This document shows positions 1 to 64,000 of a stretch of DNA of 64,000 nucleotides, in pieces; the stretch's first letter is position 1; the number at the start of each line of letters is the position of its first letter. A model generated the notes under the pieces. The model made no database searches. It was not told the origin of the DNA and saw only the letters and a program-made list of their open reading frames with translations. The translations under genes and the position numbers were made by a program. Origin of the DNA: Halorhabdus rudnickae (lineage in GTDB: Archaea > Halobacteriota > Halobacteria > Halobacteriales > Haloarculaceae); contig NZ_CAAHFB010000001.1 in the NCBI RefSeq assembly GCF_900880625.1, positions 2,046,001-2,110,000 on the forward strand, in the 5' to 3' direction.

Positions 1-2703
<2,703 letters not shown>

Positions 2704-2796
2704 ATTCATACCGCATGTGAACGCGACGTAGTCGCGTCCAGGCGCAAACTGGATCGCACGTACACGTGGCAGTGCATCGACCGATCGCTGGCCTCG

Positions 2797-2813
2797 CGTG
2801 GTTCGATTCCACG
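2797..2813 (+). other. T-arm-like hairpin in 23S-5S spacer
   Basis: The spacer between 23S and 5S carries a perfect 5-bp stem (cgtgg/ccacg) around the loop ttcgatt, exactly the look of a tRNA T-arm. The flanking bases do not fold into the rest of a tRNA, so this is a mimic, a processing signal or a decayed tRNA end. Confidence 0.4.
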
Positions 2814-2821
2814 GATCGGCG

Positions 2822-2942
2822 TTAAGGCGGCCACAGCGGCGGGGCAACACCCGTACCCGTTCCGAACACGGAAGTTAAGCCCGCCTGCGTTCCGGCGAGT
2901 ACTGGAGTGGGAGACCCTCTGGGAAATCCGGTTCGCCGCCTC
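2822..2942 (+). rRNA. 5S ribosomal RNA
   Basis: About 121 nt beginning ttaaggcggccacagcgg and ending ggttcgccgcc, with complementary ends that close helix I. The central ccgaacacggaagttaagcc and cgagtactggagtgg blocks are standard for haloarchaeal 5S rRNA. It lies about 120 nt after the 23S gene in the same transcript. Confidence 0.96.
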
Positions 2943-2957
2943 CATTCATACTACATT

Positions 2958-3006
2958 CAACCCATCCGGGAGAGACATCTGTCTCCTCCGGGTGGGTTGT
3001 TTATCG
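2958..3006 (+). terminator. Inverted repeat and T-rich run after 5S rRNA
   Basis: A nearly perfect inverted repeat of about 18 bp per arm (arms at 2958-2977 and 2980-2999, built around acccatccggg and ctccgggtgggt) lies 15 nt after the 5S gene and is followed by ttgtttatcgtt. It can act as an RNA processing hairpin or terminator for the rRNA operon. Confidence 0.6.
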
Positions 3007-3158
3007 TTATACAGTACAGTCGAGTACAGCCATAGCTGCCGTGAGTGGTAAACGCGCAAGCGGCACTGTCACGACTGATTCTCCGCTGACCACACTTTTC
3101 GATTCGACGCCGAACGCCTCGTTGGCGAAAACGAGCAGTAGACTGGTTGATGCGACAG

Positions 3159-3374
3159 TTAGGCTGACGTGTGTGAAGGCTCTGTGATCCCAATCGCGGT
3201 CAAGAGTGCGCCCGAGACCGTCAGCAAGAGTGTACTGATGCCGCCAGGCAGGTCACTCGAAACCAGCAATAGCCAACCGGCCACCAGCAGACTCGCCACT
3301 ACGAGTACTACACCTAGGGTGATCAGTTGCCAATCGTTTGTTTCGCCCCGGAACGATCTGTTGAGTGTAGACAT
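3159..3374 (-). CDS. Small two-helix membrane protein, unknown function
   Basis: 71 residues. After a short polar N-terminus (about 17 residues) two hydrophobic stretches, roughly residues 18-38 and 46-63, would span the membrane with a short DLPGG turn between them. The ATG at 3374 is preferred because the longer frame upstream adds an unlikely Cys- and Arg-rich leader. It lies between the rRNA terminator and tRNA-Cys on the opposite strand. I do not recognise the family; small two-helix proteins of this kind are common in haloarchaea. Confidence 0.6.
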   Translation of the reverse strand: MSTLNRSFRGETNDWQLITLGVVLVVASLLVAGWLLLVSSDLPGGISTLLLTVSGALLTAIGITEPSHTSA

Positions 3375-3529
3375 GTATGTGCAGTCAGGGAGTCGCCGCT
3401 CAAGAACGTTTTTACATCCTGATAAATACTTGTGGATATTAATCGTTTGTGCAGGATTGAGCGGTGACGTCATCGACTCCCGTAGGAGACCGCTATGCTT
3501 ATTGGATTGGTTCGGTTAGAGGAGAGTGC

Positions 3530-3605
3530 GCCAAGGTGGCAGAGTCCGGCCTAACGCAGCGGCCTGCAGAGCCGCCCATCGCCGGTTCAAATCCGGCCCT
3601 TGGCT
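3530..3605 (+). tRNA. tRNA-Cys (GCA)
   Basis: Cloverleaf readable by eye: acceptor gccaagg (3530-3536) pairs ccttggc (3598-3604); anticodon stem gcggc/gccgc around loop ctgcaga with anticodon GCA at 3566-3568; T-arm gccgg ttcaaat ccggc. The discriminator is T. CCA is not encoded. Its position downstream of 5S matches the usual haloarchaeal rRNA operon tail. Confidence 0.96.
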
Positions 3606-3646
3606 CTTCTCGCCGAGCAACACGAGGCGTGAGAGACATCGCTGCG

Positions 3647-3705
3647 ATTTGAACCCTAGAGGACGAGCGAAGCGATTCTTCGTCCGGTTCAAATCCGGCC
3701 CCTGG
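3647..3705 (+). repeat. Duplicated tRNA-Cys T-arm inside a long palindrome
   Basis: The 18-nt block ccggttcaaatccggccc of the tRNA (3582-3599) recurs exactly at 3684-3701, followed by cctgg as in a 3' acceptor. An inverted copy of its core, gatttgaacc, sits at 3647-3656, and between them ggacga and tcgtcc also pair, so the whole unit can form a hairpin. This is what an attachment-site remnant of an element integrated at tRNA-Cys, or a decayed tRNA duplication, would look like. Confidence 0.6.
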
Positions 3706-3733
3706 TTGGTTCACACAATTCCTCGGCCCTATT

Positions 3734-4972
3734 TCAGTCGTCCCATCGGGAGAGCAGCACCGAAAACACGACGCCAACCGCGGGGAACGCACTGAGGGTG
3801 AGCAACGTTCCCAGCACGTCGAAGGTGGAAAGCAGGACACCGGCGATAGCCGCCCCGGCGGCGCCGACGCCGAAGGAGACGAGGTACGTGTACCCATAGG
3901 AGACTCCCCGGCCGTCGGGTGGGGTATACTCGGCGATAGTTGCCTGGTACAGCGGCTGGAGGGCGAACAGGAAGAACCCAAGCAATCCACTGACGAGCAG
4001 CAGCGACGGCAGTCCCGCTCGTGCGGCCGGGACAAATCCGATCGCGATCACGACGAGAGACCCGAAGACGACAGTCAACCCCCGCGTCGGAGCCAGGCGG
4101 TCGGAGAGTTTACCGCCGACGTACTGTCCACCGATACCGACCGTCAACAGCACTGCATAGAGGTACGAGGACGTGTCGAACGCCTCGGCGACCGGACTTC
4201 CTTCGCCGGACGGCTGGATCAGGTCGCCCATTGGAGGGAGAAACTCACCGAGGACCTCCGGCAGGAAGGTGAGCGTCCCGCGGTAGAAGAGGCCGTTCAT
4301 CATCACGATCCCGAGCGCGAGGAGGAATCCGACCGTGAACAGCGCGCGGCTATCGGCGACAAATCCGGACAGTGATATCGATCGATCGGTCGCTCGTTCG
4401 TCGTCAGTGTTCACTGCGGCCATCTCGTCGAAATCCGTCGTCAGCGCGTAGCCGATGACGCCGATGGTCGGGATCACGAGCAATCGAGTGACCGTCTGCC
4501 AGTCGAAGAGTATCAGCAACGAGGCAGTCAGGAGCGGCCCGAGGGCGATCCCGGCGTTCCCGGCCATGCCGTGGTACGCGAAACCGGTACCGCGGTCCCT
4601 GACACCGGTGGAGATGAGCGAGAGGGCAGCCGGGTGATAGACGCTCGCTGCAATCCCCCAGCCCCCGAGCGCGATCGCGATCGTCAGCACGCTTTCCGCG
4701 AAACTCAAGGCAAGAAACGAAAGTCCCATCCCGCCGAGACCGGCGATGATGAGGGTTCGAGCACTGAACCGATCGGCCAGGACACCGCCGGGGAGAGCAC
4801 CGATGCCAAACAGACCGTAGCCGACGGTGACGACGATTCCGAGCGTCGCTGTCGTCACCGGGAACTCAAGCAGCCAGATGACGACGAGGATTGGAATCGA
4901 CAGCTCGTAGGTGTGGATGATCGCATGTGAAACTCCGGTGAATACGACAATATCGCGAGCGTTGCTGTGCAT
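3734..4972 (-). CDS. MFS permease (Fsr-like)
   Basis: 412 residues with about 12 hydrophobic helices, the size of a major facilitator. The loop after helix 2 reads GGVLADRFSART, the standard MFS loop 2-3 signature, repeated in the second half as GGKLSDRLAPTR. The segment YHPAALSLIS resembles the conserved His-Pro motif of the fosmidomycin-resistance (Fsr) branch. The substrate is unknown. ATG at 4972 (MHSNARDIVV) is chosen since the upstream extension is arginine- and serine-rich non-membrane sequence that crosses the divergent promoter of the 5136 gene. Confidence 0.85.
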   Translation of the reverse strand: MHSNARDIVVFTGVSHAIIHTYELSIPILVVIWLLEFPVTTATLGIVVTVGYGLFGIGALPGGVLADRFSARTLIIAGLGGMGLSFLALSFAESVLTIAIALGGWGIAASVYHPAALSLISTGVRDRGTGFAYHGMAGNAGIALGPLLTASLLILFDWQTVTRLLVIPTIGVIGYALTTDFDEMAAVNTDDERATDRSISLSGFVADSRALFTVGFLLALGIVMMNGLFYRGTLTFLPEVLGEFLPPMGDLIQPSGEGSPVAEAFDTSSYLYAVLLTVGIGGQYVGGKLSDRLAPTRGLTVVFGSLVVIAIGFVPAARAGLPSLLLVSGLLGFFLFALQPLYQATIAEYTPPDGRGVSYGYTYLVSFGVGAAGAAIAGVLLSTFDVLGTLLTLSAFPAVGVVFSVLLSRWDD

Positions 4973-5135
4973 GACTATTGTGGATCGGTTGTCTGTTGTC
5001 GGTCTCGCCGCGGGATCGGCCGTCTTCGGCCCCTGTTGGTGCCGATTGCAGTTTCGTGGCCAAATCGTCTTTGCACGCGGACATCGGTGGGTCCCAACAC
5101 CTACATTGGTCTTCAGATACAAACGTTCGACCGCA

Positions 5136-5735
5136 ATGGGCGAGAAGACAGACGAACTTCGGGACCTCTTCGTCGACGTGGCCGGGACCGATACCGTCAC
5201 AGAGGATCAAGAGCCGTCCAGTGGCACGCTGTCCAATCCGGACGAGCAGACCGTCGACCGTCAGCTCCGGGCGGTGCTCGAGGGCATGGCGGAGCGGTTC
5301 TCTTTCGAGACTGCCATCGGAGACGACCAGCGTGTGGCGCTGGTCCGGGCGTTCTATCATGGCGATTCCGACGCCGAACTGGCCGATCGGTTGTCGATCG
5401 ACGAGGAGACGGCCCGCAGGGCCAGGCTGGAGCTGCACCTCTTCCGGGAGGCCGATACGGACGCGCCGGTTGATTGGGAGGAACTCCGCCGCCGGCTCAA
5501 GGAGGACGAGGAGACAGTCCTGGTCGAGGAACTGGACCTCGACCGTGACGCGATCGCCCAATATCGACGTGTTCTCGAAGCTCGCGAGGAGGCCAGAGGG
5601 GTGAGCTATCGCTTTCAGAGTGCGTTCCGGGACGTCATTCCCGACGCCGACCTCGCCGAGCGGCTGACGGCAGACGTTACCGAGGACGGCCTCGAGGAGG
5701 CTGCTGCGGACATCGAGACGGACGTTTCCTTTTGA
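5136..5735 (+). CDS. Conditioned-medium-induced protein 4 family, HTH-like
   Basis: 199 acidic residues beginning MGEKTDELRDLFVDVAG. The middle (about residues 50-100) reads DDQRVALVRAFYHGDSDAELADRLSIDEETARRARLEL when followed along the gene, which has the helix-turn-helix spacing of a sigma-like or LuxR-like DNA-binding segment. From recall this matches the haloarchaeal family named after induction by conditioned medium. Divergent from the MFS gene with about 160 nt between. The long same-frame extension upstream is not acidic and was dropped. Role in quorum-like response is only suggested by the family name. Confidence 0.75.
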   Translation: MGEKTDELRDLFVDVAGTDTVTEDQEPSSGTLSNPDEQTVDRQLRAVLEGMAERFSFETAIGDDQRVALVRAFYHGDSDAELADRLSIDEETARRARLELHLFREADTDAPVDWEELRRRLKEDEETVLVEELDLDRDAIAQYRRVLEAREEARGVSYRFQSAFRDVIPDADLAERLTADVTEDGLEEAAADIETDVSF

Positions 5736-5796
5736 TAGCGGTCCCATTTAGCAGAGGGTCTGTGGGTTTAAGTACGAGATCGCAGCCAGAACCGTC

Positions 5797-6444
5797 GTGC
5801 CAACCTTTCGCGATCTGGAAATCGCCGCCTACTGCCCGCGCCAGTTGTACTACCGCCGCCGGGCAGATGTAGACCCCGAGATTCCTGCGGAGGTCGCGGA
5901 GACGCGCGCGCTGGCCTTCGAGTATCCGCGTTTGCTCGCCCGGGCGGACCTCTCTGCCGAACCCATCGCCGTGACGGGTACGCAGTACAGCTCGGCGTTG
6001 CATCGGGCAAAGGCCTGCCTCGATTGCTGGGATCGCCTCGTCGATCCTGCAGGACGTGACGTCTTCCTCGAGGGGCGGGACTGTCGGGGCATCGCCCACA
6101 AAGTGATCGAGGATCCGCTGGCGCCGTCGTTGGTGTTCGCCGGCGAGCCACCCGAGAATGGTGTCTGGGGGCCACAGTCCGTCCGCCTGGTCGCGGCCGC
6201 GCTGGCGCTGTCTTACGAGCGCGAGCGACCGATCGAGGTCGCGTTCGTCGAGTACCCGGCTCACGGTGTCGTCCGCCAGATCGACCTGTCAGCCCATCGG
6301 CGGGCGACGTATCGGGCGACGCTGCGAACGGTCGCGTCGATCGACGGTCCGCCCTCGCGGGTCGACAACAGACGGAAATGCAACTCGTGTGACTACCGCG
6401 AGGAGTGTGGTGTCCGGACTCGCTCGTTGCGGTCGTTACTCTGA
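5797..6444 (+). CDS. Stand-alone Cas4-like (PD-D/ExK, 4Fe-4S) protein
   Basis: 215 residues, GTG start. An N-terminal Cys in AAYCPRQLYYRRR and a C-terminal cluster CNSCDYREECG (about residues 197-207) are the four-cysteine iron-sulfur pattern of Cas4 and related AddB/RecB-family nucleases. The middle contains CRGIAHKVIE (GhhD-like position) but I do not see a clear ExK catalytic pair, where instead the sequence reads FAGEPPENGVW. No CRISPR array or other cas gene is in the window. Its end overlaps the convergent sua5 gene by 9 nt. Confidence 0.75.
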   Translation: MPTFRDLEIAAYCPRQLYYRRRADVDPEIPAEVAETRALAFEYPRLLARADLSAEPIAVTGTQYSSALHRAKACLDCWDRLVDPAGRDVFLEGRDCRGIAHKVIEDPLAPSLVFAGEPPENGVWGPQSVRLVAAALALSYERERPIEVAFVEYPAHGVVRQIDLSAHRRATYRATLRTVASIDGPPSRVDNRRKCNSCDYREECGVRTRSLRSLL

Positions 6445-7032
6445 GTGGTTCCGGAGCCAGCGTTCGACCGCGTTCGCATTCGTGCCACGGCGGTAAATCT
6501 CCCCAGCAGCCACGTCGACGACGGTGCTCGCCGTGCCGGCTGTCTCGCCGCCGTCGAGGATCGCCCCCGCCGCGTCGCGGATCTCAGGATCGACATCGGC
6601 GACCCGAGTTGCACTTTCCCGCCCGCTGACGTTCGCGCTCGTGGCTGTCAGCGGTCCGGCCCGGTCGAGCAGTTCGCGCGCGAGGTCGTGATCGGGGATG
6701 CGGATCCCGACCCGGTCGCGCCCGCCGGTGAGGACGTCCGGGACGGTCTCGCGTCCCTCGAGGACGACCGTGACGGGGCCGGGGAGGAACGCCCGCATGA
6801 AATCCCGTTCGTGCTCCGACGCGTGGACGTGCTCCAGGGCGCACTCGATGTCCGGGACGCCGAGCGAGATGGGTTCGGAACGATCGCGGCCTTTCGCTTC
6901 GAAGACGCGTTCGACGGCGTCCGGTTCAAGCGCGTCGGCGCCAAGTCCGTAGACTGTCTCGGTTGGATAGATGACGAGCCCGCCGGACGCGACGATGTCC
7001 GCCGCGGTCGTGAGGTCTTCCTCGCCGGACAT
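6436..7032 (-). CDS. L-threonylcarbamoyladenylate synthase (Sua5/YrdC)
   Basis: 198 residues, single YrdC domain. It uses threonine, bicarbonate and ATP to make the threonylcarbamoyl-AMP needed for t6A37 of tRNAs. Visible motifs: YPTETVYGLGADAL near the N-terminus, KGRDRSEPISLGV around residue 50 and SANVSGRESAT around residue 140, all of the family. ATG at 7032 (MSGEEDL) is used; a longer frame runs into the redoxin gene in another phase and is not coding. Sits 1 nt downstream of the redoxin gene, so probably co-transcribed with it. Confidence 0.93.
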   Translation of the reverse strand: MSGEEDLTTAADIVASGGLVIYPTETVYGLGADALEPDAVERVFEAKGRDRSEPISLGVPDIECALEHVHASEHERDFMRAFLPGPVTVVLEGRETVPDVLTGGRDRVGIRIPDHDLARELLDRAGPLTATSANVSGRESATRVADVDPEIRDAAGAILDGGETAGTASTVVDVAAGEIYRRGTNANAVERWLRNHSE

Positions 7033-7033
7033 A

Positions 7034-7546
7034 TTATGGCGACGTGAGTGCGTTTTCGACTTCGTCGTAGGGCGGGAAATCAGGCCACTCATCGGCGACC
7101 CAGGCGTATTCGACAACGCCCTCGCCGTCGAGGACGAACACGGCCGGCCGGGGCTCCTCGATGCCGGCCATTCCGTCCAAGTCGTGGACGACGTCGTACT
7201 TCCGGGCCACCTCGTTGGCGGGGTCAGCATAGAGGCGATAGTCCGCGAGTCCTTCGTCTTCGATGAGTCGCTCGTGGGCGTACGGCGTCGCGATCGAGAC
7301 GCCGACGACGGTCGCGTACTCGTGCCACTCGCGGTCGGCGATCTCGTTCCAGACGTACGTCGCCGGGAACGACCCGTCCATCGGGTGAAACACCAGGACC
7401 ACGGGTGGATCGTCGAGCAGGTTCGCAAGCGGGACGTCTTCCCAGTACTCGTCGTTCACTAGCGGCCGGGTGAACCCGGGTGCCTGCTCGCCCTCGGCGA
7501 CGTGGCCGGTCTCCGGCAGGTCGACGATGTCGAACTCGAGGTCCAT
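7034..7546 (-). CDS. Cysteine-free redoxin (AhpC/TSA fold)
   Basis: 170 residues with the thioredoxin/peroxiredoxin layout: GEQAPGF start of the fold, a beta strand VVLVFHP and the usual YRLYADP and VFVLDGEGVVEY strands. Where peroxiredoxins have the peroxidatic Cys (VxTTxC after FxPxxF), this protein reads FHPMDGSFPATY (residues 53-64), and there is no cysteine anywhere. It therefore cannot work as a thiol peroxidase by the normal mechanism. Its ATG overlaps the TGA of the upstream glutaredoxin-like gene, suggesting translational coupling. Confidence 0.85.
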   Translation of the reverse strand: MDLEFDIVDLPETGHVAEGEQAPGFTRPLVNDEYWEDVPLANLLDDPPVVLVFHPMDGSFPATYVWNEIADREWHEYATVVGVSIATPYAHERLIEDEGLADYRLYADPANEVARKYDVVHDLDGMAGIEEPRPAVFVLDGEGVVEYAWVADEWPDFPPYDEVENALTSP

Positions 7547-7848
7547 CAGGCATCACCCTCCGCGTGGTCGATTGCGGGTTCGCCCGTCGCCTCGTCGCCG
7601 TAGGTTCCTTCGAGGTATTCGACGATCCGGGCGCTCTCGCTCATCGTCACGCCCGTGTTCTCGTCTTTGATCGCGGGAACGGTTCGTGCCCCGGTGAGGC
7701 GTTTGACGGCGTTCCGTCGGGAGTGGAGCGGTTCGACGAATCGCGAGCGGTATTCGAGGTCGAGGTCGTTCAGGACACGGACGACTCGCTCACAGAACGG
7801 GCACGCCTGCAGCCGGTAGAGCGTGATCGCTGGATCAGTTCTTGGCAT
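7546..7848 (-). CDS. Glutaredoxin / GST-N domain protein
   Basis: 100 residues. ITLYRLQACPFCERVV gives the CPFC redox motif (residues 16-19), then ARTVPAIKD (cis-Pro) and GVTMSESARIVEYLEGTYG, the glutathione-S-transferase N-terminal signature ending the fold. Haloarchaea use gamma-glutamylcysteine rather than glutathione, so the thiol partner is probably that. ATG at 7848 (MPRTDP) fits; the longer frame adds a disordered leader. Stop overlaps the start of the Cys-free redoxin. Confidence 0.88.
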   Translation of the reverse strand: MPRTDPAITLYRLQACPFCERVVRVLNDLDLEYRSRFVEPLHSRRNAVKRLTGARTVPAIKDENTGVTMSESARIVEYLEGTYGDEATGEPAIDHAEGDA

Positions 7849-7976
7849 GTCCCGAAGTTGGGGCCGGTGTTGGCTAAGTCTGTCGGCGGAGGCTTTCTCG
7901 GACGGCTTTGGGCTGTCGGGGTTATGCAGTGTTTCACACAAGAGTTAATTTCCCGGCATGGCAACAAGAGGTGTTG

Positions 7977-9377
7977 ATGGGTATATCTGTACTTACAGCA
8001 GTGTCTGGACTCGGCATCCAACTGTACACTGTTCCGATCGTCGGCGTCGAACTGTCGAAGACGGGCGTCACGATCGTCGGCGCCCTCATGATTCTGTTTC
8101 TCATCATGGGGTCAGGGTTCTTCTCCTCCTCGGAGATCGCGATGTTCTCGCTGCCGGCCCACCGGATCGACCCGATGGTCGAGCAAGGAATGCGTGGTGC
8201 AAAGGCAGTCAAAGCCCTCAAGGACAACCCTCATCGCTTGCTCGTGACCATTCTCGTCGGGAACAACCTCGTTAACATCACGATGTCGTCTATTTCGACC
8301 ACTATCGTCGCTTTCTATTTCGATCCCGGACCGGCAGTAATCATCTCGTCGTTCGGCATCACCTCACTCGTCCTGCTGTTCGGCGAGAGTGCGCCGAAGT
8401 CCTATGCTGTCGAGCACACCGAGTTACATGCCCGCCGGGTCGCACCTCTCTTGCAGATCGTCGAGACGCTGCTGTGGCCGCTCATCACCCTGTTCCACCA
8501 CTTAACCCAAATCGTCAACCGGGTCACCGGTGGCGGTCCGGCTATCGAGTCGTCGTATCTCAGCCGATCAGAGATCAGGGATATCATCCAGACCGGCGAA
8601 CGGGAGGGCGTCCTCGACGAGGAGGAACGACAGATGCTCCAGCGCACTCTCCGGTTCAACCGGACGATCGCCAAGGAAGTCATGACGCCGCGCCTGGACA
8701 TGGACGCCATCAGCGTCGACGCATCGATCGACGAGGCCATCGAGGAGTGTGTCCACAGTGGCCACGCTCGTCTCCCCGTCTACGAGGGGAGCCTCGACAA
8801 CGTTATCGGCGTTGTCAATATCCGCGATCTCGTCCGCGATTCCCAGTATGGAGGTGCCGACAACGTTGACCTCGCGGATGTCATCGAACCAACGTTGCAC
8901 GTGCCCGAGAGCAAGAATGTCGACAGTCTCTTGTCTGAAATGCGTCATGAACGTCTCCACATGGTAATCGTCATCGACGAGTTCGGGACGACCGAAGGGC
9001 TGGTGACAATGGAAGACCTCACCGAGGAGATCGTCGGCGAGATTCTCGAAGGGGAAGAGGAACATCCGATCGACTTCCTTGACGACGATACCGTGATTGT
9101 CAAAGGCGAGGTCAATATCGAGGAGGTCAACGAGGCGCTATCGATCGACCTCCCAGAGGGCGAAGAGTTCGAGACCATTGCTGGATTTATCTTCAACCGG
9201 GCAGGGCGACTCGTCGAAGAGGGCGAGTCCATCGAGTACGACGGCGTCGAGATCCGGGTCGAACAGGTCGAGAACACCAGGATCATGAAAGCCCGCATCA
9301 CCCGTCTCGACGAGGAGACGCTCGAGGACGACGCCGAGGATGGTTCCGGCGGGGCCGACGCCGAGGAGGAACATTGA
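7977..9377 (+). CDS. CNNM/CorC-HlyC family membrane protein with CBS pair
   Basis: 466 residues. N-terminal DUF21/CNNM transmembrane domain (about residues 20-190: GSGFFSSSEIAMFSLP is the family signature), then two CBS domains (about 210-340, starting VMTPRLDMDAI) and a C-terminal CorC_HlyC domain (about 360-440, AGFIFNRAGRLVEEGE). Proteins of this type handle Mg2+ or Co2+ or Na+ at the membrane. ATG at 7977 (MGISVLTAV) starts right before the first helix. It is convergent with the PiT gene, leaving a single base between the stops. Confidence 0.92.
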   Translation: MGISVLTAVSGLGIQLYTVPIVGVELSKTGVTIVGALMILFLIMGSGFFSSSEIAMFSLPAHRIDPMVEQGMRGAKAVKALKDNPHRLLVTILVGNNLVNITMSSISTTIVAFYFDPGPAVIISSFGITSLVLLFGESAPKSYAVEHTELHARRVAPLLQIVETLLWPLITLFHHLTQIVNRVTGGGPAIESSYLSRSEIRDIIQTGEREGVLDEEERQMLQRTLRFNRTIAKEVMTPRLDMDAISVDASIDEAIEECVHSGHARLPVYEGSLDNVIGVVNIRDLVRDSQYGGADNVDLADVIEPTLHVPESKNVDSLLSEMRHERLHMVIVIDEFGTTEGLVTMEDLTEEIVGEILEGEEEHPIDFLDDDTVIVKGEVNIEEVNEALSIDLPEGEEFETIAGFIFNRAGRLVEEGESIEYDGVEIRVEQVENTRIMKARITRLDEETLEDDAEDGSGGADAEEEH

Positions 9378-9378
9378 T

Positions 9379-10563
9379 TCAGACCGCCGCAAGCAACGTA
9401 TAGCCGACGTACCCTGCAACCAGCGCGAGCACGAGCGAACCGACCCAGGCCAGGACGGTGTACCCCATCTTCTGTCTGCTAATCCCGCTGCCACCAGCCG
9501 CCAGGCCGCTGCCAACGATCGCACTCACCATGATCTCGTTGAACGAGACGGGGATCCCGAAGAAGACAGCCGTCTGGGCAATGACGAACGCGGGAATCAG
9601 CGCGGCGATCGACCGCCGTGGGGAAAGCGAGGAGTAGTCTTGGCTCAGTGCCTTGATCATCCGCGGCGCACCGGTCCAGGAGCCAGCCAGTAATCCGAGT
9701 CCGCCGCCGAAGAGGACTGCCGCGAGTGGGATGTCGTAGGGATCGACGACCGGCAGGACCGGCCCGATCGCCAGGCCGACCTGGCTCCCGCCCGCCGAGA
9801 ACGCCACGAGACCGCCGAGCACGAGTAAGAACCGCCGCTGACTCGTTTCTCGATCCCGACTAGCCCCCCGATAAAGCAGTCCCGCTGCGATCGCCGCCAT
9901 GAGGAGCGTGACGCCGACGCCAACCCATGGGGGGCCGTCGAACGCCTCGGTGACTGCGGTGGCGATCGAGGCCTGTTCGCCCTCCGGAGCGAGGACGCTA
10001 AAACGAACGTTCGCGAGGATCACGCCGACGAGACCGGCCAGAACGGCGACGATGCGGGCTTCGCCGCCCACACCGCTTCGGAGCCACCGGGTTGTCGCGT
10101 AGGCCGCGCCGCCGCCGACGAACGGGACGGCGACCCACAGCGCGACGATCTCCTGGTAAGTCCCCCAGGCCGGCTCGCCGCCAAGGGCCAACCCGACGCC
10201 GACGACCGCGCCGGTCACAGTAAAGGCCGTCGCGATCGGGTAGCCGGCGAAGACGCCGACGGCGACGAGCCCACCGGCGATCAGCAACAGCAGAATCGCG
10301 GCCGTCGAGGTCAGCCCGCCGCCGTCGGGAAAGAGGACCAGGCCACGGCCGACCGTTTCGGTGACGGCTGCGCCCTGGAGGACAGCACCGGCGAGTCCCA
10401 GGATCCCAACGATCAGTCCAGCTCGCATCACGGAGATAGCGTTCGCGCCAACGGCGGGGGCAAAGGGCGTCGAGCCGGACGATCCCGCGCCGATGGCCCA
10501 CGCCATAAAGAGACTCGCAAGCCCTGCGACGACGAGAGTCCCCAGCGTTACCACCAGTCCCAT
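9379..10563 (-). CDS. PiT-family inorganic phosphate transporter, copy 1
   Basis: 394 residues, about 10 hydrophobic helices. The PiT duplicated signature is visible: PAVGANAISVMRA in the first half and SFNEIMVSAIVGSGLA in the second, with SAGGSQVGLAIGP between. It should bring in phosphate coupled to H+ or Na+. No phoU-like gene is adjacent. A paralogue with the same architecture is at 28259-29452. Confidence 0.9.
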   Translation of the reverse strand: MGLVVTLGTLVVAGLASLFMAWAIGAGSSGSTPFAPAVGANAISVMRAGLIVGILGLAGAVLQGAAVTETVGRGLVLFPDGGGLTSTAAILLLLIAGGLVAVGVFAGYPIATAFTVTGAVVGVGLALGGEPAWGTYQEIVALWVAVPFVGGGAAYATTRWLRSGVGGEARIVAVLAGLVGVILANVRFSVLAPEGEQASIATAVTEAFDGPPWVGVGVTLLMAAIAAGLLYRGASRDRETSQRRFLLVLGGLVAFSAGGSQVGLAIGPVLPVVDPYDIPLAAVLFGGGLGLLAGSWTGAPRMIKALSQDYSSLSPRRSIAALIPAFVIAQTAVFFGIPVSFNEIMVSAIVGSGLAAGGSGISRQKMGYTVLAWVGSLVLALVAGYVGYTLLAAV

Positions 10564-10653
10564 TTGCTCGGCGTTGCCTCCGTGTCCGGTAATACGCTTC
10601 GATGTCGGAGATTCCGGGCAGGTGACTGGTTAACACCGGCAAACGGAGACCGA

Positions 10654-11343
10654 TCAGTTGGTTTTGGCGTCGGTCTCGTCGTGGTTCTCCGGCGGGGCCT
10701 CGACGCCTTCGGCGGCCTCCGGCGCGTCGGTTTCCTTTTCGATGTCGACGTGCCAGCGGTCGACAGTCTGCTCGTAGTCGGCGAGCTTGTTCGAGACGCG
10801 GATCTTCAGGTCGTCGTCGTTGACGTTGACCTCGAGGACGTACTCGGGGTTCTCGTCGTCGATCCGCCGGACGTTCGCGCTGATCAGGTCGTTGTCGAAG
10901 TAATAGGGTGCCATCCGGGTCATGACGTTTCGATAGACCCGGTCCTCGACCGCCCGGATCGCCTTCCGGCCGGCCGAGTCCGCAGCGCGGGCGACGTAGT
11001 CGATAGACTCGCTCCAGGCGTCGACGGCCTCGTCGGGTTCGTCCAAGTTCTCGTAGGAGTCGGCGAGTTTTTCGCCGGCCGTCCGGAGATCCTCGTCTGG
11101 ATCTTTGCCTTTCTTCTCGCCTTCACCCTCGTTGACGCGGGCTTGCGCGGCCGTTTTCTCATTGACGTCTTCGTCGAGGCGTTCGTGGCTTTTCGGTCGC
11201 CACTCGTCGAACTCTGCAAGGGCCTCGGTGTCGACGTCGTACTCGTCGGCGAGTTCCTCCAGGGCACGCATGATGCGCTCGCCGTGTTCGACGATATCGA
11301 TCCAGTCGCCGCGAACCTTGAAGCCGGAGACGCTCTCTTCCAT
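10654..11343 (-). CDS. Acidic haloarchaeal conserved protein (probably DUF5828)
   Basis: 229 residues, highly charged and without membrane segments. Begins MEESVSGFKVRGDWIDIVEHGERIM; the middle (residues 70-130) is Lys/Asp/Glu-rich and helical, and a compact C-terminal part (about 145-205) has ENPEYVLEVNVNDDDLKIRVSN-type strands. From recall it resembles the haloarchaeal family DUF5828; function unknown. Lies alone between the PiT gene and the divergent upp gene. Confidence 0.7.
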   Translation of the reverse strand: MEESVSGFKVRGDWIDIVEHGERIMRALEELADEYDVDTEALAEFDEWRPKSHERLDEDVNEKTAAQARVNEGEGEKKGKDPDEDLRTAGEKLADSYENLDEPDEAVDAWSESIDYVARAADSAGRKAIRAVEDRVYRNVMTRMAPYYFDNDLISANVRRIDDENPEYVLEVNVNDDDLKIRVSNKLADYEQTVDRWHVDIEKETDAPEAAEGVEAPPENHDETDAKTN

Positions 11344-11500
11344 TAGCTATCCGGGAGCACTGGACGGAATAGCTCCCATTAGTGGCGAGGGTTTGGCGTG
11401 CTCGTTCATAAGGCTTGTCGGCGCGTGAGACTCTCTACCGACCCGTTGGAGTCGACTGGAATATCAACGCCTTTGAGGTGGCGTGTTCTCAGTGTCGACG

Positions 11501-12175
11501 ATGACTATCGAAGACCACGGACACGCGAAGGTCGTCTCCCACGCGCTGGCGAGAGACACCCTCACACGGCTCCGAGACGTCCAAACAGAACAAGTCGCCT
11601 TTCGGAAGGGCCTCGTCAAGCTCGGCCGAATCTGTGGCTACGAGATTGTCGATGGCCTGCTCGAGAGCGAAACCGTCACCGTCGAGACGCCCCTGACCAC
11701 GACCGAGGGCGAACGCGTCGGCGAGATGGACGATGTCGTGATCGTCAACGTCCTCCGGGCGGCGACGCCGTTCGTCGAGGGCCTCCTCAAGGCGTTCCCG
11801 CGCGCGAAACAGGGCGTCATCAGTGCCGGTCGCGATGAAGAAGGTGGCATGAACAGCGAAGGCGAGTTCGAAATCTCTATCGAGTACGTCAAGATGCCCG
11901 AAATCCACGACCAGGACACCCTCATCCTCGCTGACCCGATGCTCGCAACCGGGAGCACGATGTGTGCCGTCCTCGATGAGATCCTCGACGGGGCCGATCC
12001 CGAGCGCGTGATCGTCCTTTCGGCGGTCAGCGCCCCCGAGGGCCTGGACCGACTGCGCGAGGAGTTCCCCGATATCGAACTGTTGACCGTCGCCGTCGAC
12101 GACCACTTGGACGATGACGGCTATATTGTCCCCGGCCTGGGTGACGCCGGTGATCGGGCGTTCCGGACGACGTAA
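11501..12175 (+). CDS. upp: Uracil phosphoribosyltransferase
   Basis: 224 residues. Salvage enzyme joining uracil and PRPP to UMP. The PRPP loop reads [18 protein letters not shown] (about residues 143-160), and the C-terminal uracil-binding segment [14 protein letters not shown] is diagnostic for UPRT. ATG at 11501 (MTIEDHGH) is used; an in-frame Met six residues upstream would also be possible. Monocistronic, preceded by about 150 nt of intergenic sequence. Confidence 0.95.
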
Positions 12176-12341
12176 GCGCCGTTCGTCAACAGACGTCCGC
12201 TGTCAGGTCGATTGTCCGTTCGATAATCGTTCCCCGCAGAGACACGCTTTCTTTGCTTAGTCGACTGTATGTCTGCCCGTAATGGTTGCCTGCAGTCACT
12301 GAGTGAACAGCTTACAGTAGTGTCTGCATCCACTGACCTGA

Positions 12342-12797
12342 CTACACGTCGGGTCCATCAATGCCGGCAGGAACGAGCGACAGTCCCAGCGTCCGGAAGT
12401 CAGTGTCGAAGGCAAAGACATGTTCGATGTCGTGCTCACGTGCCAGCGTCGCCGTCGCGTGATCGACGAACGAAATCTGCTGGTCGTCGTAGCGCTCGAA
12501 TTCCTCGCAGATGGCACCGAACGTCGTCGCGTCCGGGTGCAGGATCGTCACTGCGTCTGAGTCCTGAATCCACGACAGCGTCGCTGTCGCCCGCTCGTGG
12601 CCGGCCTTTCGCAACACGAGCGTCGCTAGTTCGCTCATGACGTAGTTCGTCGTGTACAGCGGTCGAAAGTGCAGTCTATCGTCCCCGATCGCGTCCATGA
12701 CTGCCCGCGCCTGGTCGTGGCGTGGCGTGTTCGAAACGAAGTACGCGAAAAACGCACCCGTGTCGACGAACAACGGTGTCGCCCCGACCCCGCTCAT
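12342..12797 (-). CDS. PIN-domain ribonuclease, VapC-like
   Basis: 151 residues. PIN fold acidic residues are visible: PLFVDTGAFFAYF (first Asp), NYVMSELATLVL (Glu), SFVDHATATLAREHDIEHVFAFDTDF (Asp pair). This is the metal-dependent RNase fold of VapC toxins. The start overlaps the stop of the upstream HTH gene by 4 nt (ATGA), so the two are translated together, as in type II toxin-antitoxin pairs. Confidence 0.85.
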   Translation of the reverse strand: MSGVGATPLFVDTGAFFAYFVSNTPRHDQARAVMDAIGDDRLHFRPLYTTNYVMSELATLVLRKAGHERATATLSWIQDSDAVTILHPDATTFGAICEEFERYDDQQISFVDHATATLAREHDIEHVFAFDTDFRTLGLSLVPAGIDGPDV

Positions 12798-13150
12798 TGC
12801 TCGACTGGTCCGTAAAGGACATCGTCAATCTCGTCGTCGCCGACCGGGTCATCGATGGCAAACGCCGGGGCATCGAACAGCGTATCCCCGGCGTCGTCCT
12901 CGTTGCCCTCGCTGTCGTCCGTGTACCACCACACCACGGTACGACTGCCGAGGGAGACTTTCTCTAGTCGCCCCGCCTCCGATAGCTTCCGGAGACGACG
13001 ATAGGCGGTCGATCGGTCGATGTCGAACCGGTCGGCGACCTCTCCGGCGGTGTGGAACGGCCGTCCAACGGCGAAGTACCGGATGATGTCCTGATCGTCG
13101 AAGCCGGACGTGAACTGACCGCGATCATCCCGGCCTGGCGGCTTGGACAT
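12794..13150 (-). CDS. Winged-helix protein paired with PIN gene, putative antitoxin
   Basis: 118 residues. Residues about 20-75 form a winged helix: FDDQDIIRYF, then GEVADRFDIDRSTAYRRLRKL (recognition helix) and a wing VSLGSRTVVWWY. The acidic C-terminal third (about 80-118) is suited to contact a basic toxin. Start chosen at 13150 (MSKPPGRDDRG); an alternative is eight codons upstream. Coupled to the PIN gene by a 4-nt overlap. Autoregulation would fit but no operator was identified. Confidence 0.75.
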   Translation of the reverse strand: MSKPPGRDDRGQFTSGFDDQDIIRYFAVGRPFHTAGEVADRFDIDRSTAYRRLRKLSEAGRLEKVSLGSRTVVWWYTDDSEGNEDDAGDTLFDAPAFAIDDPVGDDEIDDVLYGPVEQ

Positions 13151-13189
13151 GAATATTCCTTGGGAAGGTGTCATTCCTATGCATTCATT

Positions 13190-13388
13190 AGTGTTTCGAA
13201 TAGTATATTACATCACATGGTGCATGGTTGTACGTGCGTCTGCAACGACACCGATTAGACGCCACCGTCGCGGAACCGCCCATCGGAACCTCCGCTATCC
13301 CGTCGTAATCGTCGACCTCACCGATCAGTAGCGTCGCGTCGGCGTCTTCGGCGGTCGCCAGCGCGAAGGCGTCACCGTGTGCCGGCGG
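13190..13388 (-). pseudogene. C-terminal remnant of another PIN-domain gene
   Basis: Directly after the stop of the IMPACT gene and in its frame, translation continues as HGDAFALATAEDADATLLIG then EVDDYDGIAEVP. This matches the C-terminal strand-helix of haloarchaeal PIN proteins (DAFAxATAxxxDATLLxGxDDDYD). No start, no N-terminal half. The downstream part decays into Cys/Arg-rich sequence and ends in TAA near 13190. The neighbouring HTH-PIN pair may be a replacement or expansion of the same locus. Confidence 0.6.
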
Positions 13389-14009
13389 TCACATTGGAGA
13401 ATCGGCTGTCGCTCCGACTGTCGCCCGGCCGCTGGTCGCGCTCGCGATCCGATCGCGAAGGGCGTCGGTCTCGGTGGTCGGCACCCGAACCTCGAAGGAA
13501 ACGACCTCCTCGTATGCGGCTTCGAACTCCACACCTTCACTCTCCAGAATCCCCCGTACAGTCCCGGAATCGTCGTACGCAACTTCGATCGCCAGGCGCT
13601 CGTGTGGTCGTTCTTCCCGGACGTCGGCGTCGTCGATCGCCTCTTTCACCGCTCGCGAATAGGCACTCACCAGGCCGCCGACGCCGAGTTCGGTCCCGCC
13701 GAAGAATCGCGTCACGACGACGACCACGTTCTCCAGATCCTGCCCTTCGAGGACGTTGAGCGCCGGTTTCCCCGCCGAACCCGAGGGCTCGCCGTCGTCG
13801 CTGGCCCACTCCCGGAGCGGATCGGCCCGCACCCGGTAGGCCGGGACGTTGTGGGTCGCGTCGTCGTATTCCGCCCGGATCGAATCGACGAACGACTCGG
13901 CTGCCTCGACGGTTTCGACAGGGCGGGCGTGGCCGATGAACTCCGAGCCCGAAATCGTAAAGCGCGCTTCGCCGGGGCCGGCGACCGTGCGATAGCGTTC
14001 GTCGGTCAC
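13389..14009 (-). CDS. IMPACT/YigZ family protein (UPF0029)
   Basis: 206 residues. The N-terminal IMPACT domain is clear: SEFIGHARPVETVEAAESFV, then ASDDGEPSGSAGKPAL and VVVVVTRFFGGTELGVGGLVSAYSRAV, the family hallmark GGxxLGxGGLxxAY. A ferredoxin-like C-terminal domain follows (DSGTVRGILESEGVEF). The family is linked to translation regulation or rescue but no reaction is established. The stop at 13389 abuts a PIN remnant in the same frame. Confidence 0.9.
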   Translation of the reverse strand: MTDERYRTVAGPGEARFTISGSEFIGHARPVETVEAAESFVDSIRAEYDDATHNVPAYRVRADPLREWASDDGEPSGSAGKPALNVLEGQDLENVVVVVTRFFGGTELGVGGLVSAYSRAVKEAIDDADVREERPHERLAIEVAYDDSGTVRGILESEGVEFEAAYEEVVSFEVRVPTTETDALRDRIASATSGRATVGATADSPM

Positions 14010-14189
14010 TGCAGTGACTTCGACTGGCGTGGTGAAACCAGTTTCGCGAATTTACACCCTCGCCACGCAGTCGCGCAGTTTCACTTTCACTCCGGTGGGA
14101 TGGCTTATTTACTCCCTCCCGACCCATTCGAAAGTGGAGCGTCGCTGGTGACACGCAGTCGCACGCTCCGTCGTTCCCCTTTCGACACA

Positions 14190-14348
14190 ATGCACTCAGA
14201 TACCCGTATCGTCGGCCGCTGTCCCCAATGTGGGGCCGCGATCGACCCCGGCCGCGTCATTATCCGGTACGAACGCACTGACGGCGAGGCGATGTACGCG
14301 ACCTGTCCGGACTGTCGGGACGTGGTCAGGCCCGAACGTTCGGACTGA
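14190..14348 (+). CDS. Small zinc-ribbon protein
   Basis: 52 residues with two CPxC motifs (GRCPQCG at residues 10-16 and TCPDCRD at about 38-44), a minimal zinc ribbon. Many haloarchaea carry such tiny zinc-finger proteins. ATG at 14190 (MHSDTRIV) is chosen because the frame upstream overlaps the opposite-strand IMPACT gene. Divergent from that gene. Confidence 0.75.
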   Translation: MHSDTRIVGRCPQCGAAIDPGRVIIRYERTDGEAMYATCPDCRDVVRPERSD

Positions 14349-14430
14349 TGGTTTGCCGGAGCTGTAGCATGAGAACTATGAATCGGAGCGAACCGAAACC
14401 GTTTGTACGCCTGCCGACGTCAACCCTTCT

Positions 14431-14778
14431 ATGGTAGCGTTCGGTTCGTGGGTATTACACGCCCCCAAGACCGGGACGATCGACGGCGGGCTGACTGTCG
14501 TGGTCGTCGCTGGCGGGACGCTTGTGGGTCTCGCCCTCGCCCGGGTGGCGGTCGATCGGCGCCCGGAGGTGGCCTGGATCCGTGCGTTTCTCCTTGGGGT
14601 GCTGGTGGTGATGGCTGGCCGATTGGGGCTGGCGTTCGCCGGTCTGGGGATCGGCTCGTTCCACGCACTCGAACACATCCTCGACGCCGCGATGATTTCG
14701 CTGACGGTCGCGACGTTGTACGCCGCCCGGACGAAACGCCGCGAACTCGGGGCCGGCGGATCGCCGGCCTCGCGGTAG
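14431..14778 (+). CDS. Small membrane protein, first gene of iron-related operon
   Basis: 115 residues, three hydrophobic helices (about 18-38, 49-70, 75-98) ending in an Arg/Lys-rich tail (AARTKRRE), giving a cytoplasmic C-terminus. It precedes the Tp34-like lipoprotein by 40 nt on the same strand, so probably one transcript. Family not recognised. Confidence 0.75.
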   Translation: MVAFGSWVLHAPKTGTIDGGLTVVVVAGGTLVGLALARVAVDRRPEVAWIRAFLLGVLVVMAGRLGLAFAGLGIGSFHALEHILDAAMISLTVATLYAARTKRRELGAGGSPASR

Positions 14779-14818
14779 CGACCGCCGCAATCGCAATCCG
14801 TTTTGGGGATCGCCGCGT

Positions 14819-15871
14819 ATGGCAACCGTGTTCAGACGGCAGTTTCTTCGCGCCGGATCGGTGCTTGGCGTCGCCGCGATCGCGGGCTGTGGATCGCTCG
14901 AGTCGCGTGCGATCGATGTCCCGCCGGTGCTCGACGATCGGCCCGATGCAGTCTACGTCCCCGGCCACGTCGAGGGGATGGAGATGGTCGGTACGATGAC
15001 GGTCGGCGACTATGCCGTTGCCCTCTCCTATAGCTACCCCCATCGTTTCTGGACGGTCACCGGTGACGGGCGCGAGCGCACGTCGATCGCAGACGACGAT
15101 TCGGTGCACCTGATGGCGACTGTCTGGGATCCTCAGACCGGACTCGTCCTCCCTGACGTGGGCGTTTCAATCGAGATCATGCAGGACGGGTCGCTGGTCT
15201 CCCAGGAGACTATCTATGCGATGCTCTCCCAGCCGATGGGCGTCCACCACGGCGCAAACTTCACCGGGCTTTCCGACGGCGAGACCTACGAGGTGAACGT
15301 CCGCGTCGGAGCCACGACGAGCCGCCCGACAGGGGCGTTCGCCGGCCGGTTCACCGAACCCGCGACGGCGACTTTCACGTTTACGTTCGACGAGAGTGCA
15401 ATGCGGGAGATCCGGTTCGAACGCCTCGACCGTGCCGGCGAACGCGACGCGCTCGAACCGATGTCGATGGACGCGGTCCCGACAGGCATCGCTCCCGCTC
15501 CCGAGGAACTGCCCGAGAGAACGGCGACGACGATGGCGGACGATGTCCGCTACGTCGCGGCGCTCGTCGATCCGCCCACCGGCGTCGACGGATCGGGATC
15601 GTATCTCGCGGTCTCGCCACGCACGCGGTACAACGGCTATTCGCTCTCGCGGATGGGTCTCTCGGCGACGCTCGAAGATGGCGGGCCGGTCACCGACGGC
15701 CAACTGACCCGGACGATCGACCCTGACCTGGGATACCACTACGGCACGACAGTTCCCACTGGCGACGGCGGGGAACTGTCACTCACCGTCGACACTCCAC
15801 CCCAGGTCGCCCGCCACGAGGGCTACGAGACAGCCTTTTTCGACGTACCGACCGCTGATCTGTCGCTGTGA
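14819..15871 (+). CDS. Tat lipoprotein with Tp34/P19-like iron-transport domain
   Basis: 350 residues. Signal peptide FRRQFLRAGSVLGVAAIAGC: twin Arg followed by a hydrophobic stretch and lipobox Cys at about residue 22. After it, a domain with VYVPGHVEGMEMVGTMTVGDYAVALSYSYPHRFW and VHLMATVWDPQTGLVLPDV resembles the Fe2+-transport periplasmic family (Tp34/P19; metal ligands would be His and Met). A second, similar beta domain (about 230-345, VRYVAALVDPPTG ... YNGYSLSRMGL) looks like an internal duplication. Followed 65 nt later by a DyP-like protein, reminiscent of Efe-type iron uptake. Confidence 0.8.
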   Translation: MATVFRRQFLRAGSVLGVAAIAGCGSLESRAIDVPPVLDDRPDAVYVPGHVEGMEMVGTMTVGDYAVALSYSYPHRFWTVTGDGRERTSIADDDSVHLMATVWDPQTGLVLPDVGVSIEIMQDGSLVSQETIYAMLSQPMGVHHGANFTGLSDGETYEVNVRVGATTSRPTGAFAGRFTEPATATFTFTFDESAMREIRFERLDRAGERDALEPMSMDAVPTGIAPAPEELPERTATTMADDVRYVAALVDPPTGVDGSGSYLAVSPRTRYNGYSLSRMGLSATLEDGGPVTDGQLTRTIDPDLGYHYGTTVPTGDGGELSLTVDTPPQVARHEGYETAFFDVPTADLSL

Positions 15872-15936
15872 GAGGACTGACGATCCGGATCGCCGGTGCC
15901 GACGCGGTTTTGGCCCCGGATCGTCAAAGGAAAGTG

Positions 15937-17217
15937 ATGGACTCGAGACCGGGATACGACCGCCGGCAGTTCCTGAAGGCCGCCGTGGCTGCTGGCGGAG
16001 CGGCCGCACTGAGCGCGTGTCTCGACGTCACTGACGAACCCGTACCGAGTGGCGTCGAGGACCCTGAGACTTTGGGCGAACGTCAGCACGCCTGGAACGA
16101 TCGTATCCGGACCGACGAGCACGGCAACGCCGAACTGCCACGTCACCAGTCGTTGCTGTACCTGACACTCGACCGCGAGGGGCCACCGACCGACGCCGAC
16201 CGCGGGGCCGTTCGTGAGGCGCTCCGGACGCTCGATCACGCCTACGAGCGCTCGAACGAGGGCCTGGTCTATTCGATCGCCTACTCGCCGGCGTACTTCG
16301 AGCGCTTTGAGACATCGTTGCCGGACGAGATCGACCTTCCGCAACCCCGGCGGCTCTCTCCTTTCGAGGAACCCGAATTCGACACCCAGGACGCCCTGTT
16401 GCACCTCGCAAGCGACCGCGCCGACGTGATTCTGGAAGCCGAGGCAGCCCTGACGGGCGAGCGCGAGCAGGCAAACGGCGTCACCGTCGCGCCTCCGATC
16501 ACGGACGCGCTGACCGTCGACGACCGCCGTTCGGGCTTCGTCGGTCCCGGAATGCCGGCCGACCGACAGGACGTTGCGGGGATCCCGGACACCGAACCCG
16601 TCCCCGAGGCTGCCCCCCTGTTCATGGGGTTCGAGGCGGGATTCCGGGGCAACCAGGCCACCGAGGACTACGTCACGATCGATTCGGGCCCGTTCGCCGG
16701 CGGGACGACCAAACACGTCTCGCGGCTCCGCCAGCGACTCGAGGACTGGTACGTCGAACAGGACTTCGAACAACGCGTCGCGGAACTGTTCAGTCCCGCC
16801 CACGCCGAAGACGCTCTCGTCGAGGGCGTCGGCGAGAACCTGGGGGGCGACAGCGGACTCACCCCGGAGATGATCGAGAACGTCCGCGAGCATGCCAGCG
16901 AGTTCGGACGGGTCGGCCACGCCCAGAAGGCAGCCCGGGCGAACCGCGACGCGGAGGGCAACGTCCGGCTGTTGCGACGCCACGTCGAGTCGACCGACGG
17001 CGACGTCGCCGCGCTGCACTTCCCGTCGTTGCAGCGCGGTATCTCGGCGTTCGAGGCGGTCCGAGAAGCGATGAACGGGGCTGACCTGACCGACGAGCCG
17101 GCGATCCGCCAGCGGGTCAACAACGGGATCCTGGAGTACATCTTTACCACGAATCGAGGTAACTTTCTCGTGCCGCCGCGGCGTCATCGGGCGTTACCGG
17201 TCCCGCGACCGACGTGA
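15937..17217 (+). CDS. Tat-exported DyP-peroxidase-like protein
   Basis: 426 residues. Tat signal DRRQFLKAAVAAGGAAALSAC (RR at about residues 9-10) with a possible lipobox Cys. The body has dye-decolorising peroxidase features: VGHAQKAARAN (proximal His region) and LLRRHVESTDGDVAALHFPSLQRGISAFEAV. The GxxDG motif that holds the catalytic Asp reads GFEAG (Ala at residue 234), so peroxidase chemistry may be absent or different. ATG at 15937 follows a gtg-atg context just before the signal. Part of the operon with the Tp34-like lipoprotein. Confidence 0.75.
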   Translation: MDSRPGYDRRQFLKAAVAAGGAAALSACLDVTDEPVPSGVEDPETLGERQHAWNDRIRTDEHGNAELPRHQSLLYLTLDREGPPTDADRGAVREALRTLDHAYERSNEGLVYSIAYSPAYFERFETSLPDEIDLPQPRRLSPFEEPEFDTQDALLHLASDRADVILEAEAALTGEREQANGVTVAPPITDALTVDDRRSGFVGPGMPADRQDVAGIPDTEPVPEAAPLFMGFEAGFRGNQATEDYVTIDSGPFAGGTTKHVSRLRQRLEDWYVEQDFEQRVAELFSPAHAEDALVEGVGENLGGDSGLTPEMIENVREHASEFGRVGHAQKAARANRDAEGNVRLLRRHVESTDGDVAALHFPSLQRGISAFEAVREAMNGADLTDEPAIRQRVNNGILEYIFTTNRGNFLVPPRRHRALPVPRPT

Positions 17218-17291
17218 CGGGGACCGCCCGTTGTCGACCGATTTCCCCGGTGTCGTAACGTTTACCGGTCGGCCCGCCGCATCGACGTGAT

Positions 17292-18350
17292 ATGCAACGA
17301 CGTGCTGCGGCGATCTACATCGCGCTCTTCCTCGTCGTCGGGGCCGGCGCCTACGGATTCATGGGCGTGACCGAGGAACCGTCGGTGTCGCTGGCCGGTG
17401 ACGCCTACGCCGCTGGCGACACGCTCTCAGTGGGCGATCGGACGTACACTGTGGCCTCCGTCGATGACGGATCGGGCGAACTCACCTGGCGTAACCCCGC
17501 GGCCGAGTTCTCGGCTACCCTGGAGAACGGAACCACCGTCTCGCCGTTGACGCTCACCTGGGACGGCCAGGCGGCCCGCTGGTCGAGTACGCTTGCGGAC
17601 GGCGCAGAGATATCCACCGCCGACGGGACGTTCCAGCTCGGCGTGAACACGTCGACCGATCCGCCGACGGCCACACTCGAACCCGTCGGGAACGACTCCG
17701 AGACCGCAACGATCGCGGTCGGCGATACCCTGAACTACCGCGGCAACGAGACGACAGTGACGACTGTCGACGCTGAGGGCGTGACGCTGACCTGGGGCGA
17801 ACCGTACCTCGTGTCCGTCCCCAACGCCACGGATCCGGACTCTGTATCGTTCCACCAGCAGTTCGACGTCTCGACCCGGCTGGTGAACGATCCGGCCGTC
17901 TACAACGAGACAGTCACAGTCGACGGCGTAAAATCGGTCGTCTGGCGAGCGAACGACTCGACGACGCCGCTTGCGACGTATCTACCCGAACCAGACACGG
18001 CATCTCTCTCTGAGGGTGCTACCCTGACCTACGAGGGGTCGACGGTCACGGTCGGCAACATCACGGCCGGGACCGTCCCCCTCTCTTGGTCGGACGAGCG
18101 CACGAATACGATCTCCCTCTCGGAAGGAGCGAACGTCACGCTGAACGGACAGTCGTACTTCGCGCACTTCCCCGGCAGTTCGTCGGTCCAGATCCTCCAA
18201 CACGGAGAGGACTACGAGTCCTACCAGCAACAACTCGAGGAGATCGACTACTACCACGAACGGATGCTCGGTCTCTGGGGTGTGGCGATCCTCAGTCTGC
18301 TCGCTGCGATCCTGTTGCTTGGACTGGCCTACCTGCCTGTCAGGGGCTAA
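17292..18350 (+). CDS. Envelope protein with N- and C-terminal membrane anchors
   Basis: 352 residues. Hydrophobic helix at residues 7-26 and another near 322-348 ending LPVRG; between them a long Thr/Ser/Asp-rich beta region outside the cell with repeated motifs (YAAGDTLSVGDRTYTVASVD; IAVGDTLNYRGNETTVTTVD; LSEGATLTYEGSTVTVGNI), apparently three or four copies of one beta unit. Several N-x-S/T sites suit surface glycosylation. 74 nt after the DyP-like gene on the same strand. Confidence 0.8.
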   Translation: MQRRAAAIYIALFLVVGAGAYGFMGVTEEPSVSLAGDAYAAGDTLSVGDRTYTVASVDDGSGELTWRNPAAEFSATLENGTTVSPLTLTWDGQAARWSSTLADGAEISTADGTFQLGVNTSTDPPTATLEPVGNDSETATIAVGDTLNYRGNETTVTTVDAEGVTLTWGEPYLVSVPNATDPDSVSFHQQFDVSTRLVNDPAVYNETVTVDGVKSVVWRANDSTTPLATYLPEPDTASLSEGATLTYEGSTVTVGNITAGTVPLSWSDERTNTISLSEGANVTLNGQSYFAHFPGSSSVQILQHGEDYESYQQQLEEIDYYHERMLGLWGVAILSLLAAILLLGLAYLPVRG

Positions 18351-18367
18351 AAACGAGCCGGCGACTC

Positions 18368-18577
18368 TTACTCGAGACGGGCCAGCCAGGCGAGACCGAC
18401 ACCGATCGCAATCATGCCTGCGATGCCGAGTAACTGTATGGCCGATACCAGGACGCTACCGTTGGTCGTCCAGGGCATCCCCGCAATCGTTCCGAGCGCC
18501 ACGACGACGAGAAAAGCGCCCAGTGTGACGCCAAGCGGTTCGAATCGATCGGTGAACCGGTCCGTGAATTCGTTCAT
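18368..18577 (-). CDS. Small two-helix membrane protein
   Basis: 69 residues: charged N-terminus MNEFTDRFTDRFEPLG, helices at about 16-35 and 45-65, short basic/acidic end. ATG at 18577 chosen over a longer frame that runs into a pseudogene. Convergent with the preceding gene. No family recognised. Confidence 0.65.
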   Translation of the reverse strand: MNEFTDRFTDRFEPLGVTLGAFLVVVALGTIAGMPWTTNGSVLVSAIQLLGIAGMIAIGVGLAWLARLE

Positions 18578-18655
18578 ACCGGGACCTGTGTGTTCCAGAT
18601 AGTAAAGCAATCGGTTCACTACTGGGCCGCAACTGGTGCCGATCACGCTCCGTGC

Positions 18656-18937
18656 TCACTCGACCGTGAAGTTCCCGAACATCACCTCGAACCCATCTCC
18701 AGCCGGCGCTGCCGCCATCATCCCGACGCGAAGCGTCTCGGTGTCCGTCAGCTACCCCTGGCGAAGCATCGTATACGACTCGCCATCCACGGAGATGGAT
18801 GTCTCGACGGTCTCATCGGCGCGTTGGATGCGGACGGACACCGGCTCCGGATCGTCTTCCTGCCACTCCGCGGGTTCGCTGCGCAACTCCATACGTCCTG
18901 TGGGAACCGAGGTGTGAAATCGTTCGGGAAATATAGA
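18656..18937 (-). pseudogene. DUF1349-like C-terminal fragment with in-frame stop
   Basis: Reading this strand gives VSVRIQRADETVETSISVDG, ESYTMLRQG, an amber stop, then LTDTETLRVGMMAAAPAGDG and FEVMFGNFTVE before a final TGA at 18656. This is the C-terminal part of a DUF1349-type beta-sandwich protein. The internal stop and the missing N-terminal half (another TGA sits at about 18935) mark it as a pseudogene. Confidence 0.65.
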
Positions 18938-18997
18938 GAGGGGTCAAGAACAGCCGGGAAGCCAAGTCCCACGCCTCAACGGCAGCTACCGGAACCA

Positions 18998-19627
18998 ATG
19001 ACCGAAAACGGCGACCCCGCCCATCCGCTGTTCGCTATGATCTACGACCCGGCGATGGCTCTCGTCGAACGAACGATCCTCAAACCGCACCGGGAGTACC
19101 TCGCCCGTGACCTCACGGGGACCGTGCTGGATCTCGGCGCGGGCACCGGCGCGATGTTCCCCTATTTTGACGGGCGCGCGTCGGTCCATGCTACTGAACC
19201 TGATCGACACATGCGGGATCGAGCCCGAAACCGGTTCCCAGACGCTGCATCCGAGATCGAACTCCACGACGCCGGTGCGGCCGACCTGCCGTTCCCGGAT
19301 GACCACTTCGACGCCGTGGTATCCTCGATGGTGTTCTGTACGGTACCGGATGTCGCGGCCTCGCTTTCGGAGGTCCGGCGGGTGGTGCGTCCGGGCGGGG
19401 AATTCCGGTTTCTCGAACACGTCGCCGATGATGGCTGGCGGGAGGCGGTCCAGACGACTGTCGCACCGGCCTGGAAGCGACTCGCCGGCGGGTGTCATCT
19501 CACGCGTCGCACCGCCTCGCTGTTCGCCAGTAATGAGGCGTTCGACGTCGTCGAGATGGACCGATTCGAGCTCGGTGTCACGCCAGTCCGGCCGTTCGTT
19601 CGGGGTCGACTCAGGCGGCGAGCCTGA
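18998..19627 (+). CDS. SAM-dependent class I methyltransferase (UbiE-like)
   Basis: 209 residues. Motif I VLDLGAGTGAMFPYF (about residues 44-58), acidic residue in HATEPDRHM, motif IV DDHFDAVVSSMVFCTVPD and post-motif VRPGGEFRFLEHV all belong to the Methyltransf_11 type. Substrate unknown; relatives act on quinones or lipids. ATG at 18998 (MTENGDPAHP) is used. Confidence 0.88.
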   Translation: MTENGDPAHPLFAMIYDPAMALVERTILKPHREYLARDLTGTVLDLGAGTGAMFPYFDGRASVHATEPDRHMRDRARNRFPDAASEIELHDAGAADLPFPDDHFDAVVSSMVFCTVPDVAASLSEVRRVVRPGGEFRFLEHVADDGWREAVQTTVAPAWKRLAGGCHLTRRTASLFASNEAFDVVEMDRFELGVTPVRPFVRGRLRRRA

Positions 19628-20220
19628 TTTTAGTATAGCCATATATGGTTTATGTGGGCTACGGTCGGGTCACCACGCTGCTCGGTCGTAGTCCCCGTAA
19701 GACGGGTGCTCAGGCCACTCAATGGCAACGAAGAGCTGGGGCGATCTCTCCCACATTCTTTCCGGATGCGACAGAGTGCTGAATCGATACCGATCTGTCT
19801 GGTCTTCTGCCCCGGCCACGATGTATCTGATCCGAACGGCGTGAGGAGCTCGGACGCGTCGTATACTGTGTAGCGATGTTCCGTGACGGTACCAATCCGA
19901 ATCCGTGTCGGCGCTCACGCGCAAGGCCCGAGCCGTGTGGCCCCGTCATTGGTTTCGAGTCGCGTATTTCTCGGGCCAAGTGACGGCCTCATTGTCCCGG
20001 TAGGGTCGTCGCACCCCTGCTGCTCGTCGTTTTGCCCGGGCGATGGCGATAAACTGTATAGCAATATATTGAAATCGGGTTCCGCGGCGCTCATCGTCGT
20101 TGGAGATAGCGAAAATGTCTCCCCTCGGGAATCGGTGTTACTGGTGATCAACACGGACACGCCTCGGCGGTCGCACCTCGATCCGGAGCGTCAGAATGCC
20201 TTACCACGCCGGTGCCGTCG
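19628..20220 (+). other. Gene-poor stretch between methyltransferase and amylase
   Basis: 593 bases without a convincing gene. It starts with an AT-rich patch (ttttagtatagccatatatgg, 19627-19647). A minus-strand frame of 84 codons (19670-19924) and a minus-strand frame of 81 codons (19915-20160) have no recognisable motif, and their codon use looks unlike neighbouring genes. It may be gene debris or simply the 3' region of the two convergent genes. Confidence 0.4.
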
Positions 20221-21579
20221 TCATTGTCCCGGCGTCGCGTAGAAGACCCATCCCTCCGATGGGACTGTGATCTGGACCGTCCCATCTGAGTTGGTCGTCA
20301 CCGGGTTGCCATTGCCGGCGTAATCTTTGAGATCCTGTCGGGACCAGGACGTCTGGACCGTCTGGGTCCGGTCGTAGCTGCTGTTGTTGAGTCCCACGAG
20401 CAGGTTTTTCTCGCGTTCGTAGACCGCCAGATCGGCGTCGGTGTATCGCCAGCGCGTCTCCCCGCCAGCGAGATTCGACTTCACCCAGACCATGTTGGTG
20501 ATGGCGTCGTTTTCCAGAACCCAGTCGGGGTAGCGGTTGTAGACGACTGGGTACCCTTCGATCGTCAACACGAACGCGTGGGCCAGTTCGTACTGTGTAG
20601 GGCCGTTCTGGTCGTGGTTCTCGACGAAGGGCATCGCTCGCATCGGGTTCTGGGCGACCAATCCAGCCCCCTGGAGCCGACTCATATCGCCATAGTCGAA
20701 GACCCCTTGCAGCACGAAATACAGCGGATAATCGAAGGCGTGCATACCCGGGCCGGCGTTTACGTACCCGGAGAGGTAGTCAGTCGAACCGCTGAGTACC
20801 TCGCCAACCCGGAACATGTCCAGGTTCTGCGCCCACTGGTTGGCGTAATTCGCGAAGAACGACTCTGGGATGTGCTTGACGGCGTCGAAGCGGTAGCCGT
20901 CGGCACCGAGCGCAGCGATGTCTTCCATGTACCGCTTCAATTGGTCTCGGACGTACTGCTTGTCCTGGTCGAGATCCTTCAGTCCGAGCAGGTTGCCGTT
21001 CTCGACCATGTCCGGGTCACATTCGATCCTGCCCGGATCTTTCGGGGTCCCGTTCTCGAAACAGCGTTCGTCACGCGAATCGAACTGATAGGACCAGTCT
21101 TCGATCCCGCCTTCGTTGTGGAAGTCCTGCGAGGAGAAATATGGGAACGTATCGTAAGGCTCGGCCGCCATGTGGTTCATGACTGTGTCCAGATACACCT
21201 CGACGCCCTTGTCGTGTGCAGTGTCGATCAGCGTCTTGAGTTCAGCCTTGGTCCCCAGTTCGCTGTCGAAGTTCCGCAGATCGACCGGCTGGTACCCCAG
21301 CGGCGGGTCGTTCCGACCGTTCTGCTCCTCTTTCGTCACTGCGCCTTTGGCGGGCTGCTGGATCCAGATCGCGTCGTATCCTCTCGATGCGACTCGATCG
21401 AGGTCGTTCGTGGTCCTCTCCCAATCCTCGTGAAAATACTGGAGTGCAACCGACTCGCCCCCCGAAGCCCCAGCCGGTACGAAACCGCCAACGCCCGTCG
21501 TCACTGCTGTGGCCGCCCCGGCGAGGCCTTTCAGTACGCTCCGTCTCGATACATTGATAGTTTTTCTCGTATTTGACAT
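20221..21579 (-). CDS. Secreted alpha-amylase, GH13, Tat signal
   Basis: 452 residues. Tat signal SRRSVLKGLAGAATAVTTGV (RR near residue 12). GH13 barrel: VYLDTVMNHM (region I), GYRFDAVKHIPES (region II, catalytic Asp nucleophile), FRVGEVLSG (region III, catalytic Glu) and PFVENHDQNG (region IV, transition-state Asp). It hydrolyses alpha-1,4 links of starch or glycogen outside the cell. Together with the glucan phosphorylase and MalQ at the window end it supports starch use. Expression probably from the AT-rich upstream region around 21600-21660. Confidence 0.93.
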   Translation of the reverse strand: MSNTRKTINVSRRSVLKGLAGAATAVTTGVGGFVPAGASGGESVALQYFHEDWERTTNDLDRVASRGYDAIWIQQPAKGAVTKEEQNGRNDPPLGYQPVDLRNFDSELGTKAELKTLIDTAHDKGVEVYLDTVMNHMAAEPYDTFPYFSSQDFHNEGGIEDWSYQFDSRDERCFENGTPKDPGRIECDPDMVENGNLLGLKDLDQDKQYVRDQLKRYMEDIAALGADGYRFDAVKHIPESFFANYANQWAQNLDMFRVGEVLSGSTDYLSGYVNAGPGMHAFDYPLYFVLQGVFDYGDMSRLQGAGLVAQNPMRAMPFVENHDQNGPTQYELAHAFVLTIEGYPVVYNRYPDWVLENDAITNMVWVKSNLAGGETRWRYTDADLAVYEREKNLLVGLNNSSYDRTQTVQTSWSRQDLKDYAGNGNPVTTNSDGTVQITVPSEGWVFYATPGQ

Positions 21580-21951
21580 GCTGATAGTAGTTAGTGAAGG
21601 ATAACATCAAACTGTTGCTACAGGGTTACATTACGGGTATATTTGAAATATGGGGGTATGTTCGAACTTCGGTTGGATCTTTCGTCCTGACAAGGCAACC
21701 GGGGGACATCCGTAAATCCCGTCACAGAACCGGGAATACTCGGGGTCAGAGAGGTATCCTTTCGTGATGAGCGTCGGCGCACGTCCGACGAACCAGCGAC
21801 CGGGGTGAGGCAAGTTCACCGCCTCAAGCTCGCGGCGCTGTGGGCCACGCATGGTTCCCGAGCGGACGCCGAGAGACGAAGCTTCTCCAACCACTCGGAT
21901 TCGAGACGATTCAATCGATAGCAGACGAGATGACAGTGGTCCCGACCAGGA
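21580..21951 (-). other. Upstream region of amylase with unexplained 87-codon frame
   Basis: About 370 bases. The part next to the amylase start (21580-21660) is AT-rich and likely holds its promoter. Beyond it a minus-strand frame (21631-21894) includes GPQRRELEAVNLPHPGRWFV and a short hairpin ggtga/tcacc (about 21801-21818). I do not recognise it; it might be a remnant of a mobile element or an untranslated leader. Confidence 0.35.
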
Positions 21952-22674
21952 TTACTCGCCGTCGGTCGGTTCTCGCTGGACAACCAACACGGGGCCGAGG
22001 AACCGCTCTGCGACCTGATCGGCGGGCATGCCAAAGACGAACGTCGCGAGCGTCGGATCGGATTCACCCATGACCACGGCATCGTACGTTTCGGCGAGGT
22101 CGGCGATCGCCTCGATCGGTTTCACGTCCCGGTCGGTCCGGGTCTTGATCCGGGCGGGATCGATCTCGGCCTCGACCAGCCGGTCGGTAAGTCCGTCGAG
22201 CAGGACGTCGGCGTCTTCGTCGGTCTCGTCGGCGCTTGTCACGTGATAGAGCGTGATGTCGATGTCACGGTCGCCGAACAGCCCCGTGACCACGCGTGCC
22301 AGCCGATCGATGCCGACAGTGCCCCGGACGGCGACGAGGATGTCCTCGAGGTCAGCCAGCGCACGCGGCACCAGCGCGGCGAGGCAATCGTTCTCGGTGA
22401 TCTGGCGGTCGATCGTCTGCTGGGCATCGTGGGTGAACACCAGCCGGTGGTCGATAGTCGCACCGGCGTCGGCTAGGGCGGTTTCGAACTCTTCGAGCCG
22501 ATCGAGAGCGCGGTCCTCGAACTGCATCCGGGCCTGGCCGGGCGCGGTCTGGCTGGGGACGACGTGATACCCCAGCAGGACGACGTGGGCGTTCGCGAGG
22601 AGTTTTGGGACGCCTTCCGGGAGCGATTCGCCTTCGAGGATGCGGATCGGGACGAGTACTGATGGTCGGGTCAT
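21952..22674 (-). CDS. Universal stress protein A family, tandem Usp
   Basis: 240 residues. VLVPIRILEGES opens a Usp fold, and AETYDAVVMGESDPTLATFVFGMPADQVAERFLGPVLVVQRE closes it: a variant of the GxxG-9x-G(S/T) nucleotide motif. The protein is long enough for one and a half Usp domains. Its start is 1 nt after the stop of the APC permease, an arrangement frequent in haloarchaea, where the Usp domain is thought to regulate the permease. Confidence 0.88.
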   Translation of the reverse strand: MTRPSVLVPIRILEGESLPEGVPKLLANAHVVLLGYHVVPSQTAPGQARMQFEDRALDRLEEFETALADAGATIDHRLVFTHDAQQTIDRQITENDCLAALVPRALADLEDILVAVRGTVGIDRLARVVTGLFGDRDIDITLYHVTSADETDEDADVLLDGLTDRLVEAEIDPARIKTRTDRDVKPIEAIADLAETYDAVVMGESDPTLATFVFGMPADQVAERFLGPVLVVQREPTDGE

Positions 22675-22675
22675 C

Positions 22676-24115
22676 TTAGATGTCTCCTTTGAGTTGCACG
22701 TCGTCGGCGTAGTAGCGATACCAGCCGTAGGACAGTACCATGATCAGCACGCCGATGACGATCGAGGCTGGATTCATGAACGCGATCAGGGCGACGCTCG
22801 CGAGGCCACCGATCGCCGGCAGGACTGGTGCGCCTGGCATCCGGAAGTCTGGATCGTACCACGCCGGATCACGTCGCCTGAGGACGAGCAACGCGAGACA
22901 GATCAGCGCGTACATCACCAGGTGCAGGAACGAGGCCACCTCCGCCAGGATCTCGACGCTGTCGGTCGCCACGAGGACGAGAATCGGCCCGCCGGCCATC
23001 GCCAGGGCGACGTGGGGCGTGCCGTATTGCAGGTTGATCTCGCTGGCTTTCTTCGGAAGCAGGGCGTCGCGGCTCAGCGCGTAGATCGATCGCGAGGCGC
23101 TCAGGATCGAGGCGTTCGCACTCGAGAACGTCGCGAGCAGACCAGCCACCAGGATCAGGACTGCGCCGGGTAACCCGAGGAGGTCCCGGCCGACGTTGAC
23201 CATGGCCGTTTCGCCGAAGGTCCCGAGACGATCCGCCCCGAACGTGCTGGTCGCGACGAGGATCGTCACCGCGTAAAAGACGGTGACGATGATGACCGAC
23301 CCGACCATCGCCACTGGCAGATTCCGACTCGGGCGCTTGATCTCGCCAGCGACGGTCGCGACCTGGGCGAATCCCAGATAGGACGTGAACACCAGCGCAG
23401 CAGTCTCAAGAACCGGGAAATAGCCCCGCGAGAAGAACGTATCGGGGACAGTCCCCCGGCCGAAGACACCCAGCGCATCGAGGACGCCATAGGAGAGTAC
23501 ACCCGTCAGGATGACGAGTAAGATGACGACGATGCCGTTCTGTAGCGCGGCCGTGCGCTCGGTCCCGGCGACGCTGAGTGCGGTGAGTGCGGCCCCGGCG
23601 ATCAGGCCAAGCACAACGTGGGGGCGGGCTGGCCCGAGCGAGAGCGTGATGCCGACTTCGGCGAGTACAGCAACGACGTAGTGGCCCAGACCGACGAGAT
23701 AGAAGGCCGCGGCGAAGACCAGTCCGAGCCACAGCCCCAGACCGACGATCGCCCCGCCCGCGGTCCCCAGACTACGGGAGATGAAGTAATAGCCGCCGCC
23801 GCTGCGGGGCATGGCAGTCGCGAGTTCCGAGGCCGGCAGCGCGACCAGCAAGGCGATGACACCCCCGATCCCGAAGGACAGCGCCGCCGCCGGGCCGGCC
23901 TGGTTGGCGGCGAGGCCGGGAAAGACGAAGATCCCCGCACCGATCATCGTCCCGATACCGATCGCTAGCCCTCCGACCAGACCGATCGTCCGTTCGAGTT
24001 CGACGCCCTCGCCGTGGGTCGTCGTCTCGTCGGTGACCGACTCGGGTTCGGGTTCGGGCTGCTCACCCTCGATGTTCTGGCCGCCGGTCGAGACATCGAC
24101 CTCGCGGTCGTCCAT
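22676..24115 (-). CDS. APC-family amino acid permease
   Basis: 479 residues: acidic 50-residue cytoplasmic tail, then about 12 helices. Signature at helix 1: [23 protein letters not shown], with the unwound GxG segment of APC transporters; [13 protein letters not shown] is the helix 6-7 loop. Amino acid specificity unknown. ATG at 24115 ([12 protein letters not shown]) rather than 14 codons earlier, supported by a second copy of this same 5' end at 25776-25811. In operon with the Usp gene. Confidence 0.9.
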
Positions 24116-24116
24116 A
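24081..24116 (-). repeat. 36-bp direct repeat, copy 1 (permease 5' end)
   Basis: This stretch encodes the first residues of the APC permease ([12 protein letters not shown]). It recurs at 25776-25811 in the same orientation with 34 of 36 bases identical. The two copies bound a 1.66-kb AT-richer segment. Confidence 0.85.
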
Positions 24117-24405
24117 CGTGGGATTCTCTCGCATGGGATAAAATTCCCCAGGCTCAACAGGTCTTCTACTAGGAACGCTCTATCAGCTGCATTTCACCAC
24201 CGGGAGAGGACTGTTAACACGCCGTGGGTGAACCGTCTTGAAGTGTCGCAGCCAAAATATGATTTAACGTACTGAGGGGGTGAGGACGTTGGCGGCAACC
24301 TTCTGGCTGCTGGCGGTCCTGACAATGCTGGCGTGCGTGGGGCTGGCGAATTCTTTCAGATTGTTCCAGCTGGGGGTATCAGAACGACAGGGATATGGGA
24401 GGTAT
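24117..24405 (-). other. Intergenic stretch, permease upstream side
   Basis: About 290 bases. Contains gggataaaattccc just upstream of the permease, a possible TATA region. From about 24250 to 24400 both strands have short open frames (minus strand NLKEFASPTHASIVRTASSQ; plus strand a hydrophobic TFWLLAVLTMLACVGLANSF) but none has a start or a recognised family. Possibly the edge of a decayed element. Confidence 0.35.
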
Positions 24406-24783
24406 TTACATCGACGATCGTAGAGCCAGCGACACTTCACCGACCGCGAGCGTCGCGACGAGTCCGACGAGGTAACCGATCGTAAACCCTGCGAAGCACG
24501 CCAGGGACTCGATCCAGACGAACAGCAACGGCAGGAAGACCACCACATTGATCCCGTATGGTTCGTATAGTTCGAACCAGTTTTCGAGTGTCTCGACATA
24601 CGCCATCCCCATGCTGGCAGCACCAGTCACCCCTCCCAGCACGAGCGACAGTCTCGGAAGTTCTGTCACCGTCCGATCGATTGCACCGAGAGCGACGTAT
24701 GCAACACCACCGATGACAACGGTGATTCCAACATAGAACGCAACGAATTGCCAGTTGTCGATTCGATGGCGATATGCGGTCAT
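24406..24783 (-). CDS. Four-helix membrane protein, unknown function
   Basis: 125 residues: short tail MTAYRHRIDNWQ, helices about 12-32, 42-60, 72-92 and 97-117. Lies inside the segment bounded by the 36-bp direct repeats and 40 nt downstream of the Tat-exported protein on the same strand, so they may form one unit; a membrane immunity or transport role is conceivable but unproven. Confidence 0.65.
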   Translation of the reverse strand: MTAYRHRIDNWQFVAFYVGITVVIGGVAYVALGAIDRTVTELPRLSLVLGGVTGAASMGMAYVETLENWFELYEPYGINVVVFLPLLFVWIESLACFAGFTIGYLVGLVATLAVGEVSLALRSSM

Positions 24784-24823
24784 TGTCTCATTCGAGTATT
24801 CATGTTTCGATATTAATATATTT

Positions 24824-25618
24824 TCACAAGCGCCCTGGATGACCCGGAGTATAACCGGCCGGAATCAAGTTTGGCATCGTAACTCCGTAACCAGTACCCC
24901 ATTTGGCACCACTCATCGTCTGTGTGTGACCCCATGCACCTTTGTCAAATTCGATTGCGCCGATAGTGTATGACGTATACTCGGTAAGTGCAGCGCCTCC
25001 TAAGAGGACAAACGTGACAGCACCAGTAAGGGCAACGGTAGCCGGACCACCTAGGGAAGAGGCTCCGATAGCTGAGCTCAGCGCCGCAGCCACTGATCCT
25101 GCACCAACTTCGTCCAGTTCGGAAAACAGTTCGAAGGCAATCCGGTCCCGTCGATGCGTGTAGTCATACGCACCGCAATCTCCATTCGTGTTCTTGTAGA
25201 CCTCGAATCGTTTGATGACGTCCTCATTTTCGCTGTCCATAGTTGAAATCTGCCTCTCAGCAGTATCATACGACATTGTTCCGACCCCAGAGGTCATTGA
25301 TTGGTATTGGGATTGGGATGTCTGTTTCACCTTCACATTTTCTTGTTCAGCATCTACTTGCCCGATATAGTGTTCTTTTGTCCCATCGTTGTCGATGATA
25401 ACTCCTGCAATAGTTTTCCCGCTTTCATCAACAATCGTTTCTGTTTCGACGACTCTATTCTTGCTCTTACCATTGCCTCGATTGTGTCTATTCTTGCCCT
25501 TACCATTGCCTCGATTGTGTCCAGTCCGTTTCCGTGCAGCTCCAACAGTGGAAAACAGACCAGTTCCTGCTGCTACTGCACTCATCTTCAGTACGTCACG
25601 TCGTGTTTTCTCCGACAT
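24824..25618 (-). CDS. Tat-exported protein with Asn/Gly/Lys repeats, halocin-like layout
   Basis: 264 residues. Signal TRRDVLKMSAVAAGTGLFST (RR at 6-7). Residues 34-55 are two 11-residue repeats HNRGNGKxKNR. The middle is polar with one Cys (NGDCGAYDY). Residues about 170-215 are hydrophobic and Gly/Ala-rich (SVAAALSSAIGASSLGG, VTFVLLGGAAL), followed by a Gly/Trp-rich tail. Long precursor, Tat export and a Gly/Ala-rich hydrophobic C-terminal section recall halocin-type peptides, but no known halocin sequence is recognised. Lower GC than neighbours suggests transfer. Confidence 0.7.
   Translation of the reverse strand: MSEKTRRDVLKMSAVAAGTGLFSTVGAARKRTGHNRGNGKGKNRHNRGNGKSKNRVVETETIVDESGKTIAGVIIDNDGTKEHYIGQVDAEQENVKVKQTSQSQYQSMTSGVGTMSYDTAERQISTMDSENEDVIKRFEVYKNTNGDCGAYDYTHRRDRIAFELFSELDEVGAGSVAAALSSAIGASSLGGPATVALTGAVTFVLLGGAALTEYTSYTIGAIEFDKGAWGHTQTMSGAKWGTGYGVTMPNLIPAGYTPGHPGRL
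25455..25520 (-). repeat. 33-bp tandem repeat (2 copies) within Tat-exported gene
   Basis: Units 25455-25487 and 25488-25520 differ at a single base (ttgctctta versus ttgccctta). Each encodes HNRGNGK(G/S)KNR. A recent duplication, likely variable in copy number between strains. Confidence 0.9.
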
Positions 25619-25638
25619 ACAATTCAAAATACATTAAC

Positions 25639-25660
25639 TATATATATATATATATATTTT
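25639..25660. repeat. (TA)n run in AT-rich promoter region
   Basis: About nine TA units followed by tttt, immediately upstream of the Tat-exported gene start at 25618. Extremely AT-rich against the GC-rich background, it probably contains the TATA element of that gene and could vary in length. Confidence 0.7.
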
Positions 25661-25663
25661 TAT

Positions 25664-25810
25664 TCACTCATCAATAATATATTTTATTTTCATATTTGTA
25701 AATGTACTAATTGAAAACATCCGAACTTCGATCTTCTTCTTCGCAAGTAGGTGATGGATATCCCGTATATTCTCCCCGCCCGTCGAGACGTCGACCTCGC
25801 GGTCGTCCAT
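25664..25810 (-). pseudogene. Truncated 5' end of an APC permease copy
   Basis: An ATG at 25810 opens [15 protein letters not shown], matching the intact permease N-terminus ([15 protein letters not shown]), then diverges to unrelated Lys/Ile-rich sequence and stops at 25664 after 48 codons. Only the first dozen codons are homologous, so this is a broken gene start or the second copy of a target duplication. Confidence 0.65.
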
Positions 25811-25811
25811 A
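25776..25811 (-). repeat. 36-bp direct repeat, copy 2
   Basis: Second copy of the permease 5' end (34 of 36 identical to 24081-24116, same orientation). It sits at the outer boundary of the AT-rich segment. Confidence 0.85.
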
Positions 25812-26025
25812 GCGGATTTTCAGGTGCCTGTCACAAAACCGTACCGGCGTTCTCGGCTCGATCTTCCTTTTCGGGTCCAGACACGGTCAATCGCACGCAG
25901 ACCTCTGTCTCGACTCGGGACACTCTCATATGTTCTCTGGCCGTTTCGGGATCATCTTCTCGTGGTTTTCGTCTCGCCTTCTCGCCGAACTCGCCGTTCG
26001 ATCGAGGACCGCCGCTAGCACAACG

Positions 26026-26068
26026 TATTTAATCTTGGGAAGTATTACGACGTATTACCTGGTGAGGT
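26026..26068 (+). promoter_or_regulatory. Promoter and ribosome-binding region of FBP aldolase/phosphatase
   Basis: A TATA-like tatttaat (26026-26033) lies 39 nt before the ATG, predicting transcription from about 26055, and ggtgaggt (26061-26068) partly matches the haloarchaeal Shine-Dalgarno ggaggtga 3 nt before the start. Confidence 0.4.
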
Positions 26069-26071
26069 CAA

Positions 26072-27226
26072 ATGACAAAAATCACCGTGTCCGCGATCAA
26101 GGCGGACGTTGGCGGCTACGTTGGACATTCAGACACCCACCCTCGCGTTCAGGATGCGATCGAGTCTCACCTCGAGGATCACGCGGACGTTTTGGAGAAC
26201 TATCACGTCACCAGTGCTGGTGACGATCTCCAACTCATCTTGACCCATCGTCGGGGCAGCGACGATGAGCGAATCCACGAACTCGCCTGGAACGCTTTCG
26301 AGTCCGGGACAGCGGTCGCCCAGGACCTGGGGCTGTATGGGGCGGGGCAGGACCTGCTTTCGGACGCGTTTTCAGGGAACGTTCGTGGGCTTGGTCCCGG
26401 GGCGGCCGAGATCGAATTCACTGAACGCCCATCGGATCCGATCGTCGTCTTCGCGATGGACAAGACCGAGCCTGGGGCGTTCAACTTCCCTATGTACAAG
26501 GTCTTTGGTGACCCGTTCAACACCGCGGGACTCGTTATCGATCCCAGCATGAACGAAGGATTCACCTTCGAGGTTTGGGATATTGAGGAAGATCGGAGGG
26601 TCTTCTTGGACACGCCGGAAGACGCCCACGAGCTGCTGGCACTGATCGGTGCGCCCTCTCGGTATGTCATCAAGCGCGTCTATCCCCGTGAGGGCAACAA
26701 GAACGACCCCGACGAACCGGTCGCCTCGGTGTCGACCGAGAAACTGGTCGATGTCGCCGGTGAGTACGTCGGCAAGGACGACCCCGTGGCGATCGTCCGA
26801 TCACAGTCCGGTCTCCCGGCGATTGGTGAGGTCCTGGAGCCGTTTACGTTTCCGCATATGGTGTCAGGGTGGATGCGCGGGAGCCACGTCGGACCCATGA
26901 TGCCTGTCTCGATGGAACACTCTCAGACATCCCGCTTTGACGGGCCGCCACGATGTATCGCAGCCGGCTTTCAGATCACGGATGGTAATCTCGTCGGCCC
27001 GAACGACCTCTTCGACGATGTTGCCTTCGATCGGGCACGCGAGCAGGCAAGCGAACAGGCCGACTATCTGCGGGAACACGGGCCGTTTGAACCTCATCGG
27101 TTACCCCTTGGGGAACTCGAATACACGACGTTACCGGAGATTATGGACACGCTTAGCGAGGAGTGGGAGCACATGGATTCCTCGAAACCAGTCGCGCAGG
27201 CGACGCCGGTCGGAAGCGTCGAGTGA
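26072..27226 (+). CDS. Fructose-1,6-bisphosphate aldolase/phosphatase, bifunctional
   Basis: 384 residues. Condenses dihydroxyacetone phosphate and glyceraldehyde-3-phosphate to FBP and dephosphorylates it to fructose-6-phosphate, the one-way archaeal gluconeogenic enzyme (class V FBPase). Family blocks run the full length: TVSAIKADVGG (metal site), GDDLQLILTHRRG, GLYGAGQDLLSDAFSGNVRGLGPG, DKTEPGAFNFP, DPFNTAGLVIDP, AGEYVGKDDP (Tyr/Lys of the Schiff-base loop), GWMRGSHVGPMMPV and FDGPPR. All visible catalytic residues are kept. Confidence 0.94.
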   Translation: MTKITVSAIKADVGGYVGHSDTHPRVQDAIESHLEDHADVLENYHVTSAGDDLQLILTHRRGSDDERIHELAWNAFESGTAVAQDLGLYGAGQDLLSDAFSGNVRGLGPGAAEIEFTERPSDPIVVFAMDKTEPGAFNFPMYKVFGDPFNTAGLVIDPSMNEGFTFEVWDIEEDRRVFLDTPEDAHELLALIGAPSRYVIKRVYPREGNKNDPDEPVASVSTEKLVDVAGEYVGKDDPVAIVRSQSGLPAIGEVLEPFTFPHMVSGWMRGSHVGPMMPVSMEHSQTSRFDGPPRCIAAGFQITDGNLVGPNDLFDDVAFDRAREQASEQADYLREHGPFEPHRLPLGELEYTTLPEIMDTLSEEWEHMDSSKPVAQATPVGSVE

Positions 27227-27339
27227 CGGCAGGCTCTCACGACCGGAGCGTAGCGCAGTATCGGTCAGATGACGTTAGAGTGATGTCGGTGCCGTCCACG
27301 GACCGACGTATTTTATTTCGGGCGGTAATATGATGGGGT

Positions 27340-28077
27340 ATGGCCAAAAAGCGGATCTCCCTGACGCTCGACGAGGATCTGGTGGAGACGTTGGACCGCC
27401 GGATCGAGGAGGAGGGGATCGGGAACCGGTCGAAGGGCGTCGAGACGTTTCTCAGGGACTATCTCCGCAGCCAGGGGGTACGTACCGCCGTTATTTTGGG
27501 GGGCGGGCGGGAGAGCTCCTGTCTCGTCGAAGTCGACGACGAGCCCGCGATCGCACACGCACTTACATTCCTCACGGAAGCGGGGATCGAGCGGGTCTAC
27601 GTCGCCACCGCGGATCCGCCGGTCAGGACTTACCTCGAGGCGGAGGCCCCAGACGTGAACGTCCTCTATGAGGATGAAGCCATGGGGACCGCCGGGAGTC
27701 TCGATCGGATCGACATCGCCGAAGATGAAACGTTCCTGGTGATGAACGGCGACGTTCTTTGTGACATCGATGTCGGCGATATGGCACGGACACACTGGGA
27801 TTCGGACGTCCTCGCGACGATGGCGTTGACCACGTCCGGGGAAACATCCGAGTACGGAGTAGTCCAGATGAAGGGCAACCAGATCGTCGGGTTCACTGAG
27901 AAACCAGAAGAGTCGGAGTCTCACCTGATCAACGCTGGCGTGTACTTACTCGAAGGTGCTTTTCTGAACCGTGTCCCAGAAGGCCGGTCCCAACTGGCTG
28001 ATCTCTTCGAGCAACTGGCCGGGGAAGGCGAACTCGCCGGGTACGTCTACGACGGGGAGTGGCGCGAAGCCACGTGA
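27340..28077 (+). CDS. Ribbon-helix-helix fused to sugar-nucleotidyltransferase-like domain
   Basis: 245 residues. Residues 1-47 are an RHH DNA-binding unit (KKRISLTLDEDLVETLDRRIEEEGIGNRSKGVETFLRDYL in order along the gene). From about residue 48 comes a nucleotidyltransferase fold: AIAHALTFLTEAGIERVYVAT, EAMGTAGSLDRI, FLVMNGDVLCDIDV, VVGFTEKPEESESHLINAGVYLL-like blocks. The catalytic loop normally GGxGTRL reads ILGGGRESSC, lacking the Arg/Lys pattern, so it may sense rather than make NDP-sugar. Alone between FBPA/P and PiT copy 2. Confidence 0.85.
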   Translation: MAKKRISLTLDEDLVETLDRRIEEEGIGNRSKGVETFLRDYLRSQGVRTAVILGGGRESSCLVEVDDEPAIAHALTFLTEAGIERVYVATADPPVRTYLEAEAPDVNVLYEDEAMGTAGSLDRIDIAEDETFLVMNGDVLCDIDVGDMARTHWDSDVLATMALTTSGETSEYGVVQMKGNQIVGFTEKPEESESHLINAGVYLLEGAFLNRVPEGRSQLADLFEQLAGEGELAGYVYDGEWREAT

Positions 28078-28258
28078 CCGGACGGACGTGTTCTCGTTTC
28101 CCCCCGGCGTCCGTCTCCGGACGCTAATCTATCACGGAAATCCATCATAGTGTGGGATAAGGTTAACAGGGCGGCGGGCTATCTCCCGATATCGGATCAA
28201 TGGACGCCACGCCCAGGGACCGCTTGACGGCTCTCGAGACCAGTAGAGTGATTGACGC

Positions 28259-29452
28259 ATGGCACTGAGTTCCGGGCTGCTGGCAGTTCTAGCGACGCTG
28301 ACGTGTGTGGGGATGGCCTGGGCACTCGGCGCGAACTCGAATTCGCCGCCGTTCGCCCCGGCGATCGGTGCAAACGCCATCTCGACGATGCGGGCGGCAT
28401 TTCTCATCGGTATCCTCGCGGCCCTGGGCGCACTCTTACAGGGTGGATCGATCTCCGAGACTGTCGGCAGAGACCTCATCTTGAACGTCGGGATCACCCC
28501 GCTTGCGGCCACGGCCGGGTTGCTCACTTCCGCGGCGTTCATGGCCTTTGGCGTCCGGTCGGGGTATCCGGTCCCTGCCGCCTTCGCAACGACTGGTGCG
28601 ATGGTCGGGGTCGGGTTGTCGCTGGGGGGCGACCCGGCCATGGCGAAGTATCAGCAACTGGCGCTGTTCTGGCTTCTGGTGCCCCCCGTTTCAGGTGGGC
28701 TGGCCTACAGCACAGCGACAATCCTGCGTCGTGACGATATCCCTGAGACAGTCGGCGTCCCGTTACTGGCGGCCGTGGTCGCGGGAATCGTCGCGAACGT
28801 CGAACTCGGCGTCATCCCTTCTCCGGCCGGGAGCACGCAGAACTCCCTGGCGGGGTTCGCTACGATGCTCGTCGAGTTGCCACAGCCGCTCGTTCGGGTC
28901 GCGGTCACCGTCGGGTTTGCCGCGCTGGGATTCGTCGCGATCCGGCGACGAACGCAGGCCTCGACTGAGGGTGGCATCCGGACCTTCCTGGTCCTGTTAG
29001 GCAGCGTCGTCGCCTTCTCCAGTGGCGGCAGTCAGGTCGGCCTGGCGACCGGTCCCCTCGAATCGCTGTTCGTCTCGGAACTGGGCCTGCCGACGCTCGT
29101 GCTGTTGGCCATCGGCGCGGCGGGGATCCTCGCCGGCGCCTGGATGGGTGCCCCGCGCCTCTTGCAGGCCACCTCCAGAGAGTACGCTCAACTCGGTGCT
29201 CGCCGGTCGATCGCCGCCCTCGTCCCGGGGTTCATCATCGCGCAGGCGGCAATCGCGCTGGGGATCCCTATCTCGTTCAACAACATCATCATCTCTGGGG
29301 TGATCGGCGGCGGCCTCGCGGCGGGCTCGGCGGGCGTCTCCCGGCGGAAGATCGGCGTTACTGTCTCGTTCTGGTTAATAACGCTGGCCTCTTCGGTCGG
29401 CGTCGGATACGGCCTCTACTGGGTGTTCTCGACGGCACTCGGGATCGAGTGA
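28259..29452 (+). CDS. PiT-family inorganic phosphate transporter, copy 2
   Basis: 397 residues, same architecture as the protein at 9379-10563: PAIGANAISTMRA, SSGGSQVGLATGP and SFNNIIISGVIGGGLAAGSAG. Similar enough to be a paralogue, but in the second repeat N-N-I replaces N-E-I. An ATG start directly follows a purine-rich gtgattgacgc. No regulator is adjacent. Confidence 0.9.
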   Translation: MALSSGLLAVLATLTCVGMAWALGANSNSPPFAPAIGANAISTMRAAFLIGILAALGALLQGGSISETVGRDLILNVGITPLAATAGLLTSAAFMAFGVRSGYPVPAAFATTGAMVGVGLSLGGDPAMAKYQQLALFWLLVPPVSGGLAYSTATILRRDDIPETVGVPLLAAVVAGIVANVELGVIPSPAGSTQNSLAGFATMLVELPQPLVRVAVTVGFAALGFVAIRRRTQASTEGGIRTFLVLLGSVVAFSSGGSQVGLATGPLESLFVSELGLPTLVLLAIGAAGILAGAWMGAPRLLQATSREYAQLGARRSIAALVPGFIIAQAAIALGIPISFNNIIISGVIGGGLAAGSAGVSRRKIGVTVSFWLITLASSVGVGYGLYWVFSTALGIE

Positions 29453-29555
29453 GCCAGCTACTGGTGGCCTCGGCTCGGGATGGCGCGATCACCACTGAGG
29501 ACCGGTAGGTCCGCGGTCGCTCGAACACCACCGCAGGGGCGTCGTTCACTTCCGC

Positions 29556-30011
29556 TTACGTCTCATCGAGCAATAGCGAGTATCCCGTCTTGGCATCGGG
29601 GTCAAACCCACAGGCTTCGTAAAAGTCGTGTACGCGCGAGTCGTCCCGTCCTGTCTGGAGTAAGACTTTGTAGCAGTCACGCTCGCGTGCGCGCTCGATC
29701 GCTCCCTCGATGCACTCCCGACCGAACCCATTCCCGCGGTAGTCTTCGTGGGTCACGACGTATTCGATCACGCCGAACGGCCGGCCGCCGTGGGAGATCG
29801 ACGGGACGATCGAGAGCTGACACGTCGAGACAAGCGTCCCCTCGTACTCGACGCCCAGGACGACCGTTGATTCCTCGTTCTGGATTGTGTCCCAGGCCGC
29901 CTCGACGGCCGGGGATTGGGCCGGTGTCTCCTCGAAGAGCATCCCGTAGAGATCCCGCAGCGCGTCGAGTTCGTCTTCCTTGATCGGCCTGACAGTTCCC
30001 ACTCCGGTCAC
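29556..30011 (-). CDS. GNAT acetyltransferase
   Basis: 151 residues. Acetyl-CoA loop THEDYRGNGFGRECIEGAIERA (R/Q-x-x-G-x-G/A) and C-terminal VHDFYEACGFDPD are the GNAT signature. Substrate unknown. Overlaps the stop side of hef by 4 nt (30008-30011), so it is translated after hef on the same strand. Confidence 0.88.
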   Translation of the reverse strand: MTGVGTVRPIKEDELDALRDLYGMLFEETPAQSPAVEAAWDTIQNEESTVVLGVEYEGTLVSTCQLSIVPSISHGGRPFGVIEYVVTHEDYRGNGFGRECIEGAIERARERDCYKVLLQTGRDDSRVHDFYEACGFDPDAKTGYSLLLDET

Positions 30012-32494
30012 CCCTCGTACTCGCTCCCGATGACTTCGCGGATACGTTCCGCTGTCACTTCGCCGACCCCATCGACTTCGAGCAGGTCGTCTTCGTTGGC
30101 GGCCATCACCGCTTCGACCGTCCGGAACTCCTCGAGTAAGGCCTGGGCAGTCACCGGCCCGACGTCGGCGATCGAGGCGACGACGTACTCCTGCTGTTCG
30201 GCCAGCGTCTTCGATTGCTTCTCGCCGTGGACGCTGATCTCCCGATCGGCCGTCTCCTGCTCGCGGGTCGCGATCGTCGCCAGCAGATCAGCAGTCCCGT
30301 CTTCGTCCGCGGTCCGGAGGACGCTCGCGCCGAAGTCGACCGCCAGCGACGCCAGTGCACCTCGGATCGCGTTGGGGTGGACGTTGCGCTTCTCGTAGAG
30401 TCCCTCGCCTTCCAAGATCACGACTGGCCGGTCGTAATAGCGAGCGTCGTCTTTGACCTGCTCGAAGACCGATCGGTCGCCACCCGTCAGCGTGTCAAGG
30501 AAGTCCGAGACCGTCTTTCGTTCGACGATGACGCGATCCGAGAGCACGTAGTCGCCGACTTGTAGCGTCTCGAGGCGTGTTTCGATACCCTCGCGGCGTG
30601 CGAGGTCACGGCCGATTGCGCTGTCGAGTTCACGCTGGTCGATGACGATTTCGCTCCCCTCCTCGCTTCCGGCGGTGGCGACCGTTCCGTCTGACACCCT
30701 CCCGTCGTCTTCGTCTCCGTCGTCACTGGCTGACTCGACCGCATCGTCACCGGTCGGTGCGAACGCGTCCAGGCCAGTCTGGCCGTCGGTGTCGCTCGTG
30801 GCGGTATTTTCGTCACTCGGATCACTCTCACCAGCCCCGTCTCGCGATTTAGTACCTTTGTGGGAATCGTCATCCGCGGTGGCGTCAGCATTGTCTTTGT
30901 CGCCGTCGAAGGTCGTCAGATCGACCTGTTCGTCAAGGCGCGATTCGATCTCGCCAGTGACGTCCTTCAGCGACCGGAGTTCTTCCTCCATGCGCTTCTC
31001 GTCCTGGCGGGACTTCCAGAAATAAGCCTCGTCGCGGGTGTCTTCGGCGATCAGCACGACCACGGCCCCTTCGGTCTGGCGGCCGGTCCGGCCCTTGCGC
31101 TGGATCGACCGGATAGCCGTCGGGACGGGCTCGTAGAACAGTACCAGATCGACTTCGGGGACGTCCAGCCCTTCCTCGGCGACGCTAGTCGAGACTAGCA
31201 CCTCGAAGTCGCCGGCCCGGAACGCGTCGAGGGTCTCCTGTTGTTGGGTCTGGGTCATCCCGTCGCTGCCGTCGGTGTCGCTTTGACCGACGAACTTCCG
31301 GGTGTCGAAGTGTTCGCCCAGGAAGTCCGTCAGCGTCTCGGCAGTATCGCGGGACTCGGTGAAGACGATGACACGCTCGCCGTCGTTGATCCCCAGGGTC
31401 TCGGCGATCAACATCCGGGTCCGTCTGAATTTCGGGTGCAGATCGTCGAAGTTCTCAGCTTTCCGGACTGCTTCCCGGACTTTCGGCTCGCTGACGAGCC
31501 GCTGGTCGGCTTTCGAGGCACCCGAGGAGCGGGCGGCGTTTTTCAGGCGTTCGAGATACCGTCGCAGCGACTCGACGCTCTGGGTCTCGGCGTAGGTCAC
31601 GGCCGTCCGGAGCTTCCGGACTTCCGCCAGCAGGCTCATCCCCTGGTAGCCCTCCGACTGGTCTGCATCCATCAACTCCTGGATTTTGGCCTGGATCTTG
31701 CGGATCTCGCGTTCGGAGACATCGGGTTGCGTTTTCGAGGTGACGCCGAGTTCCTTCAGCTGGGTCATCCGCTCTTTGATCACGTCCTGGATCGCGTCGC
31801 GGATCTCGACGACCGGCTCGGGCAACTCGACGCGCTCCCAGTCGACGCTGGTCTGGTGGGTATACTCGGCCACGTCGGCGTCGTCTTCGGTCATTACCTT
31901 GACCTCGCGGATGCCGAGGTTGGCACACACCTGGAGGATCGCTTCCTCGTCGTCGCCGGGCGAGGCGCTCATGCCCGTGACAAGGGGCTCCTCGGCCTCG
32001 GCGTGGTAGCGTTCGGCGATGAACGTGTAGGGGTACTCGCCGCTGGCGCGGTGACACTCGTCGAACGTGCAGTGGGTCACGGCCGAGAGGTCGATCCGCG
32101 AGCCCAGGATGTCGTTCTCGACGACCTGAGGTGTGGCGATGACGACCGTCGCTTCCTCCCACAATTCGGAACGGTCGTCCGGTTTGACCTCCCCGGTGAA
32201 GACGACAATCTCCTCGTCGTCAATCGTCAGGGCTTCCCGATAGAAGTCGGCGTGTTGCTGGACCAGCGGTTTCGTCGGCGCGAGCAAGAGAGATTTGCCG
32301 CCGGCCTCCTGTAAGCGGTGTGCGGTCACCAGGAGGCTGACGGTCGTTTTGCCCAGCCCAGTCGGGAGACAGACCAGCGTGTGGGCCGAGCGGGCCGTTT
32401 CGGCCAGCTGGAGCTGGTACTCGCGGCGCTGGAGGACGCCCGGCTCGACGAGCGGGCGGTCGACGAACTCGCCGGCGGCGTCGGTCGTCGCCAT
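30008..32494 (-). CDS. Hef helicase-nuclease (XPF/FANCM type)
   Basis: 828 residues. N-terminal SF2 helicase: CLPTGLGKTTVSLL (Walker A), TFDECHRASGEY (DECH), MSASPGDDEEA, VIVFTESRDTAETL and QRKGRTGRQTEGA (motif VI). A long Asp/Ser/Gly linker (about 540-625) follows. C-terminal XPF-type nuclease: EIVIDQRELDS and VIVERKTVSDFLDTL (ERKxxxD) intact, then helix-hairpin-helix (VGPVTAQALLEEF, VDGVGEVTAERI). It acts on stalled replication forks. Downstream GNAT overlaps. Confidence 0.96.
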   Translation of the reverse strand: MATTDAAGEFVDRPLVEPGVLQRREYQLQLAETARSAHTLVCLPTGLGKTTVSLLVTAHRLQEAGGKSLLLAPTKPLVQQHADFYREALTIDDEEIVVFTGEVKPDDRSELWEEATVVIATPQVVENDILGSRIDLSAVTHCTFDECHRASGEYPYTFIAERYHAEAEEPLVTGMSASPGDDEEAILQVCANLGIREVKVMTEDDADVAEYTHQTSVDWERVELPEPVVEIRDAIQDVIKERMTQLKELGVTSKTQPDVSEREIRKIQAKIQELMDADQSEGYQGMSLLAEVRKLRTAVTYAETQSVESLRRYLERLKNAARSSGASKADQRLVSEPKVREAVRKAENFDDLHPKFRRTRMLIAETLGINDGERVIVFTESRDTAETLTDFLGEHFDTRKFVGQSDTDGSDGMTQTQQQETLDAFRAGDFEVLVSTSVAEEGLDVPEVDLVLFYEPVPTAIRSIQRKGRTGRQTEGAVVVLIAEDTRDEAYFWKSRQDEKRMEEELRSLKDVTGEIESRLDEQVDLTTFDGDKDNADATADDDSHKGTKSRDGAGESDPSDENTATSDTDGQTGLDAFAPTGDDAVESASDDGDEDDGRVSDGTVATAGSEEGSEIVIDQRELDSAIGRDLARREGIETRLETLQVGDYVLSDRVIVERKTVSDFLDTLTGGDRSVFEQVKDDARYYDRPVVILEGEGLYEKRNVHPNAIRGALASLAVDFGASVLRTADEDGTADLLATIATREQETADREISVHGEKQSKTLAEQQEYVVASIADVGPVTAQALLEEFRTVEAVMAANEDDLLEVDGVGEVTAERIREVIGSEYEG

Positions 32495-32553
32495 TTGACG
32501 AGCGATTCGAGATGATCGCGGTTAAGCGTTCGCGTACCGCGGTGAAAGTGTCC

Positions 32554-33198
32554 CTACAGTGGGAGCGCCGTGAGGAATTCGACGGCCAGGTGCATCGTCA
32601 CCGCCGCGGTGATCGGAATCGTCAGGTTGTCGTCGATGACGTATCCTCGTACGACCGGTTTGATCCCGTCTGCGACCGTCGTGGCGATCCCGCCCAGCAC
32701 CGCCGGCAGTGTCGGTACGAACGGCGCGGCCAGCAACGTGCTGAGGCCGAACGTCGCAAGCAGTACCCACGTCTGCTTGGCTGGTCGGAGTTCGCCAGAA
32801 CCGAGCAGCCCGCTGAAGGGGTCGGCGATCGTCAACATCAACATTGCCGGCACCGCTGCGGTTGACTCGGTGAGCCCTGCTACAAGGTGGTCGGATCCCG
32901 GCGGCGTGAACGCAAAGGCGACGATGGCGAGCCCGAACGCGCCCAGGAAGTACCCCGCGAAGTTCTCCTGTTCGTAACTCCGGGTAAGTCGGTCGAAGAT
33001 CGCCCAGTCTAAGCCTACGTACAGACGGACGATTTCGAGACCGAACGCACCCAGTACGGCCAGCCCGAGAAACACCTGTACGACCTGCCAGGACACTGCT
33101 TCTATGAAGACGTACGACAGCGGGACGGCGCTTGTGCTCGCGTGAACGAGTCGCCGGGCGATCTCGTCGTCGAGCCGCTCGAGCGCGCCGTCGATCAC
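32554..33198 (-). CDS. Dolichol kinase / CTP-dependent lipid kinase-like membrane protein
   Basis: 214 residues, about six hydrophobic helices. IADPFSGLLGSGELRPAKQTW and ADGIKPVVRGYVIDDNLTIPI are the conserved loops of the CTP-dependent polyprenol/dolichol kinase family. It would phosphorylate a polyprenol for the archaeal glycosylation lipid cycle. Its start is 4 nt after the glyS stop on the same strand. Confidence 0.8.
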   Translation of the reverse strand: MIDGALERLDDEIARRLVHASTSAVPLSYVFIEAVSWQVVQVFLGLAVLGAFGLEIVRLYVGLDWAIFDRLTRSYEQENFAGYFLGAFGLAIVAFAFTPPGSDHLVAGLTESTAAVPAMLMLTIADPFSGLLGSGELRPAKQTWVLLATFGLSTLLAAPFVPTLPAVLGGIATTVADGIKPVVRGYVIDDNLTIPITAAVTMHLAVEFLTALPL

Positions 33199-33202
33199 GG
33201 GT

Positions 33203-34966
33203 TTAGCGGTCCTCGAAGTCGTCTTCGCCGGCGACCAGCGCGTCGATCGTCGCCGCGAGATCGTCGACCGCGACCCGCCGCTGTGCGGTGCTATCCCGAT
33301 CCCGGATCGTCACTGTTCCGTCTTCGAGCGTGTCGTAGTCGACGGTCACGCAGTACGGCGTTCCGATCTCGTCTTGCCTCCGGTACCGCCGACCGATCGC
33401 GCCGGAGTCGTCGTAGGCCACGGACAACCCGGCGTCGCGCAACGTGGCGGCGAGTTCGCGAGCGCGCTCGCCCAGGCCGTCCTTGTCCATCAGCGGGAAG
33501 ACACCGACGGTCGTCGGCGCGACTTCCGGGGGGAGTGCAAGATACGTCCGCTCCTCGCCGTCGATCTCGTCCTCGCGATAGGAGTGATCCAGCGCAGTAT
33601 AGAGCGCCCGGTCGATACCCAGTGACGGCTCGACGACGTGGGGCGTGACGTGCTCGCCGGATTCGGTGATCTCCTCGATGGCGAAACCCGTCTTCTCGAC
33701 TGGAACGGTGTAGGACTCGTCGTCGACTTCGACCGTGACTTCCTCGCCTTCGAAGGCATCGGGATCTGACTCGGCCAACTCGGCCAGCGCGTCGGCCACG
33801 TCCCCGGCGCTTCCGCCGAACTCCGGCCCGAGGTAGCTCATGTCCGGATCGACGGTCGGCTTCTCGACGGTAACGGGTTCGTCGTACTGCTTGAAGACGG
33901 TGAAGTCCTCCTCGGAGTGAGCGTCGTGTTTCGAGAGGTCGTAATCGGACCGATAAGCGAACCCGCCGAGTTCGATCCAGTCCGGTTCGTCTCCGGGGTC
34001 GCTGACGTCGCCCTCGGCGTCCCAGCAGTCCTCGGAGTAGTGGGCCAGTTCTCCCGGACGGTGCTGGCGGAACCGGAAGCGATCCATGTCCAGGCCGATG
34101 CGCTGGTACCACTCGGCGGCGACGCCCAGATAGTACGCGATCCAGGGGTCGGCAACGATCCCCTCGGCGACGGCCTCGCCGATCGTGGTCTCGATGACGT
34201 CGCCGTCCGCGCGGTCCTGTGCTTCGGCCGGGTAAAACCGTGCTCGGACGTCGGCCACCGACGAGAGGTCCGGTTCGTCTTCTTCGGGGTCGACGAACAG
34301 TTCGAGTTCGGCCTGGCTGAACTCCCGCACGCGAAGCAGTGACTTCCGGGGGCTGATCTCGTTGCGGTAGGCCCGGCCGATCTGGGTCACGCCGAAGGGA
34401 AGCTGGTTGCGGGCGTACTCGGCGAGTTGCGGGAATTCGATAAAGATCCCCTGGGCCGTTTCGGGACGCAGGTAGCCAGGCGAGGACGAACCCGGGCCGA
34501 TATTGGTCTCGAACATCAGGTTGAACTGCTCGATGGCCTGGCCGGCCAGTCCCGTCCCGCAGGTCGGGCACGTGAGTTCGTACTCGGCGATGACCTCTTC
34601 GACGCGCTCGGGGGCCAGTGACTCGGCTTCTTCGATCCCGGTCGCCGGGTCGTCTTCGACGATGTGATCGGCCCGATGGGACTCCCCGCACTCGGGACAC
34701 TCGACGAGCATGTCGTCGAAGCCGTCGAGGTGGCCCGAGGCTTCGAAGACGGGCTCGGGCAGGACGGTCGGTGCGTCGACCTCCATGTGGCCCTCCTGGA
34801 TGGCGAAGCGCTCGCGCCAGGTGTCCTCGATGTTGCGTTTGAGGGCGGCTCCCTGCGGACCGAACGTATAGAAGCCCGAGACGCCGCCGTAGGCGCCGGC
34901 CGATTGCAAGAAGAACCCGCGGCGCTTGGCTAGTTCGACCAGCTGCTCGGCGCTGACCTGGGTCAT
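33203..34966 (-). CDS. glyS: Glycyl-tRNA synthetase
   Basis: 587 residues, class II alpha2-type. VELAKRRGFFLQSAGAYGGVSGFYTFGPQG is the N-terminal signature; motif 2 YRNEISPRKSLLRVREFSQAELELF; motif 3 around PSLGIDRALYTALDHS (G-x-x-R-x-x-x). A zinc-like pair CPECG/CPTCG lies in the insertion (about 70-135). C-terminal anticodon-binding domain TTVGVFPLMDKDGLGERAREL. ATG at 34966; a longer frame in front belongs to the CBS gene region. Overlaps that gene by 4 nt. Confidence 0.96.
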   Translation of the reverse strand: MTQVSAEQLVELAKRRGFFLQSAGAYGGVSGFYTFGPQGAALKRNIEDTWRERFAIQEGHMEVDAPTVLPEPVFEASGHLDGFDDMLVECPECGESHRADHIVEDDPATGIEEAESLAPERVEEVIAEYELTCPTCGTGLAGQAIEQFNLMFETNIGPGSSSPGYLRPETAQGIFIEFPQLAEYARNQLPFGVTQIGRAYRNEISPRKSLLRVREFSQAELELFVDPEEDEPDLSSVADVRARFYPAEAQDRADGDVIETTIGEAVAEGIVADPWIAYYLGVAAEWYQRIGLDMDRFRFRQHRPGELAHYSEDCWDAEGDVSDPGDEPDWIELGGFAYRSDYDLSKHDAHSEEDFTVFKQYDEPVTVEKPTVDPDMSYLGPEFGGSAGDVADALAELAESDPDAFEGEEVTVEVDDESYTVPVEKTGFAIEEITESGEHVTPHVVEPSLGIDRALYTALDHSYREDEIDGEERTYLALPPEVAPTTVGVFPLMDKDGLGERARELAATLRDAGLSVAYDDSGAIGRRYRRQDEIGTPYCVTVDYDTLEDGTVTIRDRDSTAQRRVAVDDLAATIDALVAGEDDFEDR

Positions 34967-35814
34967 CGTAGCGCTTTGAGTACGTCGATGTCGCGGACGA
35001 TACCCGCGAGGTCGTCGCCCGATACCAGCGGGACCTGCTCGATGTCGTGGCGGATGAGCAATTGGGCCGCCTCCTGTGCAGTCCGGCGGCTGCTGACTGT
35101 CACGAGGTCCCCGGTCATGTACTCGCTGACGGGCTCGTCGGGGAACTCGACGTTCCGGGTCGGCATGTAGCTGTTCCCGACAGCCTTGATGCCTTCCCAC
35201 ATCCACTCGTCGTCCTGGTTGGCGATGGATTCGCCGGTCTCGGCTTCGCCCTCGACGACCTCGGCGACCGTCAGTACGTCGACCTCGGTCAGCATGCCAC
35301 ACACTTCCGCATCGTCGTCGAGGACGACCCCGTATGGGACGTCAGCGTGACTGAGTTCCCGCTCGGCGACCGTCAACGGGGTTTCGGCGTAGACACAGTT
35401 GACGTCCCGACGGGCAAGGTCGCCGACGGACGTATCGCCGTCGTCGACGTCACCCTCGGCGATCGCCCGGATGAGGTCGGTGATGGTGACGATTCCCTCG
35501 AGGTGACCATCGACGACGGGGATCCGGGGCTCACCCGTCGAGATGATCGTCCGGGCTACCTCCTGGAGAGTCGTCTCGGCCGTGGTCGTCGGGACCTCTT
35601 CGACGAGCAACGCCAGCTGGTCCTCGTCGGGGTGTTCGATCAGGGCGTCCCGCGTGACGATCCCGCGGAATTCCTCGCCGTCGTCGGTCTCTTTGACGAC
35701 CGGCACCGACGAGAATTCCCGCTCCTGTAAGTACTCCAGAACGTCGTCTCTGGTCCCCGGGATGTCGACCGTGACGACGTCTTCACGTGGCGTCATGACG
35801 TCCGCGACGTTCAT
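34963..35814 (-). CDS. Four-CBS-domain protein
   Basis: 283 residues in four CBS repeats (about 1-60 VADVMTPREDVVTVD, 70-125, 133-190 VGDLARRDVNCVYAE, 225-283 VSEYMTGDLVTVSSRRTAQEA), probably two Bateman modules binding adenine nucleotides. Stop overlaps the glyS start as ATGA, so they are co-translated. ATG at 35814 (MNVADVMTP) matches the domain start. Confidence 0.9.
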   Translation of the reverse strand: MNVADVMTPREDVVTVDIPGTRDDVLEYLQEREFSSVPVVKETDDGEEFRGIVTRDALIEHPDEDQLALLVEEVPTTTAETTLQEVARTIISTGEPRIPVVDGHLEGIVTITDLIRAIAEGDVDDGDTSVGDLARRDVNCVYAETPLTVAERELSHADVPYGVVLDDDAEVCGMLTEVDVLTVAEVVEGEAETGESIANQDDEWMWEGIKAVGNSYMPTRNVEFPDEPVSEYMTGDLVTVSSRRTAQEAAQLLIRHDIEQVPLVSGDDLAGIVRDIDVLKALR

Positions 35815-36012
35815 ACTGGCAGTTACTCCTTGGTCCACGTACAAAATCTTTGTTTAGTCACGGTGTCAGGCGTGGCGGCCCATCTCCGTGACTCTCGAAG
35901 TCCGCAGTCGCCAGTCGAGCCGGCGAACCCGTCTGACAGCTGTCGGATAGTCCTCGGCATTGTCTGTTGGTTTTCGGCACGTTTATGTATGAATGTTACT
36001 TACTCACATAGT

Positions 36013-36183
36013 ATGTCGCAAGAGCCCGACGCGCTCGCGGCAGACAGTCGATCGGACGGCGAAGTCATGGCCTCGATCGACGAGGGCGAAGCGGACGTCT
36101 TCGTCATCGCGGACGTCACACGCGATGGGGCGTATCTGTCGACGCCGCTCTCGGAAGCGGCGACGCTGTCGGCGTGGCGATAG
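36013..36183 (+). CDS. Small acidic haloarchaeal protein (DUF7556-like)
   Basis: 56 residues: MSQEPDALAAD, then VMASIDEGEADVFVIADVTRDGAYLSTPLSEAATLSAWR in pieces along the gene. From recall this matches a haloarchaeal family of tiny proteins ending in xxAWR. ATG at 36013 follows an AT-rich stretch (tgaatgttacttactcacatag), consistent with a leaderless or short-leader transcript. Function unknown. Confidence 0.7.
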   Translation: MSQEPDALAADSRSDGEVMASIDEGEADVFVIADVTRDGAYLSTPLSEAATLSAWR

Positions 36184-36294
36184 GGGCTCGAACGATCGGT
36201 CGTCCTGCGGCTCGGTTTCGGTCCGTCGTGTCAGTGTTCTTTCCTCGCGCGTGAGAAAACAAGCGTTATGCCGGGTCGTGCAGTCACCCCTGAT

Positions 36295-37872
36295 ATGGAG
36301 ATCGTAGTAACGGGGCCGGTCGAGGAGGCCGGACTGGCGCTGCTCACGGAGGCAGGCCACGACGTGCGGACCGTCGAGGCCGAGGGACCATCGGACCTGG
36401 CGTCGGCCGCGGTCGGTGCCGACGCACTGATCGTTGCGGGCGACGTGGCGGTGACCGCCGAGGTATTCGAACGCGCCTCGAACCTGCAGATCGTCGGTCG
36501 CGCGGGGATCGACGTCGGGACGATCGACGTTCCGGTGGCGACCGAACACGGCGTGATCGTCGCGAACGCGCCGGAGGAGGCGGTTCGATCGGTCGCGGAG
36601 TACGTCGTCGGGTTGCTCTTTGCCACGGCCCGCGGGATCCCACAGGGCCACGTCAAACTCAAGGATGGCTACTGGGCGAAAGGGGACATCCTCGGGTCGG
36701 AACTGGAAGGCAAGACCGCCGGTCTCATCGGCTTCGACGATGTCGGCCAAGAGGTCGGAAAGCGCCTGGACAATCTCGGCGTGGATCTCGTGGTCGCCGC
36801 CCCCGAGGCAGCCGACGACCGGATCGCTCGGATCGGTGCCGAGTCAGTTGATCTCGAGACGTGTCTCGAGCGGGCAGACTTCCTCTCGTTGCACGCCAGC
36901 AGCGACGCCGTGCCCCGCCTGGGTGAGTCCGAGTTCGAGACGCTCGGGGAAGGATACGTGGTCAACTGCGGGGACCCGGCACTCCTCGAGGAGGCTGCCC
37001 TCGCGGATGCAGTGGCGGACGGCGACCTCCACGGCGCCGCGCTGGACGCTGTCTCTGTCGAGCCACTTCCCGATGACAGCCCACTCCGGGACGTCGAAGA
37101 CGTCATCGTGACGCCAGGCGTCGCCGCCAGCACCGTCGGCACGACGGAATCGGTGTCGACGGCAATCGCTCGTCAGGTGCTCGCTGCGTTCGCCGACGAA
37201 CCGGTCGAGAACGCCGTCAACGTCCCGGCGATGTCGCCGGATCAGTACCCGACGATCCGACCGTACGCCGACCTGGCAGAGACGGCCGGCCGGATCGCAG
37301 TCCAGCTGTTCGAGGGCGATGTCGACGGCGTGGAGGTGGCCTACGCGGGCGAGATCGCGACAGAGACTCTCGACCCCATCACGGCAAGCGCACTCGCCGG
37401 TGTCCTTGATTCCCTCGGGCTCGACGCCAACGCCGTCAACGCCCGAGAAGTCGCTGACCGCGAGGGTATCGATGTCGATGTCGTCACCGATCACGGGACG
37501 CCGGACTTCCGGAGTCTGGTTACACTCACCGTCCGTAGCGGTGGGACCGAACTCAGCGTCGAAGGCACGCAGTTCGCCAACGGAGATCCGCGGATCGTCC
37601 GCATCGACGACTACCGCGTCGAAGCGGTCCCTCACGGCCACATGCTCATCGTCCGCAACGCCGACGCACCGGGTGTCATCGGCTACATCGGGACCGTCCT
37701 CGGCGAGCACGACGTCAACATCGCCGGTATGTTCAACAGCCGCGAGGCGTTCGGCGGCGAAGCCCTGTCAGTGTACAACCTTGACTCCCGGCCGACCGAT
37801 GCCGTCCTCGAGGCGCTCAACGACGACGAGCGCATCCTCGATACGACGGTCGTCGAACTCAACGGCCTCTGA
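36295..37872 (+). CDS. SerA-like protein with lost dehydrogenase active site and intact ACT domain
   Basis: 525 residues aligned along all of D-3-phosphoglycerate dehydrogenase: GRAGIDVGTIDVPVATEHGVIVANAP, a Rossmann region, an intervening ASB domain and a C-terminal ACT domain (about 445-525, GHMLIVRNADAPGVIGYIG). Catalytic and cofactor sites are gone: GxGxxG reads GFDDVG (146-151), the DPY acidic loop reads APE, the catalytic Arg loop NxARG reads NCGDP (224-228) and catalytic His in TPHxGxST is Gly (TPGVAAST, residue 275). Possibly a serine-sensing regulator. An in-frame ATG nine codons upstream is an alternative start. Confidence 0.85.
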   Translation: MEIVVTGPVEEAGLALLTEAGHDVRTVEAEGPSDLASAAVGADALIVAGDVAVTAEVFERASNLQIVGRAGIDVGTIDVPVATEHGVIVANAPEEAVRSVAEYVVGLLFATARGIPQGHVKLKDGYWAKGDILGSELEGKTAGLIGFDDVGQEVGKRLDNLGVDLVVAAPEAADDRIARIGAESVDLETCLERADFLSLHASSDAVPRLGESEFETLGEGYVVNCGDPALLEEAALADAVADGDLHGAALDAVSVEPLPDDSPLRDVEDVIVTPGVAASTVGTTESVSTAIARQVLAAFADEPVENAVNVPAMSPDQYPTIRPYADLAETAGRIAVQLFEGDVDGVEVAYAGEIATETLDPITASALAGVLDSLGLDANAVNAREVADREGIDVDVVTDHGTPDFRSLVTLTVRSGGTELSVEGTQFANGDPRIVRIDDYRVEAVPHGHMLIVRNADAPGVIGYIGTVLGEHDVNIAGMFNSREAFGGEALSVYNLDSRPTDAVLEALNDDERILDTTVVELNGL

Positions 37873-37894
37873 TCGACGTCGGACGGTCCCGTTG

Positions 37895-38203
37895 TCAGTC
37901 CTCCCAGTGACCGCCATCGCCGTCCGGTGTCGTCCAGACGAAACACCCGTCGATGTCGCCCCCTCCGTAGGTCTGCCAGAGACGATCGCTTGCAGCGACG
38001 GCACAATGGGCGTCCGATGGGTTTTCGATCGGTGGACCGCCACGATCGACGATCGCTGTCCGTACTTCTTTCTCGGCTCCTGGTACCGATCCAGACTCTC
38101 GGGGCTGTGAACGCGTCCCGGCCCGCGGTTCGTCACCCGTTTGCTTTTCAGTCGACAGCGACCGCTCGGTTGCTTTCGATCCCTGATCGTGCTCGGCTGA
38201 CAT
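37895..38203 (-). CDS. Hypothetical protein, weakly supported
   Basis: 102 residues, hydrophilic first half with many Ser, Glu and Arg, then SDRLWQTYGGGDIDGCFVWT and an acidic end. No family recognised. Kept because it fills the convergent space between the SerA-like gene and thrC, has an ATG and ends cleanly, but it could be a chance frame. Confidence 0.4.
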   Translation of the reverse strand: MSAEHDQGSKATERSLSTEKQTGDEPRAGTRSQPRESGSVPGAEKEVRTAIVDRGGPPIENPSDAHCAVAASDRLWQTYGGGDIDGCFVWTTPDGDGGHWED

Positions 38204-38308
38204 GGCAACTCATCTCCCACTTCGGGCCGCAAAAAACGTCGGCAGACGAGCGTCGGCTTTCGGCACGACGGGCGTCCGTCGGACGTGGATCGACCGGGCC
38301 GTGCCCCG

Positions 38309-39580
38309 TCAGGAGCGTAAGTGTTCCAGCACCGCGTCGGTGTCGTCGGGCACCGGCTCGGGTTCGGTACCGGCCTCGACGGCGGCGTCGGGGTCCTTCA
38401 GGAGGTGGCCGGTCGTCAGACAGACCACCCGCTCGTCGTCGTCGACGACGCCCTCCTCACGGAGTTTCCGCAGGCCGGCGATCGACGCCGCGGAAGCGGG
38501 TTCGACTCCGACTCCCTCCTCGGCGAGCGTCCGCTGGGCGTCGGTGATCTCGTCGTCGCTGACGGCGACGGCCGTCCCATCGGTTTCGCGGATCCCGGGG
38601 AGGGCCTTCGGTGCGTTCACCGGGTTACCGATTCGGATCGCCGTCGCTTTCGTCTCGACGTCGTCCCAGCGTTCGATGTGGTCCCAGCCTTCCTCGATGG
38701 CCTCGACCATTGGGGCCGACCCCTCGGCCTGGACGCCGGTCAGTTTCGGGATCTGACTCTCGTCGATCGCGCCGCTGGTCTCGAGTTCGCGAAAGCACTT
38801 GTACAGCGCGGCGGTGTTGCCCGCGTTGCCGACCGGCAGGACGATCCGATCGGGGAACCCACCCTCCTCGGCGTTGAACTGTTCCATGATCTCCAAGCCG
38901 ATGGTCTTCTGGCCTTCCAGTCGGAAGGGGTTCAGCGAGTTCAGGAGGTAGGCCTCGCCGCGGTCGGCGAGGTTCTGGACGATGTCCAGACACCGATCGA
39001 AGTTGCCGTCGACCTCGAGGATACGTGCGCCGTGGAGGCTTGCCTGTGCGATCTTCCCGGCTGCGACTTTCCCCTCCGGAAGGAGGACGAGTACTTGCAG
39101 TCCAGCCCGTGACCCGTAGGCCGACAGCGCGGCGGAGGTGTTCCCCGTCGAGGCACAGGCCAGCCGATCGACCCCGACCTCCTGGGCGACGCGGACGCCG
39201 ACGGTCATCCCGCGATCCTTGAAACTCCCCGTCGGGTTCATCCCCTCGTGTTTGACCCGGAGGCGTTCGACCCCGATTTCGTCTTCGAGTCGCGGGACCT
39301 CGTGCAGCGGGGTGTTGCCCTCCGGGAGCGTCACGCCCTCTTCGAATGGCAGGGCATCGCTATACCGCCAGACGCCGCCGTGGAACGCCGTCTCGTCGTC
39401 GCCGAAGTCCTCGAAGGTCGGCAGGTCGGCGTACCGGACTTCCAGCAACCCCTCACACTCGTCGCAGGTGTAACGGATCCCCGAAAACGGCGCGAAGGTC
39501 TCGCCACACTCGATACAGGTCAGCCAGACGCCGTCAGTCGACTCAGCTGGTTCGTCCTGGGTGATCTCCAGATAGCTCAT
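38309..39580 (-). CDS. thrC: Threonine synthase
   Basis: 423 residues, PLP fold II. Converts O-phosphohomoserine to threonine. N-terminal zinc-ribbon-like segment LTCIECGETFAPFSG ... YTCDECEG; PLP Lys in MNPTGSFKDRGM; STGNTSAALSAYGSRAG; glycine-rich phosphate cup LPVGNAGNTAALYKCF. ATG at 39580 (MSYLEITQ) is used since the longer frame crosses into the hairpin array. The SerA-like gene lies convergent to it, which suits an amino-acid context. Confidence 0.94.
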   Translation of the reverse strand: MSYLEITQDEPAESTDGVWLTCIECGETFAPFSGIRYTCDECEGLLEVRYADLPTFEDFGDDETAFHGGVWRYSDALPFEEGVTLPEGNTPLHEVPRLEDEIGVERLRVKHEGMNPTGSFKDRGMTVGVRVAQEVGVDRLACASTGNTSAALSAYGSRAGLQVLVLLPEGKVAAGKIAQASLHGARILEVDGNFDRCLDIVQNLADRGEAYLLNSLNPFRLEGQKTIGLEIMEQFNAEEGGFPDRIVLPVGNAGNTAALYKCFRELETSGAIDESQIPKLTGVQAEGSAPMVEAIEEGWDHIERWDDVETKATAIRIGNPVNAPKALPGIRETDGTAVAVSDDEITDAQRTLAEEGVGVEPASAASIAGLRKLREEGVVDDDERVVCLTTGHLLKDPDAAVEAGTEPEPVPDDTDAVLEHLRS

Positions 39581-39647
39581 TGTGTCACCCGACGCAGCGC
39601 AGTGGAAAAAAGCCGCGGATCCACGCGACCACCTTTTTACTTCGTCG

Positions 39648-39900
39648 GGTGCGCCTCCGGCGCACCACTCTCTGCTCACGGCGGCTTCGCCGCCGTATGC
39701 TCGCGGGCCGATGGCCCGCTCGCATGTACGTGGAAGCGAAGCTTCCACGCTATTCGCATGGTCAGCGGGACCAGAGGTCCCGCTCGACTCGGAAAACGTG
39801 GTTCACACGGACGACGTGAGTGTGAGCTCGGGAGATATCGCTCTCCCGGTGGCGAAAAACGACCTGCTCGCGAGCAGTCAAACGCCGTCTTCGACGGCGT
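39648..39900. repeat. Tandem array of eight to nine short-loop hairpins
   Basis: Between argF and thrC, consecutive perfect inverted repeats with different stems: 39648-39666 (8 bp, loop tcc), 39679-39695 (7 bp, ttc), 39703-39719 (7 bp, gat, extended by atgc/gcat), 39729-39749 (9 bp, gaa), 39764-39784 (9 bp, aga), 39802-39826 (weaker, 7 bp), 39829-39848 (7 bp, tatcgc), 39864-39877 (14-bp palindrome) and 39882-39900 (8 bp, ttc). Four are followed by tatgc or gcatg. Stems do not repeat in sequence; only the hairpin form does. Confidence 0.85.
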
Positions 39901-39920
39901 ATGCTTTCACATCCACAACG

Positions 39921-40811
39921 TTACCGCTCAGCCAACCACACCAGCAATCCATTCTGGGCGTGCAGCCGGTTCTCCGCTTGGTCCCAGACGATGGCGTTGT
40001 CACTCTCGATTACGTCGTCGGTGACCTCTTCGCCGCGATGGGCCGGCAGACAGTGCATTAGCGTACGGTCGCCGAGCAGCTCTGTTGTGATCTGGAACTC
40101 CTCGAAGGCGTCGAGTTTCTCCTCGCGTTCGTCTTCTTCGCCCATGCTGACGAAGACATCCGTGTAGATCACGTCGGCGTTTTCGACGGCGGCCTCGGGA
40201 TCGTGTGTCGTCTCGGGGGCGGTCCCGATTTCTGCCGCCCGTTCAAGCACGTCGTCGTCGATCCCGTATCCCTCCGGCGTCGCAACGGTCAACTCGAGAT
40301 CGACCATTGCCGCACCGAGGACGAACGACTGGGCGACGTTGTTGCCGTCGCCGACCCACGCGACTCTGACCTCGTCGAAACCGCCGAACTCCTCACGGAT
40401 CGTCAGCAGGTCTGCCAGCGTCTGGCAGGGGTGGGCGTCGTCGGTCAACCCGTTGATGACCGGGACGGTGGCGTATTCGGCCAGCTCTTCAGCGTCGGCG
40501 TGGTCGAACAGCCGCGCCATGATCGCGTCGGCATACCGCGAGACCGCCCGGGCGGTATCCTTGATCGGCTCGCTGTCCCCCAGGTGGATGTCATCCGGTC
40601 CGAGAAAGATCGCGTGACCACCGAGTTTGGTCATTCCCGTCTCGAAGGAAACCCGGGTCCGGGTCGAGGGCTTCTCGAAGATCATCGCGAGCGTTTCGTC
40701 TTCGAGGGGAGTGCCCGCCACCTCGCCGGCCTTGATCGCGGCCGCACGGTCGAGCATGGCCGATAGTTCGTCGCTCGTCAGGTCGTCCACATCGAGTACG
40801 TTGCGTGGCAT
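39921..40811 (-). CDS. argF: Ornithine carbamoyltransferase
   Basis: 296 residues. Carbamoyl phosphate plus ornithine to citrulline. EKPSTRTRVSFETGM (carbamoyl-phosphate loop STRTR), NGLTDDAHPCQTLADLLT (HPCQ) and MHCLPAHRGEEV (HCLP) are all present. Last gene of the arg operon; a hairpin array follows its stop. 2 nt after the argE-like stop. Confidence 0.96.
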   Translation of the reverse strand: MPRNVLDVDDLTSDELSAMLDRAAAIKAGEVAGTPLEDETLAMIFEKPSTRTRVSFETGMTKLGGHAIFLGPDDIHLGDSEPIKDTARAVSRYADAIMARLFDHADAEELAEYATVPVINGLTDDAHPCQTLADLLTIREEFGGFDEVRVAWVGDGNNVAQSFVLGAAMVDLELTVATPEGYGIDDDVLERAAEIGTAPETTHDPEAAVENADVIYTDVFVSMGEEDEREEKLDAFEEFQITTELLGDRTLMHCLPAHRGEEVTDDVIESDNAIVWDQAENRLHAQNGLLVWLAER

Positions 40812-40813
40812 CC

Positions 40814-41887
40814 TTACTCCTCCAGGAGGGTCGTGGTGACGTCGTCAAGCACCGCCACCGAGCGATCGTACTCCGGTAGCGGCAGGTGTTCGTCGGGGGC
40901 GTGATCCAGATCCGAGTCGCCGGGGCCGTATGTCACCATCTGGGCGTCCCAGTCGTCGGCGTAGATGTTCATGTCGCTGGTGCCGGTCTTGCGAAGCAGG
41001 CGCGGGTCGCCCTCGCGTTTCCGGATCGCTGCGCGAAAGGCCCGAGCGACTTCTGTCCGGGGACTCATCATCACCGGCTCGACCCAGTCGTCCCAGTTGA
41101 CCGTGCCGTTCCGGAGGTGACCGTCCGCCAACTCGCGGATCTCGTCGGTCGTGTATTCCGGCGGGACCCGCAATTGCACGCGCAGCGTCGTCTCCACGGA
41201 GAGACCGTCCCCGGAGATCCCGCCGTCGATGTCCACCGGTTTGCACGTAACCCGCTCGAAAACCGGGTGCCACTCGTCTTTGGCAAACTCGGCTTCGACG
41301 CGGTTCCACCAGTCGATGGCGTCCTGGATCGCGTTGTTCTCGGGCCGTGAGGAGTGCCCCGACTCGCTTGTGGCGACGTAGGTACCGCCCAGCAAGCCAC
41401 GATAACCTAGCGTGATTCCGTCCCAACCCGACGGTTCGCCATTGATGACAACGTCGGGCTCGCTATCGCGGTCCTCGACCAGATAGCGACCACCGGTCGA
41501 GTCGACTTCCTCGCCGACGACGCCGGCGAAGCTCGCACCCGTTCGGACCGCGACGGCGGCCATCGCCGCCAGTGGCCCTTTGGCGTCGACGCTTCCACGG
41601 CCCCACAGCACTTCTTCGCCATCATCGTTCTCCTCCAGTCTGACGGGGATGTCACCCGGGACAGTGTCAATGTGGGACGTCAAGAGGACGCCATCGTCTG
41701 CGGGTGCGCGGACGTTCCCAACATCGTCGATCCAGACTTCCCGGTCGTGCTCCTCGAAGAACTCCACGAGTTCCTCGGCGGCTTCCGCAACGTCGCCCGA
41801 GACCGACGGGATCTCGACGAGGTCGATTAGCAACTTGCGGGCTGTCTCGTCCGAGACTTCTGCGGTCGGGACGCTCGTCGCGCTCAT
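40814..41887 (-). CDS. Carrier-protein-linked ornithine/lysine hydrolase (ArgE/LysK)
   Basis: 357 residues, M20 metallopeptidase. LLTSHIDTVPGD (metal His/Asp), GRGSVDAKGPLAAMAAVA (bridging Asp), GVVGEEVDSTGG (catalytic Glu pair) and a final GDSDLDHAPDEHLP (His). It would release ornithine from the carrier protein in the arginine route. The stop side overlaps the aminotransferase start by one base. Confidence 0.9.
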   Translation of the reverse strand: MSATSVPTAEVSDETARKLLIDLVEIPSVSGDVAEAAEELVEFFEEHDREVWIDDVGNVRAPADDGVLLTSHIDTVPGDIPVRLEENDDGEEVLWGRGSVDAKGPLAAMAAVAVRTGASFAGVVGEEVDSTGGRYLVEDRDSEPDVVINGEPSGWDGITLGYRGLLGGTYVATSESGHSSRPENNAIQDAIDWWNRVEAEFAKDEWHPVFERVTCKPVDIDGGISGDGLSVETTLRVQLRVPPEYTTDEIRELADGHLRNGTVNWDDWVEPVMMSPRTEVARAFRAAIRKREGDPRLLRKTGTSDMNIYADDWDAQMVTYGPGDSDLDHAPDEHLPLPEYDRSVAVLDDVTTTLLEE

Positions 41888-43014
41888 CAGTCGATCGCCT
41901 CCGACAGCGCCGCGACGACCGCATCAGCTTGATCCTCGTCGACGATCAGCGGCGGGAGCAACCGCACGACCGTCCGACCGGCCGGCAGCGCCAGCACCTG
42001 ATGGTTCAAGGCGAGATCCTTGAGGACGCGATTGGCTCCGCGTTTGATCTCGACGCCGATCATGAGTCCCTCGCCACGGATCTCTCGGGCGCTGTCACCG
42101 AGTTCCTCACGAAGTTGACCGCGAAGGTACTCACCGACTTCAGCGGCATGATTCGGAATATCGTCTTCGACGAGCGTCGAAACCGTCGCCTCTGCCGCGG
42201 CCGAGACGACTGGGCCACCGGAGAACGTCGAGGCGTGAGAGCCGTAGTTCTCGGCGATCCAGTCCTTGACGAGTGTCGCACCCATCGGGAAACCGTTGGC
42301 GAGCCCTTTCGCGGCCGTAAGCATATCGGGAACCACACCAGCCTGCTCGCAGGCCCACAGCGCCCCAGTCCGACCCATGCCGGTCTGGACTTCGTCGAAG
42401 ATCAGCGCCGCGCCGGCCTCCTCGGTGAGCTCGCGGGCCGCCTTCAGATACTCGGTCGAAGCGGGATGAATCCCGCCCTCGCCCTGGATCGGCTCCATGA
42501 TGACGGCGGCCGTCTCATCGTCGACGGCCTCGGCGAGCGCCTCGCTGTCGTCGTAGGGGACGAACTCCACGTCGCCGATCAGCGGCTCGTAGGGCTTCTT
42601 GTACTTGTCCTTCCAGGTGGTCGCCAGCGCGCCCATCGTCCGGCCATGAAAGCCCTGCATCGTGGCGACGATCTTCGAGTCGCCGGTGGCGCTCCGGGCG
42701 AACTTCAGTGCCGCCTCGTTGGCCTCCGTGCCCGAGTTGCACAGCCAGACGTTGTCGATGTCGCCCGGCGCTGCGACCGCGAGGGTGTCGTATAGGTTCG
42801 TCCGGGTCTCGACGGGATAGGACGCCTGGACGTAGGTCAGGTCCTCGATCTGCTCTTTGGCGGCCGAATCGACGGCCTCGTGGCTGTGCCCCAGCGGGAC
42901 GCAGGCGTAACTCGCGCCCATGTCCAGATACTCTGTGCCCGCGTCGTCGTAGACGACGGTGCCATCACCGCTCTCGATCTGAATCGGCTTCTCGGAAAAT
43001 ACGAATCCGCTCAT
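41887..43014 (-). CDS. argD: Acetylornithine-type aminotransferase (ArgD/LysJ)
   Basis: 375 residues, class III PLP aminotransferase. SGTEANEAALKFARSATG, VIMEPIQGEGGIHPAS, LIFDEVQTGMGRTG and TAAKGLANGFPMGATL (PLP Lys). In this cluster it aminates the carrier-bound semialdehyde. Starts 4 nt into the end of the kinase gene. Confidence 0.94.
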   Translation of the reverse strand: MSGFVFSEKPIQIESGDGTVVYDDAGTEYLDMGASYACVPLGHSHEAVDSAAKEQIEDLTYVQASYPVETRTNLYDTLAVAAPGDIDNVWLCNSGTEANEAALKFARSATGDSKIVATMQGFHGRTMGALATTWKDKYKKPYEPLIGDVEFVPYDDSEALAEAVDDETAAVIMEPIQGEGGIHPASTEYLKAARELTEEAGAALIFDEVQTGMGRTGALWACEQAGVVPDMLTAAKGLANGFPMGATLVKDWIAENYGSHASTFSGGPVVSAAAEATVSTLVEDDIPNHAAEVGEYLRGQLREELGDSAREIRGEGLMIGVEIKRGANRVLKDLALNHQVLALPAGRTVVRLLPPLIVDEDQADAVVAALSEAID

Positions 43015-43853
43015 GTGTCTTCCTCCGTCTCGATCGCTGTCTCGTGAACGTGTGTACCACTGCCTTCGAGAGCACTACTGATCGGTGCCTCGGCGTTGGC
43101 GTCAGCGACGACGACCTCGGGTGCCCCGCCGTCAAGCGCCTCCTCGGCAGCCATGATCTTCCGTTCCATGAACCCCTCGGCGGCGTCTTCGAGTGCCTTC
43201 CAGTCCTCGCCCGTCTCGACTGACTCGATCAGCGTCGCCGGATCGTCGGGATCGGCGTAGACGCCGTCGACGTCGGTCAGCAGGATGAGGGTCGCGTCGA
43301 GTGCTCCGGCGATCGCCGCCGCGGAGCGGTCGGCGTCGGTGTTCACAGCCAGCCACTCATCACCATCTTTGCCGGCCATCGGTGGTCCAGCAACCGGCGT
43401 GTATCCATTGTCTAACAACGTATACAGCAGCTCGTCGTTGACTTTCTTGATAGTGCCCGAGTGGTCGCCGCGCTTGATCTTGCGCTTGCCGTCCTCCAAA
43501 ATACGAACGGCCGACTTGCGGGGGCCGGCCAGGAGTTTCCCGTCGACCCCGTTGAGTCCGACCGCGTCGACGCCCTGACTCTGTAATCCCGCGACCAGTT
43601 GCGTGTTGAGGTGGCCAAAGACCATCTCGAAGACCTCCATGGTCTCCGCGTCGGTGAACCGCCCGACGACGCCGGAGGGTGTTTCGACGTATTCCGGTTC
43701 GATTCCCATGCGTTCGAGCGTCTCGTCGACCGCGGTCGAGCCGCCGTGGACGACGACGATATCCTCGCCATCCGCGACCAGATCGGCCACGTCAGCCAGC
43801 GCGCCCTCGGGGTCGACGGCGCGAGCGCCGCCGACTTTGACAACCACCGTCAT
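43011..43853 (-). CDS. argB: Carrier-linked acetylglutamate-type kinase (ArgB/LysZ)
   Basis: 280 residues, amino-acid kinase family. VVVKVGGARAVDPE (phosphate loop), VVVHGGSTAVDETLERMG, and a C-terminal NTDADRSAAAIAGALDATLILLTDVDGVYADPD. Phosphorylates the carrier-bound glutamate. Overlaps argD by 4 nt. Confidence 0.94.
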   Translation of the reverse strand: MTVVVKVGGARAVDPEGALADVADLVADGEDIVVVHGGSTAVDETLERMGIEPEYVETPSGVVGRFTDAETMEVFEMVFGHLNTQLVAGLQSQGVDAVGLNGVDGKLLAGPRKSAVRILEDGKRKIKRGDHSGTIKKVNDELLYTLLDNGYTPVAGPPMAGKDGDEWLAVNTDADRSAAAIAGALDATLILLTDVDGVYADPDDPATLIESVETGEDWKALEDAAEGFMERKIMAAEEALDGGAPEVVVADANAEAPISSALEGSGTHVHETAIETEEDT

Positions 43854-43869
43854 TCCGTGGTCACCTCCG

Positions 43870-44928
43870 TCATGGCGACCCCACCGGGTGCATCCCCGCG
43901 AAGTCCAGCCCGGCCGTCTCTTCCAGGCCCAGCGCGATGTTGGCCGCGTGGACGGCCTGGCCGGCCGAGCCTTTCATCATGTTGTCGATGGCCGAGAAGA
44001 CCACGACGCGTTTGTTGCCGGGATCGAGCTCGAAGCCGACCTCGGCATAGTTCGAGCCAGCAACGGCTTTCGGTTCGGGGTAGCGATAGACGCCACCGCC
44101 CCCGGCGACCATCCGGACGAACGGTTCGTCCTCGTAGGCACCGCGGTAGGCTCCCCAGAGGTCACCCTTCGAGACCGGTTCCTCGGGGAAGACGTGGATC
44201 GTCGCGCTCGCACCGCGGATCATTTCCACTGCGTGGACCGTAAAGGAGACGTTCGTCCCGAGGAACTGCTCGATCTCGGCCTCGTGACGGTGACCCGTCG
44301 GCGCGTAGGGACGGACGACGCCCGAGCGCTCGGGATGGCTGGAGGCTTCGCCGCCACCAGCCCCACCCTCGCTGGAGCCGACTTTCACGTCGATGACGAT
44401 CTGTTCGTCCCCGGAGAGCACGCTCCCTTCGAACAGCGGGAGCAGTCCTAGGATCGTCGCCGTGGCGTTGCATCCCCCCGAAGCGATCAGGCCCGCTCCG
44501 GGCAGGTTCTCGCGGTTGAGTTCCGGCAGCGCGTACTCGGATTCGTCCAGCAACTCGGGACGCGAATGGCCATCGTACCACTCGTCGTACTGCGCTTCGC
44601 TCTCCAGGCGGAAGTCCGCCGAGAGGTCGACCACGGTGTCGGCAGCGTCCTGAAAGGCGTCGATCTGCTCCATCGAGACGCCGTGTGGCGTCGCCGCGAA
44701 CAGCACGTCCACGGATTCGAGGTCTTCCGGGGAGCTAAAGCGAAGGTCGAGCCCCCGGAGGTTCGGGTGGGTGTGCCCGATCGTCTTGTTTGCCTTCGAG
44801 CGGCTGGTCGCCTGGATGATCTCGAAGTCGGGATGGCCGGCGAGCAACCGCAGGAGTTCGCCGCCGGTAAAGCCGCTCGCGCCGACAACGGAAGCCGAAA
44901 GGGTCGGTTCGCCTTCGTTCGCGGACAT
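43870..44928 (-). CDS. argC: Carrier-linked glutamyl-phosphate reductase (ArgC/LysY)
   Basis: 352 residues. SVVGASGFTGGELLRLLAGHP (NADP loop) and SGGCNATATILGLLP (catalytic Cys) define N-acetyl-gamma-glutamyl-phosphate reductase type. ATG at 44928, whose A lies inside the TGA of argX (TGATG); a GTG one codon upstream is possible. 16 nt separate its stop from the kinase start. Confidence 0.94.
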   Translation of the reverse strand: MSANEGEPTLSASVVGASGFTGGELLRLLAGHPDFEIIQATSRSKANKTIGHTHPNLRGLDLRFSSPEDLESVDVLFAATPHGVSMEQIDAFQDAADTVVDLSADFRLESEAQYDEWYDGHSRPELLDESEYALPELNRENLPGAGLIASGGCNATATILGLLPLFEGSVLSGDEQIVIDVKVGSSEGGAGGGEASSHPERSGVVRPYAPTGHRHEAEIEQFLGTNVSFTVHAVEMIRGASATIHVFPEEPVSKGDLWGAYRGAYEDEPFVRMVAGGGGVYRYPEPKAVAGSNYAEVGFELDPGNKRVVVFSAIDNMMKGSAGQAVHAANIALGLEETAGLDFAGMHPVGSP

Positions 44929-45803
44929 CACTCGTTCACCCCCGCTTTCGTCTCCAGCCAGTCGACGACCTGACCGGGGACGTCGGTCTCGACGGCGTCG
45001 TTCAGCGCCTTGAACTCGACGGTGTGGTTGACCTCGTGGACGGTGTAGCCGGTTGGGTCCCCGTCTTCATCTTCTCCTGTCTCCATCAGGTCAATACCCA
45101 ACAGCCCGCCGCCGACGGCCTCGCTGGCTTCGGCGACGAGTTCGCGGGCGCGCTCGTCGAGTTCGAAGGGGTCGGTCTCGGCCCCTTTCGCGGCGTTGGT
45201 CAGCCAGTGATCCGAGGAGCGGACCATCGCCCCGACCGGCTCGCCGTCGGTCGCAAGCACGCGGATGTCCCGGCCCGGTTTCTCGACGAACTCCTGGACG
45301 TAGAAGACCTTGTGCTCGTAGTGGCCAAGCGTCGCCTTGTGTTCGAGGATGGCCTCGGCGGCGTCCTTGGTGTCGATTTTGGCCATCAGACGGCCCCACG
45401 AGCCGATGACAGGCTTGAGCACGCAGGGGTACCCGAAGTCCTCGATGATCTCCAGGGCCGTGTCCTTAGTGAACGCGACCTCCGTTGTGGGGGTCGGAAC
45501 GCCGGCCTGCTCAAGTGCGAGGCTGTTGGTTACCTTATCGGCACAGGTCTCGGCCGTCTCGTGGCTGTTGACCACCGGAATGTCGTAGGCGTTCAGGAAC
45601 TCCGTCGCGTAGAGGCTCCGACTGGTCGCCAGACAGCGATCGAGCACGACGTCCACGTCTTCGAACGCTTCGGGGGCTGAATCGAGGCCGAAGCGCTGTT
45701 TTCGCACGTCGATTTTCGTCACGTCGTGGTCACGCTCGCGCAGTTCCGAGAGGAGCAGCTTCTCGTCCTGGCGGATGCGCGAATAGAGGATCCCGACGTT
45801 CAT
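44928..45803 (-). CDS. argX: Glutamate-carrier ligase (ArgX/LysX, RimK-like ATP-grasp)
   Basis: 291 residues. ATP-grasp elements: YPCVLKPVIGSWGRLMAKI, YVQEFVEKPGRDIRVLATDG, GGGLLGIDLMETGE and VHEVNHTVEFKAL. The family joins glutamate (or aminoadipate) to the C-terminal Glu of the LysW/ArgW carrier protein. The carrier gene is not seen nearby. ATG at 45803. Confidence 0.93.
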   Translation of the reverse strand: MNVGILYSRIRQDEKLLLSELRERDHDVTKIDVRKQRFGLDSAPEAFEDVDVVLDRCLATSRSLYATEFLNAYDIPVVNSHETAETCADKVTNSLALEQAGVPTPTTEVAFTKDTALEIIEDFGYPCVLKPVIGSWGRLMAKIDTKDAAEAILEHKATLGHYEHKVFYVQEFVEKPGRDIRVLATDGEPVGAMVRSSDHWLTNAAKGAETDPFELDERARELVAEASEAVGGGLLGIDLMETGEDEDGDPTGYTVHEVNHTVEFKALNDAVETDVPGQVVDWLETKAGVNE

Positions 45804-45901
45804 TGGCAGTCACGCTCCGGTGGCAGCCCGGCGTGCGGTTCGCGTGCCGGCCCGTCGTCGGTCGACGGGCGGGACGATTCGGTTGTCGGTGTCGTGGTCA
45901 T
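45800..45901 (-). CDS. 33-codon frame where the LysW/ArgW carrier gene is expected
   Basis: ATG at 45901, TGA overlapping the argX start as ATGA. The product is Thr/Pro/Ser-rich (MTTTPTTESSRPSTDDGPA start) with a single Cys and no CxxC pairs and no EDWGE tail, so it is not a LysW carrier. It may be a coupling peptide that keeps ribosomes moving between argH and argX, or a chance frame. Confidence 0.35.
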   Translation of the reverse strand: MTTTPTTESSRPSTDDGPAREPHAGLPPERDCQ

Positions 45902-45947
45902 GTCGTGTGTCCTCTTGATCGGTGTCGTGGTCGTTGCTGTGCCCGTC

Positions 45948-47441
45948 TCAGACATACGTCTCCACCTCTGCCTGCAAGCTCTCGACCGCGTCCGCGATGG
46001 CCGCCCGGCGCTCTGCCAGCGTATCGCTGTCGGCGTCGTGGTCCGTCCGTGCAGCCGCGATCTGGTCGGCGACGGCCTCGGGTGCCGGACCGCCAGCCGA
46101 GTCGCGACTGGCAACGCTCTGGCCGGGATCGAGCGCTGATTCGATCGTCTGGCGGTCGACGTACTCGGTCAGCGATGCATCGAGTACGTCACGCGCGGCG
46201 GCGTCCAGCGCCTCGAAGTCCCCATCGTCGCCTGCTGCCTCTGCTGTGCTGGCGACGACTTCGTGGGCCGTCCGGAAGGGGACGCCGGCCATCGCCAGCG
46301 CGTCGGCGACGCCCGTCGCGGTCGAAAAGCCCTCGCCCGCTGCGGCCGCCAGGGCCTCGTCGTTCCAGTCGGCGGTCGCGATCGCACCAGCCGCGACTTC
46401 GGTCGCCTCGCTGACGCCGTCGATCGCCCGCCAGGCGTGCCCGCCAGCACGCTGGAGGTCGCGGTTGTATGCCCGCGGCAGCCCCTTTAGCGTATTCAGC
46501 AGACCGTTGAGACCTGCCGCGGCATCGCCCGCCCGCGCACGGACGAGTTCGAGCGTGTCGGGATTTTTCTTCTGGGGCATGATCGAGGAGGTCGATGCGT
46601 AGGCGTCGTCGACTTCGACGAATCCTTTGTTCGCGTAGATCACGATGTCCTCGGCCAGTCCCGAAAGCGTCGTGGCGAGAGTCGCCAGCGCGGCCGTCGA
46701 CTCGACGAGGAAGTCCCGCGCCGAGACGGCGTCCATCGCGTTGTCCATCGTTCCCGCAAAGCCCAGCAACGCGGCCGTGCGCTCGCGCTCGACATCGAAT
46801 GGCGTCCCCGCGAAGGCCGCCGCCCCCAGTGGCGACTGGTTCGTGCGGTCGTAGGCGTCGATCAGGCGGGCCGTCTCGCGAGCGAGCGCGCGCTCGTAGG
46901 AGAGCGCCCAGTGGGCGACGGTCGTCGGCTGGGCCGGCTGGAGGTGGGTGAATCCCGGCATGACCGTCTCGCGCTCGGCCTCGGCGGTCTCGATCAGGGC
47001 GCCACGCGCTTCGAGTGTCGTCTCGATCGCGTCGAGCAGGTCCTCACGCAGGCGGTAGCGAATACAGGTCGCCACCTCGTCGTTGCGCGAGCGGGCGGTG
47101 TGCATCCGGCCACCGTCGAGACCGACGCGATCGATGACGGCTGTCTCGATCGCCTCGTGAACGTCCTCGCCGTCGGGGAGTGCATCGTGGCCCGCGTCTT
47201 CAATCTCTTCGAGGGCAGTCAGGATCTCTCCAGCCGTCCCGTCGTCGACGATGTCCTGTTCGGCGAGCATGACGACGTGGGCGCGATCGACCGCGAGGTC
47301 TGCGGCGAAGATGCGCCGATCAGCGGCGAGCGACGAGAGGAACCCCCGGGCGGGGCCGCCGCTGAAGCGCTCTCGGCGGACGACGCCCTCGTTCCCGGTA
47401 TCGTCGTCGCCTGCACCGTTGGCCGTGGGTTCCTCGCTCAT
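45948..47441 (-). CDS. argH: Argininosuccinate lyase
   Basis: 497 residues. Fumarase superfamily signature SSIMPQKKNPDTLE (GSSxMPxKxN), early HTARSRNDEVAT, and DAVSARDFLVE. Splits argininosuccinate to arginine and fumarate. Starts 3 nt after the argG stop. Last codons are followed by about 46 nt before the short frame above. Confidence 0.95.
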   Translation of the reverse strand: MSEEPTANGAGDDDTGNEGVVRRERFSGGPARGFLSSLAADRRIFAADLAVDRAHVVMLAEQDIVDDGTAGEILTALEEIEDAGHDALPDGEDVHEAIETAVIDRVGLDGGRMHTARSRNDEVATCIRYRLREDLLDAIETTLEARGALIETAEAERETVMPGFTHLQPAQPTTVAHWALSYERALARETARLIDAYDRTNQSPLGAAAFAGTPFDVERERTAALLGFAGTMDNAMDAVSARDFLVESTAALATLATTLSGLAEDIVIYANKGFVEVDDAYASTSSIMPQKKNPDTLELVRARAGDAAAGLNGLLNTLKGLPRAYNRDLQRAGGHAWRAIDGVSEATEVAAGAIATADWNDEALAAAAGEGFSTATGVADALAMAGVPFRTAHEVVASTAEAAGDDGDFEALDAAARDVLDASLTEYVDRQTIESALDPGQSVASRDSAGGPAPEAVADQIAAARTDHDADSDTLAERRAAIADAVESLQAEVETYV

Positions 47442-47444
47442 GGT

Positions 47445-48662
47445 TCAGTCCTCGTCGGACAGCGATTCCGTGACGCGATTGGCCAGACGCGACTGGAACC
47501 CGTGGTACTTCGCGACGCCTGTGGCGTCTTCCTGGGTAATGCTCCCGGTGACGGCCTCCTCGTTGAACGAGGCTGCCGACTCGCTGTACACCGAGTACGC
47601 CGATTCACGCGAGACTGCGCGGCAATGGCCCCCCTCAAGCTTGACCGTGACCGTCCCAGTCACGCGGGACTGGGTTTCCTCGATGAATCCTTCGAGGGCA
47701 TCCATCAACGGCGCGTCGATGAGCCCCTCGTAGGCCTTCTCGGCCCAGCGCTGGTCGATCGTGGTCTTGAACTGGCGCTCCTCCTGGGTGAGCACGAGTC
47801 CTTCCAGGGCCTCGTGGGCGGTCAGCAGGACCGTCGCGGCGGGGTGCTCGTAGTTCTCGCGGACCTTCAGGCCGAGCATCCGGTCTTCCATCATGTCCGT
47901 CCGACCGATCCCGTGGGCACCGGCGCGCTCGTTGAGCTCTTCGATGAGTTCGACCGAACCGAGTTCTTCTCCGTCGACGCCGACGGCGGTGCCGTCCTCG
48001 AAGGTGATTTCGACGAGTTCGGCCGTCTTGCCCGAGGGATTCTCGGTCCAAAGGTAGATGTCGTCCTCGGGAATCGTCGCGGGGTCTTCGAGTTCCGAGC
48101 CCTCGATCGAGCGACTCCAGAGGTTCGTGTCGATGGAGTACCGACCGCCGGCCCCGCCCTCGACGGGCAGGCCTTTCTCCTCGGCGTACTCGTTCTCCCA
48201 TTCGCGGGTGAGCCCGAGTTCGCGGATCGGCGCGATGACGTCCATATCGGTGTCACGCCAGACTGCCTCGAAGCGCAACTGATCGTTGCCCTTCCCGGTA
48301 CAGCCGTGAGCGAGGGCGCTGCACCCTTGCTCTTTGGCGACGTCGGCGATCGCTTCGGCGATAACCGGCCGGGCGAGCGCGGTCCCCAGCGGGTAGCCCT
48401 GGTAGTCGGCGTTGGCCTCGACGGCGGACAGACAGAGGTCAGCGAACTCCTCGGTCGCATCGACGACGTAGTGATCGAGGCCAAGCGCTTCGGCGGTCTC
48501 CTCGGCCTCGTCGAACTCGTAGTCGGGCTGGCCGACGTCGACCGTGACGCCGATGACGTCGTCGTAGCCGTATTCTTCCTTGAGCAGCGGTACGCAGACT
48601 GTGGTGTCGAGCCCGCCCGAGAAGGCAAGCGCGACCGTTCCGTTTCCGTCCTGTTGTGGCAT
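47445..48662 (-). CDS. argG: Argininosuccinate synthase
   Basis: 405 residues. ATP loop ALAFSGGLDTTVCVPLL (SGGLDT), HGCTGKGNDQLRFE and SIDTNLWSRSIEG. Joins citrulline and aspartate with ATP. First gene of the nine-gene arg operon that runs to argF. Confidence 0.96.
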   Translation of the reverse strand: MPQQDGNGTVALAFSGGLDTTVCVPLLKEEYGYDDVIGVTVDVGQPDYEFDEAEETAEALGLDHYVVDATEEFADLCLSAVEANADYQGYPLGTALARPVIAEAIADVAKEQGCSALAHGCTGKGNDQLRFEAVWRDTDMDVIAPIRELGLTREWENEYAEEKGLPVEGGAGGRYSIDTNLWSRSIEGSELEDPATIPEDDIYLWTENPSGKTAELVEITFEDGTAVGVDGEELGSVELIEELNERAGAHGIGRTDMMEDRMLGLKVRENYEHPAATVLLTAHEALEGLVLTQEERQFKTTIDQRWAEKAYEGLIDAPLMDALEGFIEETQSRVTGTVTVKLEGGHCRAVSRESAYSVYSESAASFNEEAVTGSITQEDATGVAKYHGFQSRLANRVTESLSDED

Positions 48663-48985
48663 GGGTACTGGATGCTGTCGGGTGAGAGATGACCGCCCCG
48701 AAACCCGACGGTGGGCGGCGATGAAAGCGATACGAAACCGGTCTGGATGTGGATGTATTCGGGCCTAACGGCCCGGTCGTCGTCGAAGAAGGGAGACGGA
48801 CCCGCCGGTCGCGGCCACACCCGCGTCGAACCGGTGGATCGCCGTCATGTACCCCGGAGTATCCGGTAAGCGATACTAATAACTTCCGGGTTCGATCTCG
48901 CATGTGGGTATCTGACGCGCTACCTCTCGTGTCCACCCACACTGTCCGCCACAACGCCTATGCTGTTTGCCTGTGGATCCCGAAT
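48663..48985. promoter_or_regulatory. Divergent region: arg operon promoter and long leader
   Basis: About 320 bases without a gene. On the minus strand the AT-rich ttattagta (plus 48874-48882) is the best TATA candidate, predicting transcription from about 48852 and a leader of roughly 190 nt before argG, long for haloarchaea. Arg/Pro-rich short frames in the leader have no family. The plus strand contains the promoter of the 48986 gene. Confidence 0.35.
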
Positions 48986-49165
48986 ATGAGCCTCGACGTT
49001 GAAGACCTGCTGAAGATCGTCCTCGTGTTGGTCCTGGTCTGGATCATCATCGAGATTATCACCGAAGTACTCGGATGGTTCGCCGCTCTCCTCAGTCTGT
49101 TCCGCCCGCTGCTCGGACTGATAATCGTTGTCCTGATCGTGCTGTGGTTGCTCGATCGGATCTGA
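48986..49165 (+). CDS. Small membrane protein (DUF7554-like)
   Basis: 59 residues, almost entirely hydrophobic: MSLDVEDLLKIVLVLVLVW, then a second helix IIVVLIVLWLLDRI. ATG at 48986, short-leader context. From recall similar tiny proteins are conserved in haloarchaea. Divergent from the arg operon. Function unknown. Confidence 0.7.
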   Translation: MSLDVEDLLKIVLVLVLVWIIIEIITEVLGWFAALLSLFRPLLGLIIVVLIVLWLLDRI

Positions 49166-49250
49166 GGCCGGTTACATCCCGAGCACCGGGCGACTCACCC
49201 GACTGCGATCGATCGGCGCGCTTATTCTGCTCGGTCACGCGGGTAGAAAC

Positions 49251-49754
49251 GTGTACAGTCTGAACGTCCCGGTCCCCTCCTCGGTCGCCCGACTGGCGAG
49301 CGAGTTGGCTCGGGAGGTGCCACGGGCCCGAGAACGAACCCGCGGCGAGCACACGCTGGTGCTCAAACGGCTCGGTCAGGATCGGTCCGTGCCACGACTG
49401 ACAGCCCGACTTCGCGAGTATCTCGACGGCCAACCCGCTTTCGAGGCGCGAGTGACCGGGATCGATCACTTCGCCGAAGCGACGAGCGGCCCCTCTCCAG
49501 TCGTCTACCTCGCCGTCGAGAGTCCGGAACTTCGCCGCATTCACGAGCGACTTCTTGAGGTGTTCCCGCCGGTCGAAGGCATGGAGGGCGACGGATACGT
49601 CCCACACGTCACGATCGCACGGGGTGGCGATCGCGAGTCGATGGCCCGCCTCACAGAGCGCTCGATCGAGCCGATCACCTGGACGGTGACGCGACTCACC
49701 GTCCGTGACGCCCGACGCGGAGAGCCTGCCAGTAGCGTTTCGCTGCCGGCCTGA
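49251..49754 (+). CDS. 2H phosphoesterase (2'-5' RNA ligase/ThpR-like)
   Basis: 167 residues, GTG start at 49251. Two HxT/Sx motifs: EHTLVLKRLG (about residues 36-45) and VPHVTIARGG (about 120-129), the catalytic histidine pairs of the 2H superfamily that act on cyclic phosphates of RNA or nucleotides. Convergent with the protease gene, 17 nt apart. Confidence 0.82.
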   Translation: MYSLNVPVPSSVARLASELAREVPRARERTRGEHTLVLKRLGQDRSVPRLTARLREYLDGQPAFEARVTGIDHFAEATSGPSPVVYLAVESPELRRIHERLLEVFPPVEGMEGDGYVPHVTIARGGDRESMARLTERSIEPITWTVTRLTVRDARRGEPASSVSLPA

Positions 49755-49771
49755 TACGCGGCCCCATCAGC

Positions 49772-51016
49772 TCAGTCCTCGAAGCGGCGGTCTTCCTGAC
49801 TCGCTTTCTGTCCGTCCTCTTGGGACACCGTCGTCGGTCGGCCGTTACCCAGGGACTGTCCGCTCCGCACGGAGTTTCGGCCACTCTCCTTGATGATGGA
49901 AAGTGCCGTCATGAGGTCCGAGCGCGTGATCAGTCCGACGAACTCGTCGTCTTCCATGACGATCAGTCGGCCGATGTTGTTCTCTTGCATCTGCGTCAGA
50001 GCCGTCATGGCGTTCTCGTCGGGATGGATCGCTTTCAGATCCGTCGTCATCACCTCCTCGGTCCTGAAGGCCTCGCGTTCGATCTCCCGGACTGCGCGGG
50101 CGTCCTCGAGAGTGACCAGCCCGACGACCGCGTCGTTCTCGACGACGGGAAAGCCGGTGTGACGCTCACGGAACATCAGCTCCATCAACTCCGCGACCGA
50201 CAGCTCGGGATCGACCGTCTGGATGTGATCGACTGGCGTCATCACGTCCCTGACCGTCACGCCCTCGAAGGCGGCTTTCATCGTCGTCATCTGGGCCTCG
50301 CCCGAGGCGCCGATGTAGATGAAGAAGGCGATAGCGATCAGGAAGGGTCCACCCCCGCCGAACAGGCCGAACAGACCCAACAGGAGGGCAAAGAGCTTGC
50401 CGACCTCGGCGGCAAGCTGGGTCGCCCGGGCGTAGGGACGGGTGCGAGCCAGCAACGCCCGGAGGACGCGTCCGCCGTCCATCGGGAACCCCGGCATCAT
50501 ATTGAAGGCTGCCAACACGATGTTCATCAGCGCGAGATATCCGAGTAGGAACTTCACCGAGGCGATCCCGACAGCCTCGCCCGTGGGGACGAGCCGGAAC
50601 CCAGTGTACGAAAGTCCCGCAAGGGCGGCGCTGACGATTGGCCCAGCGAGCGCGATGAACAGTTCCTTCTGCCAGTCTTCGGGCATCTCGTCAAGCTGGG
50701 CGATCCCGCCGAACAGCCACAGCGTGATCGAGGAGATCGGGAAGCCAAAACGCATCGCCACCAGGGAGTGGCCCAGTTCGTGGAGGACGACACAGACGAA
50801 CAGCCCGACGGCTGCCGCGACCCCGAGCAGCCACGGGAGTTGGCCGCTGGACAGCGGTTCGACGGGGATACCGGCCCCCCAGACCTCGTTCATCAGCTCG
50901 ACGGACTGCCCGACCTGTGCGCCGATGAGCCAGGCAAAAAGCGGGAGCACGAGCAGGAACGTTAGATCCAGCTGTATCGGGATCCCGAACGCGCTGCCGA
51001 TCCGGAAACGTCGCAT
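49772..51016 (-). CDS. Site-2 protease (M50) with C-terminal CBS pair
   Basis: 414 residues, six hydrophobic helices. VVLHELGHSLVAMRFGF (HExxH, zinc) and MMPGFPMDGGRVLRAL (third ligand Asp) are typical S2P. Two CBS domains follow (about 245-370, VRDVMTPVDHIQTVD and EEVMTTDLKAIHPD). Disordered tail of 35 residues. Intramembrane protease possibly controlled by nucleotides. ATG at 51016 (MRRFRIGSA). Confidence 0.92.
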   Translation of the reverse strand: MRRFRIGSAFGIPIQLDLTFLLVLPLFAWLIGAQVGQSVELMNEVWGAGIPVEPLSSGQLPWLLGVAAAVGLFVCVVLHELGHSLVAMRFGFPISSITLWLFGGIAQLDEMPEDWQKELFIALAGPIVSAALAGLSYTGFRLVPTGEAVGIASVKFLLGYLALMNIVLAAFNMMPGFPMDGGRVLRALLARTRPYARATQLAAEVGKLFALLLGLFGLFGGGGPFLIAIAFFIYIGASGEAQMTTMKAAFEGVTVRDVMTPVDHIQTVDPELSVAELMELMFRERHTGFPVVENDAVVGLVTLEDARAVREIEREAFRTEEVMTTDLKAIHPDENAMTALTQMQENNIGRLIVMEDDEFVGLITRSDLMTALSIIKESGRNSVRSGQSLGNGRPTTVSQEDGQKASQEDRRFED

Positions 51017-51051
51017 AGTAGGAACTACTCGCGCACGATGCTTAAGGATCC

Positions 51052-53223
51052 GTGTCGCGGAGAGTGTCCTCACCTCGAGCACCGGGAGTCTCCGCCGCCG
51101 GGTCCGAGCGACTCAAGTACCGCCCTGCCCCAACTGACGATGTGTCCGAGCAGCTTGCGGCCGTCGATACGCTGTTCCTCCACGAGGACGGCGAGGATTT
51201 CCAGGTGGTCGTCCAGCGGGACGGACAGCGAATGCTGGGCGGTCGCCTCGAAGTCAAACAGACCGACGCCGGTCCTCGACCCGCCCGCCTGCGGGTCCAG
51301 CGGGGGAGCCAGGAGGATCTGCGCAGCCCCGATCAGTTCGTCGAACTCGCCCGGCGAGCCGAGCGTATCCGCGTCTCCGAACAGACATCTCGTCGCGGGC
51401 GACGCGTCGCCCGCGAGATGCTCGACGCCTATCAACTGGACGCGAAGGTCGTCCGGACCTGCCGGTACTGTGCCTCTGCGGGGGAGTACTCGCCGATAAC
51501 GAGCGAAACAGCCATCGAGGCCGACGGCGAGGACATCTGTCCGGACTGTGCGATCGCCGAACTCGAACGCGAACTCGCCTATCACGGTGACGTGACGGGG
51601 ACGGCCCGCGATCGGCTGGAGGAGCTACTACTCGAAGTGCAAGACCTCGAACGCATCAAGAACCTCCTCTCGGGCGAACTCGACCCAGAACTCACCAAGT
51701 TCGACGAGATCAGCGCAACCGTCGAGGACGTCGACCTCGTCCCGACGGATTCGTTGAATCTCCATCCGGGGATGCAACAAAAGCTCGAATCGCAGTTCGA
51801 CGAACTCCTGCCGGTCCAGAGCCTCGCCGTCGAGCACGGCGTCACCGAGGGCCAGGATCAACTGGTCGTTTCCGCGACCGCGACCGGCAAGACGCTGATC
51901 GGCGAGATGGCCGGAATCGACCGCGTGCTCAACGGGGACGGCAAGATGCTGTTTCTGGTCCCGCTCGTGGCGCTGGCTAACCAGAAGTACCAGGACTTCC
52001 AAGAGGAGTACGGCGACATCGTCGACGTGAGTCTTCGGGTGGGATCGAGCCGTATCCGTGGCGAGGGCGGCGGATTCGACCCGAGCGCAGACGTGATCGT
52101 CGGCACCTACGAAGGGATCGACCACGCCCTGCGGGTCGGCCACAACCTCGGTCATATCGGGACAGTCGTCATCGACGAGGTTCACACCCTCGGCGAGGGC
52201 GAGCGCGGCCACCGCCTGGACGGCCTCATTTCACGGCTGAAGCACTACTGCGAAGAAGGCGGGCAGACGGCAGCGCGTGACGGTCGCGGCGGTGAGGTGA
52301 CTGATCCTGGCGACACTCAGTGGATCTATCTTTCGGCGACCGTCGGCAATCCGGGGTCGCTCGCGGAGTCGCTGGGCGCCCAACTCATCGAGTTCGAGGA
52401 ACGGCCCGTGCCGATCGAGCGCCACGTCACGTTCGCCGACGACTACGAGAAAGTCGACATCGAGAACAAGCTCGTCAGACGGGCTTTCGACTCGAAATCC
52501 TCGAAAGGATATCGCGGCCAGACGATCATCTTCACCAACTCCCGGCGGCGGTGTCACGAGATCTCCCGCCGGCTGGAGTACTCCTCGGCGCCCTACCACG
52601 CCGGCCTGGACAACAGTCGACGCGGCAAAGTTGAGTCGATGTTCGCCGACCAGGAACTGGCTGCAGTCGTCACCACGGCGGCGCTGGCGGCGGGCGTCGA
52701 CTTCCCGGCGTCGCAGGTGATCTTCGACTCGCTGGCGATGGGCATCGAGTGGTTGACCGTTCAGGAGTTCTCCCAGATGCTCGGGCGAGCGGGCCGGCCC
52801 GATTACCACGACAAGGGGACGGTCTACCTGCTGGTCGAACCCGACGGGGTCTATCACAACAGTCAGGAGATGACCGAAGATGAGGTCGCATTCAAGCTCC
52901 TGAAAGGAGAGATGGAACCTGTCACAAACCGCTACGACGAGAGCGCGGCGGTCGAGGAGACGCTGGCGAACGTCGTCGTCGGGGGGAGCGCTACAAAGCG
53001 CCTCAACGACCGGATGCTCGGCGAGGTGCCGACCAAACACGCCCTCGGGAAACTTCTGGAGTACGAGTTCATCGACGGACTGGACCCGACGCCGATGGGC
53101 CGAGCCGTGACGCGACACTTCCTCTCGCCCGATAGAGCGTTCCTGTTGCTCGACGGCATCCGGAAGGGCGAGGATCCGTTCGATATCGTCTCGGCGGTCG
53201 AGCTCGCCGACGAGGAGCTATAA
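51052..53223 (+). CDS. DEAD/DEAH helicase, haloarchaeal DUF5814 type (Ski2-like)
   Basis: 723 residues, GTG start. N-terminal 190 residues contain a zinc-finger-like pair CRYCAS/CPDCA. Helicase core: VVSATATGKTLIGEM (motif I), VVIDEVHTLGEGERGHRLDG (DEVH), YLSATVGNP (III), TIIFTNSRRRCHEI (IV) and FSQMLGRAGRPDYHDKG (VI). C-terminal winged-helix-like part. From recall this N-terminal extension with a Hel308/Ski2 core is a haloarchaeal family of unknown role in RNA or DNA repair. Overlaps the convergent channel gene by 6 nt. Confidence 0.88.
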   Translation: MSRRVSSPRAPGVSAAGSERLKYRPAPTDDVSEQLAAVDTLFLHEDGEDFQVVVQRDGQRMLGGRLEVKQTDAGPRPARLRVQRGSQEDLRSPDQFVELARRAERIRVSEQTSRRGRRVAREMLDAYQLDAKVVRTCRYCASAGEYSPITSETAIEADGEDICPDCAIAELERELAYHGDVTGTARDRLEELLLEVQDLERIKNLLSGELDPELTKFDEISATVEDVDLVPTDSLNLHPGMQQKLESQFDELLPVQSLAVEHGVTEGQDQLVVSATATGKTLIGEMAGIDRVLNGDGKMLFLVPLVALANQKYQDFQEEYGDIVDVSLRVGSSRIRGEGGGFDPSADVIVGTYEGIDHALRVGHNLGHIGTVVIDEVHTLGEGERGHRLDGLISRLKHYCEEGGQTAARDGRGGEVTDPGDTQWIYLSATVGNPGSLAESLGAQLIEFEERPVPIERHVTFADDYEKVDIENKLVRRAFDSKSSKGYRGQTIIFTNSRRRCHEISRRLEYSSAPYHAGLDNSRRGKVESMFADQELAAVVTTAALAAGVDFPASQVIFDSLAMGIEWLTVQEFSQMLGRAGRPDYHDKGTVYLLVEPDGVYHNSQEMTEDEVAFKLLKGEMEPVTNRYDESAAVEETLANVVVGGSATKRLNDRMLGEVPTKHALGKLLEYEFIDGLDPTPMGRAVTRHFLSPDRAFLLLDGIRKGEDPFDIVSAVELADEEL

Positions 53224-55401
53224 TTCCGAGCGTTTGACCAGGGCGTAAATCAACAGCGCCGAGAGGATGACACTCAGATACGCCTCGCTGACCGCCAGTA
53301 CGACGGCCACGGGCCCCTTTGGATCCATTACGCCGTACCCGATCGTCGTGTAGGAAATATAGCTGAGGCGGGCGTTCTCGAAGAGAATCGTCAGTCCTTC
53401 GGGGGAGAGCGCGTGCCCGATGTTTGCCAGGGCGATTTGCTGGCCGTCGGCGGCACCTGTCTGGAACAGTGATCCGCCGAAGACGTACGGGAAGACGTAC
53501 ACGACTGGAGCGACGACGAATGCCAGCGCGATTCGGATCGGCCGCATCCCGTGGCCGCACGTCGCACCGAGGAAGAAATTCTCGAAGGCCCGGCCGGCGT
53601 TTTTGATCCGCGTCGAGAAGGCGGCTGTTTGGTCCCGCACGACTTCGAGGTTCTTCCGGCGGCTGTGCTGTTGGCGCTTGACGCGGAACTCGCCGGCGAC
53701 TTTCATGTCTCCGGCCTCAGCGGCGGCCTGCTTGGCCTTGAGATATGTCGTTTCGATCACCTCCGGCGTCATCTCCAGGGCGTAGTCTGGATCTGCCTCG
53801 GGCGGTTCGTCGAAGGTGTGGAGCTTCCAGCTGTTGCGGTCGAGATAATCCCGATGCTCACTGAAGCTGAATTCGAAATCCGAGAACTCGTCGAATTCCG
53901 TCCGGCAGAACCGAAAGTAATCCAGCAGTTCCTTCGAGTCGGATTCACGCTCGACGGTCAGCCGTAGGTCACCGATGCTTGCCAGCGTCATGTCGTACCG
54001 GACCCATCCCTCGGCCGGCTGGCCGATTCGGCCGCCTCTGATCGAGGCTTTCGTGAAGTCGACGTACGCGTCGCCGTCGATCTGTGTCGCCTGGAAGTCG
54101 ATCCGATCGTGGACAGTACAGCCGTTGAAGTCGATTTTCCCACCGAAGAAGGTGTCTGTAAACGCCGCCGAAGTGAATTCGGCGTTGTGAAAGTGTGCGT
54201 CGGTCCCGAAATAGGCCCCCACGAACGACGCGTCTTCCTCCAGAAAGTCGTCATCGCCGGTAAACTCAGCCCCTCTGAACGTACACTCTCCCTCGAATCT
54301 GACGTCCGAGAAGTCCACGTCACCGCCGAACAACGCCTCGTCGAAATCCGCCTCGGTCGCGAATATGACATCGGCGAACGTGGCGTCACCTTCGAAGGCC
54401 ACGTTCTCGAAGTCGGCTCGCTCGTCGAAACGCGCTGTCTGAAAGGTTGCCGATCGGAACGTTGCCTGGCGGAAGGTCGCCTCGCCGCCGAACTGTGCCT
54501 CTTCGAATGTCAAATCGGCTTCGAGCGCCCGCTGACCGCCAGTGAATTCCGCTCCCCGGAAACTCGCGTTTTCCTCGAAGATTACCGCCTCGAAATCCGT
54601 GTCTTCTCCAAATCGTGCGTCGTCGAAATTCGCAACTGACTCGAAAACGGTGTTGGAACACTCCATGTCTCCCGACACTTTCGTTTCCTCGAAGACTGCG
54701 CTTCCTTCGAAGGTTATGTTTTCGAAGTGGACGAACCCGAACTCCGCCTGTGTGAAATCCGCACGGCCGCGAAACGTGGCATCGGTGAAGCTAGTGTTAT
54801 CATCGAGCCGGTTCGAATCGCCGTGGAACTCTGCCCCCCTGAAGGCGGCCTGCGTCTCGAAGGTAGCCCCGTCGAAAGCCACATCGTTGTCGAGGACTGC
54901 GTCGTCGAACTGAACTGGCCCCTCGAAGGTCGCCCCGTCGAAACTCACGTTCCCGTCGAAGCGAGCTTCGAAGGCGTCGACTTCGCCGGTAACGGTGAGG
55001 TTCGTTGCCGATAGTCGCCCCCCAAACTCTGCGTTCCTGATGTCTATTTCGCCCACCGTCGCGCCGTCCAGACGGATCGGGAAGTCGATCGCCGCAAACG
55101 CGGCCGAGATCGTTCCCTCGACTGTCGCGTTCCGTAGATCGATCGGGTGTCTGTTTGTCCCGTCGATGTACTGTCGGTCGAGGGCGAGTTCCGGCAGTGT
55201 GATCCCGCGAAGATCCTTCTGTTCGGCACTGCCTCGCCGTGCCACTGCCAGAAACGCCTCAGTGACTGTCCGCTCGTCGATCCCCTCCGCTCGACGTTCA
55301 GCTGGAGAAAGCTGGAGGATATTTAACTCCCGAGTGAGGTCCGACGATCCGGATCCCGGATCACCGTGGCCTCCACCCCCGAGTTCGTAGCCGTCAGACA
55401 T
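53218..55401 (-). CDS. Pentapeptide-repeat protein fused to two-helix K+-channel pore
   Basis: 727 residues. Residues about 60-460 are pentapeptide repeats (A(D/N)FxG pattern: FDGATFEGPVQFDDAVL, FRGAEF, FEEAQF, FRQATF and many more), giving a right-handed beta-helix. A charged region (about 490-625) precedes two hydrophobic helices (about 636-662 and 702-722) with the filter YTTIGYG (coded near 53328-53348) between them, the canonical K+ selectivity sequence. No RCK domain. ATG at 55401 (MSDGYELG). The neighbour gene set suggests a membrane-stress role. Confidence 0.88.
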   Translation of the reverse strand: MSDGYELGGGGHGDPGSGSSDLTRELNILQLSPAERRAEGIDERTVTEAFLAVARRGSAEQKDLRGITLPELALDRQYIDGTNRHPIDLRNATVEGTISAAFAAIDFPIRLDGATVGEIDIRNAEFGGRLSATNLTVTGEVDAFEARFDGNVSFDGATFEGPVQFDDAVLDNDVAFDGATFETQAAFRGAEFHGDSNRLDDNTSFTDATFRGRADFTQAEFGFVHFENITFEGSAVFEETKVSGDMECSNTVFESVANFDDARFGEDTDFEAVIFEENASFRGAEFTGGQRALEADLTFEEAQFGGEATFRQATFRSATFQTARFDERADFENVAFEGDATFADVIFATEADFDEALFGGDVDFSDVRFEGECTFRGAEFTGDDDFLEEDASFVGAYFGTDAHFHNAEFTSAAFTDTFFGGKIDFNGCTVHDRIDFQATQIDGDAYVDFTKASIRGGRIGQPAEGWVRYDMTLASIGDLRLTVERESDSKELLDYFRFCRTEFDEFSDFEFSFSEHRDYLDRNSWKLHTFDEPPEADPDYALEMTPEVIETTYLKAKQAAAEAGDMKVAGEFRVKRQQHSRRKNLEVVRDQTAAFSTRIKNAGRAFENFFLGATCGHGMRPIRIALAFVVAPVVYVFPYVFGGSLFQTGAADGQQIALANIGHALSPEGLTILFENARLSYISYTTIGYGVMDPKGPVAVVLAVSEAYLSVILSALLIYALVKRSEL

Positions 55402-55512
55402 ACCACCGCTGTAGGATGACTCCAATATATAGATTGTCACTCTCTTCTCTGTCAAACAAATACATACCGATATTCGAAGCGAACCGGAACGGATCGACCG
55501 ACTGAAACTGGC

Positions 55513-56055
55513 TCAATCGGTCGGCTGACCTACAGGCTGTTGCTCGCCGAATTCCCGATCCACTTCCTGCGGGTTCGGCACGGCGTCGAATATCGTCTGT
55601 GTATAGAGCGCCAGATCGAATTCTGGATAGGTGTGGTAGGTTTCGTAGCCGCCCGCCTGGATGTTGACCGTCGTCGCGGCATCATCCCCGAACCAGTAGG
55701 CGAGGTCGAACGACGCGTCGGCGGGAAACGCTGACAGGGGCCGTCGCTCGATAATCGTTTCACAGTGGAGGGCGTCCGTCTCATACCCAAGGCTGGTGGT
55801 TGCCTCGTTGCACTCGCGGTTGTCGTCCTGTTGTGGGCCGTCCAAACGGATCGTTTCGACGGCCTTGGCCGCCACCGGCTCACAGGAGGACAGCTCATGA
55901 AAGTCATACGCCGGTGCGCTGATGTAATGTGAACTCCCGACGACGCGGAACCGAAACGTCGTCCCGAGAAACCGGGTCGTTAGTGAATCAAAGACTCGTA
56001 GGTCCGTCGAGGGTGGCTCGGCACTGTGGACGAACTGGAGGGTGGATCGGGTCAT
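55513..56055 (-). CDS. DUF2617 family protein
   Basis: 180 residues, no membrane helix. TLQFVHSAEPPSTDLRVF, LGTTFRFRVVGSSHYIS and LALYTQTIF resemble DUF2617, which is known to lie next to membrane-bound spermidine-synthase-like genes. That is what is found here: 4-nt overlap with the SpeE-like gene upstream. ATG at 56055. Function unknown. Confidence 0.7.
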   Translation of the reverse strand: MTRSTLQFVHSAEPPSTDLRVFDSLTTRFLGTTFRFRVVGSSHYISAPAYDFHELSSCEPVAAKAVETIRLDGPQQDDNRECNEATTSLGYETDALHCETIIERRPLSAFPADASFDLAYWFGDDAATTVNIQAGGYETYHTYPEFDLALYTQTIFDAVPNPQEVDREFGEQQPVGQPTD

Positions 56056-57785
56056 TTCTCGACGATGATGTCGTAGTTTGGATTGAAGACGCTGTTCGGG
56101 TCGACACCGCGATACCGCGTCAGGAACTGCCAATTCCAGCCGTCGTACTGTTCGGCTGTGGCGTCGAGATACGCACTTCGCGCACGCGAGAGGTCGGGTG
56201 TCGGTGTCGTGTCGTCCGAGAGGAGATAGAACCGTTCACCTCGCTCGCGCTCGCTGTCGCCGTCGAAGTCTTCGTAGACGGAGTAGGGTAGATGGCGGTC
56301 GAACCCGGCCGCCCTGAGAGTATTCACGAAGGACTTGTGATGCTGGCCGTGGAAATACGGTGAGTACGCCCAGGTGACGGCAATACCGTCCTCGGTGAGA
56401 TGGCGCTTCACCAGGCGGTAGAATTCCGTCGAGTACAGCCGCATGGAATCGTCCGAGCGCACACCCGGAACGTCCAGAATGACGAGATCGTAACGGTCGT
56501 CGGTCCGCCGCAGGTACGTGAACGCGTCGCCGACGGTCGTGTTCAACCGATCGTACGTCTCTGCGCCGTCGTTGAACTGCCCCAGGTACTGGTGATTGCG
56601 GGCCATCTGCATGAACGTCCCGTCGATGTCGACCTGATCGATGCTGACGCCGTACTCTTCTAGATGGTCGACGGCGATGTAGTCGCCACCGCCGACGAGG
56701 AGCACGTCCACCGATGTCGGATCTTCGAACGTACTCATCGGCACGTCGACCAGTCCGCTGTGATAGGAGTCGACCCAGCTGTCACACAGCTGTATCGCCT
56801 GATCGAGCCGCAGACAGGTTTCGCTTTTTTGCCGGCCGGTGATCGTCCGTTCATAGCGGGTAACTCGCTGGTATGGCGTCCGTGTAAACGACTCGACGGC
56901 CACCTCGGCCTGACCCGGGCGATATTCGCTCTCGATTTGATCACCGATGTACGCGCCGGTCACGGCCCGATCGACCGCGCCGGCGTTGACGACCAGCCCC
57001 GCGTAGGCCCCGGTCAACAGCAATCCGACAACCAGCAGCGGCCGCCAACTTCCCGGGTTGCCGCTCGCACCGAAGTCAGTTCGACTGTCGCTCGCTGTCC
57101 AGGACCGTCCCCACAACACCCACCCTGCGAACGTAAGCGCCCCAAGGGCATTGAGTAGGCCGAGCACGAGTACCGTCACTACCAGGCCATACGCCGGAAA
57201 CAACACCAGGGCGTAGACGACAGTCCCCGCGAGACTCCCGAGGTAGTCGACGCCGAGCACTTCCGAGAACGACTCGTGGTTGGCGTCGGATACGTCGAAA
57301 CATACTCCCAGCACCCGTCGGACAACCGACCGGGGATAGATCCGACCGAGCGCGGCGAAGATCGTCTGTTCGCGGTCGGCCAGGAGTTCGTTCAACAGCG
57401 GAATTTCGAACCCGGAGAGCACGCCGACTAGCAGGATCGGCACGTGGGCCGCCACGAGCGTGATCGCCGGCTTGCCCGCGAATACTACATCCGGGAACGA
57501 ATTTAGCAGGATTATGATGCCTGCACCCGCGGGTCCGGCGACTGCGAGGTACACTTCCGTCCGCAGGAAGTTCTCGACCGGGTCATCCAGATGTGTCGAG
57601 AGCAGTGCCCCCACCCCGAGCGAGAACAGGTAGAGTCCAATCGTGATCGAGTACCGCAGCACAGTCCCGCCATAGAAGACGGTCAACAGCTCCGAGTAGA
57701 CGAGCTCGTACGCGATCGAACAGAACGCGACCACGAACGTCAGCCCGAGCGTGACGCGCCTGTCCGTCACTACCCTGCGAACCAT
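56052..57785 (-). CDS. Membrane-fused spermidine-synthase-like protein
   Basis: 577 residues. N-terminal half: seven or more helices beginning LTFVVAFCSIAYELVYSELLT. C-terminal half: aminopropyltransferase/methyltransferase fold with DVLLVGGGDYIAVDHL, DQVDIDGTFMQMARN, GDAFTYLRR and YDLVILDVPGVRS (Asp of the catalytic loop). Likely transfers an aminopropyl or a methyl group, or senses SAM-type cofactors; substrate unknown. ATG 57785 chosen; GTG at 57794 possible. Co-translated with DUF2617. Confidence 0.82.
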   Translation of the reverse strand: MVRRVVTDRRVTLGLTFVVAFCSIAYELVYSELLTVFYGGTVLRYSITIGLYLFSLGVGALLSTHLDDPVENFLRTEVYLAVAGPAGAGIIILLNSFPDVVFAGKPAITLVAAHVPILLVGVLSGFEIPLLNELLADREQTIFAALGRIYPRSVVRRVLGVCFDVSDANHESFSEVLGVDYLGSLAGTVVYALVLFPAYGLVVTVLVLGLLNALGALTFAGWVLWGRSWTASDSRTDFGASGNPGSWRPLLVVGLLLTGAYAGLVVNAGAVDRAVTGAYIGDQIESEYRPGQAEVAVESFTRTPYQRVTRYERTITGRQKSETCLRLDQAIQLCDSWVDSYHSGLVDVPMSTFEDPTSVDVLLVGGGDYIAVDHLEEYGVSIDQVDIDGTFMQMARNHQYLGQFNDGAETYDRLNTTVGDAFTYLRRTDDRYDLVILDVPGVRSDDSMRLYSTEFYRLVKRHLTEDGIAVTWAYSPYFHGQHHKSFVNTLRAAGFDRHLPYSVYEDFDGDSERERGERFYLLSDDTTPTPDLSRARSAYLDATAEQYDGWNWQFLTRYRGVDPNSVFNPNYDIIVEK

Positions 57786-57914
57786 CAGTGGCACCCTTCT
57801 GCTGTGGTTGACATCTCTCTTTCGTTGATCGCGAGACTCGTGACCGGGGACTTTCGGATCCGGACTTCTGACTGCGGCTCTGCCTCCACCGTCGTGGCGG
57901 TTACCAAAATCTTC

Positions 57915-58628
57915 TCACACACGCGGGGCAACGTACCAGGCCTTATCGACTTCCGTCCCCAACTCCTTGTCGACCTCGAAGTCGACGCTCTGCCACTCGA
58001 AATCCAGCCCGGTATTTTCCGCGTTCAATTCCGTCCCGACGCGGTACCACCCCTCACGGACGTTCCCGGCAGGCGAAATCTCGGAGAGGTCCACGGTCTT
58101 TGTCGCGCCATCGGAGACGTTTTCCCAGGTTCGATCCCAGCTGACGTTTCCCGGGCCCGGTCCGGGTGGATCCTGTTCGTATGCAGCGTCGCTTCCGAGG
58201 TACGCAACTCCTAAGGTTGCGATTGTCGCCGGGTACGTCCTGAGTTCGTCCTCGTGATCATCTCGCCAGGAACGGTGCCCGCTGCCATGCCAGATCGCCC
58301 ACCGACCATGGCGGTGGTGGCTCGGTGCGTTCTTATATCCGCCACTTCCCCGGGCGCCCTTTCCTTTTGCCCCTCGTGCGACGCCGATCGGGAGCCCAGC
58401 CGAGACCATTCCGACGATGCCAGCGTTCTGGGTCGGCTCTTTCCGGGACTCGACCCGTGGATTCGAATCGATATCGATCGTCATCTGTGTGTCGTCAACG
58501 GCGACATCCTCGAACAGCCACGCCTTCCTCGCCGGTGGCTCCGTCGACCCCAACAGCCCACTACAGCCTGCGATCCCACCACTGAGCGCGAGTGCCCCAG
58601 TTCCTCGAAGGAACGTGCGTCGATGCAT
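57915..58628 (-). CDS. Tat lipoprotein, unknown function
   Basis: 237 residues. Signal MHRRTFLRGTGALALSGGIAGC (RR, lipobox Cys at 22). The exported part has a Gly/Lys/His-rich centre (GAKGKGARGSGGYKNAP, then SHHRHGRWAIWHGSGHRSW) and acidic beta-rich flanks. The His/Trp section could bind metal. ATG at 58628 used, GTG two codons upstream possible. Same strand as the SpeE-like gene, about 130 nt upstream. Confidence 0.78.
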   Translation of the reverse strand: MHRRTFLRGTGALALSGGIAGCSGLLGSTEPPARKAWLFEDVAVDDTQMTIDIDSNPRVESRKEPTQNAGIVGMVSAGLPIGVARGAKGKGARGSGGYKNAPSHHRHGRWAIWHGSGHRSWRDDHEDELRTYPATIATLGVAYLGSDAAYEQDPPGPGPGNVSWDRTWENVSDGATKTVDLSEISPAGNVREGWYRVGTELNAENTGLDFEWQSVDFEVDKELGTEVDKAWYVAPRV

Positions 58629-58918
58629 ATTCACGGTGCATTGTCCAATGAATAATGAATCTTCGTATTCCGGCCCCGTCCTGACTCATCGTGATTACTG
58701 TAGCGATTTACCGCGACGACTGCACAACTGCGTGCGGTCGATGTGGAACAGACCAACAGTATTCACTATCAGTCGGGTATCGGTCGGGACCAGCCTGATC
58801 TGGCAGGTCGGGCCAACCGACCGATACCAGCCTACCCGATCGGACACTCAGGCCGATAAGAGATGTCTGCCTTTCAAGTGCCGGCTTCCGAACGTTGAGA
58901 CAATTCGGAGCTTCGAAG
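58629..58918. promoter_or_regulatory. Divergent promoter region with 12-bp inverted repeat
   Basis: Between the lipoprotein and the 58919 gene. Arms ggtatcggtcgg (58776-58787) and ccgaccgatacc (58817-58828) are perfectly complementary over 12 bp with 29 nt between, and sit in the space where both promoters must be. A regulator operator or cruciform is plausible. Confidence 0.5.
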
Positions 58919-59878
58919 ATGACCAACTGGAACGCACCGACAGACCGCTATTCGGGCGACGTTCGCCTCTCGGGTATCGAGCAGACGCCGGCGGGACTCC
59001 GCGGAGCCGAAGATGTCTTCGTCGGACCCGATAGCGTTGCTGGGACGCTATATATCGAAGATGCCGAGTACGTGTTTACTGATGTTCCCGCCACCGGAAC
59101 CACGGCCGGGGAGCCGACCGTCCAGCAGGCGATCGCTGGCGATCTGGAAGACGGCTATGTTGAAAACGTTTCGGGCGATGTCGTTATCCGTGATGTCGAA
59201 GACGTTTTCGTCGCCCACGATGCTACCGACAGCCTCGACGCCTCTGGGGCCGAACAGGTGTTTCACGACAGCACTGCGACACCCACGGCCGGGTCCGACG
59301 GGTTCGACGTGACGCTGACGGGATGGGAACACTCCCGGGAGACACGAGACCCACGGAACGGGGTCTTGATTCGCGGGGCAAAAAACAAGATCCGCGTCCG
59401 GGAGACAACACAGGATTTGACGGTCTCTGTGATCGGCTGGGGTAACGAGGTCCACATTACGGGAACAAATGCCGAGGTGACGGTCTGCTTCGTCGGGCGG
59501 GACAATCGAGTGCAAGTCGGTCCGTACCTCTCGTCGTCGACGGCGGTTGACAGTGGATATGACAACCAGATCGAGGCTGCTCCCATTCCGCCGGAAGCGG
59601 TCATCGAAACGTCGAAATCCGAGGCCGTCGACGACGCAACCTTTGGCCGTCACAAACTAATCTGGCAGGAACCCGCCGACAAAGACTGGTGTCCCAACTG
59701 CGGCGGCGAGGCCGATGCCGTCGTTGCACGTCGGCAGAAAGACGCCTTCTTCCTGTTCGGGGCGGCGATCTGGAGCTACGACGATGGCGGTGTCTCTTAT
59801 GAGTGTGAATCCTGCAGTCCCCACGCCGTTGGCCCGACTTCTCTCTCGGAGGACACACGTCGGAATGTACTCCGATAA
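58919..59878 (+). CDS. Beta-repeat (DUF3060/bactofilin-like) and zinc-ribbon protein
   Basis: 319 residues. Residues about 10-235 are short beta units around GAEDVFVGPDSVAG, DAEYVFTDV, VIRDVEDVFVAHD, GAKNKIRVRE, WGNEVHITGTNAEV and GRDNRVQVGP, typical of a beta-helix of the DUF3060/bactofilin sort. C-terminal zinc ribbon DWCPNCGGEADAV and ECESC. No signal peptide, so cytoplasmic. ATG at 58919. Divergent from the SpeE-like cluster. Confidence 0.75.
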   Translation: MTNWNAPTDRYSGDVRLSGIEQTPAGLRGAEDVFVGPDSVAGTLYIEDAEYVFTDVPATGTTAGEPTVQQAIAGDLEDGYVENVSGDVVIRDVEDVFVAHDATDSLDASGAEQVFHDSTATPTAGSDGFDVTLTGWEHSRETRDPRNGVLIRGAKNKIRVRETTQDLTVSVIGWGNEVHITGTNAEVTVCFVGRDNRVQVGPYLSSSTAVDSGYDNQIEAAPIPPEAVIETSKSEAVDDATFGRHKLIWQEPADKDWCPNCGGEADAVVARRQKDAFFLFGAAIWSYDDGGVSYECESCSPHAVGPTSLSEDTRRNVLR

Positions 59879-60021
59879 GCGACTCCACGACCCGAAAGCT
59901 GTCTATCACGTCCTGCCGTCGAGTCGGTTCCGAACAGAGCTTGTCCTCGCCGATCCGTTTGTTTCTCTGTGCCACGCTTGCCGGCCTTGATCCCGGAATG
60001 GCCGTCGCGTTCCCTCTCATC

Positions 60022-60698
60022 TAGCGCTGGTGCTGTTCGTCACCGAGCTCGTCCCCGTAGACGTGACTGCGATCGGGATTATAGTGTCTTTGCTGGTCGT
60101 CAAGCCAGTCTCGACGATATTCGTCGACTGGGGACAGCTCGCCGACCCGGTGTACGCCCTCCGTACGCCCGGAAGCGAAGTGACGGCCGTCGAGTGCGGA
60201 CTCAGCGGGTTCGCCAGCGTGGCGACGATATCCGTTCTGGTGATGTTCATCCCCAGCGCAGGCATCCGGCGGACCGGCGCGATCCAGATCCTCGGCCGGA
60301 AAGTCGGAGCGTTCACCGGCGATGACGAGACCCGACAACCCGGGGCGACGGTCGGGATCGTCGCTGTCGAGCTCTCGCTTCCGCCGATCGGCGTCCTGGG
60401 ATTGATCTACATCGTGACGGCGTTCTGACGAACGTCATCTCGCACATCGCAAGCATGGTATTGATGATACTCGTCGCTGTCGAGGCTGCCGTGGTTCTCG
60501 GGGCTAACTCTTTGTCGTTGTGCTGTCTGTGACCTTCGCCGCCTCGACCGGCTTCATGACGCCGATTGGCTACCAGACGAACCTCTTCGTCTACGGACCG
60601 GGCGGCTACGAGTTCGGATTTACGTGCGGACGGGCGCGCCACTGCAAGCGATCTTCGTCGTCACCACGCTGGGGATTGCCGCATTCTGGGGCCTGTGA
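60022..60698 (+). pseudogene. Broken SLC13-type anion permease
   Basis: Pieces of a DASS/SLC13 permease can be followed across three frames: LFVTELVPVDVTAIGII, LSGFASVATISVLVMFIPSAG, GRKVGAFTGDDETRQPGATVG, then a large internal loss to TNVISHIASMVLMILVAVEA, a frameshift, [20 protein letters not shown], another shift and [20 protein letters not shown] before TGA at 60696. Only about 230 of the usual 580 or more codons remain. Confidence 0.78.
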
Positions 60699-60949
60699 GA
60701 GACTGCATTCGTTCCGGATGGGCCCTTCAGACCGATTACTCGATCCCGATACGAACCCCGACTTCAATGTCCGATGATAGCGGCGGTTAAAGATTCTTTA
60801 TGTCCATTATAAATAATATATCTGGTAGGACTCATGCTGCCTTTGTATTGTGGTATTCAGAAAAATTGTAAAATACTAGTTATGAATGAGATCCCATAAT
60901 CTGGGGAAAATCAGTACGCTTTTGAGGCAGTATACTTTATGTAGATAAA
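60699..60949 (+). promoter_or_regulatory. AT-rich upstream region of glucan phosphorylase
   Basis: About 250 bases, markedly AT-rich from 60785 on. Candidate TATA elements are tataaataatatat (about 60808-60822) and gtatactttatg (60931-60942); the latter lies only some 15 nt before the ATG, so the former or a different start may be used. Confidence 0.35.
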
Positions 60950-62656
60950 ATGAATTCTCCGACAGGGAATTCCGACGTGCGAGGCCGAATCGCGTATTAC
61001 ACGATGGAGATCGGGATTGAGAACGACCTGCACACCTACAGTGGCGGGCTCGGTGTGCTCGCGGGAGATACGATCCGATCGTTCGCCGACCTGGGTGTCG
61101 ACGGTGTCTGTGTCACGCCGCTCAACGAGGAGGGCTACTGTAAACAGACTCTCGAGGAGGATGGGTCACAGATCAGTGATCCGGACCCGTGGCCGGTTGA
61201 GGAGCATGCTGAGCCTCTCGACGTCGAGGTGACGGTCGAGATTTATGGCCGCGACGTAACCGTGACGGCCTGGCGCTACGATGTCGTCTCCGAGCAGAGC
61301 GAGGAGACTGTGCCAGTGATCTTCCTCGATACGGACGTCGAGGATAACGACGACGACGCTCGACAGTACACCAAGCGGCTGTACGCGCCGGGGCACGGTG
61401 AAGATTTCACCCTCGCCCAGGAACTCGTCCTCGGGGTCGGCGGGACCCGAATTCTCGACGAACTCGGCTTCGAGGTCGACACCTATCACATGAACGAGGG
61501 CCATGCCGCCTTCCTCACTGCCGAGTTGCTCGCCCGCAACGACATGGACGCCGAGGCGGTTCGCGAGCAGTGCGTCTTCACGACGCATACGCCCGTCGAG
61601 GCCGGCCACGACGAATTCGACTGGGGCATGGTCGAGGAGATGGTCACCGATCCCGTCGCCCCCGACGAGCTGCGGCCGTTCAGCCACGAGGCGGGGCTGA
61701 ACATGTCGCTGCTCGCGTTGAATCTCTCGTCGCACGCCAACAGCGTCGCCAAGAAGCACCAGGAAGTCTCACAGACCATGTTCCCGGACTTCGAGATCGA
61801 CGCGATCACCAACGGCGTCCACGTCCCCTATTGGATCGGCGATGCCTTCGGCGACCTCTACGACGAGCACATCACGGGCTGGCGGGCCAATCCCTACAAG
61901 TTCAAGCACGCGACGGTGCTCCCTGACGAGGAACTGTGGGACGCCCACCAGACACAGAAGCGCGAGACCATCGAGTTCATCAACGAACGCGAGGGGTCGG
62001 ATCTCGATCCCGAGACATTGACGATCGGCTTTGCCCGGCGGGCGGCCCCCTACAAGCGGGCAAACCTGGTCTTCTACAACAACGATCGGCTCCGGCACAT
62101 CGCCGAGAACGTCGGGGACATCCAGCTGGTCTTCGCCGGGAAGGCCTTCCCCGGCGACGAGAACGGCGAGCAGAAGATCCGGGACATCTTCCACAACGCC
62201 TGGCAGCTCAACGACGTCATCGAAACCCAGTACGTCGAGGATTACGATATGGAGGTCGGCGCGAAGCTGACCGCGGGCGTCGACGTCTGGCTCAACAATC
62301 CCCGTCGGCCCCTCGAAGCCTGTGGCACCTCCGGCATGAAAGCCGCCTACAACGGCATCCCGCAACTCGGGACGCTCGATGGCTGGTGGGTCGAGGGACA
62401 CATCGAGGGCGAAACGGGCTGGAAGATCGGCCCGGCCCCCGAAGAGAGCACGCCCGACCAAACCACCGACGAGGAGGAAACCCGCCAGGACGCGATGGCG
62501 CTGTACAACCAACTCGAGAACGAGGTCATCCCGACCTACTACGAGGATCGCGAGCAGTGGATCAAGATGATGCGCCAGACGATCGCGTTCAACGGTCCCT
62601 ACTACCACACCCGCCGGATGGTCCGGGAGTACCTCCTGGACGCCTACACGCAGTAG
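60950..62656 (+). CDS. glgP: Alpha-glucan phosphorylase (GT35, short form)
   Basis: 568 residues. Releases glucose-1-phosphate from glycogen, starch or maltodextrin. IAYYTMEIGIENDLHTYSGGLGVLAGD is the N-terminal signature of short phosphorylases; THTPVEAGHDEF, ITNGVHVPYWI, GFARRAAPYKRANL and the PLP site ACGTSGMKAAYNGI (Lys) follow. Its maltodextrin partner malQ lies 0.8 kb downstream. Confidence 0.93.
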   Translation: MNSPTGNSDVRGRIAYYTMEIGIENDLHTYSGGLGVLAGDTIRSFADLGVDGVCVTPLNEEGYCKQTLEEDGSQISDPDPWPVEEHAEPLDVEVTVEIYGRDVTVTAWRYDVVSEQSEETVPVIFLDTDVEDNDDDARQYTKRLYAPGHGEDFTLAQELVLGVGGTRILDELGFEVDTYHMNEGHAAFLTAELLARNDMDAEAVREQCVFTTHTPVEAGHDEFDWGMVEEMVTDPVAPDELRPFSHEAGLNMSLLALNLSSHANSVAKKHQEVSQTMFPDFEIDAITNGVHVPYWIGDAFGDLYDEHITGWRANPYKFKHATVLPDEELWDAHQTQKRETIEFINEREGSDLDPETLTIGFARRAAPYKRANLVFYNNDRLRHIAENVGDIQLVFAGKAFPGDENGEQKIRDIFHNAWQLNDVIETQYVEDYDMEVGAKLTAGVDVWLNNPRRPLEACGTSGMKAAYNGIPQLGTLDGWWVEGHIEGETGWKIGPAPEESTPDQTTDEEETRQDAMALYNQLENEVIPTYYEDREQWIKMMRQTIAFNGPYYHTRRMVREYLLDAYTQ

Positions 62657-62879
62657 CAGACCGACCGAGGTTGCGTGCGGAGACGGATCGCAGTTGGGTG
62701 AAATGGCGGACCAACGCAATTTTCAAAGACACGTCGCGGTTGGGTGAGAAGACAAGTCGAGGTTGACTGGTTTCGGAGTTCTGGTCTGTTTCCGGCCACG
62801 AGATAGAACACTCTGGACGGCCAAACGATCGAAATCCTGCGTCTCGGGCCAGCCGATAGGCGCCCCCGTCTCAGGGACG

Positions 62880-63115
62880 CATTTCGAGGGTCGTGAGATC
62901 GGTTCCGACGGCGTCGTCGCTCCCGCTTGGAAGTTTCAGGTCGTCGGATGGGTGTTGCTCGGAATCGAGGATTCCGGACACCTGCGTATCGAGACCGGGT
63001 TTCTGTGGGTCCTCCGACCAGTTGAGCACGACCAGCACGCACAGGTCGCCCCGCGTTCGCGTGTAGGCGTAGCTCTGTTCGTCCTCGGGGAGGAGCAGGT
63101 CGTACCGCCTCGATG
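62880..63115 (-). pseudogene. C-terminal fragment of a GH13 alpha-glucosidase
   Basis: The frame reads YDLLLPEDEQSYAYTRTRGD, then LCVLVVLNWSEDPQKPGLDT and LKLPSGSDDAVGTDLTTLEMRP, the C-terminal beta domain of oligo-1,6-glucosidase or alpha-glucosidase, ending at TGA where LRPWEA would be expected. The barrel is missing, so the gene is dead. Confidence 0.65.
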
Positions 63116-63126
63116 AGCACCGGGGT

Positions 63127-63261
63127 CTAGAACCCGACTTCCATGCACCCTTCCCTGTAGTGTGCGCCGAGGCGGGCGATGGCCCCCTTTGCGGCCTGAG
63201 GGGCTGTCGTGTCGATCGACCACTCCGGCGTGCCACTCCAGAAGTCGCTTGGTCTCCTGTT
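63127..63261 (-). pseudogene. C-terminal fragment of an unidentified gene
   Basis: Immediately upstream of the glucosidase piece, another frame reads PSDFWSGTPEWSIDTTAPQA and AKGAIARLGAHYREGCMEVG before TAG at 63127. This looks like a genuine C-terminus but I do not recognise the family. Without start and with neighbouring debris it is a remnant. Confidence 0.4.
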
Positions 63262-63473
63262 CTAGGAGAGTGATAGAGTTCTGTTTCATTGAGTAATACT
63301 CCTGTTGTAAATATATTTTCGGCGACAACATAAGCGTCGTGGTGGATAGAAATTCACCCGTCTAGTGTGGTCAATCTCCTCGGAACCCGTATTTCAGTGG
63401 TGTCAATATATTTCGCTTCGACACGTCGTCGGCATGTCCTACATTGAAGTTCTCCCCGGACAAACCACCGAAT

Positions 63474-64000
63474 ATGTCCTTCGAAAGACAAAGCGGCGTC
63501 TTCCTGCATGTATCGTCGCTCCCCAGTCCTGACGGGATCGGAACACTCGGCGGACCGGCCCGCGAATTCGTCGATTTTCTCGTCGATGGCGAGCAGTCTC
63601 TCTGGCAGACCTGTCCGATCGGCCCGACTGACCCGGGCCAGGGCAACTCGCCGTATTCCGCGTATTCGGCACGCGCCGGCAATCCGCTGTTTATCGAACT
63701 CGATCCGCTGGTCGAAGCGGGCTGGCTTGAGGACCCCGAGCGGCCCACCTTCGACGACCGCGAAGTCGAATTCGAGCGCATCCGCCCGTTCAAGCAGCGT
63801 GCGCTCCGTGATGCCTTCGCAGGCTTTCAAGACGGTGCCGACGAAGACGAACGGGCGGCCTTCGAGTCCTTCCGGAGTGAGAACGCCGAGTGGCTCGACG
63901 ATTACGCGCTTTTCCGGGCGCTTTCGGACCACTTCGAGGCTGACACCTGGATGGACTGGCCCGACGACATAAAGTTTCGCGACCCCGATGCTCTTGAGCA
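63474..64000 (+). CDS. malQ: 4-alpha-glucanotransferase (GH77), partial at window end
   Basis: The first 175 codons are visible. RQSGVFLHVSSLPSPDGIGTLGGPA opens the GH77 barrel and WQTCPIGPTDPGQGNSPYSAYSARAGNPLFIELDPL is the amylomaltase signature. It transfers maltodextrin segments between chains and feeds the glucan phosphorylase. No stop before the window end. ATG at 63474. Confidence 0.92.
   Translation, partial: MSFERQSGVFLHVSSLPSPDGIGTLGGPAREFVDFLVDGEQSLWQTCPIGPTDPGQGNSPYSAYSARAGNPLFIELDPLVEAGWLEDPERPTFDDREVEFERIRPFKQRALRDAFAGFQDGADEDERAAFESFRSENAEWLDDYALFRALSDHFEADTWMDWPDDIKFRDPDALE

Follow-up and report, generated by a model that had tools for sequence, protein, structure and literature searches.

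The hairpin array that separates argF from thrC is an enlarged version of a dispersed element that is short and non-coding. The array lies in the window, i.e., the whole 64,000-nt stretch of the Halorhabdus rudnickae genome that was analyzed, and the element is apparently undescribed, as literature searches returned no description of it. The best explanation, to which we assign a probability of about 0.62, is a portable two-way terminator element that spreads to gene ends and accretes hairpins. Under this explanation, the element would spread to new gene ends, hairpin modules would be added or exchanged inside a conserved frame, insertion would commonly leave a long direct repeat of the 3′ tail of the gene, and this tail repeat could later undergo tandem amplification.

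Eight perfect inverted repeats with stems of at least 7 bp, as well as a weaker ninth, are located within 253 bp (39648-39900; Table 1). The loops of the perfect repeats are 3 nt long in six cases and 6 nt in one, and the remaining repeat is a loopless 14-bp palindrome. The original prediction had described these repeats, their mostly three-base loops, the loopless palindrome and the TATGC or GCATG spacers after hairpins, all of which are present. Its statement that nearly every base belongs to a hairpin is overstated, since the eight perfect repeats cover about 150 bases (59%), or about 68% of the 253 when the ninth is included. It had also proposed a comparison with shuffled sequence, and here none of 200 dinucleotide shuffles folds as well as the array (single-strand fold, z = −6.8 as RNA and z = −7.8 as DNA). 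The view that the array is not a CRISPR holds as well, since a CRISPR array needs identical direct repeats with unique spacers and only a single 7-nt direct repeat was found inside this one. A coding origin is ruled out, because a Pfam search of the ORFs overlapping the window copy gave no domain. At the gathering score, no Rfam covariance model matched the element.

A chance cluster of palindromes in GC-rich DNA could draw on single 7-bp stems, which are frequent by chance in this genome. Such an origin is nevertheless refuted, with a probability that is negligible, by the z values of about −7, by the homologous copies elsewhere and by the uniqueness of the array in an unbiased 464-kb sample (the window plus 20 × 20 kb of the same genome), in which no other group of at least two 3-nt-loop hairpins with stems of 7 bp or longer is seen. 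As this sample shows such clusters not to be common, they are not a general haloarchaeal background. The array is nevertheless not unique, as it has dispersed relatives. The original prediction overlooked the dispersed family, the conserved arms and the T-run signals on both strands.

Table 1. Features of the element copy and its neighbors at the argF-thrC junction, in window coordinates. The boundaries of blocks a and b are ambiguous by a few bases.
Feature	Position	Strand	Basis or remark
argF, ornithine carbamoyltransferase	39921..40811	-	Pfam OTCace, OTCace_N; 3′ end abuts element
Hairpin H9 = IR3 of canonical element, ACGCCGTC TTC GACGGCGT	39882..39900	.	sister species G021 has an identical hairpin here
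Hairpin H8 = IR2 of canonical element, loopless palindrome	39864..39877	.	
T5C run (TTTTTC) read from argF, candidate first argF terminator signal	39854..39859	-	sequence; PMC7237163
Block a, extra twin-hairpin unit: H6 39803-39825 (weaker ninth repeat) and H7 39829-39848	39802..39850	.	absent in G021, present in G049
Left conserved core arm, CCACGTTTT on - strand; second T run for argF	39793..39801	-	
Block b, extra four-hairpin unit	39667..39784	.	absent in G021 and canonical cores
Block b hairpins H5, H4, H3, H2	39764-39784, 39729-39749, 39703-39719, 39678-39696	.	
IR1, variable core hairpin, GGTGCGCC TCC GGCGCACC	39648..39666	.	
Right conserved core arm, CCACCTTTTT; T5 run	39629..39638	+	
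T6 run between element and thrC start, possible thrC promoter box	39606..39611	-	conserved in G021, G049, G001
thrC-like PLP-dependent synthase, downstream of element	38309..39580	-	Pfam PALP; argF-thrC order same in G021, G049

The core of the dispersed element has the frame CCACG-TTTTT...variable hairpin...AAAAA-GGTGG, in which the two arms are inverted repeats of one another. A plain element is about 110-150 bp long and, along the preceding gene, follows the order IR3 - (TTTC) - IR2 - TTTTTCGC - CCACGTTTTT - IR1 - AAAAAGGTGG, with the terminal inverted repeats CCAC-G-T5C and GA5-G-GTGG. Pattern and similarity searches of the 3.36-Mb genome that contains the window, on which the genome-wide counts rest, gave at least 13 element sites. 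Among them are two long copies that have partly diverged, one at C1:1379079 (89% over 162 bp) and the other at C1:2242606 (88% over 157 bp); shorter copies lie at C1:2040850, C4:50663 and C1:2137071. Plain copies are found directly 3′ of tRNA-Pro and tRNA-Ile genes, and others lie a few nucleotides past stop codons. The strict core pattern occurs in 24 of the 37 sampled Haloarculaceae genomes with up to 21 copies per genome, and the reversed pattern, used as a control, was absent from each of the 37. In an order-wide sample, 16 of 79 genomes have the core pattern, several other families among them. We regard it as nearly certain that the element is dispersed, that its arms are conserved and that its hairpins covary.

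The hairpins keep their shape while their sequences change. Among 127 distinct cores, the stem sequences vary widely and the pairing is retained. When the 5′ and 3′ halves were exchanged between copies, the mean inner minimum free energy was −15.3 kcal/mol in these chimeras compared with −22.8 kcal/mol in the real cores, and a perfect stem of at least 6 bp was seen in 19% of the chimeras versus 72% of the cores. A compensatory pair change can be followed at IR3, which reads ACGCCGTC-GAA-GACGGCGT in the window and in the sister genome G021 but ACGCTGTC-GAA-GACAGCGT in G001 and G036. Counts of such covariation are not counts of independent events, because the copies are related.

The argF-thrC junctions of related genomes were compared by anchors, the closest ArgF proteins being those of Halorhabdus salina and H. 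amylolytica (89-90% identical). The sister genome G021 has a plain three-hairpin element at this junction, with an IR3 identical to that of the window, and G049 has a long array resembling the one in the window. The window copy corresponds to a plain element plus block a, of two hairpins, and block b, of four. In H. salina (L031), block b has a two-hairpin form (H5+H2), and a two-hairpin form is also seen at L006. The frame of block a, TTTTTCGCCACC-hairpin-GAGC-hairpin-CCACG, is constant across six distinct copies that differ in their stems, and two adjacent repeats at one locus (L166) differ exactly by block a, one with the hairpin pair and one without it. Because the plain form is present in the sister species and the extra blocks in the window, the array has quite probably grown by the addition of hairpin blocks, and the addition of twin-hairpin modules would be the simplest reading. 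The direction appears to be gain and not loss because long forms are rare. The proposed comparison of the argF locus thus bore out a difference in hairpin number between related species (G021, H. salina, G049 and the window). Four explanations had been suggested for the array, and the one that gained support is a mobile unit whose growth comes from added hairpins, with plain, intermediate and long forms at argF. A structured, regulatory RNA or a protein-binding array was neither demonstrated nor required.

The position of the element points to a role at transcript ends. At least 66 of 72 cores have T4-6 followed by C immediately 5′ of the core, a gene stop lies within 250 nt upstream of 62 of the 72, and in 16 of them the stop codon of a convergent gene is 0-7 nt from the GGTGG end. 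With T-C runs preceding the cores and convergent stops adjoining GGTGG, a T run is thus met near the start of the element on both strands. In a Haloferax volcanii reporter test, T5C ended 95% of transcripts (PMC7237163). On the basis of position, the T runs on both strands and this T5C result, the element is likely a two-way transcription terminator. Transcription of argF would end at T5C (39859-39854) or at the following T run, and transcription of the opposite strand at T5 (39634-39638). The T runs would have the hairpins as a backup, and argF and thrC transcripts would be kept apart. The window copy itself abuts the co-directional thrC, with no convergent gene.

A direct repeat of the 3′ tail of the neighboring gene, 26-294 nt long, was observed at 39 of the 71 cores with enough flanking sequence, a set partly selected for tandem spacing; about 10 tail repeats were found among some 30 copies not selected in this way (L188-L217). 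All 39 repeats begin 0-10 nt past GGTGG and copy the stretch ahead of the element. Among control T5C sites without the core, a tail repeat was found at 2/149 anywhere and at 0/149 at the fixed offset. The last 19-20 codons of argF recur behind the element at about 14 of about 40 Haloarculaceae loci, with up to three tails, in Halorhabdus, Halorientalis, Haloarcula, Halomicrobium, Halosimplex and Halovenus. At one locus (L193), the repeat is identical at 81/81 positions and ends within the stop codon. One array (L218; G014 C1:2702300-2706400) has ten 171-bp tandem units, each of element plus gene tail, and eleven tails, the last of which is diverged; the near-perfect identity of the units suggests recent amplification. 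A related-genus locus carries the element and a tail copy in three genomes (G032, G069 and G043) and a single tail without the element in two others (G068 and G056), in a comparison where the downstream genes differ. At the window copy, no tail repeat is present. The earlier suggestion of a recombination zone is partly apt, given how often long direct repeats of gene tails flank copies of the element.

These facts favor an insertion that duplicated a long stretch of the target and was followed by amplification; the alternative is that tandem duplication came first and loss followed. Mobile insertion that duplicates the gene tail is plausible, at somewhat below even odds. Most tandem arrays may be mere amplification, because their neighboring cores are identical.

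Several further observations were made at gene tails. In G001 and G036 (L274 and L275), argF has its own element, and a pair of genes for a PIN-domain toxin and a MazE/AbrB-type antitoxin separates it from a second argF tail, which is diverged, 120 nt long and followed by another element and then thrC. The arrangement looks as if toxin-antitoxin cargo had entered the 3′ end of argF. Elements at L002 (G000 C1:1379079) and L196 (G021) appear to end beside convergent vapC-like genes, so called by nucleotide resemblance to the PIN gene of the argF locus. Degenerate second tRNA 3′ ends are seen between the tRNA and the element at a tRNA-Pro (L006, ~1309-1420) and a tRNA-Arg (L154, ~1398-1500). Outside Haloarculaceae, Natronococcus pandeyae has a possible short copy of the argF tail (KALLSWLLE; L068, 5959-6018) at a locus where the strict core was not found. 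In Halorhabdus salina (L031), the contig end falls in the duplicated argF tail, thus tail repeats can break short-read assemblies.

The tail repeats and the hairpins could also be passive by-products, i.e., ordinary GC-rich intergenic terminators could gain hairpins through template-switching (snap-back) replication errors and seed tandem duplications of gene tails, with no mobile element involved. This would account for stems that are palindromic regardless of sequence, for some adjacent copies that differ in the hairpin interior alone (at L223, tails are 99% and cores 78% identical, with the outer parts the same), and for the identical neighboring cores of most tandem arrays. Replication slippage leaves unexplained, however, the conservation of the linkers and of the arms CCACG-T5 and A5-GGTGG among genera and beside genes unrelated to one another. 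The fixed start of 39/39 tail repeats behind GGTGG also speaks against it, as do several arrays in which there is one tail more than elements and the final tail is the most diverged. We consider this explanation unlikely, though it keeps some weight.

Less can be said for att sites of integrative elements with gene 3′ ends as their target, with the tail repeats as attL/attR and the hairpins as recombinase sites resembling integron attC; we hold this to be improbable. Gene 3′ ends are indeed repeated, tRNA 3′-tail copies are found near two elements, and the toxin-antitoxin pair sits between argF and a second tail, but most repeats enclose the 110-150-bp non-coding element alone. Each tail copy matches its own host gene, which differs from site to site, so no constant attP is visible. 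Integron cassette attC sites were rejected, as the integron integrase profile TIGR02249 stayed below cut-off in six genomes. Searches of plasmids, phages and viral contigs returned no match to the element in any of the three, and none to a parent transposon with matching ends; from these searches and the integrase profile, no transposase, integrase or autonomous relative could be tied to the element. A structured regulatory RNA, for instance a leader or sRNA controlling thrC or argF, would agree with the strong fold, the covariation and the position upstream of thrC. It is very improbable, given that the element is also found behind unrelated genes and tRNAs, that the first T run read from argF precedes most of the array and that Rfam gave no match.

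The portable terminator element preferred here joins three topics, namely haloarchaeal transcript ends between packed genes, the spread of repeats without a transposase, and the origin and change of palindromes. As an insertion signature, the duplicated gene tails (among them the eleven-tail array and the argF events in at least six named genera) are unusual, and they allow the mechanism to be tested by comparing strains. Where Rfam has no model, the element offers a concrete, searchable model family. We tentatively raise the possibility of a new class of small archaeal mobile element, which would combine stop-codon-specific insertion, duplication of tens to hundreds of bases of the target-gene tail, a two-way terminator, self-insertion of twin-hairpin modules, and turnover of stems with their shape kept.

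The element shares T runs and/or hairpins close to stop codons with the hairpin-cluster intrinsic terminators of bacteria (PMC8355165) and with T5C terminators in H. volcanii (PMC7237163), but it differs from them by its conserved two-armed frame, T runs on both strands, dispersal as a repeat family, module insertions and tail duplications. The PATEs and SMRs of Haloquadratum are likewise short, non-coding, haloarchaeal, free of a transposase, built on palindromes or inverted repeats and nested by insertion into one another; they cause no target duplication, and the palindromes that PATEs carry near their termini are related to the ends of IS605 (PMC3119063). Unlike PATEs, copies of the present element are often flanked by 26-294-nt repeats (39/71 cores) and have freely varying stems. 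The repetitive and double hairpin elements of fungal and sponge mitochondria are also small hairpin or twin-hairpin units with intergenic insertion and tandem stacking, but they belong to another lineage, terminator arms are not reported for them, and the Allomyces units have no flanking duplications (PMC2800124). As a short non-coding element with terminal inverted repeats, the element is MITE-like; MITEs, however, have a short fixed duplication, and the repeats flanking the element are long, variable and made of gene tails. Bacterial REP/BIME sequences are extragenic palindromes that occur 3′ of genes as pairs and clusters, function at mRNA ends and have stems conserved in sequence. The element resembles them in the placement of its palindromes but conserves structure and arms only. 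Judged from these comparisons, the element appears to be terminator-like and to resemble small hairpin repeats, yet it would fit none of the Rfam, PATE, MITE, REP/BIME or CRISPR families.
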